Assembly: GCA_900544295.1 (NCBI GenBank)
Contig: UQUO01000011.1
Span: forward strand, 1 to 52,392
Length of the DNA stretch: 52,392 bases
Direction: 5' to 3'
Origin: an uncultured Eubacteriales bacterium
GTDB taxonomy: Bacteria; Bacillota; Clostridia; Oscillospirales; Oscillospiraceae
The translations under genes were made by a program, and so were the position numbers. The first letter of the stretch is position 1. Each line of letters begins with the position of its first letter. Below are positions 1 through 52,392 of this stretch, one piece after another. The notes below the pieces were generated by a model, which was not told the DNA's origin, did no database searches, and was given only the letters and a program-made list of their open reading frames with translations.

Positions 1-30
1 GAAGCGGACACCTTAGCGGCCGAGTGGCAC

Positions 31-152
31 CTCCCACGCGAGTGGGAGAGGCGGGCGGGTCCCGAAACCTCACGGGGGCGCCACCACCCCATAAGCGTTT
101 TTCTTTGGGGCTCCACCCCGTTTCTTTGGGCAAGACCAAAGAAATGGGGTGG
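31..152. repeat. Hairpin-rich segment downstream of pnp
   Basis: Two inverted repeats are visible. The first is a 7-bp stem with a GCGA loop at 31-48 (CTCCCAC/GTGGGAG). The second is a long stem at 113-152, CCACCCC then TTTCTTTGG, loop GCAAGA, then the complementary arms, 17 pairs with one G-T wobble. TTTCTTTGG also occurs as a direct repeat at 102-110. No T-run follows on the minus strand, so this is not a standard intrinsic terminator for pnp. It may be an interspersed repeat. I see no gene in 1-225. Confidence 0.45.
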
Positions 153-225
153 AACAGGCAGCACCAACGTAAAGACAACCAACAGCAATACGGCGAGTTC
201 CCGAAACCCACCACCAACCCCTGCG

Positions 226-1053
226 TCACCTGCACATCTTGACGATGCTCTCCTTCACAAGGCGCTTGAACAGGGGAGCGGCGGCATCGGCGGCGGCCTG
301 GACTTCCTCGTGGGTCAGCGGCGTCGGGGAAAGCCCCGCGCCCTTGTTGCACACGCAGCTGATGCCGCACACGCGCATGCCGCAGTGCCGCGCCGCGACG
401 GCTTCCACCGCCGTGGACATGCCCACCGCATCCGCGCCGAGCACGCCCAGCATCCGCACCTCCGCCGGGGTCTCAAAGCAGGGGCCGGTCAGCTGGCAGT
501 AGACGCCCTCCTGCATTGCTATGCCCGCGTCCTTCGCCACGCCGCGGATGATGTCGCACAGCTCGGGGTCGTAGACATGCGACATGTCCGGGAAGCGCGT
601 GCCAAGCTCCTCGATGTTCGCGCCGACAAGCGGGTTGGGGAAGAACAGCATGATGTGGTCCGTTATGAGCATGAAATCGCCGGCGTCAAACTTCGGGTTC
701 ACACCGCCTGAGGCGTTCGTGAGGAAGAGCACTTCCGCGCCCAGCAGGTGCATCAGCCGCGCGGGCAGCACGACGTCGGAGAGCTCGTAACCCTCGTAAT
801 AGTGTATGCGGCCCTGCATGCACACAACAGGCGCGCCGTCGAGATAGCCGAAGATGAACTTGCCAGCGTGGCCCGGCACCGTGGAGACGGGAAAGCCCGG
901 GATGTCCGAATACGGCACCTCGCAGACCACGTCCAGCGCCTCGGCAAAGCCGCCCAGGCCGCTGCCCAGCACCAGCGCGGCCTTCGGCACGAAATCGGTG
1001 ACGGAGCGGACGTAATCGCGGCACTTGAGCAGTTTTTCGTAGCGTTTGTCCAT
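226..1053 (-). CDS. Purine nucleoside phosphorylase (class II / trimeric PNP-MTAP family)
   Basis: Phosphorolyses purine nucleosides to free base and (deoxy)ribose-1-phosphate in the cytoplasm. The 275-residue length fits the trimeric PNP family. Visible motifs are the phosphate loop GSGLGG near residue 31, GRIHYYEGY near 81, the base-binding FETPAE, GADAVGMST and the late Asn in CNKGAG. The Asn, rather than the Asp pair of methylthioadenosine phosphorylases, favours ordinary 6-oxopurine nucleosides; that reading is inference. GGAGGG lies 6 nt before the ATG. The stop codon of the upstream DUF4037 gene is 2 nt away, so the two are one operon. mtnA is divergent nearby, which makes a salvage role likely. 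Confidence 0.93.
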   Translation of the reverse strand: MDKRYEKLLKCRDYVRSVTDFVPKAALVLGSGLGGFAEALDVVCEVPYSDIPGFPVSTVPGHAGKFIFGYLDGAPVVCMQGRIHYYEGYELSDVVLPARLMHLLGAEVLFLTNASGGVNPKFDAGDFMLITDHIMLFFPNPLVGANIEELGTRFPDMSHVYDPELCDIIRGVAKDAGIAMQEGVYCQLTGPCFETPAEVRMLGVLGADAVGMSTAVEAVAARHCGMRVCGISCVCNKGAGLSPTPLTHEEVQAAADAAAPLFKRLVKESIVKMCR

Positions 1054-1055
1054 TT

Positions 1056-1985
1056 TTAACCCTCCATTACATGCAGGCCCCGTATCTCGGGGTCCTCGAT
1101 TTTTGACATTATCGAATAGGCGTGGGGTTCAAGATAGTCCCCAGCTGCGTCCGTCAGGCCCTGGAGCTTCAGCTCCGAGATGGCCAGGGCGGAGGCGGCC
1201 TCTATGTCCCGGGCAATGGCGCCGGCGTCGCGCCGGGTCGAGGAGGCGGCGATGTCCTTCAAATACGGCAGAGCCTCCGACATCGCGACCAGGCCCTCTG
1301 CTCCCGCGAACTGCCACTTGTAAAAGGGCTCGTAGCGGAAATTGAGCAGGTAAAGCATTGAGAGCGCCGCGTTCAGGAATTCCGCCAGCGCCAGCCTCGC
1401 GCCGAAAACGTCCCCGCGCCGCATGAGCCGCGGGAAGTTATACTGCCCGGACTGCGCCATCGTCGCCGCGCGGGCGGCGAGCTTTTTGAGGCGCACGTCC
1501 TCGGGATAGCAGGGCAGCAGACCATTCCGAACGGCGGAGAACTCGCCCAGGCCGTCCTCAAAGACCTCGCCAGAGGTACAGGTGGCCAGGAAGTGCTCCT
1601 GGATGCGCACCCAGCGCATGAGGGAATCCGGCACGCCGGGGCAGCCTATGTAATAGCGGTAGAAGTCCGACGTGCGCATAACACCGACGCGCTGCGCGCC
1701 GGTATGCGTGGGGCGGCGCTCGAAGCCCAGGTACTGCTTCGGCAGCTCATCGTAGGCGGCCTGGAGCGCCGCGCCGAATTTTTCATAGTCCGCGTCCGTG
1801 AGCCAGAGGATAAAGCCTGGGCCGAAGTCGTGGTCGCGGGAGAACTCGTCGTCGAGGCCGAGGCAGTCCGAGCCCTGCCCTGAAAGCCCCGCCGCCGCGC
1901 GGCCCATGACCTCGGGGAAAATGCGGAAAAGCTCCGGTTTTCCTATGTTTTCGTAATAGCTCTTGCAGAGCTCAAGACCTTTCAT
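1056..1985 (-). CDS. DUF4037 domain protein (nucleotidyltransferase-like)
   Basis: A 309-residue protein of the DUF4037 type. The N-terminal part has a nucleotidyltransferase-like signature, GQGSDCLGLDDEFSRDHD near residues 36-53, where a Gly-Ser is followed by clustered acidic residues that could bind metal. The rest is predicted helical, without a signal peptide or membrane segment. Members of the family are usually described only as uncharacterised nucleotidyltransferase-fold proteins; the substrate is unknown. It is the first gene of a two-gene unit with pnp, so a link to nucleoside metabolism is possible but rests only on position. Confidence 0.8.
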   Translation of the reverse strand: MKGLELCKSYYENIGKPELFRIFPEVMGRAAAGLSGQGSDCLGLDDEFSRDHDFGPGFILWLTDADYEKFGAALQAAYDELPKQYLGFERRPTHTGAQRVGVMRTSDFYRYYIGCPGVPDSLMRWVRIQEHFLATCTSGEVFEDGLGEFSAVRNGLLPCYPEDVRLKKLAARAATMAQSGQYNFPRLMRRGDVFGARLALAEFLNAALSMLYLLNFRYEPFYKWQFAGAEGLVAMSEALPYLKDIAASSTRRDAGAIARDIEAASALAISELKLQGLTDAAGDYLEPHAYSIMSKIEDPEIRGLHVMEG

Positions 1986-2118
1986 ATCATCACCTGACTA
2001 TATTTTTACCTATCTGCCCGAAAATTGCAAGCCCAAACGCAAAATATTGTGGTATTATAGTCCTTGCCGACCCCAAGCCTCCTCCAGCCCAAACTTTTAT
2101 CCATTTGGTGGTGCTGAA

Positions 2119-3171
2119 ATGGACCCTTTGAAGATCGATACTGTCAAACTCTCCGACGCGGGGGACGCCCTCGTCATCATTGACCAAACGCTGCTGCCGA
2201 ATGAGGTGAGATATCTCTCGCTCACGGCCACGGAGGATATCTGGGAGGCCATACGCGCCCTGCGCGTGCGCGGGGCGCCCGCCATCGGCGTGGCGGCGGC
2301 GTTCGGGGCCTACCTCGCGGCCTATTATGCCCCCGACGCCGAGCTTGAGGGACGCTTCCTCGCCGCCTGCGACTACCTCGCTACCTCCCGGCCCACGGCG
2401 GTGAATCTCTTTTGGGCACTCGACAGGATGCGCGCGGCCTATGGGCGCGTCAAGGCCCTGCCGCCCGCCGATATCCGCGCCGCTCTGCGCGCCGAGGCCC
2501 AGGCCGTCATGGACGAGGACATCGAGATAAGCCGCTCCATCGGCCGATACGGCCTTTCCCTGCTCCGCCCAGGCATGGGCATCCTCACCCACTGCAACGC
2601 CGGCACCCTCGCCACCGCCAAGTACGGTACCGCCCTCGCCCCCGTCTACGCCGCTATCGAGCGCGGCCTTCCCGGCCTGCGCGTCTACTGCGACGAGACG
2701 CGCCCCCTCCTCCAGGGCGCGCGCCTCTCGGCCTTCGAGATGGTCTCCGCCGGCGTGGACACCACCCTCCTGTGCGACAACATGGCCTCCTCCCTCATGA
2801 AGAGCGGTAAGGTTGACATAATATTCGTCGGCTGCGACCGCGTGGCCCGCAACGGCGACGCGGCGAACAAGATTGGCACCTCCGGTGTTGCGATTCTGGC
2901 GGCGCACTACGGCATCCCCTTCTACGTCTGCGCCCCCAGTTCGACCATCGACGGCGCGATAGCCTCCGGCGCGGACATCCCCATCGAGTTCCGCCCGCCC
3001 GAGGAGGTCACGGAGCTCTGGTACGAAAAACGCATGGCCCCCGAGGGCGTCGGCGTCTACAACCCCGCCTTTGACGTCGCCGACGCGGGCCTCATCACCG
3101 GCATCATCACCGAGCGCGGCCTCGTCCGCGCACCCTTTGAGGAGGGCTTTCGTGCGCTTGGACTGGTTTGA
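2119..3171 (+). CDS. mtnA: S-methyl-5-thioribose-1-phosphate isomerase
   Basis: Converts methylthioribose-1-phosphate to methylthioribulose-1-phosphate in methionine salvage; the fold is shared with eIF2B-like isomerases. Visible motifs are RGAPAIGVAAAFG, THCNAGTLAT with the catalytic-type Cys at residue 159, and VGCDRVARNGDAANKIGT with the Asp at residue 240, matching the spacing known for MtnA. The frame is open further upstream, but the ATG at 2119 gives the normal family length (350 residues) and the conserved N-terminus. The ribosome site is weak (GGTGGTG). No mtnK or mtnB is visible, so the rest of the route would have to be elsewhere. Confidence 0.93.
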   Translation: MDPLKIDTVKLSDAGDALVIIDQTLLPNEVRYLSLTATEDIWEAIRALRVRGAPAIGVAAAFGAYLAAYYAPDAELEGRFLAACDYLATSRPTAVNLFWALDRMRAAYGRVKALPPADIRAALRAEAQAVMDEDIEISRSIGRYGLSLLRPGMGILTHCNAGTLATAKYGTALAPVYAAIERGLPGLRVYCDETRPLLQGARLSAFEMVSAGVDTTLLCDNMASSLMKSGKVDIIFVGCDRVARNGDAANKIGTSGVAILAAHYGIPFYVCAPSSTIDGAIASGADIPIEFRPPEEVTELWYEKRMAPEGVGVYNPAFDVADAGLITGIITERGLVRAPFEEGFRALGLV

Positions 3172-3280
3172 CCTGCGGTGACGATCACGTTGCTTTTTTG
3201 TCGGAGCGTATCGAAAAGGTGAAGGCTCCGTTACAAAGAGGTTACGGCAGTTTACAATATGGCTTTTTTGCCCGAAGCCC

Positions 3281-3313
3281 TTGACAAGCGAGAGATAACA
3301 CTATATATTGTGA
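3281..3313 (+). promoter_or_regulatory. nrdG promoter overlapped by an NrdR box
   Basis: TTGACA (3281-3286), 17 bp, TATATT (3304-3309) is a near-consensus housekeeping promoter. ACACTATATATTGTGA at 3298-3313 matches 15 of 16 positions of the NrdR box as I know it (ACACWATATATWGTGT) and covers the -10. NrdR is the ATP/dATP-sensing repressor of ribonucleotide reductase genes, so binding here would block RNA polymerase. A second box usually occurs about three helical turns away; only a weak 9/16 match is seen at 3252-3267. Confidence 0.8.
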
Positions 3314-3393
3314 TACGGACGCTCCCGAGACCGCAATATGTGCGAATCCGGTGAGCGCCCGTTTATCGCTGGAAATGGAGATTATACGCGGAA

Positions 3394-4089
3394 ATGGACG
3401 TTTCAGGGCTGCAAAAGCTCACATTATTGGACTATCCGGGCCGCGTGGCCTGCACCGTCTTCACCGGCGGCTGCAATCTGCGCTGCCCCTTCTGCCACAA
3501 CGCCTCGCTGGCTCTGCCCGGGCGGGAGCGGGATGTAATAGGCCACGCGGAGCTGATGGCCTTCCTCAAAAAGCGCGTCGGTATCCTGGACGGCGTGGCC
3601 GTCACCGGCGGAGAGCCGCTGCTGCACGCAGGGCTTGAGGGCCTTCTCTCGGAGATAAAGGCTCTGGGCTACGCCGTGAAGCTCGACACGAACGGCACCT
3701 TCCCCGCCAGGCTGCGCGCGATAGTCGAGGCCGGGCTGGCCGACAGGGTCGCGATGGACATCAAGGCATCGCCCGAGCGCTACGCCGCCGTCACGGGCGT
3801 GCCGGGGCTGGACCTCGGGCCGATAAAGGAGTCTGTCGCCTATCTCATGGCCTGCGGCGTGGACTACGAATTCCGCACCACAGCTGTCAAGGGCCTGCAC
3901 CTGCCCGAAGATTTTGAGGGCATCGGACGCTGGATAGCCGGCGCGAGGGAGTATTACATCCAGGGCTTCAAGGACTCCGGCGACCTAATTGCCGCGCAGG
4001 GGCTCTCGGAGTTTTCCGAGGCCGAGATGCAGAGGCTGGCCGACATTGTGCGGCCCTATGTGCCCGCCGTAAAGCTCCGCGGCGTCTGA
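3394..4089 (+). CDS. nrdG: Anaerobic ribonucleotide reductase activating enzyme
   Basis: Radical SAM activase that uses a [4Fe-4S] cluster and S-adenosylmethionine to place the glycyl radical on NrdD. The cluster motif is CNLRCPFC at residues 27-34 and the SAM-binding GGEP motif follows near residue 72. At 231 residues it belongs to the longer NrdG type found in many anaerobes. The start at 3394 keeps the typical N-terminus up to the first cysteine; the ribosome site is weak. nrdD starts 62 nt after the stop codon, and the upstream NrdR-type site indicates that both genes are repressed together when deoxynucleotides suffice. Confidence 0.92.
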   Translation: MDVSGLQKLTLLDYPGRVACTVFTGGCNLRCPFCHNASLALPGRERDVIGHAELMAFLKKRVGILDGVAVTGGEPLLHAGLEGLLSEIKALGYAVKLDTNGTFPARLRAIVEAGLADRVAMDIKASPERYAAVTGVPGLDLGPIKESVAYLMACGVDYEFRTTAVKGLHLPEDFEGIGRWIAGAREYYIQGFKDSGDLIAAQGLSEFSEAEMQRLADIVRPYVPAVKLRGV

Positions 4090-4151
4090 GCCGCCTGGCG
4101 CGGTGTTTCCAAGGTTTATTATTTTAGATGGAATATACAGGAGGACAAAAG

Positions 4152-6575
4152 ATGTACAGGGTCAGGAAAAGAGAGGGCGAGCTTGTTGATTTCAATATCT
4201 CCAAGATAAGCAGCGCCATCACCAAGGCTTTCGACGCCACCGGCACGGAGTACAACGAGAGCGTCATAGACTTCCTCTCGCTCAAGGTCACGGCCGACTT
4301 CCAGAGCAAGATCGAAAACGGCTCCGTCTCCGTCGAGGACATCCAGGACAGCGTCGAGGCCGTGCTTTCCCGCGGGGGCTATGAGCATGTCGCCAAGGCC
4401 TACATACTCTACCGCCGTCAGCGCGAGAAGCTCCGCAACATGCGCTCCACCTACCTCGACTACAAGAACGTCGTGGACTCCTACCTCGACGCCTCCGACT
4501 GGCGCGTCAAGGAGAACAGCACGGTGAACTACTCCGTCGGCGGCCTCATCCTCTCGAACTCCGGCGCCATCACCGCCAACTACTGGCTCTCCGAGATATA
4601 CGACGACGAGATCGCCAACGCCCACAAGAACGCCGACCTCCACCTGCACGATCTCTCCATGCTCACCGGCTACTGCGCGGGCTGGAGCCTCAAGCAGCTC
4701 ATCCAGGAGGGCCTCGGCGGCATCCCCGGCAAGATCACCTCCTCCCCCGCGAGCCACCTGTCCACCCTCTGCAACCAGATGGTCAACTTCCTCGGCATCA
4801 TGCAGAACGAGTGGGCCGGCGCGCAGGCTTTCTCCAGCTTCGACACCTACCTCGCCCCCTTTGTCAAGGTCGATAACCTCAACTACAAAGAGGTCAAGCA
4901 GTGCATCCAGAGCTTTGTCTACGGCGTGAACACCCCCTCCCGCTGGGGTACGCAGGCGCCCTTCTCCAACATCACCCTCGACTGGACCGTCCCCGCTGAC
5001 CTGAAGGACCAGAAGGCCATCGTAGGCGGCAAGGAGCAGGACTTCACCTGCGGTGACTGCAAGGCCGAAATGGACATGGTCAACAAGGCCTTCATCGACA
5101 TCATGATAGAGGGCGACGCCAACGGCCGCGGCTTCCAGTACCCCATCCCCACCTACTCCATCACCCGCGATTTTGACTGGAGCCCCACCGAGAACAACAA
5201 GCTGCTCTTCGAGATGACCGCGAAGTACGGCACGCCGTATTTCTCTAACTACATAAACTCCGACATGGAGCCCTCCGACGTGCGCAGCATGTGCTGCCGC
5301 CTGAGGCTCGACCTGCGCGAGCTGCGCAAGAAGTCCGGCGGCTACTTCGGCTCCGGCGAGAGCACCGGCTCCATCGGCGTCGTCACGCTGAACATGCCCA
5401 GGCTCGCCTACCTTGCGAAGGACGAGGCCGACTTCTTCCGTCGCCTCGACAAGCTCATGGACATTGCCGCCCGCAGCCTCAAGATAAAGCGCGACGTCGT
5501 CACGAAGCTCATGAACGAGGGCCTCTACCCCTACACGAAGCGTTACCTCGGCACCTTCGACAACCACTTCTCCACCATCGGCCTCGTCGGCATGAACGAA
5601 GCCGGCCTCAACGCCAAGTGGGTCCGCGCCGACATGACGCACGAGAGCTGCCAGGAGTTCACCAAAAAGACCCTGAGCCACATGCTGAACCGCCTCTCCG
5701 ACTACCAGGAGAAATACGGCGACCTCTACAACCTCGAAGCCACCCCGGCCGAGAGCACGAGCTATCGCCTCGCCAAGCACGACGTGGAGCGCTATCCCGA
5801 CATCATCACCGCCGCTGAGGCGGGCGGCACCCCGTATTACACCAACAGCTCCCACCTGCCTGTCGGCTACACCGAGGACATCTTCGCGGCGCTGGACATT
5901 CAGGACGAGCTCCAGACCCTCTACACCTCCGGCACCGTCTTCCACGCCTTCCTGGGCGAGAAGCTGCCCGACTGGCAGGCCGCCGCGAGCCTCGTGCGCA
6001 AGATCGCCGAGAACTACAAGCTGCCCTACTACACCCTCAGCCCCACCTACTCCGTCTGCAAAAACGACGGCTACCTCGCCGGCGAGCAGTTCACCTGCCC
6101 GCACTGCGGCGAGAGCGCCGAGGTGTACAGCCGCATCACCGGCTACTACCGCCCGGTGCAAAACTGGAACGCGGGCAAGACGCAGGAGTACAAGGAGCGC
6201 AAGACCTACGACGTCGCGCACAGCCACCTCGACCCCGTGAAGCACCCGAAGGCCGCCTGCGGCTGCGGCGAGGAGCCGGACCTCGACAGGCACATCTCCC
6301 CCGCCGCGGAGCAGCCCGCCCAGCACATCGACAAGCTCGGCGCGGCCCTGCTCTTCACGACGCCGACCTGCCCTAACTGCCGACTCGCGGTGACGATGCT
6401 GGACAAGCAGGGCTTCGCCTATGAGAAGCTCAACGCCGAGGACAACGCCGAGCTCGCGATGAAGTACGGCGTGAAGCAGGCGCCGACGCTGGTCGTGACG
6501 GACGGCGAGCACTTCGAGAAGTACGCCGGAGCTGGCGCGATAAAGCAGTACGCCTCCGCGCACATGGCACAATGA
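4152..6575 (+). CDS. nrdD: Anaerobic (class III) ribonucleoside-triphosphate reductase with C-terminal redoxin domain
   Basis: Reduces ribonucleoside triphosphates to deoxynucleotides by a glycyl radical. AGGAGG at 4139-4144 lies 7 nt before the ATG at 4152, so that start (807 residues) is preferred to the in-frame ATG at 4128. An ATP-cone occupies about residues 1-90, the SMCCRLRLD segment contains the expected active-site Cys, and the radical Gly is residue 664 in RITGYYRP. Zinc-site cysteines are 636, 649 and 652. Residues about 725-807 form a thioredoxin/glutaredoxin-like domain with CPNC at 740-743. This suggests dithiol rather than formate as the electron source, which is inference. The gene overlaps the next by ATGA. 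Confidence 0.93.
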   Translation: MYRVRKREGELVDFNISKISSAITKAFDATGTEYNESVIDFLSLKVTADFQSKIENGSVSVEDIQDSVEAVLSRGGYEHVAKAYILYRRQREKLRNMRSTYLDYKNVVDSYLDASDWRVKENSTVNYSVGGLILSNSGAITANYWLSEIYDDEIANAHKNADLHLHDLSMLTGYCAGWSLKQLIQEGLGGIPGKITSSPASHLSTLCNQMVNFLGIMQNEWAGAQAFSSFDTYLAPFVKVDNLNYKEVKQCIQSFVYGVNTPSRWGTQAPFSNITLDWTVPADLKDQKAIVGGKEQDFTCGDCKAEMDMVNKAFIDIMIEGDANGRGFQYPIPTYSITRDFDWSPTENNKLLFEMTAKYGTPYFSNYINSDMEPSDVRSMCCRLRLDLRELRKKSGGYFGSGESTGSIGVVTLNMPRLAYLAKDEADFFRRLDKLMDIAARSLKIKRDVVTKLMNEGLYPYTKRYLGTFDNHFSTIGLVGMNEAGLNAKWVRADMTHESCQEFTKKTLSHMLNRLSDYQEKYGDLYNLEATPAESTSYRLAKHDVERYPDIITAAEAGGTPYYTNSSHLPVGYTEDIFAALDIQDELQTLYTSGTVFHAFLGEKLPDWQAAASLVRKIAENYKLPYYTLSPTYSVCKNDGYLAGEQFTCPHCGESAEVYSRITGYYRPVQNWNAGKTQEYKERKTYDVAHSHLDPVKHPKAACGCGEEPDLDRHISPAAEQPAQHIDKLGAALLFTTPTCPNCRLAVTMLDKQGFAYEKLNAEDNAELAMKYGVKQAPTLVVTDGEHFEKYAGAGAIKQYASAHMAQ

Positions 6576-6874
6576 CGGATTTCACGCGCCGCATTTACGA
6601 GGTCGTGAAGTCCATCCCGGCGGGCCGGGTGATGTCCTATGGCCGCGTGGCCGCCCTGGCGGGCAACACCCGCGGCGCACGGGGCGTGGGCTTCGCGCTA
6701 CACCGCAACCCGGAACCGGGCGTAATCCCATGCCACCGCGTGGTCTTCCGAGACGGCAGCGTCTGCACCGGCTACGCCTTCGGCGGACCTGAGGTCCAGC
6801 GCCGCCTGCTGGCCGAGGAGGGCGTGAGCTTTCTCCCCGACGGGCGGGTGGATATGGATACGTGCGGAATATAA
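6572..6874 (+). CDS. Short MGMT-family protein (O6-alkylguanine transferase C-terminal domain type)
   Basis: A 100-residue protein equal to the DNA-binding and active-site domain of O6-methylguanine-DNA methyltransferases. The active-site motif IPCHRVV retains Cys54, unlike alkyltransferase-like proteins, in which it is Trp. SYGRVAALAG and GVGFALHRNP fit the helix-turn-helix and recognition region. The N-terminal domain of full-length MGMT (about 160-175 residues) is missing. The ATG overlaps the nrdD stop codon (ATGA), so it is translationally coupled and probably shares the NrdR-controlled promoter, an odd partner for a nucleotide reductase. Alkyl transfer is plausible but not certain for this short form. 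Confidence 0.82.
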   Translation: MTDFTRRIYEVVKSIPAGRVMSYGRVAALAGNTRGARGVGFALHRNPEPGVIPCHRVVFRDGSVCTGYAFGGPEVQRRLLAEEGVSFLPDGRVDMDTCGI

Positions 6875-6882
6875 AATAACTT

Positions 6883-6919
6883 TGCCGCTGAAGTATACGT
6901 ATAATATACTTCAGCGGCA
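6883..6919 (+). terminator. Perfect 15-bp hairpin after the nrd operon
   Basis: The arms TGCCGCTGAAGTATA (6883-6897) and its exact complement (6905-6919) enclose a 7-nt loop. It lies 8 nt after the MGMT gene and 24 nt before the MBL gene start. The sequence after it (TGCTTTAAAAG) lacks a clean T-run, so termination is likely but may be partial. An operator role is the alternative. Confidence 0.55.
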
Positions 6920-6942
6920 TGCTTTAAAAGGGGATGTTTAGT

Positions 6943-7704
6943 ATGGGGAACTGGTTCACCATAGACAGGCTTGACAGCGGCACCCACATTATAAGCGAAT
7001 ACAGGCACTGGGAGGAAACGCACTGCTATCTCCTCCACGGCGAGGAACGCAGCCTGCTAATAGACAGCGGTCTGGGCATATGCAGGATAAGCGGCGAGGT
7101 TTCGAGACTGGTATCCGGACCGGTCATACCTGTTGCCACGCATATACACTGGGACCACATCGGCGGGCACGCCGAGTTTCCAGAGTTCTACGCTCACGAG
7201 GCAGAGCTGGACTGGCTCAGCGGGCAGTTCCCGCTGGATGCGGAGACGATACGGGCCATGGTAGTTGACCGCTGTGAGCTTCCGGAGGGTTTTGATGTCT
7301 CCGGGTACGAGATGTTCCAGGGCCAGCCCTCCTGCGTGCTGCATGACGGCGACAAAATAGAGCTCGGCGGACGCAGCGTCGAGGTGCTGCACACTCCCGG
7401 GCACTCGCCCGGGCACATGTGCTTCTGGGAGCCCGACAGGCGCTGGCTATATACCGGCGACCTCGTTTATGCGGAAATACTGCTCGCCTACTATCCCTCG
7501 ACCGACCCCGAAGCCTACCTGGACTCGCTTGAGCGCATAGCGGCGCTGCAGGCCGAGCGCATCTTCCCCGCGCACCACTCGCTTGATGTAAAGCCCGAGC
7601 TTGTGCTCAGAATGCGTGACGCCCTGCGTGAGCTGAAAGCCAGGGGCGAGCTCCACCACGGCAGCGGCGTCCACAACTACGGTGACTGGGGCATCTGGCT
7701 CTGA
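6943..7704 (+). CDS. MBL-fold metallo-hydrolase
   Basis: A cytoplasmic metallo-beta-lactamase-fold hydrolase of 253 residues. The metal motif THIHWDHIGGH (HxHxDH) is intact, followed by the later metal ligands in HTPGHSPGH and YTGDLVY and the C-terminal PAHH. These fit a binuclear zinc or iron centre of the glyoxalase II-like broad group. An in-frame ATG at 6934 touches the AAAGGGG ribosome site, while the ATG at 6943 lies 9 nt behind it, so the latter is chosen. The substrate cannot be deduced. The GNAT gene follows after 21 nt and is probably cotranscribed. Confidence 0.85.
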   Translation: MGNWFTIDRLDSGTHIISEYRHWEETHCYLLHGEERSLLIDSGLGICRISGEVSRLVSGPVIPVATHIHWDHIGGHAEFPEFYAHEAELDWLSGQFPLDAETIRAMVVDRCELPEGFDVSGYEMFQGQPSCVLHDGDKIELGGRSVEVLHTPGHSPGHMCFWEPDRRWLYTGDLVYAEILLAYYPSTDPEAYLDSLERIAALQAERIFPAHHSLDVKPELVLRMRDALRELKARGELHHGSGVHNYGDWGIWL

Positions 7705-7725
7705 CAACGGTCAAGGAGGGAAGCT

Positions 7726-8112
7726 ATGGACTACATTGTTGACGACAAACTGAGCGCGCCGGTGTTTTTGGCGCTGGCGAAAAACGTCTGGCCAGGGAAT
7801 TACGACGCAGCAAAGACTCAGGAGGCGCTGTACAGGACTCTGAATATCACCGCCTATGACGGCGGCCTGCTAGTCGGCTGCCTGCGTATTTTGACCGACG
7901 GATACTATTTCGGCACGATAACAGAGCTGCTCGTGCTGCCAGAATATCAGAAACGCGGCATCGGCAGCAGGCTGCTCGAACTTGCCAGAAAAAACTCGCC
8001 TACTATGCTTTACTTCGGGGCGCAGCCGGGGGTAGAGGGTTTCTACGAAAAGAATGGATGTAATAGGGGCTTGACTGCCTACATTATTGAAAAGCAGGGG
8101 GAAACACCATGA
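7726..8112 (+). CDS. GNAT-family N-acetyltransferase
   Basis: A single-domain acetyl-CoA-dependent acetyltransferase of 128 residues, of the size of minimal GNAT proteins. Motif A, ITELLVLPEYQKRGIGSRLL, includes the pyrophosphate-binding Q/R-x-x-G-x-G/A signature (QKRGIG). The C-terminal strand-helix FYEKNGC is typical of the fold. AAGGAGG stands 6 nt before the ATG. The acceptor substrate is unknown. It lies directly behind the MBL hydrolase gene. The gene end is embedded in an inverted repeat. Confidence 0.85.
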   Translation: MDYIVDDKLSAPVFLALAKNVWPGNYDAAKTQEALYRTLNITAYDGGLLVGCLRILTDGYYFGTITELLVLPEYQKRGIGSRLLELARKNSPTMLYFGAQPGVEGFYEKNGCNRGLTAYIIEKQGETP

Positions 8113-8125
8113 TTGGGTTTCCCCC
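8097..8125 (+). terminator. Hairpin at the 3' end of the GNAT gene
   Basis: GGGGGAAAC (8097-8105) pairs with GTTTCCCCC (8117-8125), and the stop codon lies inside the loop. There is no long T-run afterwards, so it is only a probable terminator. The remaining sequence up to the convergent larC stop (8126-8237) shows short inverted repeats but nothing I recognise. Confidence 0.45.
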
Positions 8126-8237
8126 TGTACTCTCTTCCTGAACTTTCGGGAGACAACAGGGATTCCAGGCCCCCTGGTTCTCGCCAGTTTTTGTAAGAGT
8201 TGAACAAATAACTCTGCGCTTTGCGCGTGAATCTGAT

Positions 8238-9404
8238 TCAGCTGCGCGCCAGCTCTGCGCGCAGCTCGGCGAGCGTCTTGCCTGTCTCACGGGCGATCCT
8301 CGCCAAATCCTCGTACTCGGGCTTCACCTTGCCGCCGGCGCGCTTTATTCGCACGGCGCCGTAGGGCGTCTCTATGCGCTCCTCTCGGCGCGGCAGAGTC
8401 ACGCGCTGCGGGTGATACACGCGCAGGCCCAGGCTCGGAGTGTGGCGCAGGATAAGCTGCGCAAACTCCTCCTCGCGCTCACGCGCGCAGAGGCAGCTGA
8501 GCATGACGCCTGAGCGGCCCTTCTTCATGCCTATAGCCTGGGTATACACGTCCAGCGCCCCGCGCTCGAACAGCAGCTCCTGCGTGAAGGCCAGATCTTC
8601 CGCCGTCACGTCGTCCAGATTGCAGCGCAGCTCGCTCACGGCGCGCTCAGGTGCCCTGCTCTCGCCCAGGAAGGCACGCAGGCAGTTCGCCGTGCCGGGA
8701 TATTCCCGGCTGCCCAGGCCGCATCCAACGGCCTCCAGCGTCATCTCCGGCATATGGCCGAACTCCGTGGCAAAATGCCTTATGAGCGCCGCGCCTGTGG
8801 GCGTACACATCTCGCCCTCGATGTCCCCGGCATAAGCCGGGACGCCGCGGATGAGCGCCGCCGTCGCGGGCGCAGGCACGGGCAGCTGCCCATGCGCACA
8901 CCTGACCGTGCCGTAGCCCAGTCTCACGGGCGAGACGACGACCCGCTCCGGCCCGAGCTCGCGCAGGAGCAGGCTCGCCCCCGCTATGTCCGCCACAGCG
9001 TCCAGAGAACCCACCTCGTGGAAGTGTACCTCCCCCGGCTCGCAGCCGTGGGCCTCGCCCTCTGCGCGCGCTATGAGGCCGTAGACAGCCCTCACGTCCT
9101 CCCTGACGGCCTCCGGCAGCTCCAGTGCGTCTATAAGCTCCAACATGTCTGCAAGGCTCCTGTGCGAGTGACGGGCGTGGTGGGCGTCAGGCTCCGCCTC
9201 GTCCTCCCCGTGGACGGTCACTGAGATGTGCCGCCCGCTTATGCCGCCGCGCGTGGCCTGCTCCAGCCGGACGCGCAGGCCGGGCAGACCCAGGGCCTCC
9301 AGCCGCTCGCCTATCCGCCCGCCCTCGGGCGTGAGCGCGGAGAGCGCGGCCATCAGCATATCGCCCGAGGCGCCCATGCCGCAGTCCAGATACAATGTCC
9401 TCAT
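8238..9404 (-). CDS. larC: Nickel-pincer cofactor nickel-insertion protein LarC
   Basis: LarC inserts nickel into the pyridinium bisthiocarboxylate nucleotide, a CTP-dependent last step of nickel-pincer nucleotide synthesis. The 388 residues cover the DUF111/LarC family with its start MRTLYLDCGMGASGDM, HFHEVGSLDAVADI and CNLDDVTAEDLAF. A His-rich stretch, HHARHSHRS near residues 75-83, could bind metal. In Lactobacillus plantarum larC is split and joined by frameshifting; here it is one open frame. The first codon overlaps the larB stop (ATGA). No lactate racemase gene larA is in the window, so the enzyme that uses the cofactor is elsewhere. Confidence 0.93.
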   Translation of the reverse strand: MRTLYLDCGMGASGDMLMAALSALTPEGGRIGERLEALGLPGLRVRLEQATRGGISGRHISVTVHGEDEAEPDAHHARHSHRSLADMLELIDALELPEAVREDVRAVYGLIARAEGEAHGCEPGEVHFHEVGSLDAVADIAGASLLLRELGPERVVVSPVRLGYGTVRCAHGQLPVPAPATAALIRGVPAYAGDIEGEMCTPTGAALIRHFATEFGHMPEMTLEAVGCGLGSREYPGTANCLRAFLGESRAPERAVSELRCNLDDVTAEDLAFTQELLFERGALDVYTQAIGMKKGRSGVMLSCLCAREREEEFAQLILRHTPSLGLRVYHPQRVTLPRREERIETPYGAVRIKRAGGKVKPEYEDLARIARETGKTLAELRAELARS

Positions 9405-10159
9405 TTCTCCGCCCCCAGGTGGTTTATCATACTGGCAAGGTAGCCCGCGCCGAAGCCGTTGTCGATGTTCACGACCGAGAGCCCGCTGGCGCAGGAGTTG
9501 AGCATCGAGAGCAGGGCCGCCACGCCGCCGAAGGCCGCGCCGTAGCCCACGCTGGTCGGCACGGCGATGACAGGGCAGTCCGCAAGGCCGCCTATGACGC
9601 TCGGCAGCGCGCCCTCCATGCCCGCGACGGCGACGATGCAGCGCGCCGTCATGATGTCCTCCGCGTGGTCGAGCAGGCGGTGTATGCCCGAGACGCCTAC
9701 GTCGTAGAGCCGCTTCACGCGGTTGCCAAGCGCCTCGGCGGTGAGCGCCGCCTCCTCTGCGACGGGGATATCCGTCGTCCCGCCTGTGGCGACGAGCACC
9801 ACCCCGACGCCGTCTGGCTCCGGGTTTTCGCCTATTCTCCCCACTTTGGAGAGACTGTCGTATACAAGTGGGAATCTCTCCCCCACATACTCCGCCGCCT
9901 CCGGCGCCATGCGGGTTATGAGCACCACCCGGTCGCCGCCCGCCATAAGTGCGGCGCTGATCTTGGCTATCTGCTCCGGCGTCTTGCCCGCGCCGTAGAT
10001 CACCTCGGCCACGCCCTGGCGCATTTCGCGGTGGTGATCCACCTTGGCAAAGCCTATGTCCTCAAAGGGCGCGAGTTTGAGCTTAGTAAAAGCCTCCTCA
10101 GCACCCAGCCTGCCGCTCTCCACGGCCCGGAGTATCTCCAGCACGTCCTGCTTTTTCAC
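9401..10159 (-). CDS. larB: Pyridinium-3,5-biscarboxylic acid mononucleotide synthase LarB
   Basis: LarB carboxylates and hydrolyses nicotinic acid adenine dinucleotide to give the bis-carboxylated nucleotide precursor of the nickel-pincer cofactor. The 252 residues have the usual LarB layout: a short helical N-terminus and a C-terminal PurE/AIRC-like domain with VATGGTTDIPVAEEA, GVSGIHRLLDH and VAGMEGALPSVIGGL. The C-terminal NIDNGFGAGYLA is conserved in the family. It overlaps both neighbours by 4 nt, indicating coupled translation of larE, larB and larC. Confidence 0.94.
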   Translation of the reverse strand: MKKQDVLEILRAVESGRLGAEEAFTKLKLAPFEDIGFAKVDHHREMRQGVAEVIYGAGKTPEQIAKISAALMAGGDRVVLITRMAPEAAEYVGERFPLVYDSLSKVGRIGENPEPDGVGVVLVATGGTTDIPVAEEAALTAEALGNRVKRLYDVGVSGIHRLLDHAEDIMTARCIVAVAGMEGALPSVIGGLADCPVIAVPTSVGYGAAFGGVAALLSMLNSCASGLSVVNIDNGFGAGYLASMINHLGAEK

Positions 10160-10902
10160 ACTTTCCTCCCCCTCAAATCCAGCGACACGCGGCCGAAACC
10201 GCCGAGCGCTTCCAGCAGCCGCTCCCGCTCGCGCACCGCGCGCTCCAGCTGCCCTTCCGGCAGCTCCAGCCTCGCGCCGCCCTCCTCCAGCCTTACGCGC
10301 AGGTCGGCATAGCCCAGGGCGCGCAGGCGCGCCTCGGCCTCGTCGATGCGGCGCAGGGCTTCCGGCTCAATCCTCCGGCCCGCGGGTATGCGCGTGGCAA
10401 GGCAGGCGTAGGAGGGCTTGTCGTGCGTGAAAAGCCCCGCTTCGCGCGAGAGGCGGCGCACCTCCGCCTTCGTCACGCCGCAGTCGCGCAAAGGCGAGAG
10501 GACGCCGAGCTCCGCAAGCGCGCGCGTCCCGGGCCTGTCACCCGGGTCGTCGGAGGCGTTGGTGCCGTCCAGCAGCTCTGTATAGCCGTCGGACGCCGCC
10601 CGCTCCGCGAGAAGCGAGAACAGCGTCCGTTTGCAGTAATAACAGCGTTCCGGCGGGTTTTCCGCCACGGTGTCTGCGGCGAGGATGTCCGCCTCTATGA
10701 CGACGAGCTCCACGCCGAGCTCCCGCGCCAGCCGGCTCGCGTCCGCAAGCTCAAATTCCGGCTGGAACTGCGTTTTTATGTAGTACGGCCTCACATCCGC
10801 GCCCAGGCTCAGGCCCGCGTACAGCAAATAGGCCGAGTCCGTGCCGCCGGAGAAGCCGAGCGCGGTTCTTGGATGCCGCGCGAAAAAATCCTCAAGCGTC
10901 AT
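10156..10902 (-). CDS. larE: ATP-dependent sulfur transferase LarE, three-cysteine type
   Basis: LarE adenylates the carboxylates of the LarB product and installs sulfur. The PP-loop is SGGTDS at residues 18-23. Cys167 in SYACLATR corresponds to the sulfur-donating Cys of L. plantarum LarE. A further pair, Cys87 and Cys90 in RCYYCK, resembles LarE proteins reported to hold a [4Fe-4S] cluster and work catalytically; applying that here is inference. The frame is open upstream, but the ATG at 10902 follows the J-protein stop by 2 nt and gives 248 residues, close to the normal length. It overlaps larB by 4 nt. Confidence 0.92.
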   Translation of the reverse strand: MTLEDFFARHPRTALGFSGGTDSAYLLYAGLSLGADVRPYYIKTQFQPEFELADASRLARELGVELVVIEADILAADTVAENPPERCYYCKRTLFSLLAERAASDGYTELLDGTNASDDPGDRPGTRALAELGVLSPLRDCGVTKAEVRRLSREAGLFTHDKPSYACLATRIPAGRRIEPEALRRIDEAEARLRALGYADLRVRLEEGGARLELPEGQLERAVRERERLLEALGGFGRVSLDLRGRKV

Positions 10903-10904
10903 AT

Positions 10905-11603
10905 TCAGCACCTGCAAAAGCAGAACCTCAGCAAAAACTGCGCCGCGCACAGGCCGAGGCAGAGCTTGTTCGGCGTCATCCAGTCCCCGGCGGGGAAGCC
11001 GGAGCTGAAGTTCGTATACACCGTGCCGCCGTGCTGCAGCTCGTCCAGGAAGCGGCGGTATTCCTCGTTGTCGGGCTCCAGCTGGACGGCGCGCTGGGCA
11101 AATTCCATGGCGGTTATCTTGTTGCCCAGGCCGGAATTGGCGATTCCCGCGAGGAAGTACCAGCGCGCGTCGCGCTCCGCGGCGGGAACGGAGGAGAGCA
11201 CGGTCATGGCCTCCTGAAAATGCCGCGCGCGGATGTAGTTTTCGGCGGCGCGGTACTCGTTGCGCTCCTGATACTGCGACCCTCCGCCGGAATATCCCCA
11301 GTCGCTCTGCTGCTGCCAGCCGCCCCAGGCGCCCCAGGGGTCCCACTGCTGCTGGCCGCCGTAGCTCTGCTGCTGGCCGCCGTAGCCATAGCCGTAGCCT
11401 CCGCCGGTGCTGTACCTGTCGGCCTGGCCGCTCTTTATCGCGTCGTAGGCCGCGTTTATCTCGTTCATCTTTTCCGCAGCGGCCTTGTTGCCCGGGTTGC
11501 GGTCCGGGTGGTACTTCTTGGCCAGGGTACGGTATGCGGTTTTTATCTCCTCGTCGCTGGCATCCCTTGAGACGCCCAGGACCTCGTATGGGTCACGATT
11601 CAA
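10905..11603 (-). CDS. J-domain protein with Gly/Gln/Tyr-rich linker
   Basis: An N-terminal J-domain (about residues 4-60, DPYEVLGV and HPD at 32-34) should stimulate a DnaK-type chaperone. It is followed by a low-complexity linker rich in Gly, Gln, Tyr and Trp (about 62-108), a TPR-like helical part, and a short Cys-rich hydrophobic end. The zinc-finger and substrate domains of classical DnaJ are absent. I choose the TTG start at 11603: it overlaps the upstream stop codon (TTGA) and has GGGAGG 7 nt ahead. It stands 2 nt before larE, so it may serve the Lar enzymes or the DUF5685 protein; that is inference. Confidence 0.85.
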
Positions 11604-12445
11604 GCGGGTCCTCCCCCTTCTTCTCCATGCCTGCGGGCCATCTCGGCGTTGTAGCGCAGCCACACGCCGGAATAGAGTATGTTTCTCATAATGTCCGCGT
11701 CCCTTACGACGGGCAGCCGCTCAAACACGGCGGCGCACTCGCCTATCAGCATGGTGAGGGTATAGCGCAGGTCGTCCTCGGTTTTCCCCTCGGCAAAGGC
11801 GGCAACGGGATTATATCGTCCCTGCGCCCTGTCTTCCTCGAGGTCGAGGACCGCGTCCATTATATATATGAATTCTCCAAGCTCCTGTCCGAAGAGGCGC
11901 AGCCGCTCGCTCCAATGCGCATCCGGCCCCTCGGCAAATATCTCGCCCATCAGCCGCCCGAAGCAGCGCGCACCGGCATCCGGGTCGGGGTCGCGCCTCG
12001 CCTCGATGGCGGAGAGCTCCTCAAGGCAGTCAGTTATAAACTTGCACTTTTCAGGGTATTTCTGCGTGACGTAAAAGTATTCCTCGCTCAGCACCCCGGC
12101 CTCGGCTCGCCGCATTAAGCGGCGCTCGTCCTTCCAGTCGTCCATGCAGTTCAGGTAGGCAAGGGCGAGGTTCATGTCCGCAGCATAGTCCGTCACCCAG
12201 CTGGAGACCCAGTCGTGAGAGCGGATGGGGTGCATGACGCAGCGGGAAGTGCCCTCCTGCTCCTCCGGATCGTACATGGAGGCGAGCAGCAGGACGAGGA
12301 AGGTCATGTCATAGGTGAGGGTCAGGCGCGAGAGCGAACCGTGCCTGCGCCGCAGGGCGTGGCAGAGCCCGCAGTAGCAGGCGCGGTACCGCGCCTCCTG
12401 CGCCTCGGTCATTATGTCTTTGTTAGCGATGACGTAGCCGAACAT
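11600..12445 (-). CDS. DUF5685 family protein
   Basis: A 281-residue protein starting MFGYV and containing YCGLC near residue 25, both typical of DUF5685. Cys23, 25, 28 and 69 could form a metal or Fe-S site. Two acidic motifs, DDWKDE (102-107) and DAVLDLEED (197-205), recall the paired Asp-rich motifs of all-helical prenyltransferases such as squalene or phytoene synthases; this resemblance is my inference. No signal peptide is seen, only one hydrophobic stretch near residue 50. Translation is coupled to the J-protein by TTGA and lies 6 nt after the zinc-ribbon membrane protein gene. The function is unknown. Confidence 0.75.
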
Positions 12446-12451
12446 TTTACC

Positions 12452-12856
12452 TCAGGTCTTTTTGATGAAGGAGTTTCCGCACTTGCGGCAGACTACTTTC
12501 AGCTTGCCCTTGCCCTTCGGCACGCGCAGCAGCGTGCGGCAGGAGGGGCAGCGGAAAAATTTATAATCCCGCCGCTGGGACCAGCGCTCGCGCAGGCCGC
12601 GGAAGTAGAGGCGCAGCCCCGCCGTCGCGCGCAGGTATTTCTCGTTCTCGGCCCGGCGCTTATACACCTTGCGCGAGAACATGCGGAAGTACACATAGAT
12701 CAGGCCCGCGATGGCAAGCACCCAGAGCACGCGCGCCGCGTCGCCGTGGACAAACATGCCCACGACAAGCAGCACTAATACCACAAGGGATACCGCCCTC
12801 GAAAGATTGTCGGCGCCGTTGCGCCCAGCCATGAATCTAATGAGTCTTTCCCGCAT
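12452..12856 (-). CDS. Small membrane protein with C-terminal zinc ribbon
   Basis: A 134-residue protein with two hydrophobic segments at about residues 19-37 and 41-57, forming a short hairpin in the membrane, then a basic cytoplasmic part and a zinc ribbon, CPSC plus CRKC about 20 residues apart. No known family is recognised. It is the first gene of the run leading through DUF5685, the J-protein and larEBC, with a 6-nt gap to the next gene. It might anchor a complex at the membrane, but there is no direct evidence. Confidence 0.72.
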   Translation of the reverse strand: MRERLIRFMAGRNGADNLSRAVSLVVLVLLVVGMFVHGDAARVLWVLAIAGLIYVYFRMFSRKVYKRRAENEKYLRATAGLRLYFRGLRERWSQRRDYKFFRCPSCRTLLRVPKGKGKLKVVCRKCGNSFIKKT

Positions 12857-12932
12857 TGCGTTTCACCTTTTCATTATCATGCTTCAAATAATAATGATAG
12901 CACCAGAGGCCCTGGGATTTATCAATAATCTG

Positions 12933-13994
12933 TTAATTTCCCTCGGTTTTTGTCTCGTTCTCGCAGCAATCGAGGTCGCCCACCAGCAGCTCCAGCAGGT
13001 CGCTTAGAGTGACGATACCGGTGACGCCGCCGTATTCGTCGAGCACGACGGCTATACGCAGCCTGCCTTCGCGCATGCGCTTAAACAGGACATCGGCCTT
13101 GATGCTCTCGGGGACGAAATAGGGCTCCTTCACCGCACCGGCCATAGCTGCCTGCGCGCTGCGCTCCGGCAGGGCGAAATAGTCCTTGATGTCCAGTATG
13201 CCCACGACCTTGTCTGTAGTATCCCTGCACACGGGATATAGCGAGTGCCGGGAGCTGAAAATCTCCCTCTCCCAGTCCTCGGTCGTGCCGTCGGCCCAGA
13301 GGACGCTCATCTTCGTCCGGTGGGTGGCAAACTCCTCCGCGCGCAGGTCGTCGAATTCAAAAAGGTTCTGGATAAATTCATTCTCCTGCTCGCCGATGGT
13401 GCCCTGCTGGCTGCCCGCGGTGGCCATCATGCGTATCTCCTCCTCGGAGTAGACGTCCTCCTCCTCGTCAGGGTCTACGCGCAGGAGGCGGAGCATGCCG
13501 TTCGTCGAGGCCGTCAGCAGAGAGACGATGGGCTTGAACACTATGGAAATAAACGTCACGAGCCCGGAGAGCGCCAGGGCAAGGCCTTCCGCGTTTTTCA
13601 TGGCCAGGCGCTTCGGCACTAGCTCTCCAAAAATCAGCGTGAGATACGAGAGCACCAGCGTTATCACCACAACTGAAATACTGTCCAGGACCTTGATATT
13701 GACCGTAACGCCGAGGCTGATGATCCAGTCCACGAGCGGCTCAGAGAAGTTATCGGCGGCAAACGCGCTGCCCAGGAAGCCGGAGAGCGTGATGGCGACC
13801 TGGATGGTGGCGAGAAAGCGGGCCGGCTGGTTGGTCAGGCGGGCCAGCCGGACGGCGCGGCGGTCGCCCTCCTGGGCGAGGGCGGCGATACGGGCGTCCT
13901 TTGCCGAGATAACGGCTATCTCGGCGCAGGCAAAGACGGCGTTGAGTGCAATGAGCACTACCTGGAGTACAAGCTGCCATGCGATTGTCGTCAA
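12933..13994 (-). CDS. CorC/HlyC-type CNNM membrane protein, short form
   Basis: A member of the hemolysin/CorC (CNNM) group linked to magnesium or cobalt transport. An N-terminal DUF21 membrane domain (about residues 1-185) has ACAEIAVISAKDARI and FGELVPKRLA, and a CBS pair follows (about 205-340). The protein ends at residue 353, soon after the second CBS motif LSDLLELLVGD. The usual C-terminal CorC_HlyC domain of roughly 80 residues is absent, and no further coding is seen beyond the stop. The start is a TTG with GGGAGG 8 nt ahead. Confidence 0.87.
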   Translation of the reverse strand: MTTIAWQLVLQVVLIALNAVFACAEIAVISAKDARIAALAQEGDRRAVRLARLTNQPARFLATIQVAITLSGFLGSAFAADNFSEPLVDWIISLGVTVNIKVLDSISVVVITLVLSYLTLIFGELVPKRLAMKNAEGLALALSGLVTFISIVFKPIVSLLTASTNGMLRLLRVDPDEEEDVYSEEEIRMMATAGSQQGTIGEQENEFIQNLFEFDDLRAEEFATHRTKMSVLWADGTTEDWEREIFSSRHSLYPVCRDTTDKVVGILDIKDYFALPERSAQAAMAGAVKEPYFVPESIKADVLFKRMREGRLRIAVVLDEYGGVTGIVTLSDLLELLVGDLDCCENETKTEGN

Positions 13995-14145
13995 GGATCA
14001 AACCTCCCGAATAAAATGCGTCCGCGCCCTCCGCCGGCGGCGGAAGGCGTGAACGCTCGATTACGAATATTGAGCTGTACAGCCGGCCTCAGCGCCGGCG
14101 GCGCTTTCATCAACCATAGTCAAGGTCAAATACTCCTTTTGAGAT

Positions 14146-14174
14146 ATTACACCACAATTTCGGCCCCCCGTCAA
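14146..14174 (-). promoter_or_regulatory. Promoter for the CorC-type gene
   Basis: On the minus strand TTGACG (14169-14174) and TGTAAT (14146-14151) are separated by 17 bp. The resulting leader of about 145 nt is GC-rich and can form several hairpins, including one of GCCGGC repeats. I looked for Mn2+ or Mg2+ riboswitch cores in it and found none. Confidence 0.55.
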
Positions 14175-14227
14175 TACGCAAGTCCCAAATCCCCGCACTC
14201 GCTGGGTACGGAGGTCTGCGGCTGTGC

Positions 14228-14258
14228 AAAAAGCCCCCGAGCCATGCTCGGGGGCTTT
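14228..14258 (-). terminator. Intrinsic terminator of the ribosomal protein cluster
   Basis: On the minus strand AAAGCCCCCGAGC, a 3-nt loop and the exact complement are followed by TTTTTG. It lies 18 nt beyond the rplQ stop codon and closes the S10-spc-alpha operon. Confidence 0.9.
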
Positions 14259-14275
14259 CACTGTTCATTTCTCGC

Positions 14276-14617
14276 TCACACGAGCTCGATGACGGCCATC
14301 TCGGCGGCGTCGCCGCGGCGGGGGCCGATACGGGTGACGCGGGTGTAGCCGCCGTTGCGGTCGGCATACTTCGCCGCGGTCTCGTTGAAGACCTTGTGCG
14401 CCACGTCCTCGCGGGTGATGAAGCTCAGGGCCTGACGGTAGGCCGCCATGTCCTTCTGCTTGCCGAGGCTTATCATTTTCTCGGCCAGCGGCTGGATCTC
14501 CTTGGCGCGGGTGAAGGTCGTCTCCATCCGGCCCTTGTCGAGGAGATCAGTCACCTGCTGACGCAGCATGGCCATGCGCGCCGCAGTCGGCTTGCCGAGT
14601 TTCCTTGTACCGGGCAT
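14276..14617 (-). CDS. rplQ: 50S ribosomal protein L17
   Basis: A 113-residue L17 beginning [15 protein letters not shown] and including [16 protein letters not shown], of normal bacterial length. L17 lies near the exit tunnel of the large subunit. It is the last gene of the cluster, 13 nt after rpoA, and an intrinsic terminator follows. In many Clostridia ECF transporter genes and truA follow L17; here the next gene is the CorC-type one, so synteny ends at this point. Confidence 0.97.
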
Positions 14618-14630
14618 TGTGGTTTCCTCC

Positions 14631-15581
14631 TTACTGGTTGTCGTCGCTGGCCAGGCTCAGTCCCATCATGGCGAGCTTGTGCTCGACCTCTTCCAGGGAC
14701 TTCCGGCCCAGATTGCGAACCTTTATCATCTCGTCCTGAGTCTTGCTGATAAGGTCCTCGACAGTGTTGATGTTGGCGCGCTTGAGGCAGTTGAAGCTGC
14801 GGACCGAGAGGTCCAGCTCTTCAATGGTCATTTCGAGCACCTTGTCCCGCTGGGTCTCGACCTTCTCGACGACCGTGGAGCGGCTGCCGATGCTGTCAGA
14901 GAGGTCGGTGAACAGCGTGAAGTGGTCCACCAGGATCTTCGCGCCCAGCGACACGGCGTCGCGCGGGGATATGGTCCTGTCTGTCCAGACCTCAAGAGTC
15001 AGCTTGTCAAAGTCCGTCTGGTTGCCGACACGGGTGTTCTCCACGGCGTAGTTGACCTTCAGAACGGGCGTATAGATAGAGTCCACGGGAATGGTGCCTA
15101 TTATCTGCTGCGGATTCTTGTTCTTGTCCGCCGGGACGTAGCCTCTGCCGTGGTCAAGGGTCAGCTCCATGGACAGCGAAGCGTCGGGGCCCAGAGTCGC
15201 GATGTGCAGCTCAGGGTTCAGGATCTCGACCTCGCCGTCGGCCTTGATGTCGCCCGCCGTGACTTCGCCCTCGCCCGAGGCCTCGATGTACACCGTCTTC
15301 GGCTCATCGCTGTGCAGCCGGGCAATTATGCGCTTGATGTTGAGGACGATCTCGGTGACGTCCTCCTTCACGCCGGGTATTGCGGAAAACTCATGCTGGA
15401 TGCCGGATATCCTGATAGACGTCACTGCCGTGCCGGGCAGCGAGGACAGGAGCACCCGACGGAGAGAGTTGCCCAAAGTCGTGCCGTAGCCGCGCTCCAA
15501 AGGCTCGATAACATACTTGCCGTAAGAATCGTCCGTCGGAGTTTCGATGCACTCGATACGCGGCTTTTCTATTTCAATCAT
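14631..15581 (-). CDS. rpoA: DNA-directed RNA polymerase subunit alpha
   Basis: The 316 residues contain both normal domains: the N-terminal dimerisation domain ([17 protein letters not shown], near residues 29-45) and the C-terminal domain with helix-hairpin-helix motifs ([27 protein letters not shown]), which contacts UP elements and activators. It lies between rpsD and rplQ as in other Firmicutes. An 80-nt gap to rpsD contains a G-rich stretch but no clear terminator. Confidence 0.98.
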
Positions 15582-15661
15582 TTGCGAACTAACCCTCCTT
15601 TAAAATTTGCGCCATTGGGGGGCGCGCGCGTTGTTCAGCTTTCCAATCGAGGGTTTTTTTA

Positions 15662-16288
15662 TCACTTGGAATAGAGCTCGACGATGAGGTGCTCCTCTAT
15701 CGGCAGGTCTATGTCCTCACGGGCGGGGACAGCAGTCACCTTTGCGATCATGTTGGCGGCATCATACTCAAGCCACTTCGGGGGCTGACGGAAGGCGTTG
15801 GCCTCCACGTTGGCCTTTATCTTTTCGAGGCTGCGGCTGCGCTCACGCAGGGAGACGACCATGCCAGGCTTCACCTGGAAGCTGGGGATGTTGACCTTGC
15901 GGCCGTTCACGGTGAAGTGACCGTGATTGACCAGCTGGCGGGCCTCCGCGCGGCTCATCGCAAAGCCGAGACGGTAGACCACGTTGTCCAGACGGCTCTC
16001 GCAGATGGCGAGCAGATTCTCGCCGGTCTGGCCGGGACGGCGCTCGGCCATGTCGAAGTAGCTCCTGAACTGGCTCTCCAGCAGGCCGTAGTACCTCTTG
16101 GCCTTCTGCTTCTCACGCATCTGCTGGCCGTACTCGGAGGTCTTGCTCCTGCCCTGGCCGTGCTGTCCGGGAGGATAGGGGCGGTTCTCCATTGCGCACT
16201 TCTGAGTGTAGCACCTGTCGCCCTTGAGGAAGAGCTTCTGGCCCTCCCTGCGGCACTGGCGGCAGACTGCGTCGGTATATCTAGCCAT
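15662..16288 (-). CDS. rpsD: 30S ribosomal protein S4, zinc-binding form
   Basis: A 208-residue S4, which nucleates small-subunit assembly. The N-terminus keeps CRQC and CYTQKC (Cys 9, 12, 26 and 31), the four-cysteine zinc form. The S4 RNA-binding domain is seen at [17 protein letters not shown]. Many low-GC Firmicutes encode S4 away from the alpha operon under autoregulation; here it stands between rpsK and rpoA. Confidence 0.97.
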
Positions 16289-16307
16289 TTCTTCTTACCT
16301 CCCCTGA

Positions 16308-16703
16308 TTACACGCGGCGGCGCTTCGGCGGACGGCAGCCGTTGTGCGGGATGGGCGTGACGTCCTTTATCATCGTAACCTCAAGACCGGCGGTCTGGAG
16401 GGCGCGGATAGCCGCCTCACGGCCCGAGCCGGGGCCCTTGACGAAAACCTCGACGGTCTTAAGGCCGTGCTCCATGGCAGCCTTCGCAGCAGTCTCGGCC
16501 GCGGTCTGAGCCGCGAACGGGGTGCTCTTCTTGCTGCCGCGGAAGCCCATGCCGCCCGCGGAGGCCCAGGAAATGGCGTTGCCGTTGGTGTCGGTTATCG
16601 TGACCATGGTGTTGTTGAAAGAAGAGCTGATATGCACGGCTCCACGTTCAATGTTCTTCCGCTCTCTGCGGCGAGTGCGGACCTTCTTCTTGGGTGCTGC
16701 CAT
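16308..16703 (-). CDS. rpsK: 30S ribosomal protein S11
   Basis: A 131-residue S11 of the small-subunit platform. Typical segments are [26 protein letters not shown] and the end [16 protein letters not shown]. It lies 14 nt after rpsM, in normal order. Confidence 0.97.
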
Positions 16704-16717
16704 TACATATCCCTCCC

Positions 16718-17086
16718 TTACTTCTTCTTATTGGCTATCGTGCGCTTCGGGCCCTTGCGGGTACGAGCGTTGGTCTTGCTGCGCTGGCCGCGGACGGGCA
16801 GGCCCTTCCTGTGGCGCAGGCCGCGGTAGCTGCCTATCTCGGTAAGACGCTTTATATCGAGCGCCACACTGCGGCGGAGGTCGCCCTCCACGACGTAGTG
16901 GTGGTCTATGCACTCACGTATCTTGGCCTCTTCCTCATCGGTGAGATCCTTTACGCGGGTGTCGGGGTTAATACCGGTCTGCTCAAGAATTTTCTTCGCG
17001 CTAGTCCTGCCGATACCGTAGACGTAGGTGAGGCCGATCTCTATCCTCTTGTCCTTGGGCAGGTCAACGCCGGCTATACGTGCCAT
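16718..17086 (-). CDS. rpsM: 30S ribosomal protein S13
   Basis: A 122-residue S13 of the small-subunit head, contacting tRNA and the L5 bridge. The start is placed at the ATG at 17086, giving the conserved [11 protein letters not shown]-terminus. A TTG 9 nt upstream is also in frame and is closer to the AAAGGA ribosome site, so a three-residue extension cannot be excluded. GRTSAKKIL and [14 protein letters not shown] are conserved. A 120-nt gap with GC-rich inverted repeats separates it from rpmJ. Confidence 0.96.
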
Positions 17087-17206
17087 CTTTCGCAATCATT
17101 CCTTTCGATGATTTCCCCGCGCCATCAGGCGGAGGCTTGGTCCCGCCGGAGGGAACCTCCGTCCCGCGGGGGATGTGGTTGTCGCTGGTTATTGTGTTTT
17201 GGGGTC

Positions 17207-17320
17207 TCAGCCCTGACGCTGCTTGTGCTTCGGGTTCTCGCAGATAACCATGACCTTGCCGTGGCGCTTGATTATCTTGCACTTCTCGCACATGGGCTTA
17301 ACCGAAGGTCTGACTTTCAT
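17207..17320 (-). CDS. rpmJ: 50S ribosomal protein L36, zinc-binding form
   Basis: A 37-residue gene between infA and rpsM, beginning [14 protein letters not shown] and ending KHKQRQG. Cys11, Cys14, Cys27 and the late His form the zinc knuckle of the C+ type of L36. AGGAGG lies about 5 nt before the ATG. Length and position are exactly as expected for bacterial L36. Confidence 0.96.
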
Positions 17321-17366
17321 TTAAAGTTCCTCCTATTCGGCTTCCGGGGGGCGCTGCCGCGCTCCC

Positions 17367-17585
17367 TTACTTCGATCTCCAGGTTATCCTGCCGCGAGTC
17401 AGGTCGTACGGGCTCATCTGCACCGTTACCTTGTCGCCGGGCAGGATACGTATAAAGTTCATCCGCAGTTTTCCGGATATGTGGGCCAGTATCGTATGGC
17501 CGCCTCCGATGTCCACGCTGAACATCGTGTTGGGCAGGGATTCGACGACCGTACCCTCAAGCTCGATCATATCGTCTTTCGCCAA
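17367..17585 (-). CDS. infA: Translation initiation factor IF-1
   Basis: A 72-residue OB-fold protein that occupies the ribosomal A site during initiation. The conserved [11 protein letters not shown] start corresponds to a TTG codon at 17585, 10 nt after GGAGG; another in-frame TTG at 17591 is 4 nt after it and would add two residues. No ATG fits, so initiation at TTG is nearly certain. The remainder ([25 protein letters not shown]) is standard. Confidence 0.95.
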
Positions 17586-17614
17586 GTTCAATTAACCTCC
17601 CTTGCGGTTCCTCG

Positions 17615-18370
17615 TCACATGTCCTCTGCCATTGTCAGGATCTCAGGCTCGCCGTCCGTTATCAGGACGGTGTTCTCGTAGTGCGCAGACAGCTTCCCGT
17701 CCGACGTCACCGCCGTCCAGTCGTTGTCCAGCACATACACTTCCCAAGTCCCGGCATTCACCATCGGCTCAATGGCGAGGGTCATACCCTTCACGAGCCT
17801 CGGGCCGTGGCCCGGCTCGCCGAAGTTGGGTATCTCGGGCTCCTCGTGCAGCTTTGCGCCTACGCCGTGGCCCTCGTACGCCCGAACCACTGAAAAACCG
17901 TGGCTCTCAACGTATTCCTGGATGGCGTGTCCTATGTCCGACACGCGGCAGCCCGGCTTCGCGTACTTTATGCCCTCGAAAAAGCTCTGCCTCGTCACTT
18001 CAATGAGACGCAGGGCCTCTTCGCTGACCTCGCCGCAGGGGTAGGTCCCCGCGCAGTCGCCTGTGAAGCCGTGTATCCTTGCTCCAACGTCCACGCTCAC
18101 GATGTCGCCTCTTCTGACTATCCTGCGCCCGGGTATGCCGTGCACGACTTCCTCGTTCACAGAAACACAGGCGCTGGCCGGAAAACCGTTATAGTTGAGA
18201 AAAGTAGGCGTCGCTCCGGAGCGCAGTATGAACTTGTGGACTTCCCTGTCGATCTCCCGTGTGGTGACGCCGGCCGCAATGGCCTGGCGCGCCACGGTGC
18301 GCGCGCCTGCCGTTATCCGGCAGGCCTCGCGCATGAGCTCAATCTCTCGCGGGGACTTGACTATTATCAT
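17615..18370 (-). CDS. map: Methionine aminopeptidase, type I
   Basis: Removes the initiator Met from nascent proteins. The 251 residues contain the dimetal ligands: Asp in DIVSVDVGA and GFTGDCAGT, His in GHGVGAKLHEEP, and Glu in LAIEPMVNAG and near HYENTVLI. There is no N-terminal zinc-finger extension. It overlaps adk by 4 nt (ATGA), the common adk-map coupling of Firmicutes, and infA follows. Confidence 0.97.
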   Translation of the reverse strand: MIIVKSPREIELMREACRITAGARTVARQAIAAGVTTREIDREVHKFILRSGATPTFLNYNGFPASACVSVNEEVVHGIPGRRIVRRGDIVSVDVGARIHGFTGDCAGTYPCGEVSEEALRLIEVTRQSFFEGIKYAKPGCRVSDIGHAIQEYVESHGFSVVRAYEGHGVGAKLHEEPEIPNFGEPGHGPRLVKGMTLAIEPMVNAGTWEVYVLDNDWTAVTSDGKLSAHYENTVLITDGEPEILTMAEDM

Positions 18371-19005
18371 AGTGTGATCCCCAGGGTCTTTGCTATCTCG
18401 GCCGTGGTGGCCTCGATGGTGGGCTGGTTTTCCACCGACTTCAGCTTGCCGCGCTCGGCATAGAAAGCCTTCAGCGGCTCTGTCTCGCGGTGGTAGACCT
18501 CCAGGCGCGCCTTGACGGTCTCGGGAGCGTCATCCTTGCGGATGGTGAGCTCCGAACCGCAGTTGTCGCAGCGGCCCTCGGTCTTGGGTGGTGCGGAAAC
18601 GACATGGTAGGTGGCGCCGCAGCCCGGGCAGGTACGCCTGCCGGACATGCGCTCGACTATCGTCTCATCGGCTATCTCTATGGACAGCGCACAGTCGATG
18701 TCGATGCCCCTGGCCTCAAGGGCCTCCGCCTGGGGGATGGTCCTCGGCATGCCGTCAAGAATGTAGCCCTCCGCACAGTCGGGCTCGGCGAGCCGCTCCT
18801 CGACGATGCCGATTATGACATCGTCGGGAACGAGCCTGCCGCTTTCAACGTATTCCTTCGCCTTCAGGCCCACGGGCGTGCCATTCTTCATGGCGGCCCG
18901 GAGGATGTTGCCGGTGGATATCGTCGGGATGCCCAGTTTGTGGCTCAATATCTCCGCCTGGGTGCCCTTCCCGGCGCCCGGCGCGCCCAAAAGTATCAGT
19001 TTCAT
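18367..19005 (-). CDS. adk: Adenylate kinase, zinc-lid form
   Basis: Interconverts ATP plus AMP and two ADP. The 212 residues include the P-loop GAPGAGKGT at 7-15, the AMP-binding region, DGMPRT and a long lid. The lid has CPGC and CDNC, a four-cysteine zinc site found in many Gram-positive adenylate kinases. It lies between secY and map, 15 nt behind secY. Confidence 0.97.
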   Translation of the reverse strand: MKLILLGAPGAGKGTQAEILSHKLGIPTISTGNILRAAMKNGTPVGLKAKEYVESGRLVPDDVIIGIVEERLAEPDCAEGYILDGMPRTIPQAEALEARGIDIDCALSIEIADETIVERMSGRRTCPGCGATYHVVSAPPKTEGRCDNCGSELTIRKDDAPETVKARLEVYHRETEPLKAFYAERGKLKSVENQPTIEATTAEIAKTLGITL

Positions 19006-19020
19006 ACGTTTTGCCTCCGA

Positions 19021-20322
19021 TCAGTCAAGGAAACCCTTGTAGTTGCGCATGAGCATCTGCGCCTCAACGGCACGGACGGTCTCAATGGCAACGCCCACAA
19101 CTATGATTATGGAGGTTCCGCCGAGGGATATGCCGGAAAGGCTGGTAGCCGTGGTGAAGCAGCCGATGAGTATAGGCACGACCGCCACAACGCTCAGGTA
19201 CAGGGCGCCCATAAGGGTGATCTTGTTGAGCACCTTGCGGATATACTCGCTGGTCGGCTTGCCGGCGCGGAAGCCGGGGATGAAGCCGCCGTTCTTCTTG
19301 AGGTTGTTGGCTATCTCGACGGGGTCGAACTGGATGGTGGCGTAGAAATAGCTGAACGCTATGATGAGCAGGAAGTAGATGATGGCGTAGGGCACAGTGT
19401 CCGTATTGAACACGTTCTCCATGAGCCAGGAATCCTGCCAGCTGGGGACAAAGGCACAGATGGTGCCGGGGATACTTGCAATGGACTGGGCGAAGATGAT
19501 GGGCATAACGCCGGACATATTCACCTTCATCGGCAGATGCGTGCTCTGGCCGCCGTAGAGCTTGCGGCCCACGACGCGCTTGGAGTACTGCACCGGTATC
19601 CTGCGCTCGGCATCGTTCACGATGACTATGAGCACGATTATCGCCAGGGCGCCGATTATGACGAGCGCGAGGGCCCACCAGGCCAGGCTGCCGCTGGAGA
19701 CGTTCGTGATCATCGTGCCGATGGAGCTGGGGAAACGGGCGATGATGCTCGCGAACAGGATGATGGAGATGCCGTTGCCCACGCCGAACTCCGTGACCTG
19801 CTCGCCCATCCACATGATGAGAGCGGAGCCGGCCATGAAGGTCATGATGATGACGATGGCGGGCCAGATGCCGACGCCGTCGGAGGTGAGCATGCTCTGA
19901 CCGTTCACGCCGTTCTTGATGAGCATGTAGTAGGCAAAGCCCATGATGAGGCCGATGCCCACGGTGGTGTAGCGGGTGATGGAGGCGATCTTCTTGCGGC
20001 CTTCCTCGCCGCCTTCCTTCTGCAGCCGCTCAAGAGCCGGGATGGCTATCGTGAGCAGCTGGATGATGATGGAGGCGTTGATGTACGGCTGGATGGACAG
20101 CGCAAATATCGTGGCCATCGAGAAGCTGCCGCCGGACATGGTGTTCCAAAGTCCGAGTATCGTGTTGTTGACCGTGTTGAAGTAGCTCTCCAGCATGGCC
20201 GTGTTGACGTAAGGCACGGGGACGGCGTTGCCAAGACGGTATACGAGAATGATGAACAGCGTGAAGAGTATTTTCTTGCGAAGCTCCTCGATGCCCCACG
20301 CATTCTTGAGAGTCTTAAGCAC
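19021..20322 (-). CDS. secY: Protein translocase subunit SecY
   Basis: The central channel of the Sec translocase, 433 residues with ten hydrophobic segments. It begins MLKTLKNAWGIEELRKKI and contains the conserved GGSFSMATIFALSIQPYI plug region and the cytoplasmic loops ending in MLMRNYKGFLD. The start codon is GTG, one nt after the rplO stop, with GAGGTGG ahead, so translation is coupled to L15. Confidence 0.97.
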   Translation of the reverse strand: MLKTLKNAWGIEELRKKILFTLFIILVYRLGNAVPVPYVNTAMLESYFNTVNNTILGLWNTMSGGSFSMATIFALSIQPYINASIIIQLLTIAIPALERLQKEGGEEGRKKIASITRYTTVGIGLIMGFAYYMLIKNGVNGQSMLTSDGVGIWPAIVIIMTFMAGSALIMWMGEQVTEFGVGNGISIILFASIIARFPSSIGTMITNVSSGSLAWWALALVIIGALAIIVLIVIVNDAERRIPVQYSKRVVGRKLYGGQSTHLPMKVNMSGVMPIIFAQSIASIPGTICAFVPSWQDSWLMENVFNTDTVPYAIIYFLLIIAFSYFYATIQFDPVEIANNLKKNGGFIPGFRAGKPTSEYIRKVLNKITLMGALYLSVVAVVPILIGCFTTATSLSGISLGGTSIIIVVGVAIETVRAVEAQMLMRNYKGFLD

Positions 20323-20323
20323 C

Positions 20324-20764
20324 TTATACCACCTCGGCCTTTCCGCCCACCGCCTCTATCTTTTGCTTTGCAGATTCGGAGAAGGCGGAAGCCTTGACAG
20401 TGAGTTTCCTGGTGAGGCTGCCGTTGCCGAGCACCTTCACGCCGTAAACGCACTTGGAGAGCACGCCGGCCTCAAGCAGCGCGGCGGCATCGACCTCGGC
20501 GCCGTCCTCAAAGCGGTTGAGGGCGGAGACGTTGACGGCCTCCAGCGGCTCGGCGAAGATGTTGTGGAAGCCCCGCTTGGGGATACGCCTCGCAAGCGGC
20601 ATCTGGCCGCCTTCGAAGCCGACGCGGACGCCGCCGCCGCTCCTGGCCTTCTGGCCCTTATGGCCGCGGCCAGCGGTCTTGCCGTTGCCCGTGCCGTGGC
20701 CCCTGCCCTTGCGCTTGGCGACCTGGGTGCTGCCGGCGGCGGGTGAAAGTTCACTGAGTTTCAT
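20324..20764 (-). CDS. rplO: 50S ribosomal protein L15
   Basis: A 146-residue L15 with the Gly-rich basic N-terminus ([18 protein letters not shown]) that threads into 23S rRNA and a globular C-terminal domain. It is located between rpmD and secY, as is usual for the spc operon. Confidence 0.97.
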
Positions 20765-20776
20765 TGCGTACCCTCC

Positions 20777-20959
20777 TTATTCTTCCGTTACCTGGAGGAG
20801 ATAGCCGATCTGGGCTATCTTGCCCCTCGTCTGGGGATTGTCGGGCTGTACGGTCTCGTTGCCGATCTTGTGCAGTCCGAGGGAGTGGGCGGTGGCAATG
20901 TGTTTGTCGTGACGCCCGTTCAGGCTCTTGACGAGCTTAACCTTGATGTTCTTAGCCAT
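20777..20959 (-). CDS. rpmD: 50S ribosomal protein L30
   Basis: A 60-residue bacterial L30 starting MAKNIKVKLVKSLNG and containing HKIGNETVQPDNPQTRGKI. Length and position between rpsE and rplO are normal. Confidence 0.96.
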   Translation of the reverse strand: MAKNIKVKLVKSLNGRHDKHIATAHSLGLHKIGNETVQPDNPQTRGKIAQIGYLLQVTEE

Positions 20960-20972
20960 GTCGAAGCCCTCC

Positions 20973-21503
20973 TTAACCGACTATCTCGTCGGCGGACTTG
21001 CCCCTGTACGCGGCGACCTGCTGCGCATTCCTCAGGGACTGGAGCCCGACCATGGTGGCCGCAACGACGTTCTGCGGGTTGTTGGAGCGCAGGCACTTCG
21101 TACGGATGTTCTTGATGCCGGCAGCCTCGACCACCGCACGGACTGCGCCGCCGGCTATGACTCCGGTGCCTTCCGGGGCGGGCTTAAGGAGCACGCGGCC
21201 CGCGCCGAACTCGCCGATGACCTCGTGAGGTATCGTCGTGCCCTGGAGCGTGATGGTGACAATGTGCTTCTTCGCGTCCTCGAGGCCCTTGCGGATAGCC
21301 TCGGAGACCTCGTTGGCCTTGCCGAGACCGTAGCCCACGCGGCCCTTGCCGTCGCCCACGACGCACAGCGCCGAGAACTTCATGACACGGCCGCCCTTGA
21401 CGGTCTTGGATACGCGGTTGAGGGAAACGACCTTTTCGGTGAACTCGGAGGGTTCCTCCCCGCGTCCCCTGCGGTCGTTACGCCTGTCGTTATTGTAAGC
21501 CAT
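20973..21503 (-). CDS. rpsE: 30S ribosomal protein S5
   Basis: A 176-residue S5 with an Arg/Asp-rich N-terminus, the double-stranded RNA-binding domain ([28 protein letters not shown]) and the C-terminal domain. It is important for decoding fidelity and mRNA unwinding at the entry site. It stands between rplR and rpmD. Confidence 0.97.
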
Positions 21504-21523
21504 AATTCGTTTCCTCCTCCCGC

Positions 21524-21880
21524 TTAGAACTTCAGGCCGCCCTCGCGGGCGCCGTCAGCCAGGGCCTGAACGCGGCCGTGATAGATGTAGCCGCCGCGGT
21601 CAAAGACGACTTCCTCGATGCCCTTCGCGATGGCGCGCTCGGCAACTGCCTTGCCGACCTGCTTCGCGGACTCGATGTTGCCGCCGCCCTCAAAGCCCTT
21701 CTCGACGGAGGAGGCGGAGCACAGCGTGTGGCCGGCCACGTCGTCGATTATCTGGGCGTAGATGTTGTTCTCGCTCCTGTACACGCTCAGGCGGGGACGC
21801 TCGGGCGTGCCGCTTATCTTGGAGCGCACACGCTTATGGCGCTTAATGCGCTGAGCCTTGGTGTTGGGTCTTTTAATCAT
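21524..21880 (-). CDS. rplR: 50S ribosomal protein L18
   Basis: A 118-residue L18, which binds 5S r[23 protein letters not shown] and the C-terminal [19 protein letters not shown] are conserved. It lies 16 nt behind rplF. Confidence 0.97.
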
Positions 21881-21896
21881 TTAAGCGCACCTCCCC

Positions 21897-22439
21897 TTAT
21901 TTAGCACCGGTCTTGCCTTCTTTGCGGCGGATGTGCTCGTAGTCGTACTTGATGCCCTTGCCCTTGTACGGCTCAGGCGGACGCTTGTTGCGCACATCGG
22001 CGGCAAACTGGCCGACCTTCTGCTTATCGACGCCCTTGATGATGAGATGGTTGGCATCCGGCACGTCGATCTTGATGTCAGCCGTCTCTTTGATGGTGAC
22101 ATCATGGCTGTAGCCGAGCTTCATGACGACTTCCTCGCCCTTCTTCTCGGCGCGGTAGCCGACGCCGTTGATCTCCAGCTTCTTCTCGAAGCCGTGAGTC
22201 ACGCCGACGACCATGTTGTTGAGGAGGCTGCGGGTCAGGCCATGCAGGCTGCGGTTGGCCTTGGTATCGTCCGGGCGGGCGACGTGCAGCACGCCGTTAT
22301 CCAGGGTGATTGTCATCGCGGGGCACAGCGCCTCGGTGATGCTGCCCTTGGGACCAGTCACGGTGATTACGTTGCCCTCGGCAATGGTGACTTCCACGCC
22401 AGCGGGCACAGTGATGGGCTCTCTACCTATTCTCGACAT
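21897..22439 (-). CDS. rplF: 50S ribosomal protein L6
   Basis: A 180-residue L6 near the sarcin-ricin loop. The start is set at the ATG at 22439 (MSRIGREPITVPAGV), which has AAGGAGGGC ahead; the frame is open 45 nt further upstream but overlaps rpsH. Both L6 repeats are present, with PEPYKGKGIKY near the end. Confidence 0.97.
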   Translation of the reverse strand: MSRIGREPITVPAGVEVTIAEGNVITVTGPKGSITEALCPAMTITLDNGVLHVARPDDTKANRSLHGLTRSLLNNMVVGVTHGFEKKLEINGVGYRAEKKGEEVVMKLGYSHDVTIKETADIKIDVPDANHLIIKGVDKQKVGQFAADVRNKRPPEPYKGKGIKYDYEHIRRKEGKTGAK

Positions 22440-22452
22440 CTTTCCGCCCTCC

Positions 22453-22851
22453 TTACCACACGAACGCGAGGACTTCGCCGCCAACGTGCTCTTTGCGAGC
22501 GCGCTTGTCGGTCATGACGCCCTTCGAGGTGGAGATTATGGCAATACCGAGGCCCTTCAGAACGCGGGGCAGCTCGTCAGCGCCGGCGTACACACGCAGG
22601 CCGGGCTTCGAGACGCGGCGCAGGCCCTGGATGGCCCTCTCCTTGCCGGGGAGATACTTAAGGGTGATGCGGATGATGCCCTGGGTGCCGTCGTCGATAA
22701 GCTGGAAGTTGCGGATATAGCCCTCGTCGAGCAGGATCTGGGCTATGGCCTTCTTCATCTTCGAGGCGGGGACATCCACGGTCTCATGCTTCGCGCTTCC
22801 GGCGTTGCGGATGCGGGTCAGCATATCGGCGATGGGGTCTGTGATCTGCAT
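22453..22851 (-). CDS. rpsH: 30S ribosomal protein S8
   Basis: A 132-residue S8 starting [17 protein letters not shown], with the conserved [20 protein letters not shown] end. AGGAGG stands 7 nt before the ATG. In most bacteria rpsN ends a few nucleotides upstream; here about 260 nt of non-coding sequence intervene. Confidence 0.97.
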
Positions 22852-22861
22852 TGTTTTTCCT

Positions 22862-23111
22862 CCTAATTCAGAGTTACCGCGGTTTGCGGTGAACGGCGGC
22901 GAGGTTCCGGAGCAATAGGCGGCCCCTTGCGAAACCCCGATTGGCCTCGGCCTTTCGCCACCGTGCCGGGGAATTTATGCCCAAGCGATATATCGCTCAA
23001 ACAACAGTTTTGCGTCTGCCAGCTTCGCAGGGAATTTTTCGTCAGACGAAGCGCGCGGAGGGAAGCTGTATTGCTATACAGTGACCGACGCTCGCGATGT
23101 ATGGCGGAAAA
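22862..23111. repeat. Non-coding insert between rpsN and rpsH
   Basis: About 250 bp without a gene stand where spc operons normally have a short spacer. The segment contains a perfect 12-bp palindrome GCGATATATCGC (22985-22996), an inverted pair GCTTCG/CGAAGC (23022-23027 and 23047-23052), and a hairpin CTGTAT-TGCT-ATACAG (23066-23081). The composition is more AT-rich in places than the flanking genes. It looks like an inserted small interspersed repeat, but I see no terminal repeats or target duplication that would prove this. Confidence 0.55.
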
Positions 23112-23297
23112 TTACCAAGAAGCCTTCTTCACGCCGGGGATCTGGCCCTTGTAGGCGAGCTCCCTGAAGCAGATACGGCAGATGCCGTAGTCGCGCAGGT
23201 AGGCGTGGGGGCGGCCGCAGATCTTGCAGCGGTTGTAGCGGCGGGTGGAGAACTTGGCCTCACGCTGCTGCTTAAGGATCATAGATTTCTTTGCCAT
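23112..23297 (-). CDS. rpsN: 30S ribosomal protein S14, zinc-binding type
   Basis: A 61-residue S14 of the short zinc form. CKIC and CRIC provide the four-cysteine zinc site, and the end [11 protein letters not shown] is typical. GGAGG lies 7 nt before the ATG. It is transcribed toward the non-coding insert that separates it from rpsH. Confidence 0.97.
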
Positions 23298-23313
23298 TTC
23301 TTTTCCTCCTCCC

Positions 23314-23856
23314 TCAAGCGGTGACGAACGGGGCGCCCATGAGCCTCAAGAGCTCGCGAGCTTCCTCGTCGGTCTGGGCGGTGGTGCAGATGGCAATGTT
23401 CATGCCGCGCAGCTTCTCGATCTTGTCGTACTCGATCTCGGGGAAGATGATCTGCTCGCGGATGCCGAGGCTGTAGTTGCCGCGGCCGTCGAAAGCGTCG
23501 GCGGAGATGCCGCGGAAGTCGCGGACACGGGGCAGGGCCACGTTGAAGAGCCTGTCGAGGAACTCCCACATACGGTCGTGACGGAGAGTGACCTTCACGC
23601 CGACGTGCATGCCCTCGCGGAGCTTGAAGTTCGCGACGGACTTCTTGGCGACGGTGGCGACGGCCTTCTGGCCGGTAATGGCGGTGATGTCCTTGATGAC
23701 GGCGTCCAGGGCCTTGGCGTTGTCCTTGCAGTCGCCGCAGCCGACGGAGACGACGATCTTGTCGAGCTTCGGGATCTGCATGACGCTCTTGTACTGGAAC
23801 TTCTGCATGAGGGCGGGGGCGACCTCGTTATTGTACATTTCCTTCATTCTGTTCAT
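23314..23856 (-). CDS. rplE: 50S ribosomal protein L5
   Basis: A 180-residue L5, which binds 5S rRNA and bridges to S13. It starts [17 protein letters not shown] and ends with the conserved [20 protein letters not shown]. It lies between rplX and rpsN. Confidence 0.97.
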
Positions 23857-23871
23857 AACCTGTCACCCTCC

Positions 23872-24180
23872 TCACAGCTCGGCGCCGCAGTGCTTGCAGA
23901 CGCGGACCTTCTTGCCGTCCGCAGTCACCTTGTGGGCGACGCGGGTGGGCTTGGAGCACTTCGGGCAGACCACCATGACCTTGCAGGCGTAGATGGGGGT
24001 CTCAACCTTGATGATGCTGCTCTCTTCGCCCTGCTTGCGGGCCTTCTGATGCTTTGTCGCGACGGACACGCCCTGGACGACGACCTTGCCCTCCTTGGGC
24101 ATGGCGCGGAGCACCTCGCCCTGCTTGCCCTTGTCCCTGCCGGACAGGACAACGACCTTATCGTTCTTTCTGATGTTCAT
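23872..24180 (-). CDS. rplX: 50S ribosomal protein L24 with C-terminal cysteine pairs
   Basis: A 102-residue L24, an early assembly protein, with a KOW motif at VVLSGRDKGKQGEVL. The start is set at the ATG at 24180 (MNIRKNDKV) rather than at upstream in-frame codons that overlap rplN. The C-terminal part contains CPKC and CKHC, which could bind zinc, as in some other Clostridia. Confidence 0.96.
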   Translation of the reverse strand: MNIRKNDKVVVLSGRDKGKQGEVLRAMPKEGKVVVQGVSVATKHQKARKQGEESSIIKVETPIYACKVMVVCPKCSKPTRVAHKVTADGKKVRVCKHCGAEL

Positions 24181-24194
24181 TCTGCGCGCCCTCC

Positions 24195-24563
24195 TCAAAT
24201 GACTTCGGGAGCGAGCGACAGGATCTTCATGTAGTCCCTGTCACGGAGCTCACGGGCGACGGGCCCAAATATACGGGTGCCGGTGGGGTTCCTGTCGTCC
24301 TTGATGAGGACGGCGGCGTTGTCGTCAAAGCGGACGTAGGTGCCGTCCGCACGGCGCACGGCCTTGCTCGTCCTGACGACGACGGCCTTCACGACGTCGC
24401 CCTTCTTGACCTGCCCGCCGGGGGCGGCCTTACGGACGGAGGCGACTATGACGTCGCCTATGCTGGCGTACTTGCGCTTGGAGCCGCCGAGGACCCGGAT
24501 GCACTTTATTTCCTTGGCGCCGGTATTGTCGGCGACCTTGAGATAACTTTCCTGCTGTATCAT
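24195..24563 (-). CDS. rplN: 50S ribosomal protein L14
   Basis: A 122-residue L14 at the subunit interface. [19 protein letters not shown] and the end [16 protein letters not shown] are conserved and the length is standard. It follows rpsQ by 12 nt. Confidence 0.97.
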
Positions 24564-24575
24564 GTAGGCGCCTCC

Positions 24576-24839
24576 TTACTTGGCCTTCTCGATGATCTCG
24601 ACCACGCGCCAGCGCTTGTCGCGGCTGAGGGGGCGGGTCTCCATCACGCGGACCCTGTCGCCGACGCCGCACTCGTTGAGTTCGTCGTGCGCCTTGAGGC
24701 GGTAGGTACGGCCGATGATCTTCTTATATCTCTTGTGGGCGACGCGGTCCTCGACGATGACGACCACGGTCTTGTCCATCTTGTCGGACACGACCTTGCC
24801 GACGCGAGTCTTGCGGGAAGTCGTTCTTACTTCAGTCAT
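24576..24839 (-). CDS. rpsQ: 30S ribosomal protein S17
   Basis: An 87-residue OB-fold S17 containing [14 protein letters not shown] and the [14 protein letters not shown] end. It lies between rpmC and rplN in normal order. Confidence 0.97.
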
Positions 24840-24853
24840 TGTCTTCTACCTCC

Positions 24854-25048
24854 TCAGCGCCCAAGCTGCTTCTCGCGGATAACGGTCAGAACCCGGGCGA
24901 TGTCACGCCGCGTCGCGGAGATGCGGGTGGGGTTGTCAAGATGATTCGTGGCATGCTGCATACGGAGCATGAACAGGTCCTTCTTGAGCTCGTCCAGCTT
25001 CGCGTTCAGCTCGGTCTCGGACATGGAGCGTATTTCGTTTGCCTTCAT
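24854..25048 (-). CDS. rpmC: 50S ribosomal protein L29
   Basis: A 64-residue helical L29 at the tunnel exit, a docking site for nascent-chain factors. The start at 25048 ([15 protein letters not shown]) lies one nt past the rplP stop codon. [17 protein letters not shown] and the end [13 protein letters not shown] are conserved. Confidence 0.96.
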
Positions 25049-25049
25049 C

Positions 25050-25478
25050 TCATTCACCGCCTGTCTCTGAATCGGCCTTGCTGACGACCTTGGTCTTGCA
25101 GGGCAGCTTGTGGCTGGCAAGGCGCAGAGCCTCGCGCGCGGTCTCCTCGGAGACGCCCGCGATCTCGAACATGACCCTGCCCGGCTTGACTACCGCGACC
25201 CAGTACTCGGGAGAACCCTTACCGGAACCCATACGGGTCTCGGCGGGCTTCGCAGTGACCGGCTTGTCGGGGAATATCTTTATCCAGACCTGGCCGCCGC
25301 GCTTGGTGTAGCGCGTCATGGCGATACGGGCGGCCTCTATCTGATTGGAGGTTATCCAGCAGGGCTCCTGAGCCTGGAGCCCGTATTCACCGTAGGTAAC
25401 GACGTTGCCGCGAGTGGCCTTGCCCTTCATGCGGCCGCGCTGCACCCTGCGGTACTTGACTCTCTTGGGCATCAGCAT
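25050..25478 (-). CDS. rplP: 50S ribosomal protein L16
   Basis: A 142-residue L16 near the peptidyl transferase centre. Two in-frame ATG codons (25478 and 25472) precede PKRVKYRR; the first lies 9 nt after AAGGAGG and overlaps the rpsC stop by one base (TGATG), so it is chosen. The arginine that is hydroxylated in some bacteria lies in the [10 protein letters not shown] vicinity. Confidence 0.97.
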
Positions 25479-26377
25479 CAGTTGCTGCCTCCTTCCTTGG
25501 TCTCGGTACGGGGCGCGCCCTGCGTCCCGGCGGGCCTGGGCCCGCGGTTGTAGCCGCCCTGGCGATTGTCACGGTTGAAGCCGCCGCCCTGACGGTTGTC
25601 GCGGTTATACCCGCCCTGGCGATTGTCGCGGTTGTAGCCGCCGCCCTGACGGTCGCGGTTGTAGCCGCCCCTGCGGTCGTCGCGGCGATCGCGGCGGCGC
25701 TCCTGCGGCTTGGAGAGGTCCATGGTGCGCGGGGTGGTGCGCAGAGTCTGGCTGAGGACCTCGCCCTTGTATATCCAGACCTTCACGCCGATGCGGCCGT
25801 AGGTGGTCGCAGCCTCGGCAAAGCCGTAGTCGATGTCGGCGCGGAGGGTCTGCAGGGGGATGGTGCCCTCGTGATAGCACTCGCTGCGGGCGATCTCGGC
25901 GCCGCCGAGACGGCCGCCGCACATGACCTTGATGCCCTTGGCGCCCATGCGCATCGCGCGGCCGATGGAGTTCTTCATCGCGCGGCGGAAGCCGATGCGG
26001 CGCTCCAGCTGGCTGGCGATGTTCTCGGCCACGAGCTGGGCGTTGGTGTCCGGAGTGCGGACCTCGACGATGGAGAGGGCCACGGGCTTGCCGATCATCT
26101 TGCTGACCTGAGCCTGGAGCTTCTCTATCTCAGCGCCGCCCTTGCCGATGACCACGCCCGGACGGGAGCAGTGGATATAGATGCGGACCTTGTTGCTGTC
26201 GCGCTCTATCTCGATGGTGGGGACGCCGGCGGAGTAGAGGGTCTTCTTCAGGAACTTGCGGATCTTGTAGTCCTCGACTATAAGGTCGCCGACCTTGTCG
26301 TTCCTCGCGTACCAGCGGGAATCCCAGTCCTTGATGACGCCGACGCGGAGGCCGTGCGGATTAACTTTCTGTCCCAT
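25478..26377 (-). CDS. rpsC: 30S ribosomal protein S3 with extended Arg/Gly/Asn-rich C-terminus
   Basis: S3 lines the mRNA entry tunnel and has helicase activity. Residues 1-219 are the normal S3 with its KH domain ([13 protein letters not shown]). Residues about 220-299 form an unusual tail with repeats of the GGYNRDNRQ type and many Arg and Gly, giving 299 residues instead of about 220. The DNA repeats (25545-25680) are related units of roughly 24-27 bp. The tail resembles RGG-type RNA-binding regions; that is inference. It is coupled to rplP by TGATG. Confidence 0.96.
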
Positions 26378-26392
26378 ATTTCTCCGCCTCCC

Positions 26393-26740
26393 TTATTCCT
26401 TCTCAGCCACGACGACGGTGATGTGGCTGGTGCGCTTGTTGATGCGGAACATGCGTCCGTGCGCCCTCGGCTGGCCGCGCTTCAGGATGGGGCCGGCATC
26501 GACATAGGCCTGCTCGACGTAGAGCTTGGCCGGGTCCATCTCGAAGTTGTTCTCAGCGTTGGCAACGGCGCTCTTGAGCACCTTGACGACGTACTCGCAG
26601 CCGGCCTTCGGGGTGTTCTCCATGAGGGCCTGCGCGTAAGCGGCTTCCTTGCCGCGGATCATGTCGCAGATTATCTGCACCTTGCGGGGAGCGATGCGGA
26701 CGTACTTCGCCTGCGCCCGCGCAGTTTTCAGTTCTTCCAT
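26393..26740 (-). CDS. rplV: 50S ribosomal protein L22
   Basis: A 115-residue L22 whose loop reaches into the exit tunnel. KYVRIAPRKVQIICDMIRGK and RGQPRAHGRMFRI are conserved. It lies between rpsS and rpsC. Confidence 0.97.
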   Translation of the reverse strand: MEELKTARAQAKYVRIAPRKVQIICDMIRGKEAAYAQALMENTPKAGCEYVVKVLKSAVANAENNFEMDPAKLYVEQAYVDAGPILKRGQPRAHGRMFRINKRTSHITVVVAEKE

Positions 26741-26752
26741 GTCTTCTCCCCC

Positions 26753-27025
26753 TTACTTACCGGTCTTGCCGCCGGAGTGGCCGCGGAAGGTGCGGGTGGG
26801 CGCAAACTCGCCCAGCTTGTGGCCGACCATGTCCTCGGTGACGTAGACGGGAACGTGGCGGCGCCCGTCGTGAACGGCTATCGTATGCCCGACGAAGGAC
26901 GGGAATATCGTCGAGGCGCGGCTCCAGGTCTTCAGGACCTTCTTCTCGCCGGCCTTGTTGAGCTCATCGACGCGCTTCAGCAGCTCGGGAGCGGCGAAGG
27001 GGCCTTTCTTTATGCTTCTGCTCAT
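26753..27025 (-). CDS. rpsS: 30S ribosomal protein S19
   Basis: A 90-residue S19 of the small-subunit head: [32 protein letters not shown] and [14 protein letters not shown]. Length and position are standard. Confidence 0.97.
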
Positions 27026-27040
27026 TTGCTGTTTCCCTCC

Positions 27041-27877
27041 TTACTTCGCGTTGCGGCGCTTGACGATGAACTTATCGGTCGGGTTCTTCGTCTTGCGGGT
27101 CTTGTAGCCCAGCGCCGGCTTGCCCCAAGGAGTGACGGGGCCGGGACGGCCGACAGGCGCCTTGCCCTCGCCGCCGCCGTGGGGGTGGTCACAGGGGTTC
27201 ATGACGGAGCCGCGCACCGTCGGGCGGATGCCCATGTGGCGCTTGCGGCCAGCCTTGCCGATGGAGACGTTGGCGTGGTCGATGTTGCCGACCTGGCCGA
27301 TGGTGGCCTTGCAGTTCATGCGGACCTTGCGCATCTCGCCGCTGGGCATACGGATGGTGGCCATGCCGCCTTCCTTCGCCATCAGCTGAGCGGCGACGCC
27401 GGCGGCGCGGACGAGCTGGGCGCCGCGGCCGGGGTAGAGCTCGATGTTGTGGATAACGGTGCCGACGGGGATGTTCTCAAGCGGCAGGCAGTTGCCCGGC
27501 TTGATGTCCGCGTTGGCGGAGCTCAGGATGGTGTCGCCGGCAGCGAGGCCGACAGGCGCGAGGATGTAGCGCCTCTCGCCGTCCTCGTACTCGACGAGCG
27601 CGATGAAAGCGGAGCGGTTCGGGTCGTACTCCAGGCGGAGGACCTTCGCGGCGGCGTCCATCTTGTCGCGCTTGAAGTCGATGACGCGGTACTTCCTGCG
27701 GTTGCCGCCGCCCTTGTGGCGGACGGTGATGCGGCCGTAGCTGTTGCGGCCGGAGTTCTTTTTCCTGACCTCTATGAGACCCTTCTCGGGCTTGGCGTGC
27801 TTATCGACTCCGTCGAAGCCGGACACGCTCATCTGGCGCCTTGCGGGGGTCGTGGGCCTGTAAGTTTTAATAGACAT
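27041..27877 (-). CDS. rplB: 50S ribosomal protein L2
   Basis: A 278-residue L2 required for subunit joining. The segment [16 protein letters not shown] carries the conserved functional His. It begins [15 protein letters not shown]. The order rplW, rplB, rpsS is conserved. Confidence 0.98.
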
Positions 27878-27892
27878 CTCTCATATCCTCCC

Positions 27893-28189
27893 TTACACCA
27901 TGCCCTCGAAGAGCTCGATGCCCTTGGAGTCCTCGCTCAGCTTCACGACGGCCTTCTTCCAGGTCTTCGTGTAGCCCTGCGGGTACGCGCCAGTGCGCTT
28001 CTTCTTGCCGTTCACCGTGGTGGTGGTGACGCGGATGACCTTCACGCCGAAGATCTCCTCAACGGCCTTCTTTATCTCGATCTTATTGGCATCCTTAGCG
28101 ACCTCAAAGGCATACTTCTTGATGTCGAGGTCCTCCATCGACTGCTCGGTGATGATGGGGCGGATGACGATATCGTACGCGGTGGCCAT
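27893..28189 (-). CDS. rplW: 50S ribosomal protein L23
   Basis: A 98-residue L23, the docking site for trigger factor and the signal recognition particle at the tunnel exit. It contains IRPIITEQSMEDL and VNGKKKRTGAYPQGYTKTWK. Its ATG overlaps the rplD stop by one nt (TGATG). Confidence 0.97.
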   Translation of the reverse strand: MATAYDIVIRPIITEQSMEDLDIKKYAFEVAKDANKIEIKKAVEEIFGVKVIRVTTTTVNGKKKRTGAYPQGYTKTWKKAVVKLSEDSKGIELFEGMV

Positions 28190-28812
28190 CAGGCGAACAC
28201 CTCCTCGATCTTCTGCAGCGCAGCCTTATCGACCACGAGCACACGGTTGTTGAGAATCTCATAAGCCGAGATGATGGTGGCGGTGGTGGTGGTCACGCCG
28301 GGGATGTTCCTGGCGGACTTCACAACGGCCTCGTCCACGTTCTCGGTGATGACCATGGCCTTGCCCTCGACGCCGATCTTCTTCAGGAACTCGGCAAAGG
28401 GCTTGGTCTTGATCTCCTCGACCTTCAGGCCGTCGATGACGAGGATGCTCTCCTCAGCAGCCTTGGCGCTCAGCGCGCTCTTCAGGGCCAGACGGCGGGT
28501 CTTCTTGGTGAGGGAGTAGCGGTAGTCGCGCGGCTTCGGAGCGAAAGCGACGCCGCCGTGACGCCACACGGGGCTTCCGGCGTAGCCGGCGCGGGCGCGG
28601 CCCGTGCCCTTCTGACGCCAGGGCTTCTTCGTGGTGTAGCTGACCTCGCCCTTGGTCAGGGCGCTCTGCGTGCCCTGGCGCTGGTTGGCGAGATAGTTCT
28701 TGACGGACGCATGGAGGACGGCCTCGTTGGGCTCTATGCCGAAAACGGCCTCGGAGAGCTCGTATTCGCCGACTTTGTCGCCTGCCATGTTGTAGATGAC
28801 TGCTTTAGGCAT
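28189..28812 (-). CDS. rplD: 50S ribosomal protein L4
   Basis: A 207-residue L4 with the tunnel-lining loop (KKPWRQKGTGRARAGYAGSP). In E. coli L4 represses its own S10 operon by attenuation and translational control. A hairpin followed by a T-run in the leader of this operon makes some leader control possible here, though L4 involvement is not shown. Confidence 0.97.
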   Translation of the reverse strand: MPKAVIYNMAGDKVGEYELSEAVFGIEPNEAVLHASVKNYLANQRQGTQSALTKGEVSYTTKKPWRQKGTGRARAGYAGSPVWRHGGVAFAPKPRDYRYSLTKKTRRLALKSALSAKAAEESILVIDGLKVEEIKTKPFAEFLKKIGVEGKAMVITENVDEAVVKSARNIPGVTTTTATIISAYEILNNRVLVVDKAALQKIEEVFA

Positions 28813-28829
28813 TTAACTCTCTCCTTTCT

Positions 28830-29528
28830 TTAGCCTCTGGCCGAACGCTTCTGCGGGTTCGTGCTGATGGTCGGGGTCGCGGGGCCCTTGCGGACGAACT
28901 TCTTGACGGAGTTCTTCAGGTACACGATGCCGCCCTTGGGGCCGGGGATCGCGCCGCGGACAACTATCATATTGAGCTCGGGGTCAACCTTCACAACGTC
29001 GAGGTTCTGAACGGTGACCTGCTCGACGCCCATGTGGCCGGCGCCGATCTTGCCCGGGAATATGCGGGAGGGGTCGGTGCTGCTGCCCATGGAGCCGGCG
29101 TGACGGTGGACAGGGCCGCCGCCGTGGCTGGTCGGGGTGCGCCCGGCGTTCCAGCGCTTCACGACGCCGGCGTAGCCGTGGCCCTTGCTGATGCCGGTGA
29201 CATCGACGCGCTCGCCCTCTTTGAAGACGTCGGCCTTCAGGACGTCGCCCACGTTCAGGGCGGAGCAGTCCTCAAGGCGGAACTCGTGCAGGTGCTTCAT
29301 CATGCCCACGCCGGCCTTCTCAAGGTGGCCCTTCTCAGGCTTGGTGAGCTTCTTGGCGGCGACTTCGCCGTAGCCGAGCTGGACGGAGTCGTAGCCTTCC
29401 TTGTCCGCCGTCTTCTTCTGGACGACGACGCAGGGGCCGGCCTCTATTACGGTGACCGGAACGACCTTGCCCGCCTCATCGAAGATCTGCGTCATGCCGA
29501 CCTTCCTGCCGATGATGGCTTTCTTCAT
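28830..29528 (-). CDS. rplC: 50S ribosomal protein L3
   Basis: A 232-residue L3 close to the peptidyl transferase centre. It starts [16 protein letters not shown] and contains [19 protein letters not shown] with the conserved glutamine position replaced by His in this motif. A gap of about 108 nt with a weak hairpin separates it from rpsJ. Confidence 0.97.
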
Positions 29529-29636
29529 GTCTATTTCCTCCTAACGGTTATTGGTTGAGAGGCCTCTTGGACTTCCCAACATGACCCTGCCCGTTCACGC
29601 AAGTCGCGGGCAAATGGGTTATAAATAAGGTATCGC

Positions 29637-29951
29637 TCAGAGCTTTATCTCGATCTCGACGCCGGCGGGAAGCTCAAGGCTCATCAGGGCCTCAACGGTC
29701 TTCTGGGTCGGATTCATGATGTCGATAAGCCTCTTGTGGGTGCGGCGCTCGAACTGCTCACGGCTGTCCTTGTACTTGTGCACCGCGCGGAGAATGGTGA
29801 CGACCTCCTTCTTGGTCGGCAGGGGGATGGGGCCGGAGACCTTGGCCTCGGTGCGCTTGGCGGTCTCGACGATGGTCTCGGCTGCCTTGTCGATGAGCTG
29901 GTGGTCGTAGGCCTTGAGCCTGATGCGGATCATTTTCTTGTTTGCTGCCAT
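29637..29951 (-). CDS. rpsJ: 30S ribosomal protein S10
   Basis: A 104-residue S10, first gene of the cluster and also known as NusE in transcription antitermination. The start at 29951 ([18 protein letters not shown]) has AGGAGG 7 nt ahead; the frame is open further upstream but that sequence is the untranslated leader. [11 protein letters not shown] and the [12 protein letters not shown] end are conserved. Confidence 0.97.
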
Positions 29952-30050
29952 GTTTTTTCCTCCTGAATTCGTACTTAGGCGGCTTCCGCCGCCCAGTGGT
30001 ACGGTGAGCATTTTTTCATACACGTAACCGTGCGTATCAGGCCCCGCCCG

Positions 30051-30077
30051 AAAAACAAACCGGCTTTGTGGCCGGTT
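30051..30077 (-). terminator. Attenuator-like hairpin in the S10 operon leader
   Basis: On the minus strand AACCGGC, loop CACAAA and GCCGGTT are followed by TGTTTTT, the form of an intrinsic terminator. It lies roughly 160-185 nt after the predicted start of transcription and 100 nt before rpsJ. A terminator here would limit transcription of the whole ribosomal cluster unless an antiterminator forms. The ligand or protein involved is unknown. Confidence 0.6.
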
Positions 30078-30239
30078 CTCCCCCGTACAGGCGATATACG
30101 CCATGCACGAAAAAAGCTCAGCCGCCCGATTTCGCGCCCCGGATGGCCGGAAGCGCCGGACATACTCCACGGAAGTTACCGGCTTTTCGCCGCAATCTCC
30201 CGCTTCATCGCATAGTGCGCCCTTGGCAGGCGCTTAAGT

Positions 30240-30268
30240 AGAATACCAAAGACCGGGCAAGTTGTCAA
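30240..30268 (-). promoter_or_regulatory. Promoter of the S10-spc-alpha cluster
   Basis: On the minus strand TTGACA (30263-30268), a 17-bp spacer and TATTCT (30240-30245), preceded by A/T-rich tracts that could act as an UP element. The leader to rpsJ is about 280 nt long. Confidence 0.85.
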
Positions 30269-30326
30269 TAGCTTTTTTGGATTTTTGACAGAAAATTTCG
30301 CATTATTTTTGTGAAACTTGCGGGGC

Positions 30327-30358
30327 AAAAAACGGAGCCGGACTTTCGTCCGGCTCCG
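30327..30358 (-). terminator. Intrinsic terminator of the SLH-protein gene
   Basis: On the minus strand CGGAGCCGGAC, loop GAAA and the complement are followed by TTTTTT. It lies 15 nt beyond the stop codon and just upstream of the S10 promoter, insulating that operon. Confidence 0.92.
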
Positions 30359-30373
30359 CCTCAAAACAGGGGT

Positions 30374-32872
30374 TTACTTGGAGAGGAAGCGCATGATCAT
30401 GGCCGCAGCCTGCGCGCGGGTAGCAGTGGCGAGCGGAGTGAGAGCGCCGTTCTCGTCGCCCTCGGTGAGGCCAGACCCGCAGGCCCACTGGAAGGCGGAC
30501 ATCGCGTACTCGCTGATGCTGGTGGCATCGACGTAGCTCAGGATGTTGGTGCTCTCGCCCACGCTGACGTCATAGCCCTTTATCTGGGCGTAGCGGTACA
30601 GCATGGTGACGAGCTCCTGGCGGGTGATTGCCGCAGTCGGGTTCTCGCCGTCGGAGATGCCGTTGGTGATGACCCACTCCTGAGCCTTGGCGTACCAGCT
30701 GCTGCCGCCGGTGGTGTCAACGCCGCTCATGCGGGCGATGATGGTCCAGACCATCGCGCGGGTCAGCGTGTCGTTGGGCGCGAAGACGTAGGTGTCAACG
30801 CCGTCCATCAGCTTGTTCTCGTAGACGTACTTGACCGCGCTGTAGTACCAAGCGGAGCTGGAGACATCGTAGAACGGGAAGGTCGGGGTCTCAGGCTGCT
30901 CCGGCTGCTCCGGCTCGGGGACGTAGGGCGTGTCGGGGTGACGCACCCAGACGGCGGTGAAGGTCGTGTTGGCGGTGATGGTGACCTCCTGCAGCGCGCT
31001 ATAGGTCTTGCCATCGGAGCAAGCCCAGCCGAGGAAAGCGTAGCCGCTCTTTCTCGGGGCCGCGGGAAGGGTGACCGTGTCGCCAGATTTTACAACGCTA
31101 TACACGCTGCCGTCAACAGTGACTATGCAATTGCCCTTGGAAACGATGCTTCCTACCAGCTGGCCGTAAATTTCAGCAACGCCAGTTCCAAGATTGATGG
31201 CATTCGTCTTGTTGCCCCGGAGAATAACAGAGGAACTGGCATCAACATACAGGTTGAGAGGGGCGTTTTCATTATTAACGGTGTTAACATCCACATCATA
31301 ACTGGCCTTACTGTAAGTGGATTTAAACGGCAAATCGTCGCCGCTGTTTGTGATGGTTACAACACTGCCATTCTCGAAAGCAAACTTACCGCTGCCATTG
31401 GTGTTGAGGCAGAACAGCGCGCTCGTACCAACGTCATTCAGAGTTATACGGCTGTTATCAGCGGTCAGGCCATAGCAGCTGAACCCGTAATCTCCAACAC
31501 CGTTCATGGAAATCGTGCTGTCCTCAATGTTAAATACGCCGCCATTGGAGAAGTTTCCACGGTTGTTTTCGACCACGACGTAGGAGCCGATAATTTTGAC
31601 AGTGCTGCTGGCACCGCCGGGCATGACCGTGGCGCTTCTGATATCATTCAAAGTTACAACTGCGTTCTTAAAAGCAAGAGTGCTGTTACTTCTGATGTCG
31701 AAAGCTATGCTGTTAGTCTCATCGTCTTTACCGTTGACAGTAATATTAGCTCCGTCAAAAGTGAGCGTTTTGCCGTTGGATATTACAAAAAGGGTTTTGT
31801 CCAACTCATTAACAGTAATGGTACTTCCGTTGGCGCTTTTAATTACAAGGCTATTATCAATCGTATATGTATCAGCCGCAAGAGTGACATCCTGCAAAAG
31901 CGTTACGGTGTCGCCGTCTTTCGTAACGGCAGCAAGGGCGCTCTGGAGGCTGGTGTACTTGTCGCCATTGACCTCGGCAACAAAGTCTTCATCCTTAGCG
32001 AGGTCGCCGTTGGCGGTCTTGCTTATGGTCTCGTTTGCGGCCATGACTTTTACATAGTCAGATACCTCGCTTATACTTCCGCTCGCAAGAGCAGCTTTCG
32101 CAGCAGTTTCGGCGGCTCTGTTAGCCAGGTACGCCTTAAACACGACTACACCATATTCACTGGAAGTGGTCACGTTGCTGATAGTCACAGGGAACGCGCC
32201 GGTGGACGGAGCGGCCGCACCGCCATCACCCTTGGCAGCGCTGCCGAGGAGGATGACCGCAACATCGCTGTTGATTTTAACGTTCTCTATCAAAGCCGAC
32301 TCTATCGAAGCCGCGATTGGGGGGTTAACCCAATCATTGTTCTTAACATCCTTAGCCGCATCACCCTCGCCGTTGCGCTGGTTCAGCTTTATGGCGTTCT
32401 CACTATAAACGCCGGTGAAGGTGCTGTCCTTGATTACAACAGTGGCGTCAGTGACCTGGATAAGGTTCCAGTTGATGCCGTATGTGAGGCCAGTAGAACC
32501 AGCATTAAACGTGCAGCCTTCAATATAGAGCTCCTTGCAGTTGGACAGATACATGAATGAGGGATTAGCTTTGTCTTGAGCAGTGTTGCCCGTGAACTCG
32601 CAGTTAGTAATGGTCAGGTGCAGCTCGGGCGGGGTCTCCCAGCTCTGAACATTCGTCAGGTTGAAGCCGCTGCCGTCGAACTTCTGGCCGTCGATCTTCA
32701 GGTAAATGTCCTTACCGTTCCAACTGCCGTCAGCTATTGCCGTTTTATACGCGTCGACCGTGGTGAACGGGTTGTTTACCGTGCCATCCGGCCCATCCGC
32801 CAGCGCGGCGGCGGGGAGCAGGGACGCTACCATCAGCACAGCCAACAGCAGCGCCAGGATACTCTTCTTCAT
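30374..32872 (-). CDS. Secreted beta-helix protein with three C-terminal SLH domains
   Basis: An 832-residue exported protein. A signal peptide covers residues 1-25 (cleavage after ALA). Residues about 35-260 and 330-600 look like right-handed parallel beta-helix repeats of the pectate-lyase-like group (GSTITVNE, NGKTLTFDGANITVNG). Residues 606-642 resemble an InlB/Flg_new-type repeat (GYAFLGW, TFTAVW), followed by a Pro/Glu linker. Three SLH domains from residue 665 (WYYSAVKYVYENKLMDG) should bind pyruvylated secondary wall polymers. The central DNA is clearly less GC-rich than both ends. AGGAGG precedes the ATG. A surface adhesin or polysaccharide-binding role is inferred. Confidence 0.85.
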   Translation of the reverse strand: MKKSILALLLAVLMVASLLPAAALADGPDGTVNNPFTTVDAYKTAIADGSWNGKDIYLKIDGQKFDGSGFNLTNVQSWETPPELHLTITNCEFTGNTAQDKANPSFMYLSNCKELYIEGCTFNAGSTGLTYGINWNLIQVTDATVVIKDSTFTGVYSENAIKLNQRNGEGDAAKDVKNNDWVNPPIAASIESALIENVKINSDVAVILLGSAAKGDGGAAAPSTGAFPVTISNVTTSSEYGVVVFKAYLANRAAETAAKAALASGSISEVSDYVKVMAANETISKTANGDLAKDEDFVAEVNGDKYTSLQSALAAVTKDGDTVTLLQDVTLAADTYTIDNSLVIKSANGSTITVNELDKTLFVISNGKTLTFDGANITVNGKDDETNSIAFDIRSNSTLAFKNAVVTLNDIRSATVMPGGASSTVKIIGSYVVVENNRGNFSNGGVFNIEDSTISMNGVGDYGFSCYGLTADNSRITLNDVGTSALFCLNTNGSGKFAFENGSVVTITNSGDDLPFKSTYSKASYDVDVNTVNNENAPLNLYVDASSSVILRGNKTNAINLGTGVAEIYGQLVGSIVSKGNCIVTVDGSVYSVVKSGDTVTLPAAPRKSGYAFLGWACSDGKTYSALQEVTITANTTFTAVWVRHPDTPYVPEPEQPEQPETPTFPFYDVSSSAWYYSAVKYVYENKLMDGVDTYVFAPNDTLTRAMVWTIIARMSGVDTTGGSSWYAKAQEWVITNGISDGENPTAAITRQELVTMLYRYAQIKGYDVSVGESTNILSYVDATSISEYAMSAFQWACGSGLTEGDENGALTPLATATRAQAAAMIMRFLSK

Positions 32873-32925
32873 CTTACTTCTTCCTCCTAAGTATGTTTTT
32901 TAATGTATACGCAAACAATCGGTAT

Positions 32926-32969
32926 CGAGACAGACAGGGTCTGTCTCGGCACAAGGGGGTACCCCCTTG
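32926..32969 (-). other. Two hairpins in the leader of the SLH-protein gene
   Basis: CGAGACAGAC and its complement enclose AGG (32926-32948), and CAAGGGGGTACCCCCTTG (32952-32969) is a perfect 18-nt palindrome. Both would be in the untranslated leader, 50-100 nt before the start codon. They may protect the mRNA or reduce its transcription; no known riboswitch is recognised. Confidence 0.6.
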
Positions 32970-32982
32970 AACGTGCTAATTC

Positions 32983-33011
32983 ATAATAGCACCCAGCGAT
33001 GGATAATTCAA
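32983..33011 (-). promoter_or_regulatory. Promoter of the SLH-protein gene
   Basis: On the minus strand TTGAAT (33006-33011), 17 bp and TATTAT (32983-32988). The leader is about 105 nt and carries two hairpins. Confidence 0.65.
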
Positions 33012-33106
33012 GGATATTTTTGTTTTATTTTCAGGGATTCTTGTCAAACACTGTAAATTTCAACACTCGCACAGAAAATGTCCGTTAACGCCCGTCTCCG
33101 CCTGTC

Positions 33107-33135
33107 TTGACTTCGCCGCGGGCGCCTGCTACAAT
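33107..33135 (+). promoter_or_regulatory. Promoter of the BMP-type gene
   Basis: TTGACT (33107-33112), 17 bp, TACAAT (33130-33135). The expected transcript begins about 45 nt before the GTG start codon. Confidence 0.7.
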
Positions 33136-33186
33136 GGTCTCGAAAATGAATTATTCACTATTATATTTATAAAAGGAGGCGCCGCT

Positions 33187-35151
33187 GTGAATCAGTCGGA
33201 AGCCACTGTCCAATACGCCCAGGCCCTCAAGGCCGGGCAGAAGACCTACAAGGACTGCGTCCTCACCGGGCGCTACCCCTACCTTCAGATACTGGACGAG
33301 ATCCTCGACGACTCCATGGTCGCCGGCGTCGTGGACCTCGGCGTCATCAATATCCCCTCCGAGCAGATCGTCGGCACCAAGGGCGAGGGCCGGCGCACCG
33401 CTTTCGCCGCCGACTTCATGCCCCTGCTCTCCCCCGACAGCGAGTTCGCCGTCAAATGGACCGAGCTCTGCGCCGCCCACCTCAGCGACGAGGGCATACG
33501 TGACCCCGTCCGCTGCTACGAGTACATGGGCCGCTTCTACGTCCAGGAGGGCAACAAGCGCGTCAGCGTCCTCAAAAGCTTCCGCGCCCCCTCCGTCCCA
33601 GGCTATGTCACCCGCGTCATCCCCGCCTACTCCGACGACGAGGCCGTCGTCATCTACTACGAGTTCATGGACTTCTACCGCCTGAGCGGCATCTACCAGG
33701 TCTATTTCAGCCGCCGTGGCTCCTTCGCCAAGCTCCAGGCCGCCCTCGGCTTCGACCCCGACCACGTCTGGACCGAGGACGAGCGCCGCCGGTTCCAATC
33801 CGCTTTCCACTACTTCAAGGACGCCTTCTACAAGCTTGGCGGCAAGAAGCTGCCCATCACCGTGGCCGACGCCCTGCTCGTCTGGCTCAGCTACTACCCC
33901 ATTGGCTCCATCAAGGAGCTCACCGTCCCCGAAATAACCAAGACCCTCTCCGCCATCTGGTCAGACCTTAAGGCCAAGACCCAGGGCGAGCCCATCGAAG
34001 TCAGCACCGACGACGCCGAGGAGGCCCCCTCCAAAGGCATCCTCAACCGCATCTTCGGCTCCGTCTTCCTCCCGAACCACCTGAACGTCGCCTTCATAAA
34101 CCGCCCGGACCCCATCCACAGCAGCTGGATATCCGGTCACGACCTCGGCCGCCGCACCCTCGAGGCGGCCATGAGCCGCGAGGTCACCGTCCGCAGCTAC
34201 AACCTCGAACCCGACAGCGACGTGGACGCCGTCATGGAGCAGGCCGCCGAGGACGGCGCGCAGGTCGTCTTCGCCACCACCGCGCCCCTCATCTCCGCCT
34301 GCCGCAAGCTCGCCGCGCGTCATCCGGAGATAAAGGTACTCAACTGCTCCGTCGCCATGCCCTACCCCGGCGTGCGCACCTATTACTCCCGCATCTACGA
34401 GGGCAAGTTCATCACCGGCGCCATCGCCGGGGCGATGACGAAATCCGACCGCATCGGCTACATCGCCAGCAACCCCATCTTCGGCGTCCCCGCCGGGATC
34501 AACGCCTTCGCCCTCGGCGCCCGGCTCACGAACCCCAACGCCCGCGTGAGTCTCGCCTGGTCCTGCGTCAGCGAGGACCCCATCAGCGGCCTGCTGGAGC
34601 AGGGGGTTGACATAATATCCAACCGCGACATACCGACCCCGCGCCAGCCCCAGGGAAGCTGGGGTCTGTGCGCCGTCGAGCCCGGCAGGACACTCAGGCC
34701 TCTGGCCTCCCCCTACTGGGACTGGGGCAACTTTTATATCAGGCTCGTGTCCTCCATCCTCCACGGCGGCTGGGAGGCGCTGGACTACAAAAACAGCGGC
34801 AAGGCCGTCAACTACTGGTGGGGCATGCGCAGCGGCACCGTCGGCCTCAAGCTGGCGGACGACCTGCCCGACGGCGTGCGCAGCCTTGCAAACATCCTCT
34901 GCCAGGGCATAATCGACGGCACATTCACGGTCTTCCACCGCAAATACCGCTCCCAGGACGGCTCAATCGAGAGCGACGGCAACCGCTGGCTCAGCCCGGA
35001 GGACGTGCTGCACATGGACTGGCTCTGCGACTGCGTTGACGGCAGCCTCCCCGCCTATGACGAGCTTTTGCCGATGTCTCGCTCCATCGTGCGTCTCCAG
35101 GGCGTTTACCGCGAAAAGCTGCCGCCCGAAAAGGAGGGGCCGCTGCTGTGA
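33187..35151 (+). CDS. Cytoplasmic BMP-type periplasmic-binding-fold protein with ParB-like N-terminal region
   Basis: A 654-residue protein. The GTG start has AAAGGAGG 8 nt ahead. Residues about 45-135 include a ParB/sulfiredoxin-like segment, YMGRFYVQEGNKRVSVLK, in which GNKR is placed like the GxxR of ParB-type domains. After a helical middle part, residues from about 298 match the BMP/Med family of nucleoside- or lipoprotein-type binding proteins (LNVAFINRPDPIHSSWI, KFITGAIAGAMTKSDRIGY). It lacks a signal peptide and lipobox, and no permease is adjacent, so it is probably an intracellular sensor. The last codons overlap the next gene (GTGA). The ligand is unknown. Confidence 0.8.
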   Translation: MNQSEATVQYAQALKAGQKTYKDCVLTGRYPYLQILDEILDDSMVAGVVDLGVINIPSEQIVGTKGEGRRTAFAADFMPLLSPDSEFAVKWTELCAAHLSDEGIRDPVRCYEYMGRFYVQEGNKRVSVLKSFRAPSVPGYVTRVIPAYSDDEAVVIYYEFMDFYRLSGIYQVYFSRRGSFAKLQAALGFDPDHVWTEDERRRFQSAFHYFKDAFYKLGGKKLPITVADALLVWLSYYPIGSIKELTVPEITKTLSAIWSDLKAKTQGEPIEVSTDDAEEAPSKGILNRIFGSVFLPNHLNVAFINRPDPIHSSWISGHDLGRRTLEAAMSREVTVRSYNLEPDSDVDAVMEQAAEDGAQVVFATTAPLISACRKLAARHPEIKVLNCSVAMPYPGVRTYYSRIYEGKFITGAIAGAMTKSDRIGYIASNPIFGVPAGINAFALGARLTNPNARVSLAWSCVSEDPISGLLEQGVDIISNRDIPTPRQPQGSWGLCAVEPGRTLRPLASPYWDWGNFYIRLVSSILHGGWEALDYKNSGKAVNYWWGMRSGTVGLKLADDLPDGVRSLANILCQGIIDGTFTVFHRKYRSQDGSIESDGNRWLSPEDVLHMDWLCDCVDGSLPAYDELLPMSRSIVRLQGVYREKLPPEKEGPLL

Positions 35152-35738
35152 AGCTCCTGCTGCTCTCGGACAAGGAGAGCCCATATCTCTGGGATTACTA
35201 CCAGCCGGGCCGCCTGAGCGCTTACGATCTGATGCTCTCCTGCGGGGACCTGAACCCGAAGTATCTGAGCTTTCTGGTGACGATGGGCCGCGCGCGGCTG
35301 CTGTATGTACACGGCAACCACGACACGGGCTATGAGCGGACGCCGCCGGAGGGCTGCGAGTGCATAGAGGACAAGCTTGTGGAGGTGAACGGCCTTCGCA
35401 TCCTTGGCCTGGGCGGCAGCGCGCGCTACAGCGGAGGGCCGCACCAGTACACGGAGCGGCAGATGCGCTGGCGGCTGCTGCGCGCGGAGCTGGCGGTGCG
35501 CCTGGCCGGCGGCGTGGACATCGTGCTCACGCACGCGCCGCCGCGCGGCTTCGGCGACGCCGAGGACTACGCCCACCGCGGCTTCGAGGCCTTTTTCCCA
35601 TTTCTGGACCGCTTCAAGCCTGCATATCTCATACACGGCCACGTTCACATGAACTATGGCCTGAACATACCCCGCAAGGTCCAGCGCGGCTGCACCACGA
35701 TCATAAACGCCTGGGAAAGATACGCCCTGGAAGTCTGA
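35148..35738 (+). CDS. Calcineurin-like metallophosphoesterase
   Basis: A 196-residue phosphoesterase with the later motifs intact: CGDLN, VHGNHD, LTHAPP and HGHVH. The first motif, normally DxH, reads SDKE at residues 7-10, so the first histidine ligand is replaced by Glu. The GTG start overlaps the stop of the BMP-type gene, so the two proteins are made together. A cyclic nucleotide, nucleotide or protein phosphate could be the substrate; sequence alone does not decide. Confidence 0.85.
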   Translation: MKLLLLSDKESPYLWDYYQPGRLSAYDLMLSCGDLNPKYLSFLVTMGRARLLYVHGNHDTGYERTPPEGCECIEDKLVEVNGLRILGLGGSARYSGGPHQYTERQMRWRLLRAELAVRLAGGVDIVLTHAPPRGFGDAEDYAHRGFEAFFPFLDRFKPAYLIHGHVHMNYGLNIPRKVQRGCTTIINAWERYALEV

Positions 35739-35780
35739 ACCCCCCGGAAGGCCGAAACCGGCTTCCCGGGGGGGTGTTTT
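35739..35780. terminator. Bidirectional terminator between convergent genes
   Basis: ACCCCCCGGAAG and CTTCCCGGGGGGGT pair around a short loop, with small bulges, and TGTTTT follows on the plus strand. It serves the phosphoesterase gene and borders the DUF6765 stop codon. Confidence 0.75.
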
Positions 35781-36904
35781 CACGTTCTGCGGCGGGGTTT
35801 GGGGCCGTAAAGGCGGATGAGGGGCTCTTCGGCTATGTAGTTGAAGAGGTAGAAGTCCTCCGAATAGCTGTCGCCCCCGGCGGGGCGGAAGGAGGCCTCT
35901 ATGACGGCGGGGTCGTAGGCGTAGACATACCCCGGAAAGAGCGCCGACCAGCGCGAGGCGAGGCGGCGATGTGCGTCCCGCTCCGGCGCGGGCAGCAGAA
36001 AGGCCTGTTCCAGCCGCGATGAGAGCGACGCCCAGGCTCCGGCGGAAACCGGCGGCAGGCGGCGGCAACTGCGCAGATAGTTCAGTATCTGCTCCGCCGC
36101 CTCAAGGAACAGCGCAGTGTTGCTGCGCGAATAGCTGAGGCTGTAGTCCGGGTCATCCGCCGAGGCCCGGTATCTCAGAGTGAAGCTCAGGTTTGCCCTG
36201 TCGGGCGTCCTTCCGGCCCACATGTGGCCAATGCGCGGCAGTATGCTGCGCCAGTCCTCCGGCCCGCGCCCTGAGCCGAAGCACTCCGCCGCGGCCAGCT
36301 CCCTCTCGCCCAGCGCCGCGGCGGTGACATCCGTTCCACCTGCGTTTTCGGTGACGCTTTCGAGCAGCACGTCGTTCACCCAGGAGTTGCCGCCGGAGAA
36401 GAGCTGGTGCGCATAGGTATCCGCGAAGCTGTGCAGATATATGCCTATGCGCATGAGCGCGGCGCGTCTGGAGCCCCGCCCAGAGAGCAGCGCGGCGCGC
36501 GCCTCAAGCAGCTGCGAGCTTGCGAGCGAGCCGTCCCCAAGCCGCGCGGGTACGGTGCGGCAGTCAGCCCAGTCTGCGCGCGGCGAGGCAGGCAGGAAGT
36601 GGAACGGTGCAAGCGTGAATTTCTGCGCGCGCGGGAGCAGAAGCGATGCAAAATCCGCAAGTCCGCCCGAGCCCGTGGTCACGGGCTCGAAGTTGCCCTC
36701 AAGCGGACTGCCGCCCGGACTGTACAGGTCGTGGTCGCGGCTCAGGCGGATATATCGCGGCACATTTCCGCAATACAGGCTGCCGCGCCTGTCGAAGTCG
36801 TCCACGAACTGCGAAAAAGCCGCGAGCCTCTGCGCCTCCGCCCCAGGAAAACCCGCCTCGAGCGCAAGCGTCTTGACGGCAAAATAGTGAAACGTGATAT
36901 CCAT
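35780..36904 (-). CDS. DUF6765 family protein
   Basis: A 374-residue protein whose N-terminus, MDITFHYFAVKTLALEAGF, is characteristic of DUF6765. The start at 36904 has GGAGGGG just ahead; the frame continues upstream without a conserved sequence. LHSFADTYAHQLF (around residue 170) and the early HYF and VDD motifs place His and Asp as in zinc-dependent phospholipase C / P1 nuclease proteins; this is an inferred similarity. There is no clear signal peptide. It is not obviously in an operon with the neighbouring radical SAM gene, since 119 nt separate them. Confidence 0.72.
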   Translation of the reverse strand: MDITFHYFAVKTLALEAGFPGAEAQRLAAFSQFVDDFDRRGSLYCGNVPRYIRLSRDHDLYSPGGSPLEGNFEPVTTGSGGLADFASLLLPRAQKFTLAPFHFLPASPRADWADCRTVPARLGDGSLASSQLLEARAALLSGRGSRRAALMRIGIYLHSFADTYAHQLFSGGNSWVNDVLLESVTENAGGTDVTAAALGERELAAAECFGSGRGPEDWRSILPRIGHMWAGRTPDRANLSFTLRYRASADDPDYSLSYSRSNTALFLEAAEQILNYLRSCRRLPPVSAGAWASLSSRLEQAFLLPAPERDAHRRLASRWSALFPGYVYAYDPAVIEASFRPAGGDSYSEDFYLFNYIAEEPLIRLYGPKPRRRT

Positions 36905-37023
36905 AACCCCTCCGCGCCGAAATGCCGGCTCAAGGCAGGATATTCCCCCCAGCGCCAGATCATGCGCGGGGCGCACCTATAATTTGCATATTGCTATCAT
37001 CGTTGGGTGAAAACTAACCGTGT

Positions 37024-38145
37024 CTATCCATTCGGCAAAAACTTTTCCGCAGCGCGATACAGCCGCTCTCCACGCGCCTCAAAAAACTGTTTGTACGAAT
37101 TGCAGTAGTAATTCAGTCCAACAGAGCCGTCGGGCTGGCTGATGCGCTCTCTCCTGCACCCGTTTCTGCACAGGCGGTAAACCGGACACCCAGCACATTC
37201 CTCCGGGACAGCGCAAGAAGCGGAAACGAAACCTGCCGCGGTATCTGACTCGGAAAACTGGTCAAAGCTCTGCTCGCCGACCCTTCCAAGACAGTACTCG
37301 TCCAGCACGTAGAAATCGCATGGGTACACTCGCCCATCGCCCTCAACAACAAACTGAATGCTGCATCTGCCGTTCATAGAGCAGGCCTCCGGAGGCGAGC
37401 CCAGCAGCATGTGCAGCCAGTTATCGATGTGACGGATGCTCACATATTGCCCTTTCAAAAGGTCAGCATACCAGAGATCGAATATGCGTATGAGAAACCG
37501 TCCGTATTCATCCGGTTTCATGCTGTGAACGTCCCCATCTCGCCCGGAATTTAAAGGTTCAAGGCAAGGAATGAACTGGAGCCACTTAAAGCCATGCTTT
37601 TTGAAGAAGTTATAAATGCTTTCCGCCCGTTTGGCGCTCTGGGCAGTGACAACGCTGAGTATGTTGTATTCCGCGCCGGCTCTGTCCAGGAGATGCGCTG
37701 CATTCATGACCCTATTGAAAGTATCTTTGCCTGCCAAGTCCTTTCGGCAGCCGTTGTGTACATCAGCCGGTCCGTCCAAAGACAGGCCAACCAGGAAACC
37801 ATTAGACGCCAGAAACTCCGCCCACTGCTCATCAATAAGATATCCGTTCGTCTGGATAGCGTTGAATACCCTGACATCTTTTTTTGCGTATTTGCGCTCC
37901 AGCTCCAAGACAGCCCGGTAAAACCCGAGCCCGGCGAGAGTGGGTTCGCCGCCCTGAAACAGGAAAGTACAGTCTCTGTCGGCGTAGTCCAAGGCTGAAG
38001 CGATGAGCTTTTCCAGCGTGTCCATGGTCATGTATCCGGCAAAGCCCCTCTCTCTGTTTGCTGCCACATCCTTGTAGAAACAATAGCTACAGTTCATGTT
38101 GCATGCGGAAGAGGCTGGCTTTATGAGTACACTCAGCGGCGGCAT
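37024..38145 (-). CDS. Anaerobic sulfatase-maturating enzyme (radical SAM/SPASM)
   Basis: Converts a Cys or Ser in sulfatases to formylglycine. The 373 residues contain the radical SAM motif CNMNCSYC (15-22), the SAM-binding FQGGEPTL and a C-terminal SPASM region with many Cys (CSMNGRC, CDFYVLDEYC, CAGCPVYRLCRNGC) for two extra Fe-S clusters. A GGGGGAG ribosome site lies in the end of the upstream sulfatase/TauE gene, which it overlaps by 13 nt, so its substrate is probably that sulfatase. GC content is lower than in flanking regions, hinting at transfer. Confidence 0.9.
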   Translation of the reverse strand: MPPLSVLIKPASSACNMNCSYCFYKDVAANRERGFAGYMTMDTLEKLIASALDYADRDCTFLFQGGEPTLAGLGFYRAVLELERKYAKKDVRVFNAIQTNGYLIDEQWAEFLASNGFLVGLSLDGPADVHNGCRKDLAGKDTFNRVMNAAHLLDRAGAEYNILSVVTAQSAKRAESIYNFFKKHGFKWLQFIPCLEPLNSGRDGDVHSMKPDEYGRFLIRIFDLWYADLLKGQYVSIRHIDNWLHMLLGSPPEACSMNGRCSIQFVVEGDGRVYPCDFYVLDEYCLGRVGEQSFDQFSESDTAAGFVSASCAVPEECAGCPVYRLCRNGCRRERISQPDGSVGLNYYCNSYKQFFEARGERLYRAAEKFLPNG

Positions 38146-39671
38146 ATTACTTCTCCCCCAAACCTATAGGCATTGTACACGCACATTATTATAACTACCA
38201 CAAGAAAAACGGCAAGCAACTTATTTGTCGTCTCTGTAGATATCTTTTTGCTTATTTCGCTTCCAACAAGCCCTCCGAGTATACCCGCCGATACCATGAG
38301 CACAAGTTCCATAGGAACAAACTGGGGCACTGTACCCTTCAGGACACTTGAGGCCAGGTTTGACAGCTGTGAAAAAGCGATTATGTATAGAGATGTGGCC
38401 GCCGCCTTCTTGGTGTCCATGGAGAAAGCCAGGGTCAGGACGGCGATATTGATGGGACCGCCGCCAATGCCGAGGAAGGCCGAGCATACGCCCAAAAGCA
38501 CGCCGATCACGACGACAGCTGCCAGCCTGTGAATATGATATGTCGGCAAGCGCTCTTTAAGCCGGACAGTATACAACAGGGTGACGGCAGTGATGAGCCC
38601 CAGGGCTACTTTAAGCAGTTCATAATAACCCACATCCTCGCGTTCCGGCTCATAGCCGCTGCAAGCAGCTCGCAAAAGGCTCGTGCCTTGGGCAAAGCTC
38701 GGCAGCTCTGCTCCGCACATTTCCAGAATTGTGGGGAACAGATCCACAGCCGGGTCCACGATTTGGCTGACCCTCGTTCCGCCTGCAATGACAGATGGCC
38801 ACCTTATTGCCAGAGGAACGTGCGCGGACGCTTCATGGAAGCTCGACTTGTATTCCAGCCCATGCTCCCCACACATATCGCCATGGTCGCTCACAAAAAT
38901 GACGGCGGTGTTGTCAAAAATACCGTTCTCCCTGAGCCAGGCATCTATTCTTGCAAGCTGGTCATCTACACACGACACAAGCCCATAGTATTTTGCCCTG
39001 TAACGTGCGGAGGCCTCGGCTTTCCAGGAAGGCACGGTCGGAGGCAGCTCGACGTTCTCGGGCGAGTACATATTGAGATATGGCTCTACCGACATATCAA
39101 CGGGAGAATGAGGTATTCCGTAGCATATCATGGCCATAAACGGACGGTCATTCCGTACCATCCTGCCCATAAACTCCAACAGGTGGCCGGTCTGATACTC
39201 CGGCTCAAAGCGTCTGCTGGTACGTGGCGTCCTGTCGTCATTTCTGTAAAAAATACCGTTTATGTAATGATGCCCCCGACTATAGCCTATAAACTCGTCA
39301 AAGCCGAGCCTGTATTCTCTAGGGACATAATCGAACTTGTTCCCACCATTGAGATGCCATTTGCCTATCCAGGCTGTTTCATAACCCCTGGTCTTTACAG
39401 CCTGAGGCAGAAACGTCCCTGGCCAATTCAAGTTTATAGGATAGTGATTAGTACACATCCCGATACTGTGTGCATACGCGCCGCTCATTAGCGAAGCTCG
39501 AAACGGACAGCAGAGCGGAAAAGAGGTATATGCGTTTTCAAAATACGCGCCTGCCTCAGCCAAAGCATCAAAAGCAGGCGTTTTGACCAATTTGTTGCCT
39601 GAGCGGGATGTGGCGTCGTAACGCATTTGGTCAGGGTATATGAGTACTATGTTTGGGAGAGAAGAACTCAT
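38133..39671 (-). CDS. Chimera of a truncated sulfatase and the C-terminal half of a TauE/SafE permease
   Basis: A 512-residue open frame. Residues 1 to about 345 are a type I sulfatase with the formylglycine motif CCPFRASLMSG (Cys54), GKWHLNGG and metal site SDHGDMCGEHG. The C-terminal subdomain of sulfatases (roughly another 100-150 residues) is missing. From about residue 350 the sequence is a membrane protein like the second half of TauE/SafE (FLGIGGGPINIAVL, KKAAATSLYIIAFSQL), with four or five hydrophobic helices; its first half is missing. There is no signal peptide. It looks like an in-frame deletion joining two neighbours, near 38620-38640. It may be functional, a pseudogene, or an assembly error. 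Confidence 0.8.
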   Translation of the reverse strand: MSSSLPNIVLIYPDQMRYDATSRSGNKLVKTPAFDALAEAGAYFENAYTSFPLCCPFRASLMSGAYAHSIGMCTNHYPINLNWPGTFLPQAVKTRGYETAWIGKWHLNGGNKFDYVPREYRLGFDEFIGYSRGHHYINGIFYRNDDRTPRTSRRFEPEYQTGHLLEFMGRMVRNDRPFMAMICYGIPHSPVDMSVEPYLNMYSPENVELPPTVPSWKAEASARYRAKYYGLVSCVDDQLARIDAWLRENGIFDNTAVIFVSDHGDMCGEHGLEYKSSFHEASAHVPLAIRWPSVIAGGTRVSQIVDPAVDLFPTILEMCGAELPSFAQGTSLLRAACSGYEPEREDVGYYELLKVALGLITAVTLLYTVRLKERLPTYHIHRLAAVVVIGVLLGVCSAFLGIGGGPINIAVLTLAFSMDTKKAAATSLYIIAFSQLSNLASSVLKGTVPQFVPMELVLMVSAGILGGLVGSEISKKISTETTNKLLAVFLVVVIIMCVYNAYRFGGEVICRR

Positions 39672-39706
39672 GTTATCACCTTTTATGCATCTTTTTCTTC
39701 AACGGT

Positions 39707-39760
39707 ATTATATTATCGGGTAATAAGCAAGGCCAATATACGCAATCGTTTGCGTATATT
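39707..39760 (-). promoter_or_regulatory. LacI-type operator and -10 element of the sulfatase operon
   Basis: The palindrome at 39735-39760, arms AATATACGCAA and TTGCGTATATT around TCGT, has 11-bp perfect arms and a central CG like LacI-family operators. A TATAAT on the minus strand (39707-39712) lies 36 nt before the start codon; no convincing -35 is seen, and the operator covers its place. AAAGGTG precedes the start codon. No regulator gene is adjacent. Confidence 0.65.
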
Positions 39761-39805
39761 TGTACAGACGCCATCCCTGGTTTTGCGTAAAACAGGCACA
39801 AATTC

Positions 39806-39855
39806 AAAAATAAGCCGGCAAGGTGGAGCGAAGTGCTCCGGCCTTGCCGGCTTAT
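39806..39855 (-). terminator. Intrinsic terminator of glgA
   Basis: On the minus strand ATAAGCCGGCAAGG pairs with its complement around an inner GGAGC/GCTCC hairpin and is followed by TTTTT. It lies 37 nt beyond the glgA stop codon. Confidence 0.88.
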
Positions 39856-39891
39856 CTAATTCACTTATTTACTTAATGCCAACACCGAGCC

Positions 39892-42012
39892 TTACCACTG
39901 TGTCAGTTCGAGGTAGAGGTCCTTATACTGCCTGGCGGAGTTCTGCCAGGAGACATCCTTGGCCATGTCGCGCTGGACTACTTCGTCCCAGTGATAGCGG
40001 TTCGTGAAATACACGGTCTTGGCGCGGTTCACGGCGTCGAGCAGCAGGCCGGCCTCGTAGCGGTCGAAGGTGAAGCCGTTGCCGTCGCCGGTGAAGTCGT
40101 TGTAGGGCTCCACCGTGTCCTTCAGGCCGCCCGTCTCGCGGACGATGGGCAGGGTGCCATAGTGCATGGCGTTCAGCTGCGTCAGGCCGCAGGGCTCGAA
40201 GCGCGAGGGCACGAGCAGCGCGTCCGCGCCCGCGTAGATGCGGTGGGCGCGCGCCTCGTCGTACTGGATGCAGGCGCTGAAGGTGCCGCGGTTCGTCGCC
40301 TCGTACCAGCGGAAGGTGTCCTCATACTGCGCGTCGCCCGTGCCCAACACGACGACCTGGGTGTTGCCGTCGAGCACCTGCGGGATGATGCTGCTCACGA
40401 GGTCCAGGCCCTTCTGGTTGGTCAGGCGGGAGATGAGGCCTATTACGAACTTGCTCTCGTCCTCCTCCAGGCCCAGCTCGCGCTGCAGGGCGCGCTTGTT
40501 GGCCATCTTGTGCTCCAGCACGTTGCCGAGCCAATAGTTCTCCGCAAGGGCGGGGTCGGTCGCGGGGTCCCACATTTTGTAGTCTATGCCGTTCACGATG
40601 CCGCGCAGCTTCCAGTTGTGATAGCGCAGGTGGCCCTCAAGGCGCTCGCCGTACTCGGGGGTCTGGATCTCGGCGGCGTAGGTGCCGCTGACGGTGGTTA
40701 TGCGGTCGGCATAGGCGAGGCCGCCCTTGAGCATGTTGGCCTCGACATAGTCCTGCTGCAGCGCACCCATGTTGAACACGCTGTCGGGCAGGCCGGACCA
40801 GTACTTGATGGTGGGGATGTTGTAGACGCCCTGGAAGCGGAGGTTGTGGATGGTGAGGATGGACTTGGCGCGGCCCACGGGCGTGTCATGGAACAGGGTT
40901 CGCAGGTAGACAGGCACCAGCGCCGCCTGCCAGTCGTGGCAGTGAACGATGTCCGGTATCCAGTCCATATAATTCAGCGCGGCCAGCGCGGCCTTGCTGA
41001 AGAAGCAGTACTTCGGGATGTCGTCCACGAGGTTCAGGTAGGGATTGCCGGAGGAAAAGAACTCCTGGTTGTCGATGAAGTCGTATACGACGCCGTCGTT
41101 TATATACTCCATGATGCCGACGTAGTAGCTGCGGCCGGTGTTGCCGAGGTCCATGTAGAACTCGCCGCGGTAGACCATCTTGTCCTGGTACTCCTGCGGG
41201 ATGCAGGCATAGCGGGGCAGGATGACGCGCACGTCGCAGTTCAGGCGGGCAAGCTCACGGGGCAGGGCGTACATGACGTCGCCCAGGCCGCCGGTCTTGA
41301 CAAAGGGGTGGCACTCGGAGCCTATAAACGCCACGCTGCGGCGCGGCAGGGTGGACATGTCGAACACGGGCTGGGCCTCCTCAACGGCAGCAGCCTCCTC
41401 AGCGGGGGCGGCTTCAACAGCGGCGGGCTCCGCCGCAACGGCGGGAGCCTCTTCAACGACAGGAGCGGCATCGACCACCGGGGCCTCCCCGGACGCAGGC
41501 TGGGCCTCGACCGCGGGAGCGGCCTCGACCACCGGCGCCGCCGCAACGGCGGGGGCCTCTTCAACGACAGGAGCGGCCTCGACAACGGGCGCTGTCTCCG
41601 CGGCGACGGGGGCGACATCCTCTACCACCGGGGCGGTCTTCTTAGACGCGGACTTGCGGGCGGCGGGCTTCTTCTCAGCCGGCTTTTCGGAGGCAGGCGC
41701 AGCCTTCTTCGCGGCAGAGGCGGGCTTCTTCGCGGAGGAGGCGGCTTTCTTAGGGGCTGCCTCCTTCTTCTCGGCGGGCTTTTCCGCAGCAGGCTTCTTC
41801 TCCTCAGGCTTCTCAGCGGCGGGAACGGCCTTCTCAGCGGCAGGGGCCGCCTTCTTGGCAGTGGAGGCGGGCTTCTTCGCGGGGGCCTTCTTCGGGGCGG
41901 CCTCCTTCGGGGCGGCCTCCTTCTTTTCCGCGGGCTTTTCGGCCTGCGGGGCCGCGCTTTCCTTTGTCTCTGTTATCTTCTCATCAATGGTGTCTGTTTT
42001 CTTCCGTGCCAT
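39892..42012 (-). CDS. glgA: Glycogen synthase with a 218-residue low-complexity N-terminal tail
   Basis: ADP-glucose-dependent glycogen synthase (GT5). Residues 219-706 form a standard GlgA with KTGGLGDVMYALPREL near the start and SRFEPCGLTQLNAMHYGT in the acceptor/donor site. Before it stands a tail: residues 1 to about 125 are rich in Lys, Ala, Pro and Glu (KPAEKKEAAPK-like repeats, reminiscent of histone H1-like proteins), and about 126-218 are acidic and rich in Val, Ala, Glu and Pro. AAAGGAAG before the first ATG and the uninterrupted frame support the long protein. An internal Met at 219 (41358) lacks a well-spaced ribosome site. The tail's role is unknown; adhesion to a polymer or localisation is possible. 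Confidence 0.9.
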   Translation of the reverse strand: MARKKTDTIDEKITETKESAAPQAEKPAEKKEAAPKEAAPKKAPAKKPASTAKKAAPAAEKAVPAAEKPEEKKPAAEKPAEKKEAAPKKAASSAKKPASAAKKAAPASEKPAEKKPAARKSASKKTAPVVEDVAPVAAETAPVVEAAPVVEEAPAVAAAPVVEAAPAVEAQPASGEAPVVDAAPVVEEAPAVAAEPAAVEAAPAEEAAAVEEAQPVFDMSTLPRRSVAFIGSECHPFVKTGGLGDVMYALPRELARLNCDVRVILPRYACIPQEYQDKMVYRGEFYMDLGNTGRSYYVGIMEYINDGVVYDFIDNQEFFSSGNPYLNLVDDIPKYCFFSKAALAALNYMDWIPDIVHCHDWQAALVPVYLRTLFHDTPVGRAKSILTIHNLRFQGVYNIPTIKYWSGLPDSVFNMGALQQDYVEANMLKGGLAYADRITTVSGTYAAEIQTPEYGERLEGHLRYHNWKLRGIVNGIDYKMWDPATDPALAENYWLGNVLEHKMANKRALQRELGLEEDESKFVIGLISRLTNQKGLDLVSSIIPQVLDGNTQVVVLGTGDAQYEDTFRWYEATNRGTFSACIQYDEARAHRIYAGADALLVPSRFEPCGLTQLNAMHYGTLPIVRETGGLKDTVEPYNDFTGDGNGFTFDRYEAGLLLDAVNRAKTVYFTNRYHWDEVVQRDMAKDVSWQNSARQYKDLYLELTQW

Positions 42013-42279
42013 TACGTATCTTCCTTTCGCATGTCTACGATTATGGCGCCCTGCTGCCGTGACCGGCGAATTCCCGGCCCGGGCTCGGGCTTCTCAGCCG
42101 CCGCCTCTCATTAGGGCGGCATCCGCCGGGACAGAGTGGGAACTCTGTAAGCAAGTTCCATTCCCGACCGATACAGTAGTATACAGCTCCCAGCGCCGAA
42201 AAGCCACAGGAAACAAGTCATAATCGTCCATTTAATTTACACTTATAGCCGATAAGTGAAAAAATGGATGCTCACGATC
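42013..42279 (-). other. glgA upstream region, structured leader
   Basis: 267 bp between amrS and glgA without a gene. On the minus strand a weak hairpin CACTTAT/ATAAGTG (42240-42258) follows amrS and may be its terminator. Further on, ACAGAG/CTCTGT, GCCGCC/GGCGGC and GCCG/CGGC stems precede the glgA ribosome site AAAGGAAG. One stretch, GGCGGCTGAGA, recalls the TPP riboswitch but the rest of that aptamer is absent. No promoter stands out. Confidence 0.4.
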
Positions 42280-43104
42280 TCAGCAATTGCCCGTATAGAC
42301 ATATTTCAGCCTTTCCCGCGCGACGTCGGCAAGCCGGTATACCCGCTCGACCGGCGTGGGCGGCATATCGCGCATCAGGTGGCGTGGGAAGAAACGGGAG
42401 AGGTGCAGGGGGATCTCGGGGCTTATGGAGGCGAGCCAGGCGGTCAGCTCCCGCATCTCATGCTCGCCGTCGTTGCAGCCGGGGACGAGGAGCGTAGTCA
42501 CCTCCAGGTGACAGGCCCGCGCCGCAAGCTCTATGGAGCGCATGACTGCACTGAGGTCCCCGCCCAGGCGGCGGTACCAGTCTTCAGTGAAGCCCTTGAG
42601 GTCAATATTCACGGCGTCGATGAGCGGGAGCAGCTCCTGCCAGGGCTCGGGCTCGATCGTGCCGTTAGTGACAAGGACGTTCACAAGGCCCGCCTTTCGC
42701 GCCAGGGCGGCGCAGTCGCGGATGTACTCAAAGCCGACCAGCGGCTCGTTGTAGGTGTAGGCCAGGCCAATATTCCCGCGCGTGCGCAGCCCGAGGGCCA
42801 GCTGCACAAGCTCTTCCGGCGGGCAGTCGCGCGCAGGAAAGTCCTCGCCCGCGGTGGATATCTCGGCGTTCTGGCAAAAGGGGCAGCGCAGGTTGCAGCC
42901 GAAACTGCCCGCGGAGAGGATGAGACTGCCGGGGCGAAAGCGGCGCAGGGGCTTCTTTTCGATGGGGTCGAGGGCGAGGGAGGTCAGCCTTGCGTAGCCC
43001 AGCGGGACGATTCGCCCGCCCCTGTTCGCCCGCGCGCGGCACAGGCCCGTCTGCCCCTCGGCCAGCCGGCAGCGGTGGAAGCAGAGGCCGCACTGTGCGC
43101 TCAT
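42280..43104 (-). CDS. amrS: AmmeMemoRadiSam system radical SAM enzyme
   Basis: A 274-residue radical SAM protein of the AmrS group, related to pyruvate formate-lyase activases. The cluster motif is CNLRCPFC (70-77). Four N-terminal cysteines (5, 8, 12, 22) form a second CxxCxxxC-type cluster or metal site typical of this group. TYNEPLVGFEYI and VTNGTIEPEPW are characteristic. The natural substrate is not known. The ATG overlaps the upstream AmrB-AmrA gene (ATGA), showing a two-gene unit. Confidence 0.9.
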   Translation of the reverse strand: MSAQCGLCFHRCRLAEGQTGLCRARANRGGRIVPLGYARLTSLALDPIEKKPLRRFRPGSLILSAGSFGCNLRCPFCQNAEISTAGEDFPARDCPPEELVQLALGLRTRGNIGLAYTYNEPLVGFEYIRDCAALARKAGLVNVLVTNGTIEPEPWQELLPLIDAVNIDLKGFTEDWYRRLGGDLSAVMRSIELAARACHLEVTTLLVPGCNDGEHEMRELTAWLASISPEIPLHLSRFFPRHLMRDMPPTPVERVYRLADVARERLKYVYTGNC

Positions 43105-44489
43105 TTGTGCCTCACCACCTCGAAACGTGCGAGCTCATAGGGCTCGTCCGCGCGGATGCCGCCCTTTTGCAGCGCTATGCGCAGCTGCTGCCAGGCCGTG
43201 TCCACGCCGTCCAGGTCGGGCAGCAGCAGGCCGCGCCTGCTGCCTCTTGTGACGATGACGCCGTAGCGTCTGGGCTCAAGCTCCGCGGCCGAGGCGATGG
43301 GCTCGGGCTCTCCCAGGACGTCCACGCTGTATTCGAGACCGGCCAGCTCCCCGGCCTTCACGGGCGGGAAGCGCGGGTCATGAGCGCCGGCTGAGACGGC
43401 GTTGCGGACTATCTCCCAGGCAAGGCTGCCCTGCGTGGGCGCGATGGTGCCGATACAGCCGCGCAGACGTCCCCCGGCGTGCAGGGAGACGAAGGCGCCG
43501 GCGGCCCTGCCCGTCAGCTCGGCTGGAAGACCGTCGGGCAGGGTGTCGAGGCTCCGACCGGTGCGCACATAGGTTTCGAGCGAGAGGCGGGCAAGACGGA
43601 CCCAGGCATCCTCGCCGGAGCGGCGCGCATCCGCCCGTTCGCTCATAACGCGCTCGTAGGCGGCCTCGAAGCGGCGGCCCTCGTCCCTGCCCGTAACGGG
43701 GAAGAGCGCCACGGCATAGCCGACGCCGAAGGGCCCCTCGTGACTCAGCAGCTCCGGCGCGACGGCCAGGCCGTCCAGCGCGCCGGACATCATCTGGAAA
43801 GCGCGCAGGCCGCACTCCGCCGCCCGCTCGCAGAGGGAAGGCTCGATGGCGAGGAAGCTCAGAAAGTCGCCCGAGGCCATCGCCCCGGTCACGGCCTCGT
43901 CGAAGGCCGGTCCCTCCGGGGCGAAGCCGTATGGGCCGTCGGCGCGCAGCTTGTGCGAGAGGTCGCCGCTGGCGACAAAGACGGCGCGGCGGCCGAGCTT
44001 TTCCACCGCCCTGGCGGCGCAGCGGCCGAGCCGGTAGTGCTCGAGCGGGGAGAAGCCCGAGAGGCCCACGCGCACTATGGGGCAGGAGACGCCGGCCCGG
44101 CGCAGGTAGTAAAGAGGTATGAGGGTGCCGTGGTCTAGCTCCTCCCCTCGCTGGCCGAGCGTCCCGGCCTCAAGGCGCGAGTCCCGGGCAAGGCGGATTA
44201 TTTCTTCACGCAGCTGCGCGTCGTATTCCGTCTCGACCTGCAACTGCGGCGCGCCGAAAGCGGACATGTCGCCCCGGGCGCTTTTGCCGGGGGAGATGTG
44301 GAAGTAGTCGCTGTACATGACCGTGTGCGGGGAGGCGACGACGAGCACATCGGGCGCCCAGTGCGCCACCGCCTCCGCCGCCGCGCGCATGGCCCGCTCC
44401 GTAGCCGCGATTTCGCTCTCCCGCCCGCGCCCCACCTCCGGCAAAAGCACCGGCGGATGCGGCATCAGAACAGCCCCAAGCATGGACAT
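43101..44489 (-). CDS. Fused MEMO-like/extradiol dioxygenase and AMMECR1 domain protein (AmmeMemoRadiSam)
   Basis: A 462-residue two-domain protein. Residues about 5-265 resemble class III extradiol dioxygenase/MEMO1 proteins (MPHPPVLLPEVG, ASPHTVMYSDYF, ELDHGTLIPL, FVASGDLSHKL), with His residues that could hold iron. Residues about 280-460 form an AMMECR1 domain, with the hallmark GRLRGCIGTI. Both partners of the AmmeMemoRadiSam set are thus in one chain, next to amrS. The start at 44489 has AGGAG 9 nt ahead. The biochemical role of the system is not established. Confidence 0.88.
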   Translation of the reverse strand: MSMLGAVLMPHPPVLLPEVGRGRESEIAATERAMRAAAEAVAHWAPDVLVVASPHTVMYSDYFHISPGKSARGDMSAFGAPQLQVETEYDAQLREEIIRLARDSRLEAGTLGQRGEELDHGTLIPLYYLRRAGVSCPIVRVGLSGFSPLEHYRLGRCAARAVEKLGRRAVFVASGDLSHKLRADGPYGFAPEGPAFDEAVTGAMASGDFLSFLAIEPSLCERAAECGLRAFQMMSGALDGLAVAPELLSHEGPFGVGYAVALFPVTGRDEGRRFEAAYERVMSERADARRSGEDAWVRLARLSLETYVRTGRSLDTLPDGLPAELTGRAAGAFVSLHAGGRLRGCIGTIAPTQGSLAWEIVRNAVSAGAHDPRFPPVKAGELAGLEYSVDVLGEPEPIASAAELEPRRYGVIVTRGSRRGLLLPDLDGVDTAWQQLRIALQKGGIRADEPYELARFEVVRHK

Positions 44490-44525
44490 AGCGCTCAGCT
44501 CCTTTTCCTTGGAGTTTGTATTGGT

Positions 44526-44534
44526 ATTATATCA
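44526..44534 (-). promoter_or_regulatory. Extended -10 promoter of the AmmeMemoRadiSam operon
   Basis: On the minus strand TGATATAAT combines a TG extension and a consensus TATAAT, 37 nt before the start codon; the -35 is weak (TTTTTC). Confidence 0.6.
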
Positions 44535-44894
44535 CCTCCCTGCCAGAAGAAAAAGCCTGGAAGCTCGGTGATAGAATATGCTCCTTGGCGAAGCGTACTC
44601 CAGCTCCGCTTGATCAGACGGCCGTTTGCTGGGATAAAACTACAAAGGTCGGCACAGGTTTCTTGTCATCATTAAGGCTTCCCGCGCCGCCACGCCAACA
44701 GTAAATGAATTCTGGTATTTGCGCTGCTTTCCGGACTAACAACCGCATAGCACGCGAAGGCTTTTATAAAACAAGCTCGGGCCATCAAGCAACAACATAA
44801 GCTCCAGATTACATGTACCCGGTACAGATAAGTCCGAAAGTGTACTTGCGGTAGGCGAATAGAATATAGCATCAATGAAAGGTGGTGCTGCAAT
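44535..44894. other. 360-bp region upstream of sigK without a recognised gene
   Basis: The sequence between the AmmeMemoRadiSam promoter and sigK has no coding frame of note, and its GC content is lower than that of the flanking genes. GAAAGGTGG near 44878-44886 is the sigK ribosome site. I looked for a mother-cell SigE-type promoter (ATATT and CATACA-like) and found only partial matches, such as GAATATAGCAT near 44862. No recombinase, attachment core or skin-element remnant is visible. Confidence 0.5.
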
Positions 44895-45587
44895 ATGCTT
44901 GCGGGGGCGTTCATGATGCTGCTGTCGAGCGCATTTCTTATGCTGAGGCTGGGGCCCCCTTCCGGCTCCTTTCCCAGACCGCTGTCGCCCGAAGAGGAGC
45001 GCAAATATGTAGACCTATGGCTCTCCGGCGACATTGAGGCGCGCAACGTGCTCATCGAGCACAACCTCCGTCTCGTGGCGCACATCATCAAGAAATACTA
45101 CACCCAAGCTGACGACGCCGATGACCTCATCTCCATCGGCACCATCGGCCTCATCAAAGGCATCAACACCTATCGCCCCGAAAAAGGCGTCCGTCTCGCC
45201 ACATATGCCTCCCGCTGCTGTGAAAATGAGATATTGATGTACTTTCGTGCTCTGAAAAAGTCGGCAGGGGATGTGTCGCTGTCGGAGTCCATAGACGTGG
45301 ACGGGGATGGGAACACACTTTCGCTCATGGACATCATCTCGCAGGAGGACGACATGGCTGAGCGCATCGGGGACTGCGAGACCTGCCTGCGCCTGCGCGA
45401 ATACGTGGACAGCGTCCTTAGCGAACGTGAGGCGGAGATAATAAAGCTCCGCTACGGCCTGCGGGGCTCGAAACCCCTCACCCAACGCGAAACCGCCACC
45501 CTCTGCGGCATCTCCCGCAGCTATGTATCGCGCATTGAAAAGCGTGCGCTGGAAAAGTTGCGCGTGGCGCTGGGGGAGGATATTTGA
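44895..45587 (+). CDS. sigK: Sporulation sigma factor SigK, intact
   Basis: The late mother-cell sigma factor. The 230 residues include a hydrophobic pro-sequence (about residues 1-27, MLAGAFMMLLSSAFLML), then FPRPLSPEEERKY, the region 2 core ARNVLIEHNLRLVAHI and ISIGTIGLIKGI, and region 4 with a helix-turn-helix (TQRETATLCGISRSYVSRIEK). The pro-sequence suggests proteolytic activation by a SpoIVFB-type protease. The gene is continuous and therefore not split by a skin element. An intrinsic terminator follows directly. Confidence 0.95.
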   Translation: MLAGAFMMLLSSAFLMLRLGPPSGSFPRPLSPEEERKYVDLWLSGDIEARNVLIEHNLRLVAHIIKKYYTQADDADDLISIGTIGLIKGINTYRPEKGVRLATYASRCCENEILMYFRALKKSAGDVSLSESIDVDGDGNTLSLMDIISQEDDMAERIGDCETCLRLREYVDSVLSEREAEIIKLRYGLRGSKPLTQRETATLCGISRSYVSRIEKRALEKLRVALGEDI

Positions 45588-45625
45588 AGATCCCCGCGCG
45601 GCCAAGACCGCGCGGGGATCTTTAG
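45587..45625. terminator. Bidirectional terminator between sigK and the GH65 gene
   Basis: AAGATCCCCGCGCGG (45587-45601) and its exact complement (45608-45622) enclose CCAAGA. The sigK stop lies at its 5' edge and the GH65 stop codon at its 3' edge. A short TTT follows on the plus strand. Confidence 0.82.
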
Positions 45626-47760
45626 TCTTCTCTCAGCGCCGGGGGCGCATCGGCTTTGATTTCGGCTCGCCACGACTTGCCGCGGTACAAAAAGCGGAAA
45701 CGCAGCGCCTTCCAGCCTCGCGGCAGAGCCGGTCTCAGCTCGGGACCATCCGGGCCAAGGCGCAGGCCGGCAAAGCCAAACGCCAGAGTCTGCCAGGTCT
45801 CGCCCAGGCAGGCCAGGTGCAGTCCCTCCTTGCCGGTATTGCCCATGACGTCCCTCAGGTCCAGGTACAGCGCCTTTTCCCAGTACCGCTCAGCAGCGTC
45901 GGGCAGAGCGTTCTGCGCGGCAAAAAGCGCGTGCGTGGCAAAGCTCAGGGTTGAATCGTGCAGGCAGATGGGCTCAAAATCCTCCCAGGCCGCCGCCTTC
46001 TCCTCCGGCGTGAAGAGTCCCGGCAGCCGCGTCATCAGCAGCAGCACGTCCGCCTGTTTTATCACCTTGAACCTCTGCACCCTGTCGAAGCAGACCCGGT
46101 GATAGCTCGCGCCGTCGCCCTGCTTCAGGCTCGGCGGATACACCGGCTCAAGCAGGTGCAGGCTGTCATCCTGCCGCAGACGTCCCGTTTCCGGGTCGCG
46201 CGGGACGGGTATCTTCTCTGCCAGCTCCAGCCAGCCCAGCGCCTCCACCGGGCTCAGCTTCAGGGCCGCGTACTGCTCTCTGTCCTCCCGGCTCAGGCGC
46301 GCTGCCGCCTCGGCGGCCAGTTCCAGGTTCCGGCGCACCATCAGGTTCGTGAAAAGGTTGTTGCTCGTGATGCCGCAGTACTCGTCCGGCCCCTTGCAGA
46401 AGAGAAGGTTCACCCCGCCCCCCGGCGCAGGCGAGTAGCGGCTCAGCCAGAAGCGCGCCGTCTCGACAAACAGCTCGGCGGCGCCGGAGAAGAACAGCTC
46501 GTCGTCCCCCGTCCACTCAAGGTAATTGCCCAGAGCGTAGGCCACGTCGGCGGTGACGTGCACCTCGCTCGCGCCTATGTCCCAGCTCTCGCACTGTTCG
46601 CTGCCGTCCAGCGAGGCCATCCAGGGATAGCGCGCGCCGGCGGAGTTCATGCGCCTTGCGTGTTCCTTCGCTGCGGGCAGGGCGCCTATGCGGTAACGCA
46701 TCAGGCTGCGCGCAGCCTGCGCATCCTCCAGAACGTAGAAGGGCGCAAGAAAGAGATCTGTGTCCCAGAAATAGCAGCCCTTGTAGCGCGCGTGGCTCAG
46801 GCCGCGCGCGCCTATGCTCACGCTCGAATCGCGGGCGGAACAGTTGGCCGTCAGCTGATAGATCACATAACGCATGGCAGTCTGCGCGGCCTCGTCGCCC
46901 TCTATCTCGACCCCGCGCTCCTCCCAGAGTTCCCGCCAGGCAGAGCGCTCGGCCTCCAGAGCGGAGCCGAAGCTCCAGTCCGAGCCGATGTCCAGCCCCG
47001 CGAGGGGGTCTATATCGCGGCTCGTGCGGATGCGTGCGCCGATTTCTATGGCCGCTGGGCCGCCGCGGCCCATGAAGCGCAGGTACATGCCTTCCTCCGA
47101 GGGCTCGTAGGCGGCGAATTCGAGCCCCTCGGAGCGGACCCTCAACTCCATATCCAGGCCAAGGCCCGTGTACAGGGTGCTGAAGGCCGCTGTAAGCCCT
47201 TCCGGGCCTCCGGAGTGGGAGATGAGGCGGGTCATGCGCAAAGTCTCGCTGTTCTCCTTCACCTGGTCGTCCGGGATGGGGCTGTTGCGCGCCGCGCAGT
47301 CTATGCCGGCGCGCAGGCAGAGGCCCGCGCCTTCCGTGAGCTCCACGCGCTGGAAGAGCCAGCCCGGCCGGGCCATCGAGAAAAAGCGCCGCTCATATAC
47401 CTCCGCCGAGCCTCCCGGCCCCTGCGCGGCGTAGCGCAGGCTGAGAAGCCCCGAGCTCAGATCCAGCTCCCGCTCAACTTCCGCCGCCGGGCCGAGGGGC
47501 GCGCCCCCGGCTTCGAGGCCCAGATATATCGGCGTGGGCAGGTTTACAAAGTCGGTCAGCGGGCTGCTCTCGGTTATCCTGTCGAACATCCCCGCCATGA
47601 AGAGCCCGGCGTCTAGGGGCCTGGGCTCCGGGCGCAGGGCTACATAGCCCCTCGCGCCCATGCGGCCGTTGCCTGTAAAAAACACGCTCTCGTGCAAGCG
47701 CTCCTCCGCCGCGCCCGTTGCGGCTATGCGCCAGCCCTCCAGTCTCACGTCAGTCCGCAT
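45622..47760 (-). CDS. GH65 family glycoside phosphorylase/hydrolase
   Basis: A 712-residue member of glycoside hydrolase family 65, which contains phosphorylases of trehalose, maltose, kojibiose and nigerose. The catalytic-acid motif KGPDEYCGITSNNLFTN (Glu460), the phosphate-side KQADVLLLM and HDSTLSFATHA are intact, and an N-terminal beta-sandwich is present. The substrate cannot be assigned. The start is the ATG at 47760, with GGGAGGTG ahead; it overlaps the stop of the upstream glycosidase gene by 11 nt, so the two are coupled. They are probably controlled by the divergent LacI regulator. Confidence 0.92.
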   Translation of the reverse strand: MRTDVRLEGWRIAATGAAEERLHESVFFTGNGRMGARGYVALRPEPRPLDAGLFMAGMFDRITESSPLTDFVNLPTPIYLGLEAGGAPLGPAAEVERELDLSSGLLSLRYAAQGPGGSAEVYERRFFSMARPGWLFQRVELTEGAGLCLRAGIDCAARNSPIPDDQVKENSETLRMTRLISHSGGPEGLTAAFSTLYTGLGLDMELRVRSEGLEFAAYEPSEEGMYLRFMGRGGPAAIEIGARIRTSRDIDPLAGLDIGSDWSFGSALEAERSAWRELWEERGVEIEGDEAAQTAMRYVIYQLTANCSARDSSVSIGARGLSHARYKGCYFWDTDLFLAPFYVLEDAQAARSLMRYRIGALPAAKEHARRMNSAGARYPWMASLDGSEQCESWDIGASEVHVTADVAYALGNYLEWTGDDELFFSGAAELFVETARFWLSRYSPAPGGGVNLLFCKGPDEYCGITSNNLFTNLMVRRNLELAAEAAARLSREDREQYAALKLSPVEALGWLELAEKIPVPRDPETGRLRQDDSLHLLEPVYPPSLKQGDGASYHRVCFDRVQRFKVIKQADVLLLMTRLPGLFTPEEKAAAWEDFEPICLHDSTLSFATHALFAAQNALPDAAERYWEKALYLDLRDVMGNTGKEGLHLACLGETWQTLAFGFAGLRLGPDGPELRPALPRGWKALRFRFLYRGKSWRAEIKADAPPALRED

Positions 47761-49525
47761 GCCGCTCACCTCCCAGCGCAGAGCGCAGAGCGTGGCAGAT
47801 GAAGCCAGCGCAGGTGGCGAAGGCCTCGCCCGTGGCGCACTCGCCCGTGTGCTCGTCCACGCTCTCGCAGGCGATGCCGTTGTCGAGCTTTGCGCGGCGC
47901 AGATGCTCCAGCGCCTGCTCACTGCGGCCACACAGCAGGCTGTTGCCTATGCTCAGCAGCCAGGGGTGCGGCGCGTGGGGGCAGCCTATCTCCGCTATCT
48001 CACAGCCAGCAAAGCTGTAGGCGTAATCAGGGCTGCGTATGGCTTCCGCCGTCTTCAGATACAGCGGGTCGTCTGCCGAGCAGAAGCCGTAATAGGGCAA
48101 AAGCAGCAGGCTCCCCGGCGGCTCGTCATAGACGTCGTGCCCGCCCTGGAGGTCCACGGACCAGGCAAACATGCCGTCGAAAACACAGTTTTCATATATC
48201 GCGCGGCGCACGGCCTCTGCCCGCAGCATCAGCTCCTCGCGTCCCAGCAGCCGTCCAAGCGCCCGCAGGGCGCGCCAGACCAGGACGTTATCGTAGGTGA
48301 GGTAGGGATGGACCCGCTCGTCGTCCGTGGGCTGCAGGAAAGTCTCGTACAGCTCGCAGCCCTCGGCGCGGACGGCGTCCAGCTTGCGCAGTATCTCCTC
48401 TATGCCCCAGCGCACATCTGGAACCTCGAACACCGAGAGGTCACCCGTCTCGTCCGCGTAGCGTTCGAGCGCCAGCACGGGGGCCACGAGCTCGTCCAGC
48501 TCGAAGCCCGGCTCCAGCACCGCGCCGTCTATGAACCTGGAGTGCACGCCTATGTTCCGCCGCTGCCGCCCAAAGACATAGCCCAGCATCTCACGCGCGA
48601 GGGCGGGGTCTGCGTCGAGCACGGCGGGGAAGCTCCAGAGCAGGCTGTCCCTGTCCCAGTATGCGGCGCTGACGTAGTAGCGCGGCGAACGGCTGGTGAC
48701 AAGGACCAGCTCCTCCGTGTCCAGCGTCCTGCCCGTGGAATAGAAGATGCAGAAAAACAGATTCGTATTGTACAGCCTCGTAAGCGCCCCGTCTGCAAAA
48801 AGGCGGCTGCGCCCTTTGAGCCAGGCGAGGCTGCGGCGGAGCTCCCAGTCCCAGCCGCGGCGCTGCATTTCCCGCGCGCTCGTGACGGCGGATATCTCTT
48901 CAAGCCCGAGGCCCCACCAGACTGTGAGCTCCGCAGACTGCCCCGGCGCAAGGCAAGCCGCGCGAGAGAGCCGCCAGGCGCGGCCTTCCGCCGCGGGTGC
49001 GAACTCCGCCTCCGCCTCCGGCTCGCAGATGGGCGCGAGGGCAAAAAGCGGCACGCCGCACATCTGCTCAAAGACGGGCAGCCCGCTCCAGCCGCTCACG
49101 AAGCAGCGAAGCGAGCCCTCGATGCGTTTGTCCACATTGACGCAGTGCCAGGCTGAGCCGGCCAGGCCGCGCAGGCCGAAGCGGAACTCCGCCGCAGGTC
49201 CCGTATTCTCAAACCGGAGCCTGTAGCCGAAACCGCGCTCCCCCACCGGAGCGAGGATGACGCCCTCTATCCTCAGCCCGCCCGAGCGCGCCTCAAAGCG
49301 CGGGTACCAGAAGCCGAGGCGCTCCCATTCAAAGTCCGACAGCCCGGCCTCGGCCCCGTCCAGCTCCACGAAGGGCCGCATCAGCGGCTCCGCCTCGCCC
49401 CCCCGCAGCTCTATGAGCCCGCGCGAGCCCATGTGCAAAAAGCCCAGGTCCTCCACCGCGCCGTTCTTCTCATTCACACGCGGCAGCGAAAGCAGCTCGC
49501 TGCCTGTGGGCAGGTATCTCTCCAT
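47750..49525 (-). CDS. Six-hairpin-type glycoside hydrolase, possibly GH125-like
   Basis: A 591-residue protein with an N-terminal beta-rich part and a C-terminal part with helical features of (alpha/alpha)6 glycosidases. YVSAAYWDRDSLLWSFPAVL, FIDGAVLEPGFELDELVAPV and HPYLTYDNVLVWRAL resemble the active-site arrangement of GH125 exo-mannosidases or amylo-alpha-glucosidase-like enzymes, but assignment is not certain. The ATG at 49525 has GGAGG 6 nt ahead; another ATG 3 nt before it is also possible. No signal peptide is seen. It leads the operon with the GH65 gene, suggesting stepwise breakdown of an imported oligosaccharide. Confidence 0.75.
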   Translation of the reverse strand: MERYLPTGSELLSLPRVNEKNGAVEDLGFLHMGSRGLIELRGGEAEPLMRPFVELDGAEAGLSDFEWERLGFWYPRFEARSGGLRIEGVILAPVGERGFGYRLRFENTGPAAEFRFGLRGLAGSAWHCVNVDKRIEGSLRCFVSGWSGLPVFEQMCGVPLFALAPICEPEAEAEFAPAAEGRAWRLSRAACLAPGQSAELTVWWGLGLEEISAVTSAREMQRRGWDWELRRSLAWLKGRSRLFADGALTRLYNTNLFFCIFYSTGRTLDTEELVLVTSRSPRYYVSAAYWDRDSLLWSFPAVLDADPALAREMLGYVFGRQRRNIGVHSRFIDGAVLEPGFELDELVAPVLALERYADETGDLSVFEVPDVRWGIEEILRKLDAVRAEGCELYETFLQPTDDERVHPYLTYDNVLVWRALRALGRLLGREELMLRAEAVRRAIYENCVFDGMFAWSVDLQGGHDVYDEPPGSLLLLPYYGFCSADDPLYLKTAEAIRSPDYAYSFAGCEIAEIGCPHAPHPWLLSIGNSLLCGRSEQALEHLRRAKLDNGIACESVDEHTGECATGEAFATCAGFICHALRSALGGERHAD

Positions 49526-49549
49526 CATGAGCCTCCGTTCACGGAAAGT

Positions 49550-49607
49550 GGTTAATCGTTTCAACTCTTTTACTTATCAAATATACCTAAATTTTCGGGC
49601 TTGTCAA
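49550..49607 (-). promoter_or_regulatory. Promoter and operator-like site of the glycosidase operon
   Basis: On the minus strand TTGACA (49602-49607), 16 bp and TATATT (49580-49585). Between the transcription start and the ribosome site, GGTTAATCGTTTCAAC (49550-49565) is an imperfect palindrome with a central CG, as in LacI-family operators. It shares TTAATCG with the site before the lacI-type gene. Confidence 0.72.
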
Positions 49608-49637
49608 GAATATTTTAGCTAAATTCGCAAAAACCTA

Positions 49638-49695
49638 TTGACAGTGTTGCCAAAATTGGCTTATTATTAGGCCACGGGTTATTTAATCGGTTAAA
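49638..49695 (+). promoter_or_regulatory. Promoter and operator-like site of the LacI-type gene
   Basis: TTGACA (49638-49643), 18 bp, TATTAT (49662-49667). TTTAATCGGTTAAA (49682-49695) is a palindrome with one mismatch and a central CG, located after the expected transcription start. It indicates autorepression. Confidence 0.75.
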
Positions 49696-49716
49696 CGCTA
49701 GCAAGGAGGCGGTAAA

Positions 49717-50736
49717 ATGGCTCGCTCAACCCTCAAGGACGTCGCGCGCAGGGCGGGCGTCTCCCCCGCCACCGTATCCTATGTCCTGAGCGGCAAGCGC
49801 ACGATATCGGAGGACACGAAGCGCCGCGTGCGCGAGGCCGTGGAGGCGCTGGACTATGTCCCCGACCTCGCCGCCCGGGGCCTGAGCCGCCGGGACTCGA
49901 TGCTCATTGGCGTGGTCGTCCCGCAGACGGAGCCGGGAGACCGGCTGATGTTCCAGAACAGCTTCTACAGCGAGGTGCTGGGCAGCATAGAGTACTACGC
50001 CCGCCAGCGCGGCTACCACATCCTCATCTCCGCTACGGACGCCAACGAGAGCTATCTCACCCTGGCAAAGCAGCGCAACCTCGACGGCATCATCGTCATA
50101 GGCATGTATCCCGACGAGTTTTACCAGCAGATGAAAAAGACGCAGATACCCATCGTCCTCATCGACAGCTACTGCAACGACCACTATTACAACAACATCC
50201 GCATAGACGACGCCTACGGCAGCTATCTCGCAACACGTTATCTGCTCGACTGCGGGCACCGGGACGCGGCCTTTTTCGCCGGGCAGCTGAAGGAAAACGG
50301 CGTCATGAAAAAGCGCCTCGCAGGCTACAGGCAGGCCCTGGAGGAGTTCGGCGTTCCCTACCGGGAGAGCTTCGTCTTTGAGGGGCAGATCGACTACAAG
50401 AGCGGCGTAGCCATGGCTGCGAGCCTGGCGCGCTCCAGCCTGGGCGCGACGGCGGTGGTCGCTGCGGCGGACATTCTGGCCATCGGCGCCGTCCGCGGCT
50501 TTTACGACGCGGGACTGCGCGTTCCGGAGGACATGTCCATCATCGGCTTCGACGACCTGGAGATATCGCAATACCTGGCGCCGGGGCTCACGACGATAAG
50601 GCAGCAGATATCCCTCAAAGGCCAGCGGGCCGTGGAACTGCTGCTCGAACACATAGCTGACCCGAGTCTCTCGAAGCAGGAGGAGATACTGCCCCTCAAG
50701 CTCATAGAGCGCGGCTCGGTTAGAAAACTGTCATAA
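49717..50736 (+). CDS. LacI-family transcriptional regulator
   Basis: A 339-residue sugar-responsive repressor. The N-terminal helix-turn-helix is TLKDVARRAGVSPATVSYVL, followed by the hinge helix (PDLAARGLSRR) and a periplasmic-binding-fold ligand domain from about residue 60. AAGGAGG lies 7 nt before the ATG. It is divergent from the two glycosidase genes and is followed by a sugar-binding lipoprotein gene. Operator-like palindromes on both sides suggest that it represses the operon and itself. The inducer is probably the imported sugar or a breakdown product. Confidence 0.93.
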   Translation: MARSTLKDVARRAGVSPATVSYVLSGKRTISEDTKRRVREAVEALDYVPDLAARGLSRRDSMLIGVVVPQTEPGDRLMFQNSFYSEVLGSIEYYARQRGYHILISATDANESYLTLAKQRNLDGIIVIGMYPDEFYQQMKKTQIPIVLIDSYCNDHYYNNIRIDDAYGSYLATRYLLDCGHRDAAFFAGQLKENGVMKKRLAGYRQALEEFGVPYRESFVFEGQIDYKSGVAMAASLARSSLGATAVVAAADILAIGAVRGFYDAGLRVPEDMSIIGFDDLEISQYLAPGLTTIRQQISLKGQRAVELLLEHIADPSLSKQEEILPLKLIERGSVRKLS

Positions 50737-50887
50737 AAACTGGAACGGAGGTGCAAAAAGGCGGCCCGCACCGCCCTGTGGAAAGTCCGGTGCAGACCGC
50801 GAGGGAAAAAAGCCAGGCAGCTCTTTTCGCCAAGGATATTTTAAGCGAAAAGGGCAAATAAATCAACTCAAAGTCCAAAATTTAGTG
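50737..50887 (+). other. Structured non-coding spacer between the LacI gene and the binding-protein gene
   Basis: The 150-nt spacer can form GGCGG/CCGCC (50760-50775). GCACC (50768-50772) could pair instead with GGTGC at 50750-50754 or 50789-50793, giving mutually exclusive folds. A second hairpin has arms CTTTTCGC and GCGAAAAG (50823-50852). GGAAAGTCCGG matches a conserved RNase P RNA segment but the rest of that RNA is not present. I assign no class. Confidence 0.45.
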
Positions 50888-50901
50888 AGGAGGAAATGAA
50901 A

Positions 50902-52209
50902 ATGAAGAAGCTCTTATCGCTCATGTCCGTTCTGCTGGCCTTTCTGATGCTCCTGTCCGCCTGCGGCGCTCCCGCGGCCGAGACCTCGGAGCCCCCCGCC
51001 GAGGATACCGGCTCCGAGGCTCCCCCCGCGGAGGAATCCCAGGCAGAGGCCGAGCCCGTCACCATTACATACTGCAACTTCAACGCCTCCGGCGGCAACG
51101 AGGAGACCCTCGCCAAGATGTACGAGGCCTTCCACGAGGAGTATCCCAACATCACCGTCGAGATCGAGACCATCGGCTTTGACGACTACTTTACCCAGAT
51201 GCAGACCCGCGTGGCCGGCGGCACCGCCCCCGACTGCTACGAGCTCAACATAGAAAACTTCGCCTCCTACGCCGCCAAGGGCGCGCTGGCCGAGATCACC
51301 GGCGTGGACCTCAGCGGCCTCGACGAGACCGCGCTCTCCGCCTTCAACGTGGGCGGGAAACAGTACGGCCTGCCCGGCAACTTCTCCAACGTCGTGCTGG
51401 TCTACAACAAGGACCTCTTCGACCAGGCGGGCGTAGCCTACCCCACCGCAGACTGGACTCAGGACGACCTCCAGGCCGCTGCCGAGGCCATCCGCGCCCT
51501 GGGCGACGACATCTTCGGCATCTACCAGCCCATCACCTACAACGAGTTCTACAAGGTCGCGGCCCAGTACGGCGGCAGCCTGCTCAACGAGGACCTCACC
51601 GAATTCACGATAAACTCCCCCGAGAACGTCCAGGCCGCGCAGGTCATGGTTGACCGCGTGCTCGTCTCCAACGTGCAGCCCACCGAGGTGCAGATGGGCG
51701 GCATGGGCGACTGGGATCTCTTCATGAGCGGCCGCCTCGGCATGATACCCACCGGCATCTGGGCCTTCAACACCTTTGCCGAGGGCTGCGACTTCGCCTG
51801 GGACATTGCCGTAGAGCCCGGCGCGGTACAGAAAGCGACGCACTTCTTCTCCAACGCCTGCGTAATCAACGCCAAGAGCGAGAATCAGGAGGCCGCGGCC
51901 ACCTGGATCACCTGGCTCGCCTCCAGCCCCAAGGCCGCCGCGCTCCGCATCGAGGCCGGCTGGGACCTGCCCGCCATCAACGACGAGGCTACCCTGGCCA
52001 GCTACCTCGACATCACCCCGCCCGACAACCGCCAGGCCGTGTTTGACAGCCTTGACTATCTCGTCACCCCGCCGGTCATCGAGGACTACGCCCTCATGAG
52101 CGACATCATCGGCCAGGCCCTCTCCGCCGCGGCGGCGGGCAGCATGAGCGTCCAGGAAGCGCTCGACCAGGCCCAGAGCCAGTGCGAGGCGCAGATAACC
52201 CTGGGCTGA
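50902..52209 (+). CDS. ABC transporter sugar-binding lipoprotein
   Basis: The extracellular binding protein of a CUT1-type sugar importer, family 1 solute-binding. The start at 50902 is preferred because AGGAGG is 8 nt ahead; an ATG at 50896 lies only 2 nt behind it. A lipoprotein signal peptide ends with the lipobox LSAC, followed by a Pro/Glu-rich linker (about residues 22-50) and a binding domain (TITYCNFNASGGNEETL, YGLPGNFSNVVLVYNKDLF, SGRLGMIPTGIWAF). The 435 residues are normal. Permease genes would be expected downstream, beyond the window. Confidence 0.92.
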   Translation: MKKLLSLMSVLLAFLMLLSACGAPAAETSEPPAEDTGSEAPPAEESQAEAEPVTITYCNFNASGGNEETLAKMYEAFHEEYPNITVEIETIGFDDYFTQMQTRVAGGTAPDCYELNIENFASYAAKGALAEITGVDLSGLDETALSAFNVGGKQYGLPGNFSNVVLVYNKDLFDQAGVAYPTADWTQDDLQAAAEAIRALGDDIFGIYQPITYNEFYKVAAQYGGSLLNEDLTEFTINSPENVQAAQVMVDRVLVSNVQPTEVQMGGMGDWDLFMSGRLGMIPTGIWAFNTFAEGCDFAWDIAVEPGAVQKATHFFSNACVINAKSENQEAAATWITWLASSPKAAALRIEAGWDLPAINDEATLASYLDITPPDNRQAVFDSLDYLVTPPVIEDYALMSDIIGQALSAAAAGSMSVQEALDQAQSQCEAQITLG

Positions 52210-52216
52210 GCAGCCC

Positions 52217-52254
52217 ACAGTCAAAGAAGCGCCTGACGGCGCTTCTTTGACTGT
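52217..52254 (+). other. 17-bp intercistronic hairpin after the binding-protein gene
   Basis: ACAGTCAAAGAAGCGCC and its exact complement enclose TGAC. No T-run follows (AAGGTGAAAA), so it is more likely an mRNA 3'-end stabiliser or processing site than a full terminator. Such hairpins often raise binding-protein level over permeases. Confidence 0.7.
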
Positions 52255-52342
52255 AAGGTGAAAATACAGACAGCTTTAGGACGGAAGCCCTACCCCCCGC
52301 CCGGCGTCGGATGACTGCGGGCGTCCGTAAATCGCACGGGCT

Positions 52343-52379
52343 GCGGGCGGCTTAGGCCGCCCGCAAAGGGGGAACCCCC
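52343..52379. repeat. Pair of GC-rich hairpins at the window end
   Basis: GCGGGCGGC/GCCGCCCGC with loop TTAG (52343-52364) is followed 3 nt later by GGGGGAACCCCC (52368-52379). The layout resembles the hairpin pair in the SLH-gene leader, where a GC-stem precedes AAGGGGGTACCCCCTT. No gene is seen from 52255 to the end. Confidence 0.45.
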
Positions 52380-52392
52380 GGCGAGGGTTCCC

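Follow-up and report, generated by a model that had tools for sequence, protein, structure and literature searches.

The 52,392-nucleotide stretch of an uncultured Eubacteriales contig analysed here (the window) contains a minus-strand open reading frame at 38133–39671 in which a truncated sulfatase is joined in frame to the second half of a TauE/SafE permease. It is very probable that this ORF is a deletion allele, formed by the joining of two separate genes, with both activities most likely lost and the locus in decay. The frame begins with ATG, has no internal stops and encodes 512 residues, composed of sulfatase residues 1–355 followed by TauE residues 110–266. Both Pfam domains score above their curated cut-offs: PF00884 (Sulfatase) covers residues 6–320 (E = 7.5e-48), and PF01925 (TauE) covers residues 352–495 (E = 1.7e-21), the latter matching only positions 91–235 of the 237 in the profile. 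The sulfatase part (38607–39671, minus strand) contains a C54-x-P56-x-R58 sequence, which we take to be the formylglycine motif, together with D262-H263; the C-terminal subdomain is absent. The TauE/SafE part (38133–38606, minus strand, including the stop codon) encodes residues 356–512 and comprises most of transmembrane helix 4 (TM4) followed by TM5–8, as assigned from a model of an intact TauE protein. Comparison with intact parents places the deletion junction at 38604–38609 on the same strand, where the GTA codon of Val355 (38607–38609) is followed by the GCC codon of a TauE alanine (38604–38606). The first-pass annotation had described a sulfatase reading in frame into the last four or five helices of TauE/SafE near residue 350; the join can now be fixed exactly after Val355, and a structure model of the fusion contains five helices from residue 349 onward.

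Both parents exist as intact proteins. When the fusion was searched against ~5.8 billion proteins, 520 matches were obtained among 7998 scored candidates, and the best 120 of the 520 were considered. Among these, the best match (P0001) is the fusion itself, also 512 residues long, and the second (P0002) is an intact 465-residue sulfatase that agrees with the window at 352 of the 355 residues up to the junction (three differences). A separate search with the C-terminal 160 residues (713 matches, best 120 considered) identified P0121, an intact 266-residue TauE protein identical to the window at 156 of 157 shared residues (one difference). These two proteins are near-identical to the respective halves, but are separate and full-length. 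In one relative both proteins are complete: the sulfatase P0004 (82% identical to P0002) and the TauE protein P0122 (83% identical to P0121). For each of them the longest contig is stated to be 32182 bases, so the two likely lie on one contig. The proposal that a deletion cut the sulfatase short at its C-terminus and the permease at its N-terminus while preserving the frame is therefore upheld by near-identical intact parents for both halves. Separate parent genes are represented by P0002, P0121, P0004 and P0122, and their adjacency as DNA is seen only in a more distant locus described below. The stated cluster sizes (148 members for P0001, 10 for P0003, 278 for P0002 and 109 for P0121) are not usable as allele frequencies; they may include fragments, and the contigs tabulated number one each for P0001, P0002 and P0003 and two for P0121. 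The unfused state may be ancestral: none of the listed homologues beyond P0001 and P0003 has both domains, and the fusion is without invariant segments.

The same junction recurs outside this contig. A search with residues 345–512 among proteins 0.55–1.75 times the size of the fusion gave 33 matches, and a sulfatase domain accompanies TauE in two of these 33 long TauE matches, P0001 and P0003. P0001 shares the junction and departs from the window at residues 219 and 377. P0003 (367 residues) also shares the junction and agrees with the window throughout their common part, apart from three residues at the P0003 N-terminus. The two come under different sources (lgn and ena, respectively), and the junction is thus neither a chance feature nor private to this contig, which makes a private misassembly unlikely. 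Judged from these sequences, the deletion fusion is real and recurrent, so far only in near-identical sequences. The window and P0001 both have Ala91 in place of the Thr of P0002 and P0004, in agreement with a single origin of the fused alleles. A 5-nt deletion in the window frame near codon 148 reproduces the P0003 start in a scripted comparison, and none of the 1-, 2- and 4-nt insertions tried does so. The P0003 representative therefore looks frameshifted in its sulfatase half, or contains an error of that form; such a frameshift could reflect an assembly error, and would otherwise fit decay of the locus. The P0001 frame, by contrast, is open, with no stop or frameshift despite its two residue differences, and this counts against decay. 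We rejected a conserved fusion family as an explanation: among the matches listed, only P0001 and P0003 are fused, and both are near-identical to the window. Neither of the two outcomes that the first-pass annotation had set against its own proposal has thus appeared, since the junction recurs in proteins that differ from the window elsewhere and no established family of such fusions emerged among those matches.

We propose that one illegitimate deletion with 0–2 bp of microhomology would have joined the sulfatase gene to tauE. The deletion would have removed at least 660 nt, comprising the last 110 sulfatase codons and the stop, any spacer and the first 109 tauE codons, with breakpoints and size estimated from proteins of other strains. 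P0002 has Ser at position 356, immediately after the junction Val, and P0121 has Ile at position 109, immediately before the junction Ala. Ser codons never start with G, and no more than the last two bases of an Ile codon can coincide with GTA. The overlap at the junction would therefore be 0–2 bp, provided that the parent strain has the same residues as P0002 and P0121. Repeat-mediated recombination was rejected on account of this overlap of at most 2 bp. The reading frame would have been preserved either fortuitously (odds of about 1 in 3) or because ribosomes that continue to the tauE stop still feed the overlapping maturase gene. The 512-residue product would be translated from the old sulfatase start, which is preceded by a Shine-Dalgarno-like AGGTGA (39676–39681, minus strand) 4 nt before the ATG. 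The sulfatase/permease locus would then decay while the maturase stays intact.

The invariant positions indicate what the deletion would have cost each parent. An alignment of 27 sulfatases has 62 invariant columns, of which 52 lie in the retained part and 10 in the lost segment (P0002 residues 356–465), including R374, G375 and R377. Of the 54 invariant columns among 26 aligned TauE proteins, 33 are retained and 21 fall within lost residues 1–109. TauE/SafE proteins are built from eight helices in two repeats; the fusion lacks TM1–3 and the start of TM4, and with them the first repeat and its GIGGG motif. As the C-terminal sulfatase subdomain and the first TauE repeat are both gone, the sulfatase and exporter activities have probably both been lost. 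All 11 likely catalytic or motif residues that were checked are kept (D14, Q15, C54, P56, R58, K104, H106, H188, D262, H263 and K275), with C54, P56, R58, D262 and H263 invariant in the 27 sulfatases, and the catalytic core is accordingly present in the fusion.

The retention of these residues speaks for a different reading, in which the fused product would be an active cytoplasmic sulfatase tethered to the membrane, with its core held by the second TauE repeat. A hydropathy scan detects no hydrophobic segment before residue 351, the loop charges would allow normal insertion of TM5–8 behind a cytoplasmic domain, and the P0001 frame is open. Human steryl sulfatase is a membrane-held sulfatase, anchored by helices of its own. 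It is among the fold matches (8eg3) and resembles the fusion sulfatase in both fold and sequence (PDB 8eg3, 1p49); unlike the fusion, however, it is a complete enzyme rather than a truncated one joined to half of a transporter. The first-pass annotation had raised a tethered cytoplasmic sulfatase on condition that the fusion is real and expressed; its topology would be feasible, but we consider a working tethered enzyme improbable. Ten invariant C-terminal columns are gone, the TauE half is without its first repeat and GIGGG motif, among the matches listed none of the more distant proteins and genomes searched shows such a fusion, and the P0003 form looks frameshifted.

The predicted structures are compatible with a deletion allele, and they are insensitive to the cost of truncation. 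In the model of intact TauE (mean pLDDT 86), the break falls inside a helix spanning residues 100–125, which we take as TM4. Confidence in the model of the fusion (mean pLDDT 84) is mostly good across the sulfatase core, except for residues 271–280, where the value falls to 58 and limits the reading of this region. Of the five C-terminal helices in this model, the first (349–371) is built from both parents, and the model is weak at the junction, with block means of 70 and 63 for residues 341–360. Loop charges put the native TM2–3 loop, the TM4–5 loop and the C-terminal tail inside, suggesting that both TauE ends face inside and that the native TM4 runs inward, from the outer to the inner face. 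Downstream of a cytoplasmic sulfatase the TM4 remnant would be misdirected, while TM5–8 could insert normally. The best solved-structure fold matches to the intact TauE model (m98d495ade17b) are to the undecaprenyl-pyrophosphate phosphatase BacA (TM ~0.6, Foldseek E = 1.3e-3 and 8.5e-3). They hint at a fold shared by TauE and BacA, with no Foldseek match at E <= 0.001; the TauE sequence has no match to solved structures up to E = 1.

The gene that follows the fusion (37024–38145, minus strand) encodes an anaerobic sulfatase maturase of the radical SAM/SPASM type. It scores 469.1 bits against NF010321 (cut-off 441) and 389.7 bits against TIGR03942 (cut-off 349.45), and the latter match spans residues 6–364 of 373. 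The 5′ end of this gene overlaps the 3′ end of the fusion by 13 nt, which substantiates the earlier remark that a maturase gene overlaps the fusion end. A Shine-Dalgarno-like GGGGGAG (38153–38159, minus strand), located 7 nt before the maturase ATG, lies inside the tauE coding end and is kept in the fusion, and both genes are probably translatable. This arrangement raises the question of whether selection for translational coupling preserved the frame: loss of the sulfatase and exporter would have been tolerable or even useful, but an out-of-frame join would uncouple the maturase, which may serve other sulfatases. The 13-nt overlap and the ribosome site inside tauE agree with coupling, but the maturase has that site for its own use, the P0003 representative looks frameshifted upstream, and one event cannot separate selection from a 1-in-3 chance of retaining the frame. 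We regard selection for coupling as very unlikely.

The gene order expected of the unfused ancestor occurs elsewhere. The 33 loci with a TauE match reduce to 27 distinct loci after identical tauE ends are merged, and a maturase gene adjoins tauE in 11 of these. The window order, tauE then maturase, is seen in three loci (L024, L027 and L082), the reverse order in six (L093, L096, L097, L099, L101 and L103) and a divergent arrangement in two (L090 and L091). No maturase was found beside tauE in the other 16, many of which are only ~3.4 kb long. In L027, a sulfatase, ~1.1 kb containing a GntR-like piece just under the Pfam cut-off, tauE and the maturase follow one another on one strand, so that the suggested ancestral order of sulfatase, tauE and maturase exists as DNA in one other, more distant locus. 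L104 has three sulfatases followed by tauE. The sulfatases of L027 and L104 are only 26–30% identical to P0002. The association suggests that the sulfatase frees sulfate in the cytoplasm, TauE exports the anion and the maturase serves the sulfatase. TauE proteins are described as exporters of small anions such as sulfite in a published study, where the sulfatase is of the metallo-beta-lactamase type (PMC10413263).

A deletion allele of this sort brings together a known type of event, a deletion-born fusion, and a known type of locus. In a 2026 preprint (PMC12803068), Kaul et al. report 44 candidate deletion-born fusions in isolate genomes of five species. As in those cases, the new ORF here would owe its origin to a deletion that brought pieces of separate genes together, and unfused alleles exist alongside it. 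Whereas that work screened isolate genomes and inferred ancestral states on trees, our comparison draws on clusters of public proteins. One fusion in the preprint, narX, is attributed to a deletion within one operon, with no function identified; the word ‘sulfatase’ is absent from its main text. Signatures of positive selection form the commonest class among the 44, and an open fusion need not therefore be dead. The fused allele might accordingly have been kept because its product works, with the sulfatase core carried on TM5–8 and perhaps a dimer that rebuilds a two-repeat channel for export of the released sulfate; we think this highly improbable. For the locus, a close parallel is a pneumococcal island in which a sulfatase, a sulfatase modifying factor and an adjacent TauE gene occur together, as do the sulfatase, maturing gene and TauE neighbour here. 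In some pneumococcal strains a deletion has taken out the sulfatase together with a portion of the modifying factor (PMC3283741). In the window, by contrast, the maturase is kept and the sulfatase and tauE are joined, and the portion of the pneumococcal study that we consulted mentions no in-frame fusion. The fusion described here offers a clean case of neighbouring genes with linked functions joined in frame by a deletion, and near-identical intact alleles are public as well. If such joins are common, metagenome protein catalogues would hold multi-domain ‘fusions’ that are mere loss alleles, and interactions predicted from gene fusion would need to be checked against them. The case also adds to the material for asking whether open fusions gain function before decaying.

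Beyond the near-identical alleles, the fusion did not turn up in the relatives' genomes searched. Of 400 genomes drawn from the family to which Flavonifractor sp. An100 belongs, 50 gave a match at E <= 1e-30 (with up to three candidates scored per genome), and matches were obtained in 27 of the 64 genomes of its genus (all candidates scored); none of the listed matches in either set spans both halves. TauE matches in the family genomes extend back across the junction by at most 29 residues (from residue 327). In 76 loci from a scan of genome contigs, no sulfatase match runs more than 33 residues past the junction (the farthest, in L019, ends at residue 388), and TauE matches extend back to residue 343 (L032) or 276 (L028), the L028 match lying within a 260-residue TauE frame. 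No ORF of at least 120 residues in the 108 fetched loci is matched by both parents at E <= 1e-15. A scan of viral contigs with the fusion and a plasmid megablast gave no match, and no sulfatase–TauE fusion is named in the titles or abstract openings of the papers listed by the literature searches.

An assembly artefact, in which two complete genes were collapsed or chimeric reads joined, is extremely unlikely: the window is a single assembly and the single-member TauE variants P0123 and P0124 show odd joins of tauE in public assemblies, but the junction is common to two sources whose sequences differ from the window elsewhere, and a shared stretch of at most 2 bp would be too short to lead a k-mer assembler into a repeat-based join. 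P0123 and P0124 are themselves variants of an almost identical TauE. In one an internal segment is lost, and in the other the TauE C-terminus runs together with a portion of an ABC transporter membrane domain (PF00664); they may be either further deletion alleles or misassemblies.

The fusion and maturase genes form a low-GC stretch (37024–39671, minus strand; GC 0.51–0.53, GC3 0.55–0.62) within GC-rich surroundings. Corresponding GC and GC3 values are 0.65 and 0.87 for the neighbouring glgA and 0.66 and 0.78 for a DUF6765 gene, suggesting that the stretch was acquired. The putative glycogen synthase gene glgA (39892–42012, minus strand), recognised from its translation, lies 220 nt upstream of the fusion. 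Its closest counterpart among the 400 family genomes is 86% identical in DNA, and in ten relatives' loci (some of them only 4–12 kb long) a search for an empty site or a shared neighbourhood beside glgA gave the glgA match only. The host probably belongs to the Oscillospiraceae, close to Flavonifractor. The putative synthase has a long Ala/Lys/Pro-rich N-terminal extension, and in five of the six homologue matches the alignment begins only at residue 225–227. Farther upstream, a radical SAM gene immediately adjoins one that encodes LigB and AMMECR1 domains (42280–44489, minus strand). This pair resembles the AmmeMemoRadiSam trio, whose role is unknown, with two members fused. A second low-GC stretch of the window encodes an SLH-domain protein (30374–32872, minus strand) with Listeria-Bacteroides-type and InlB-type repeats.
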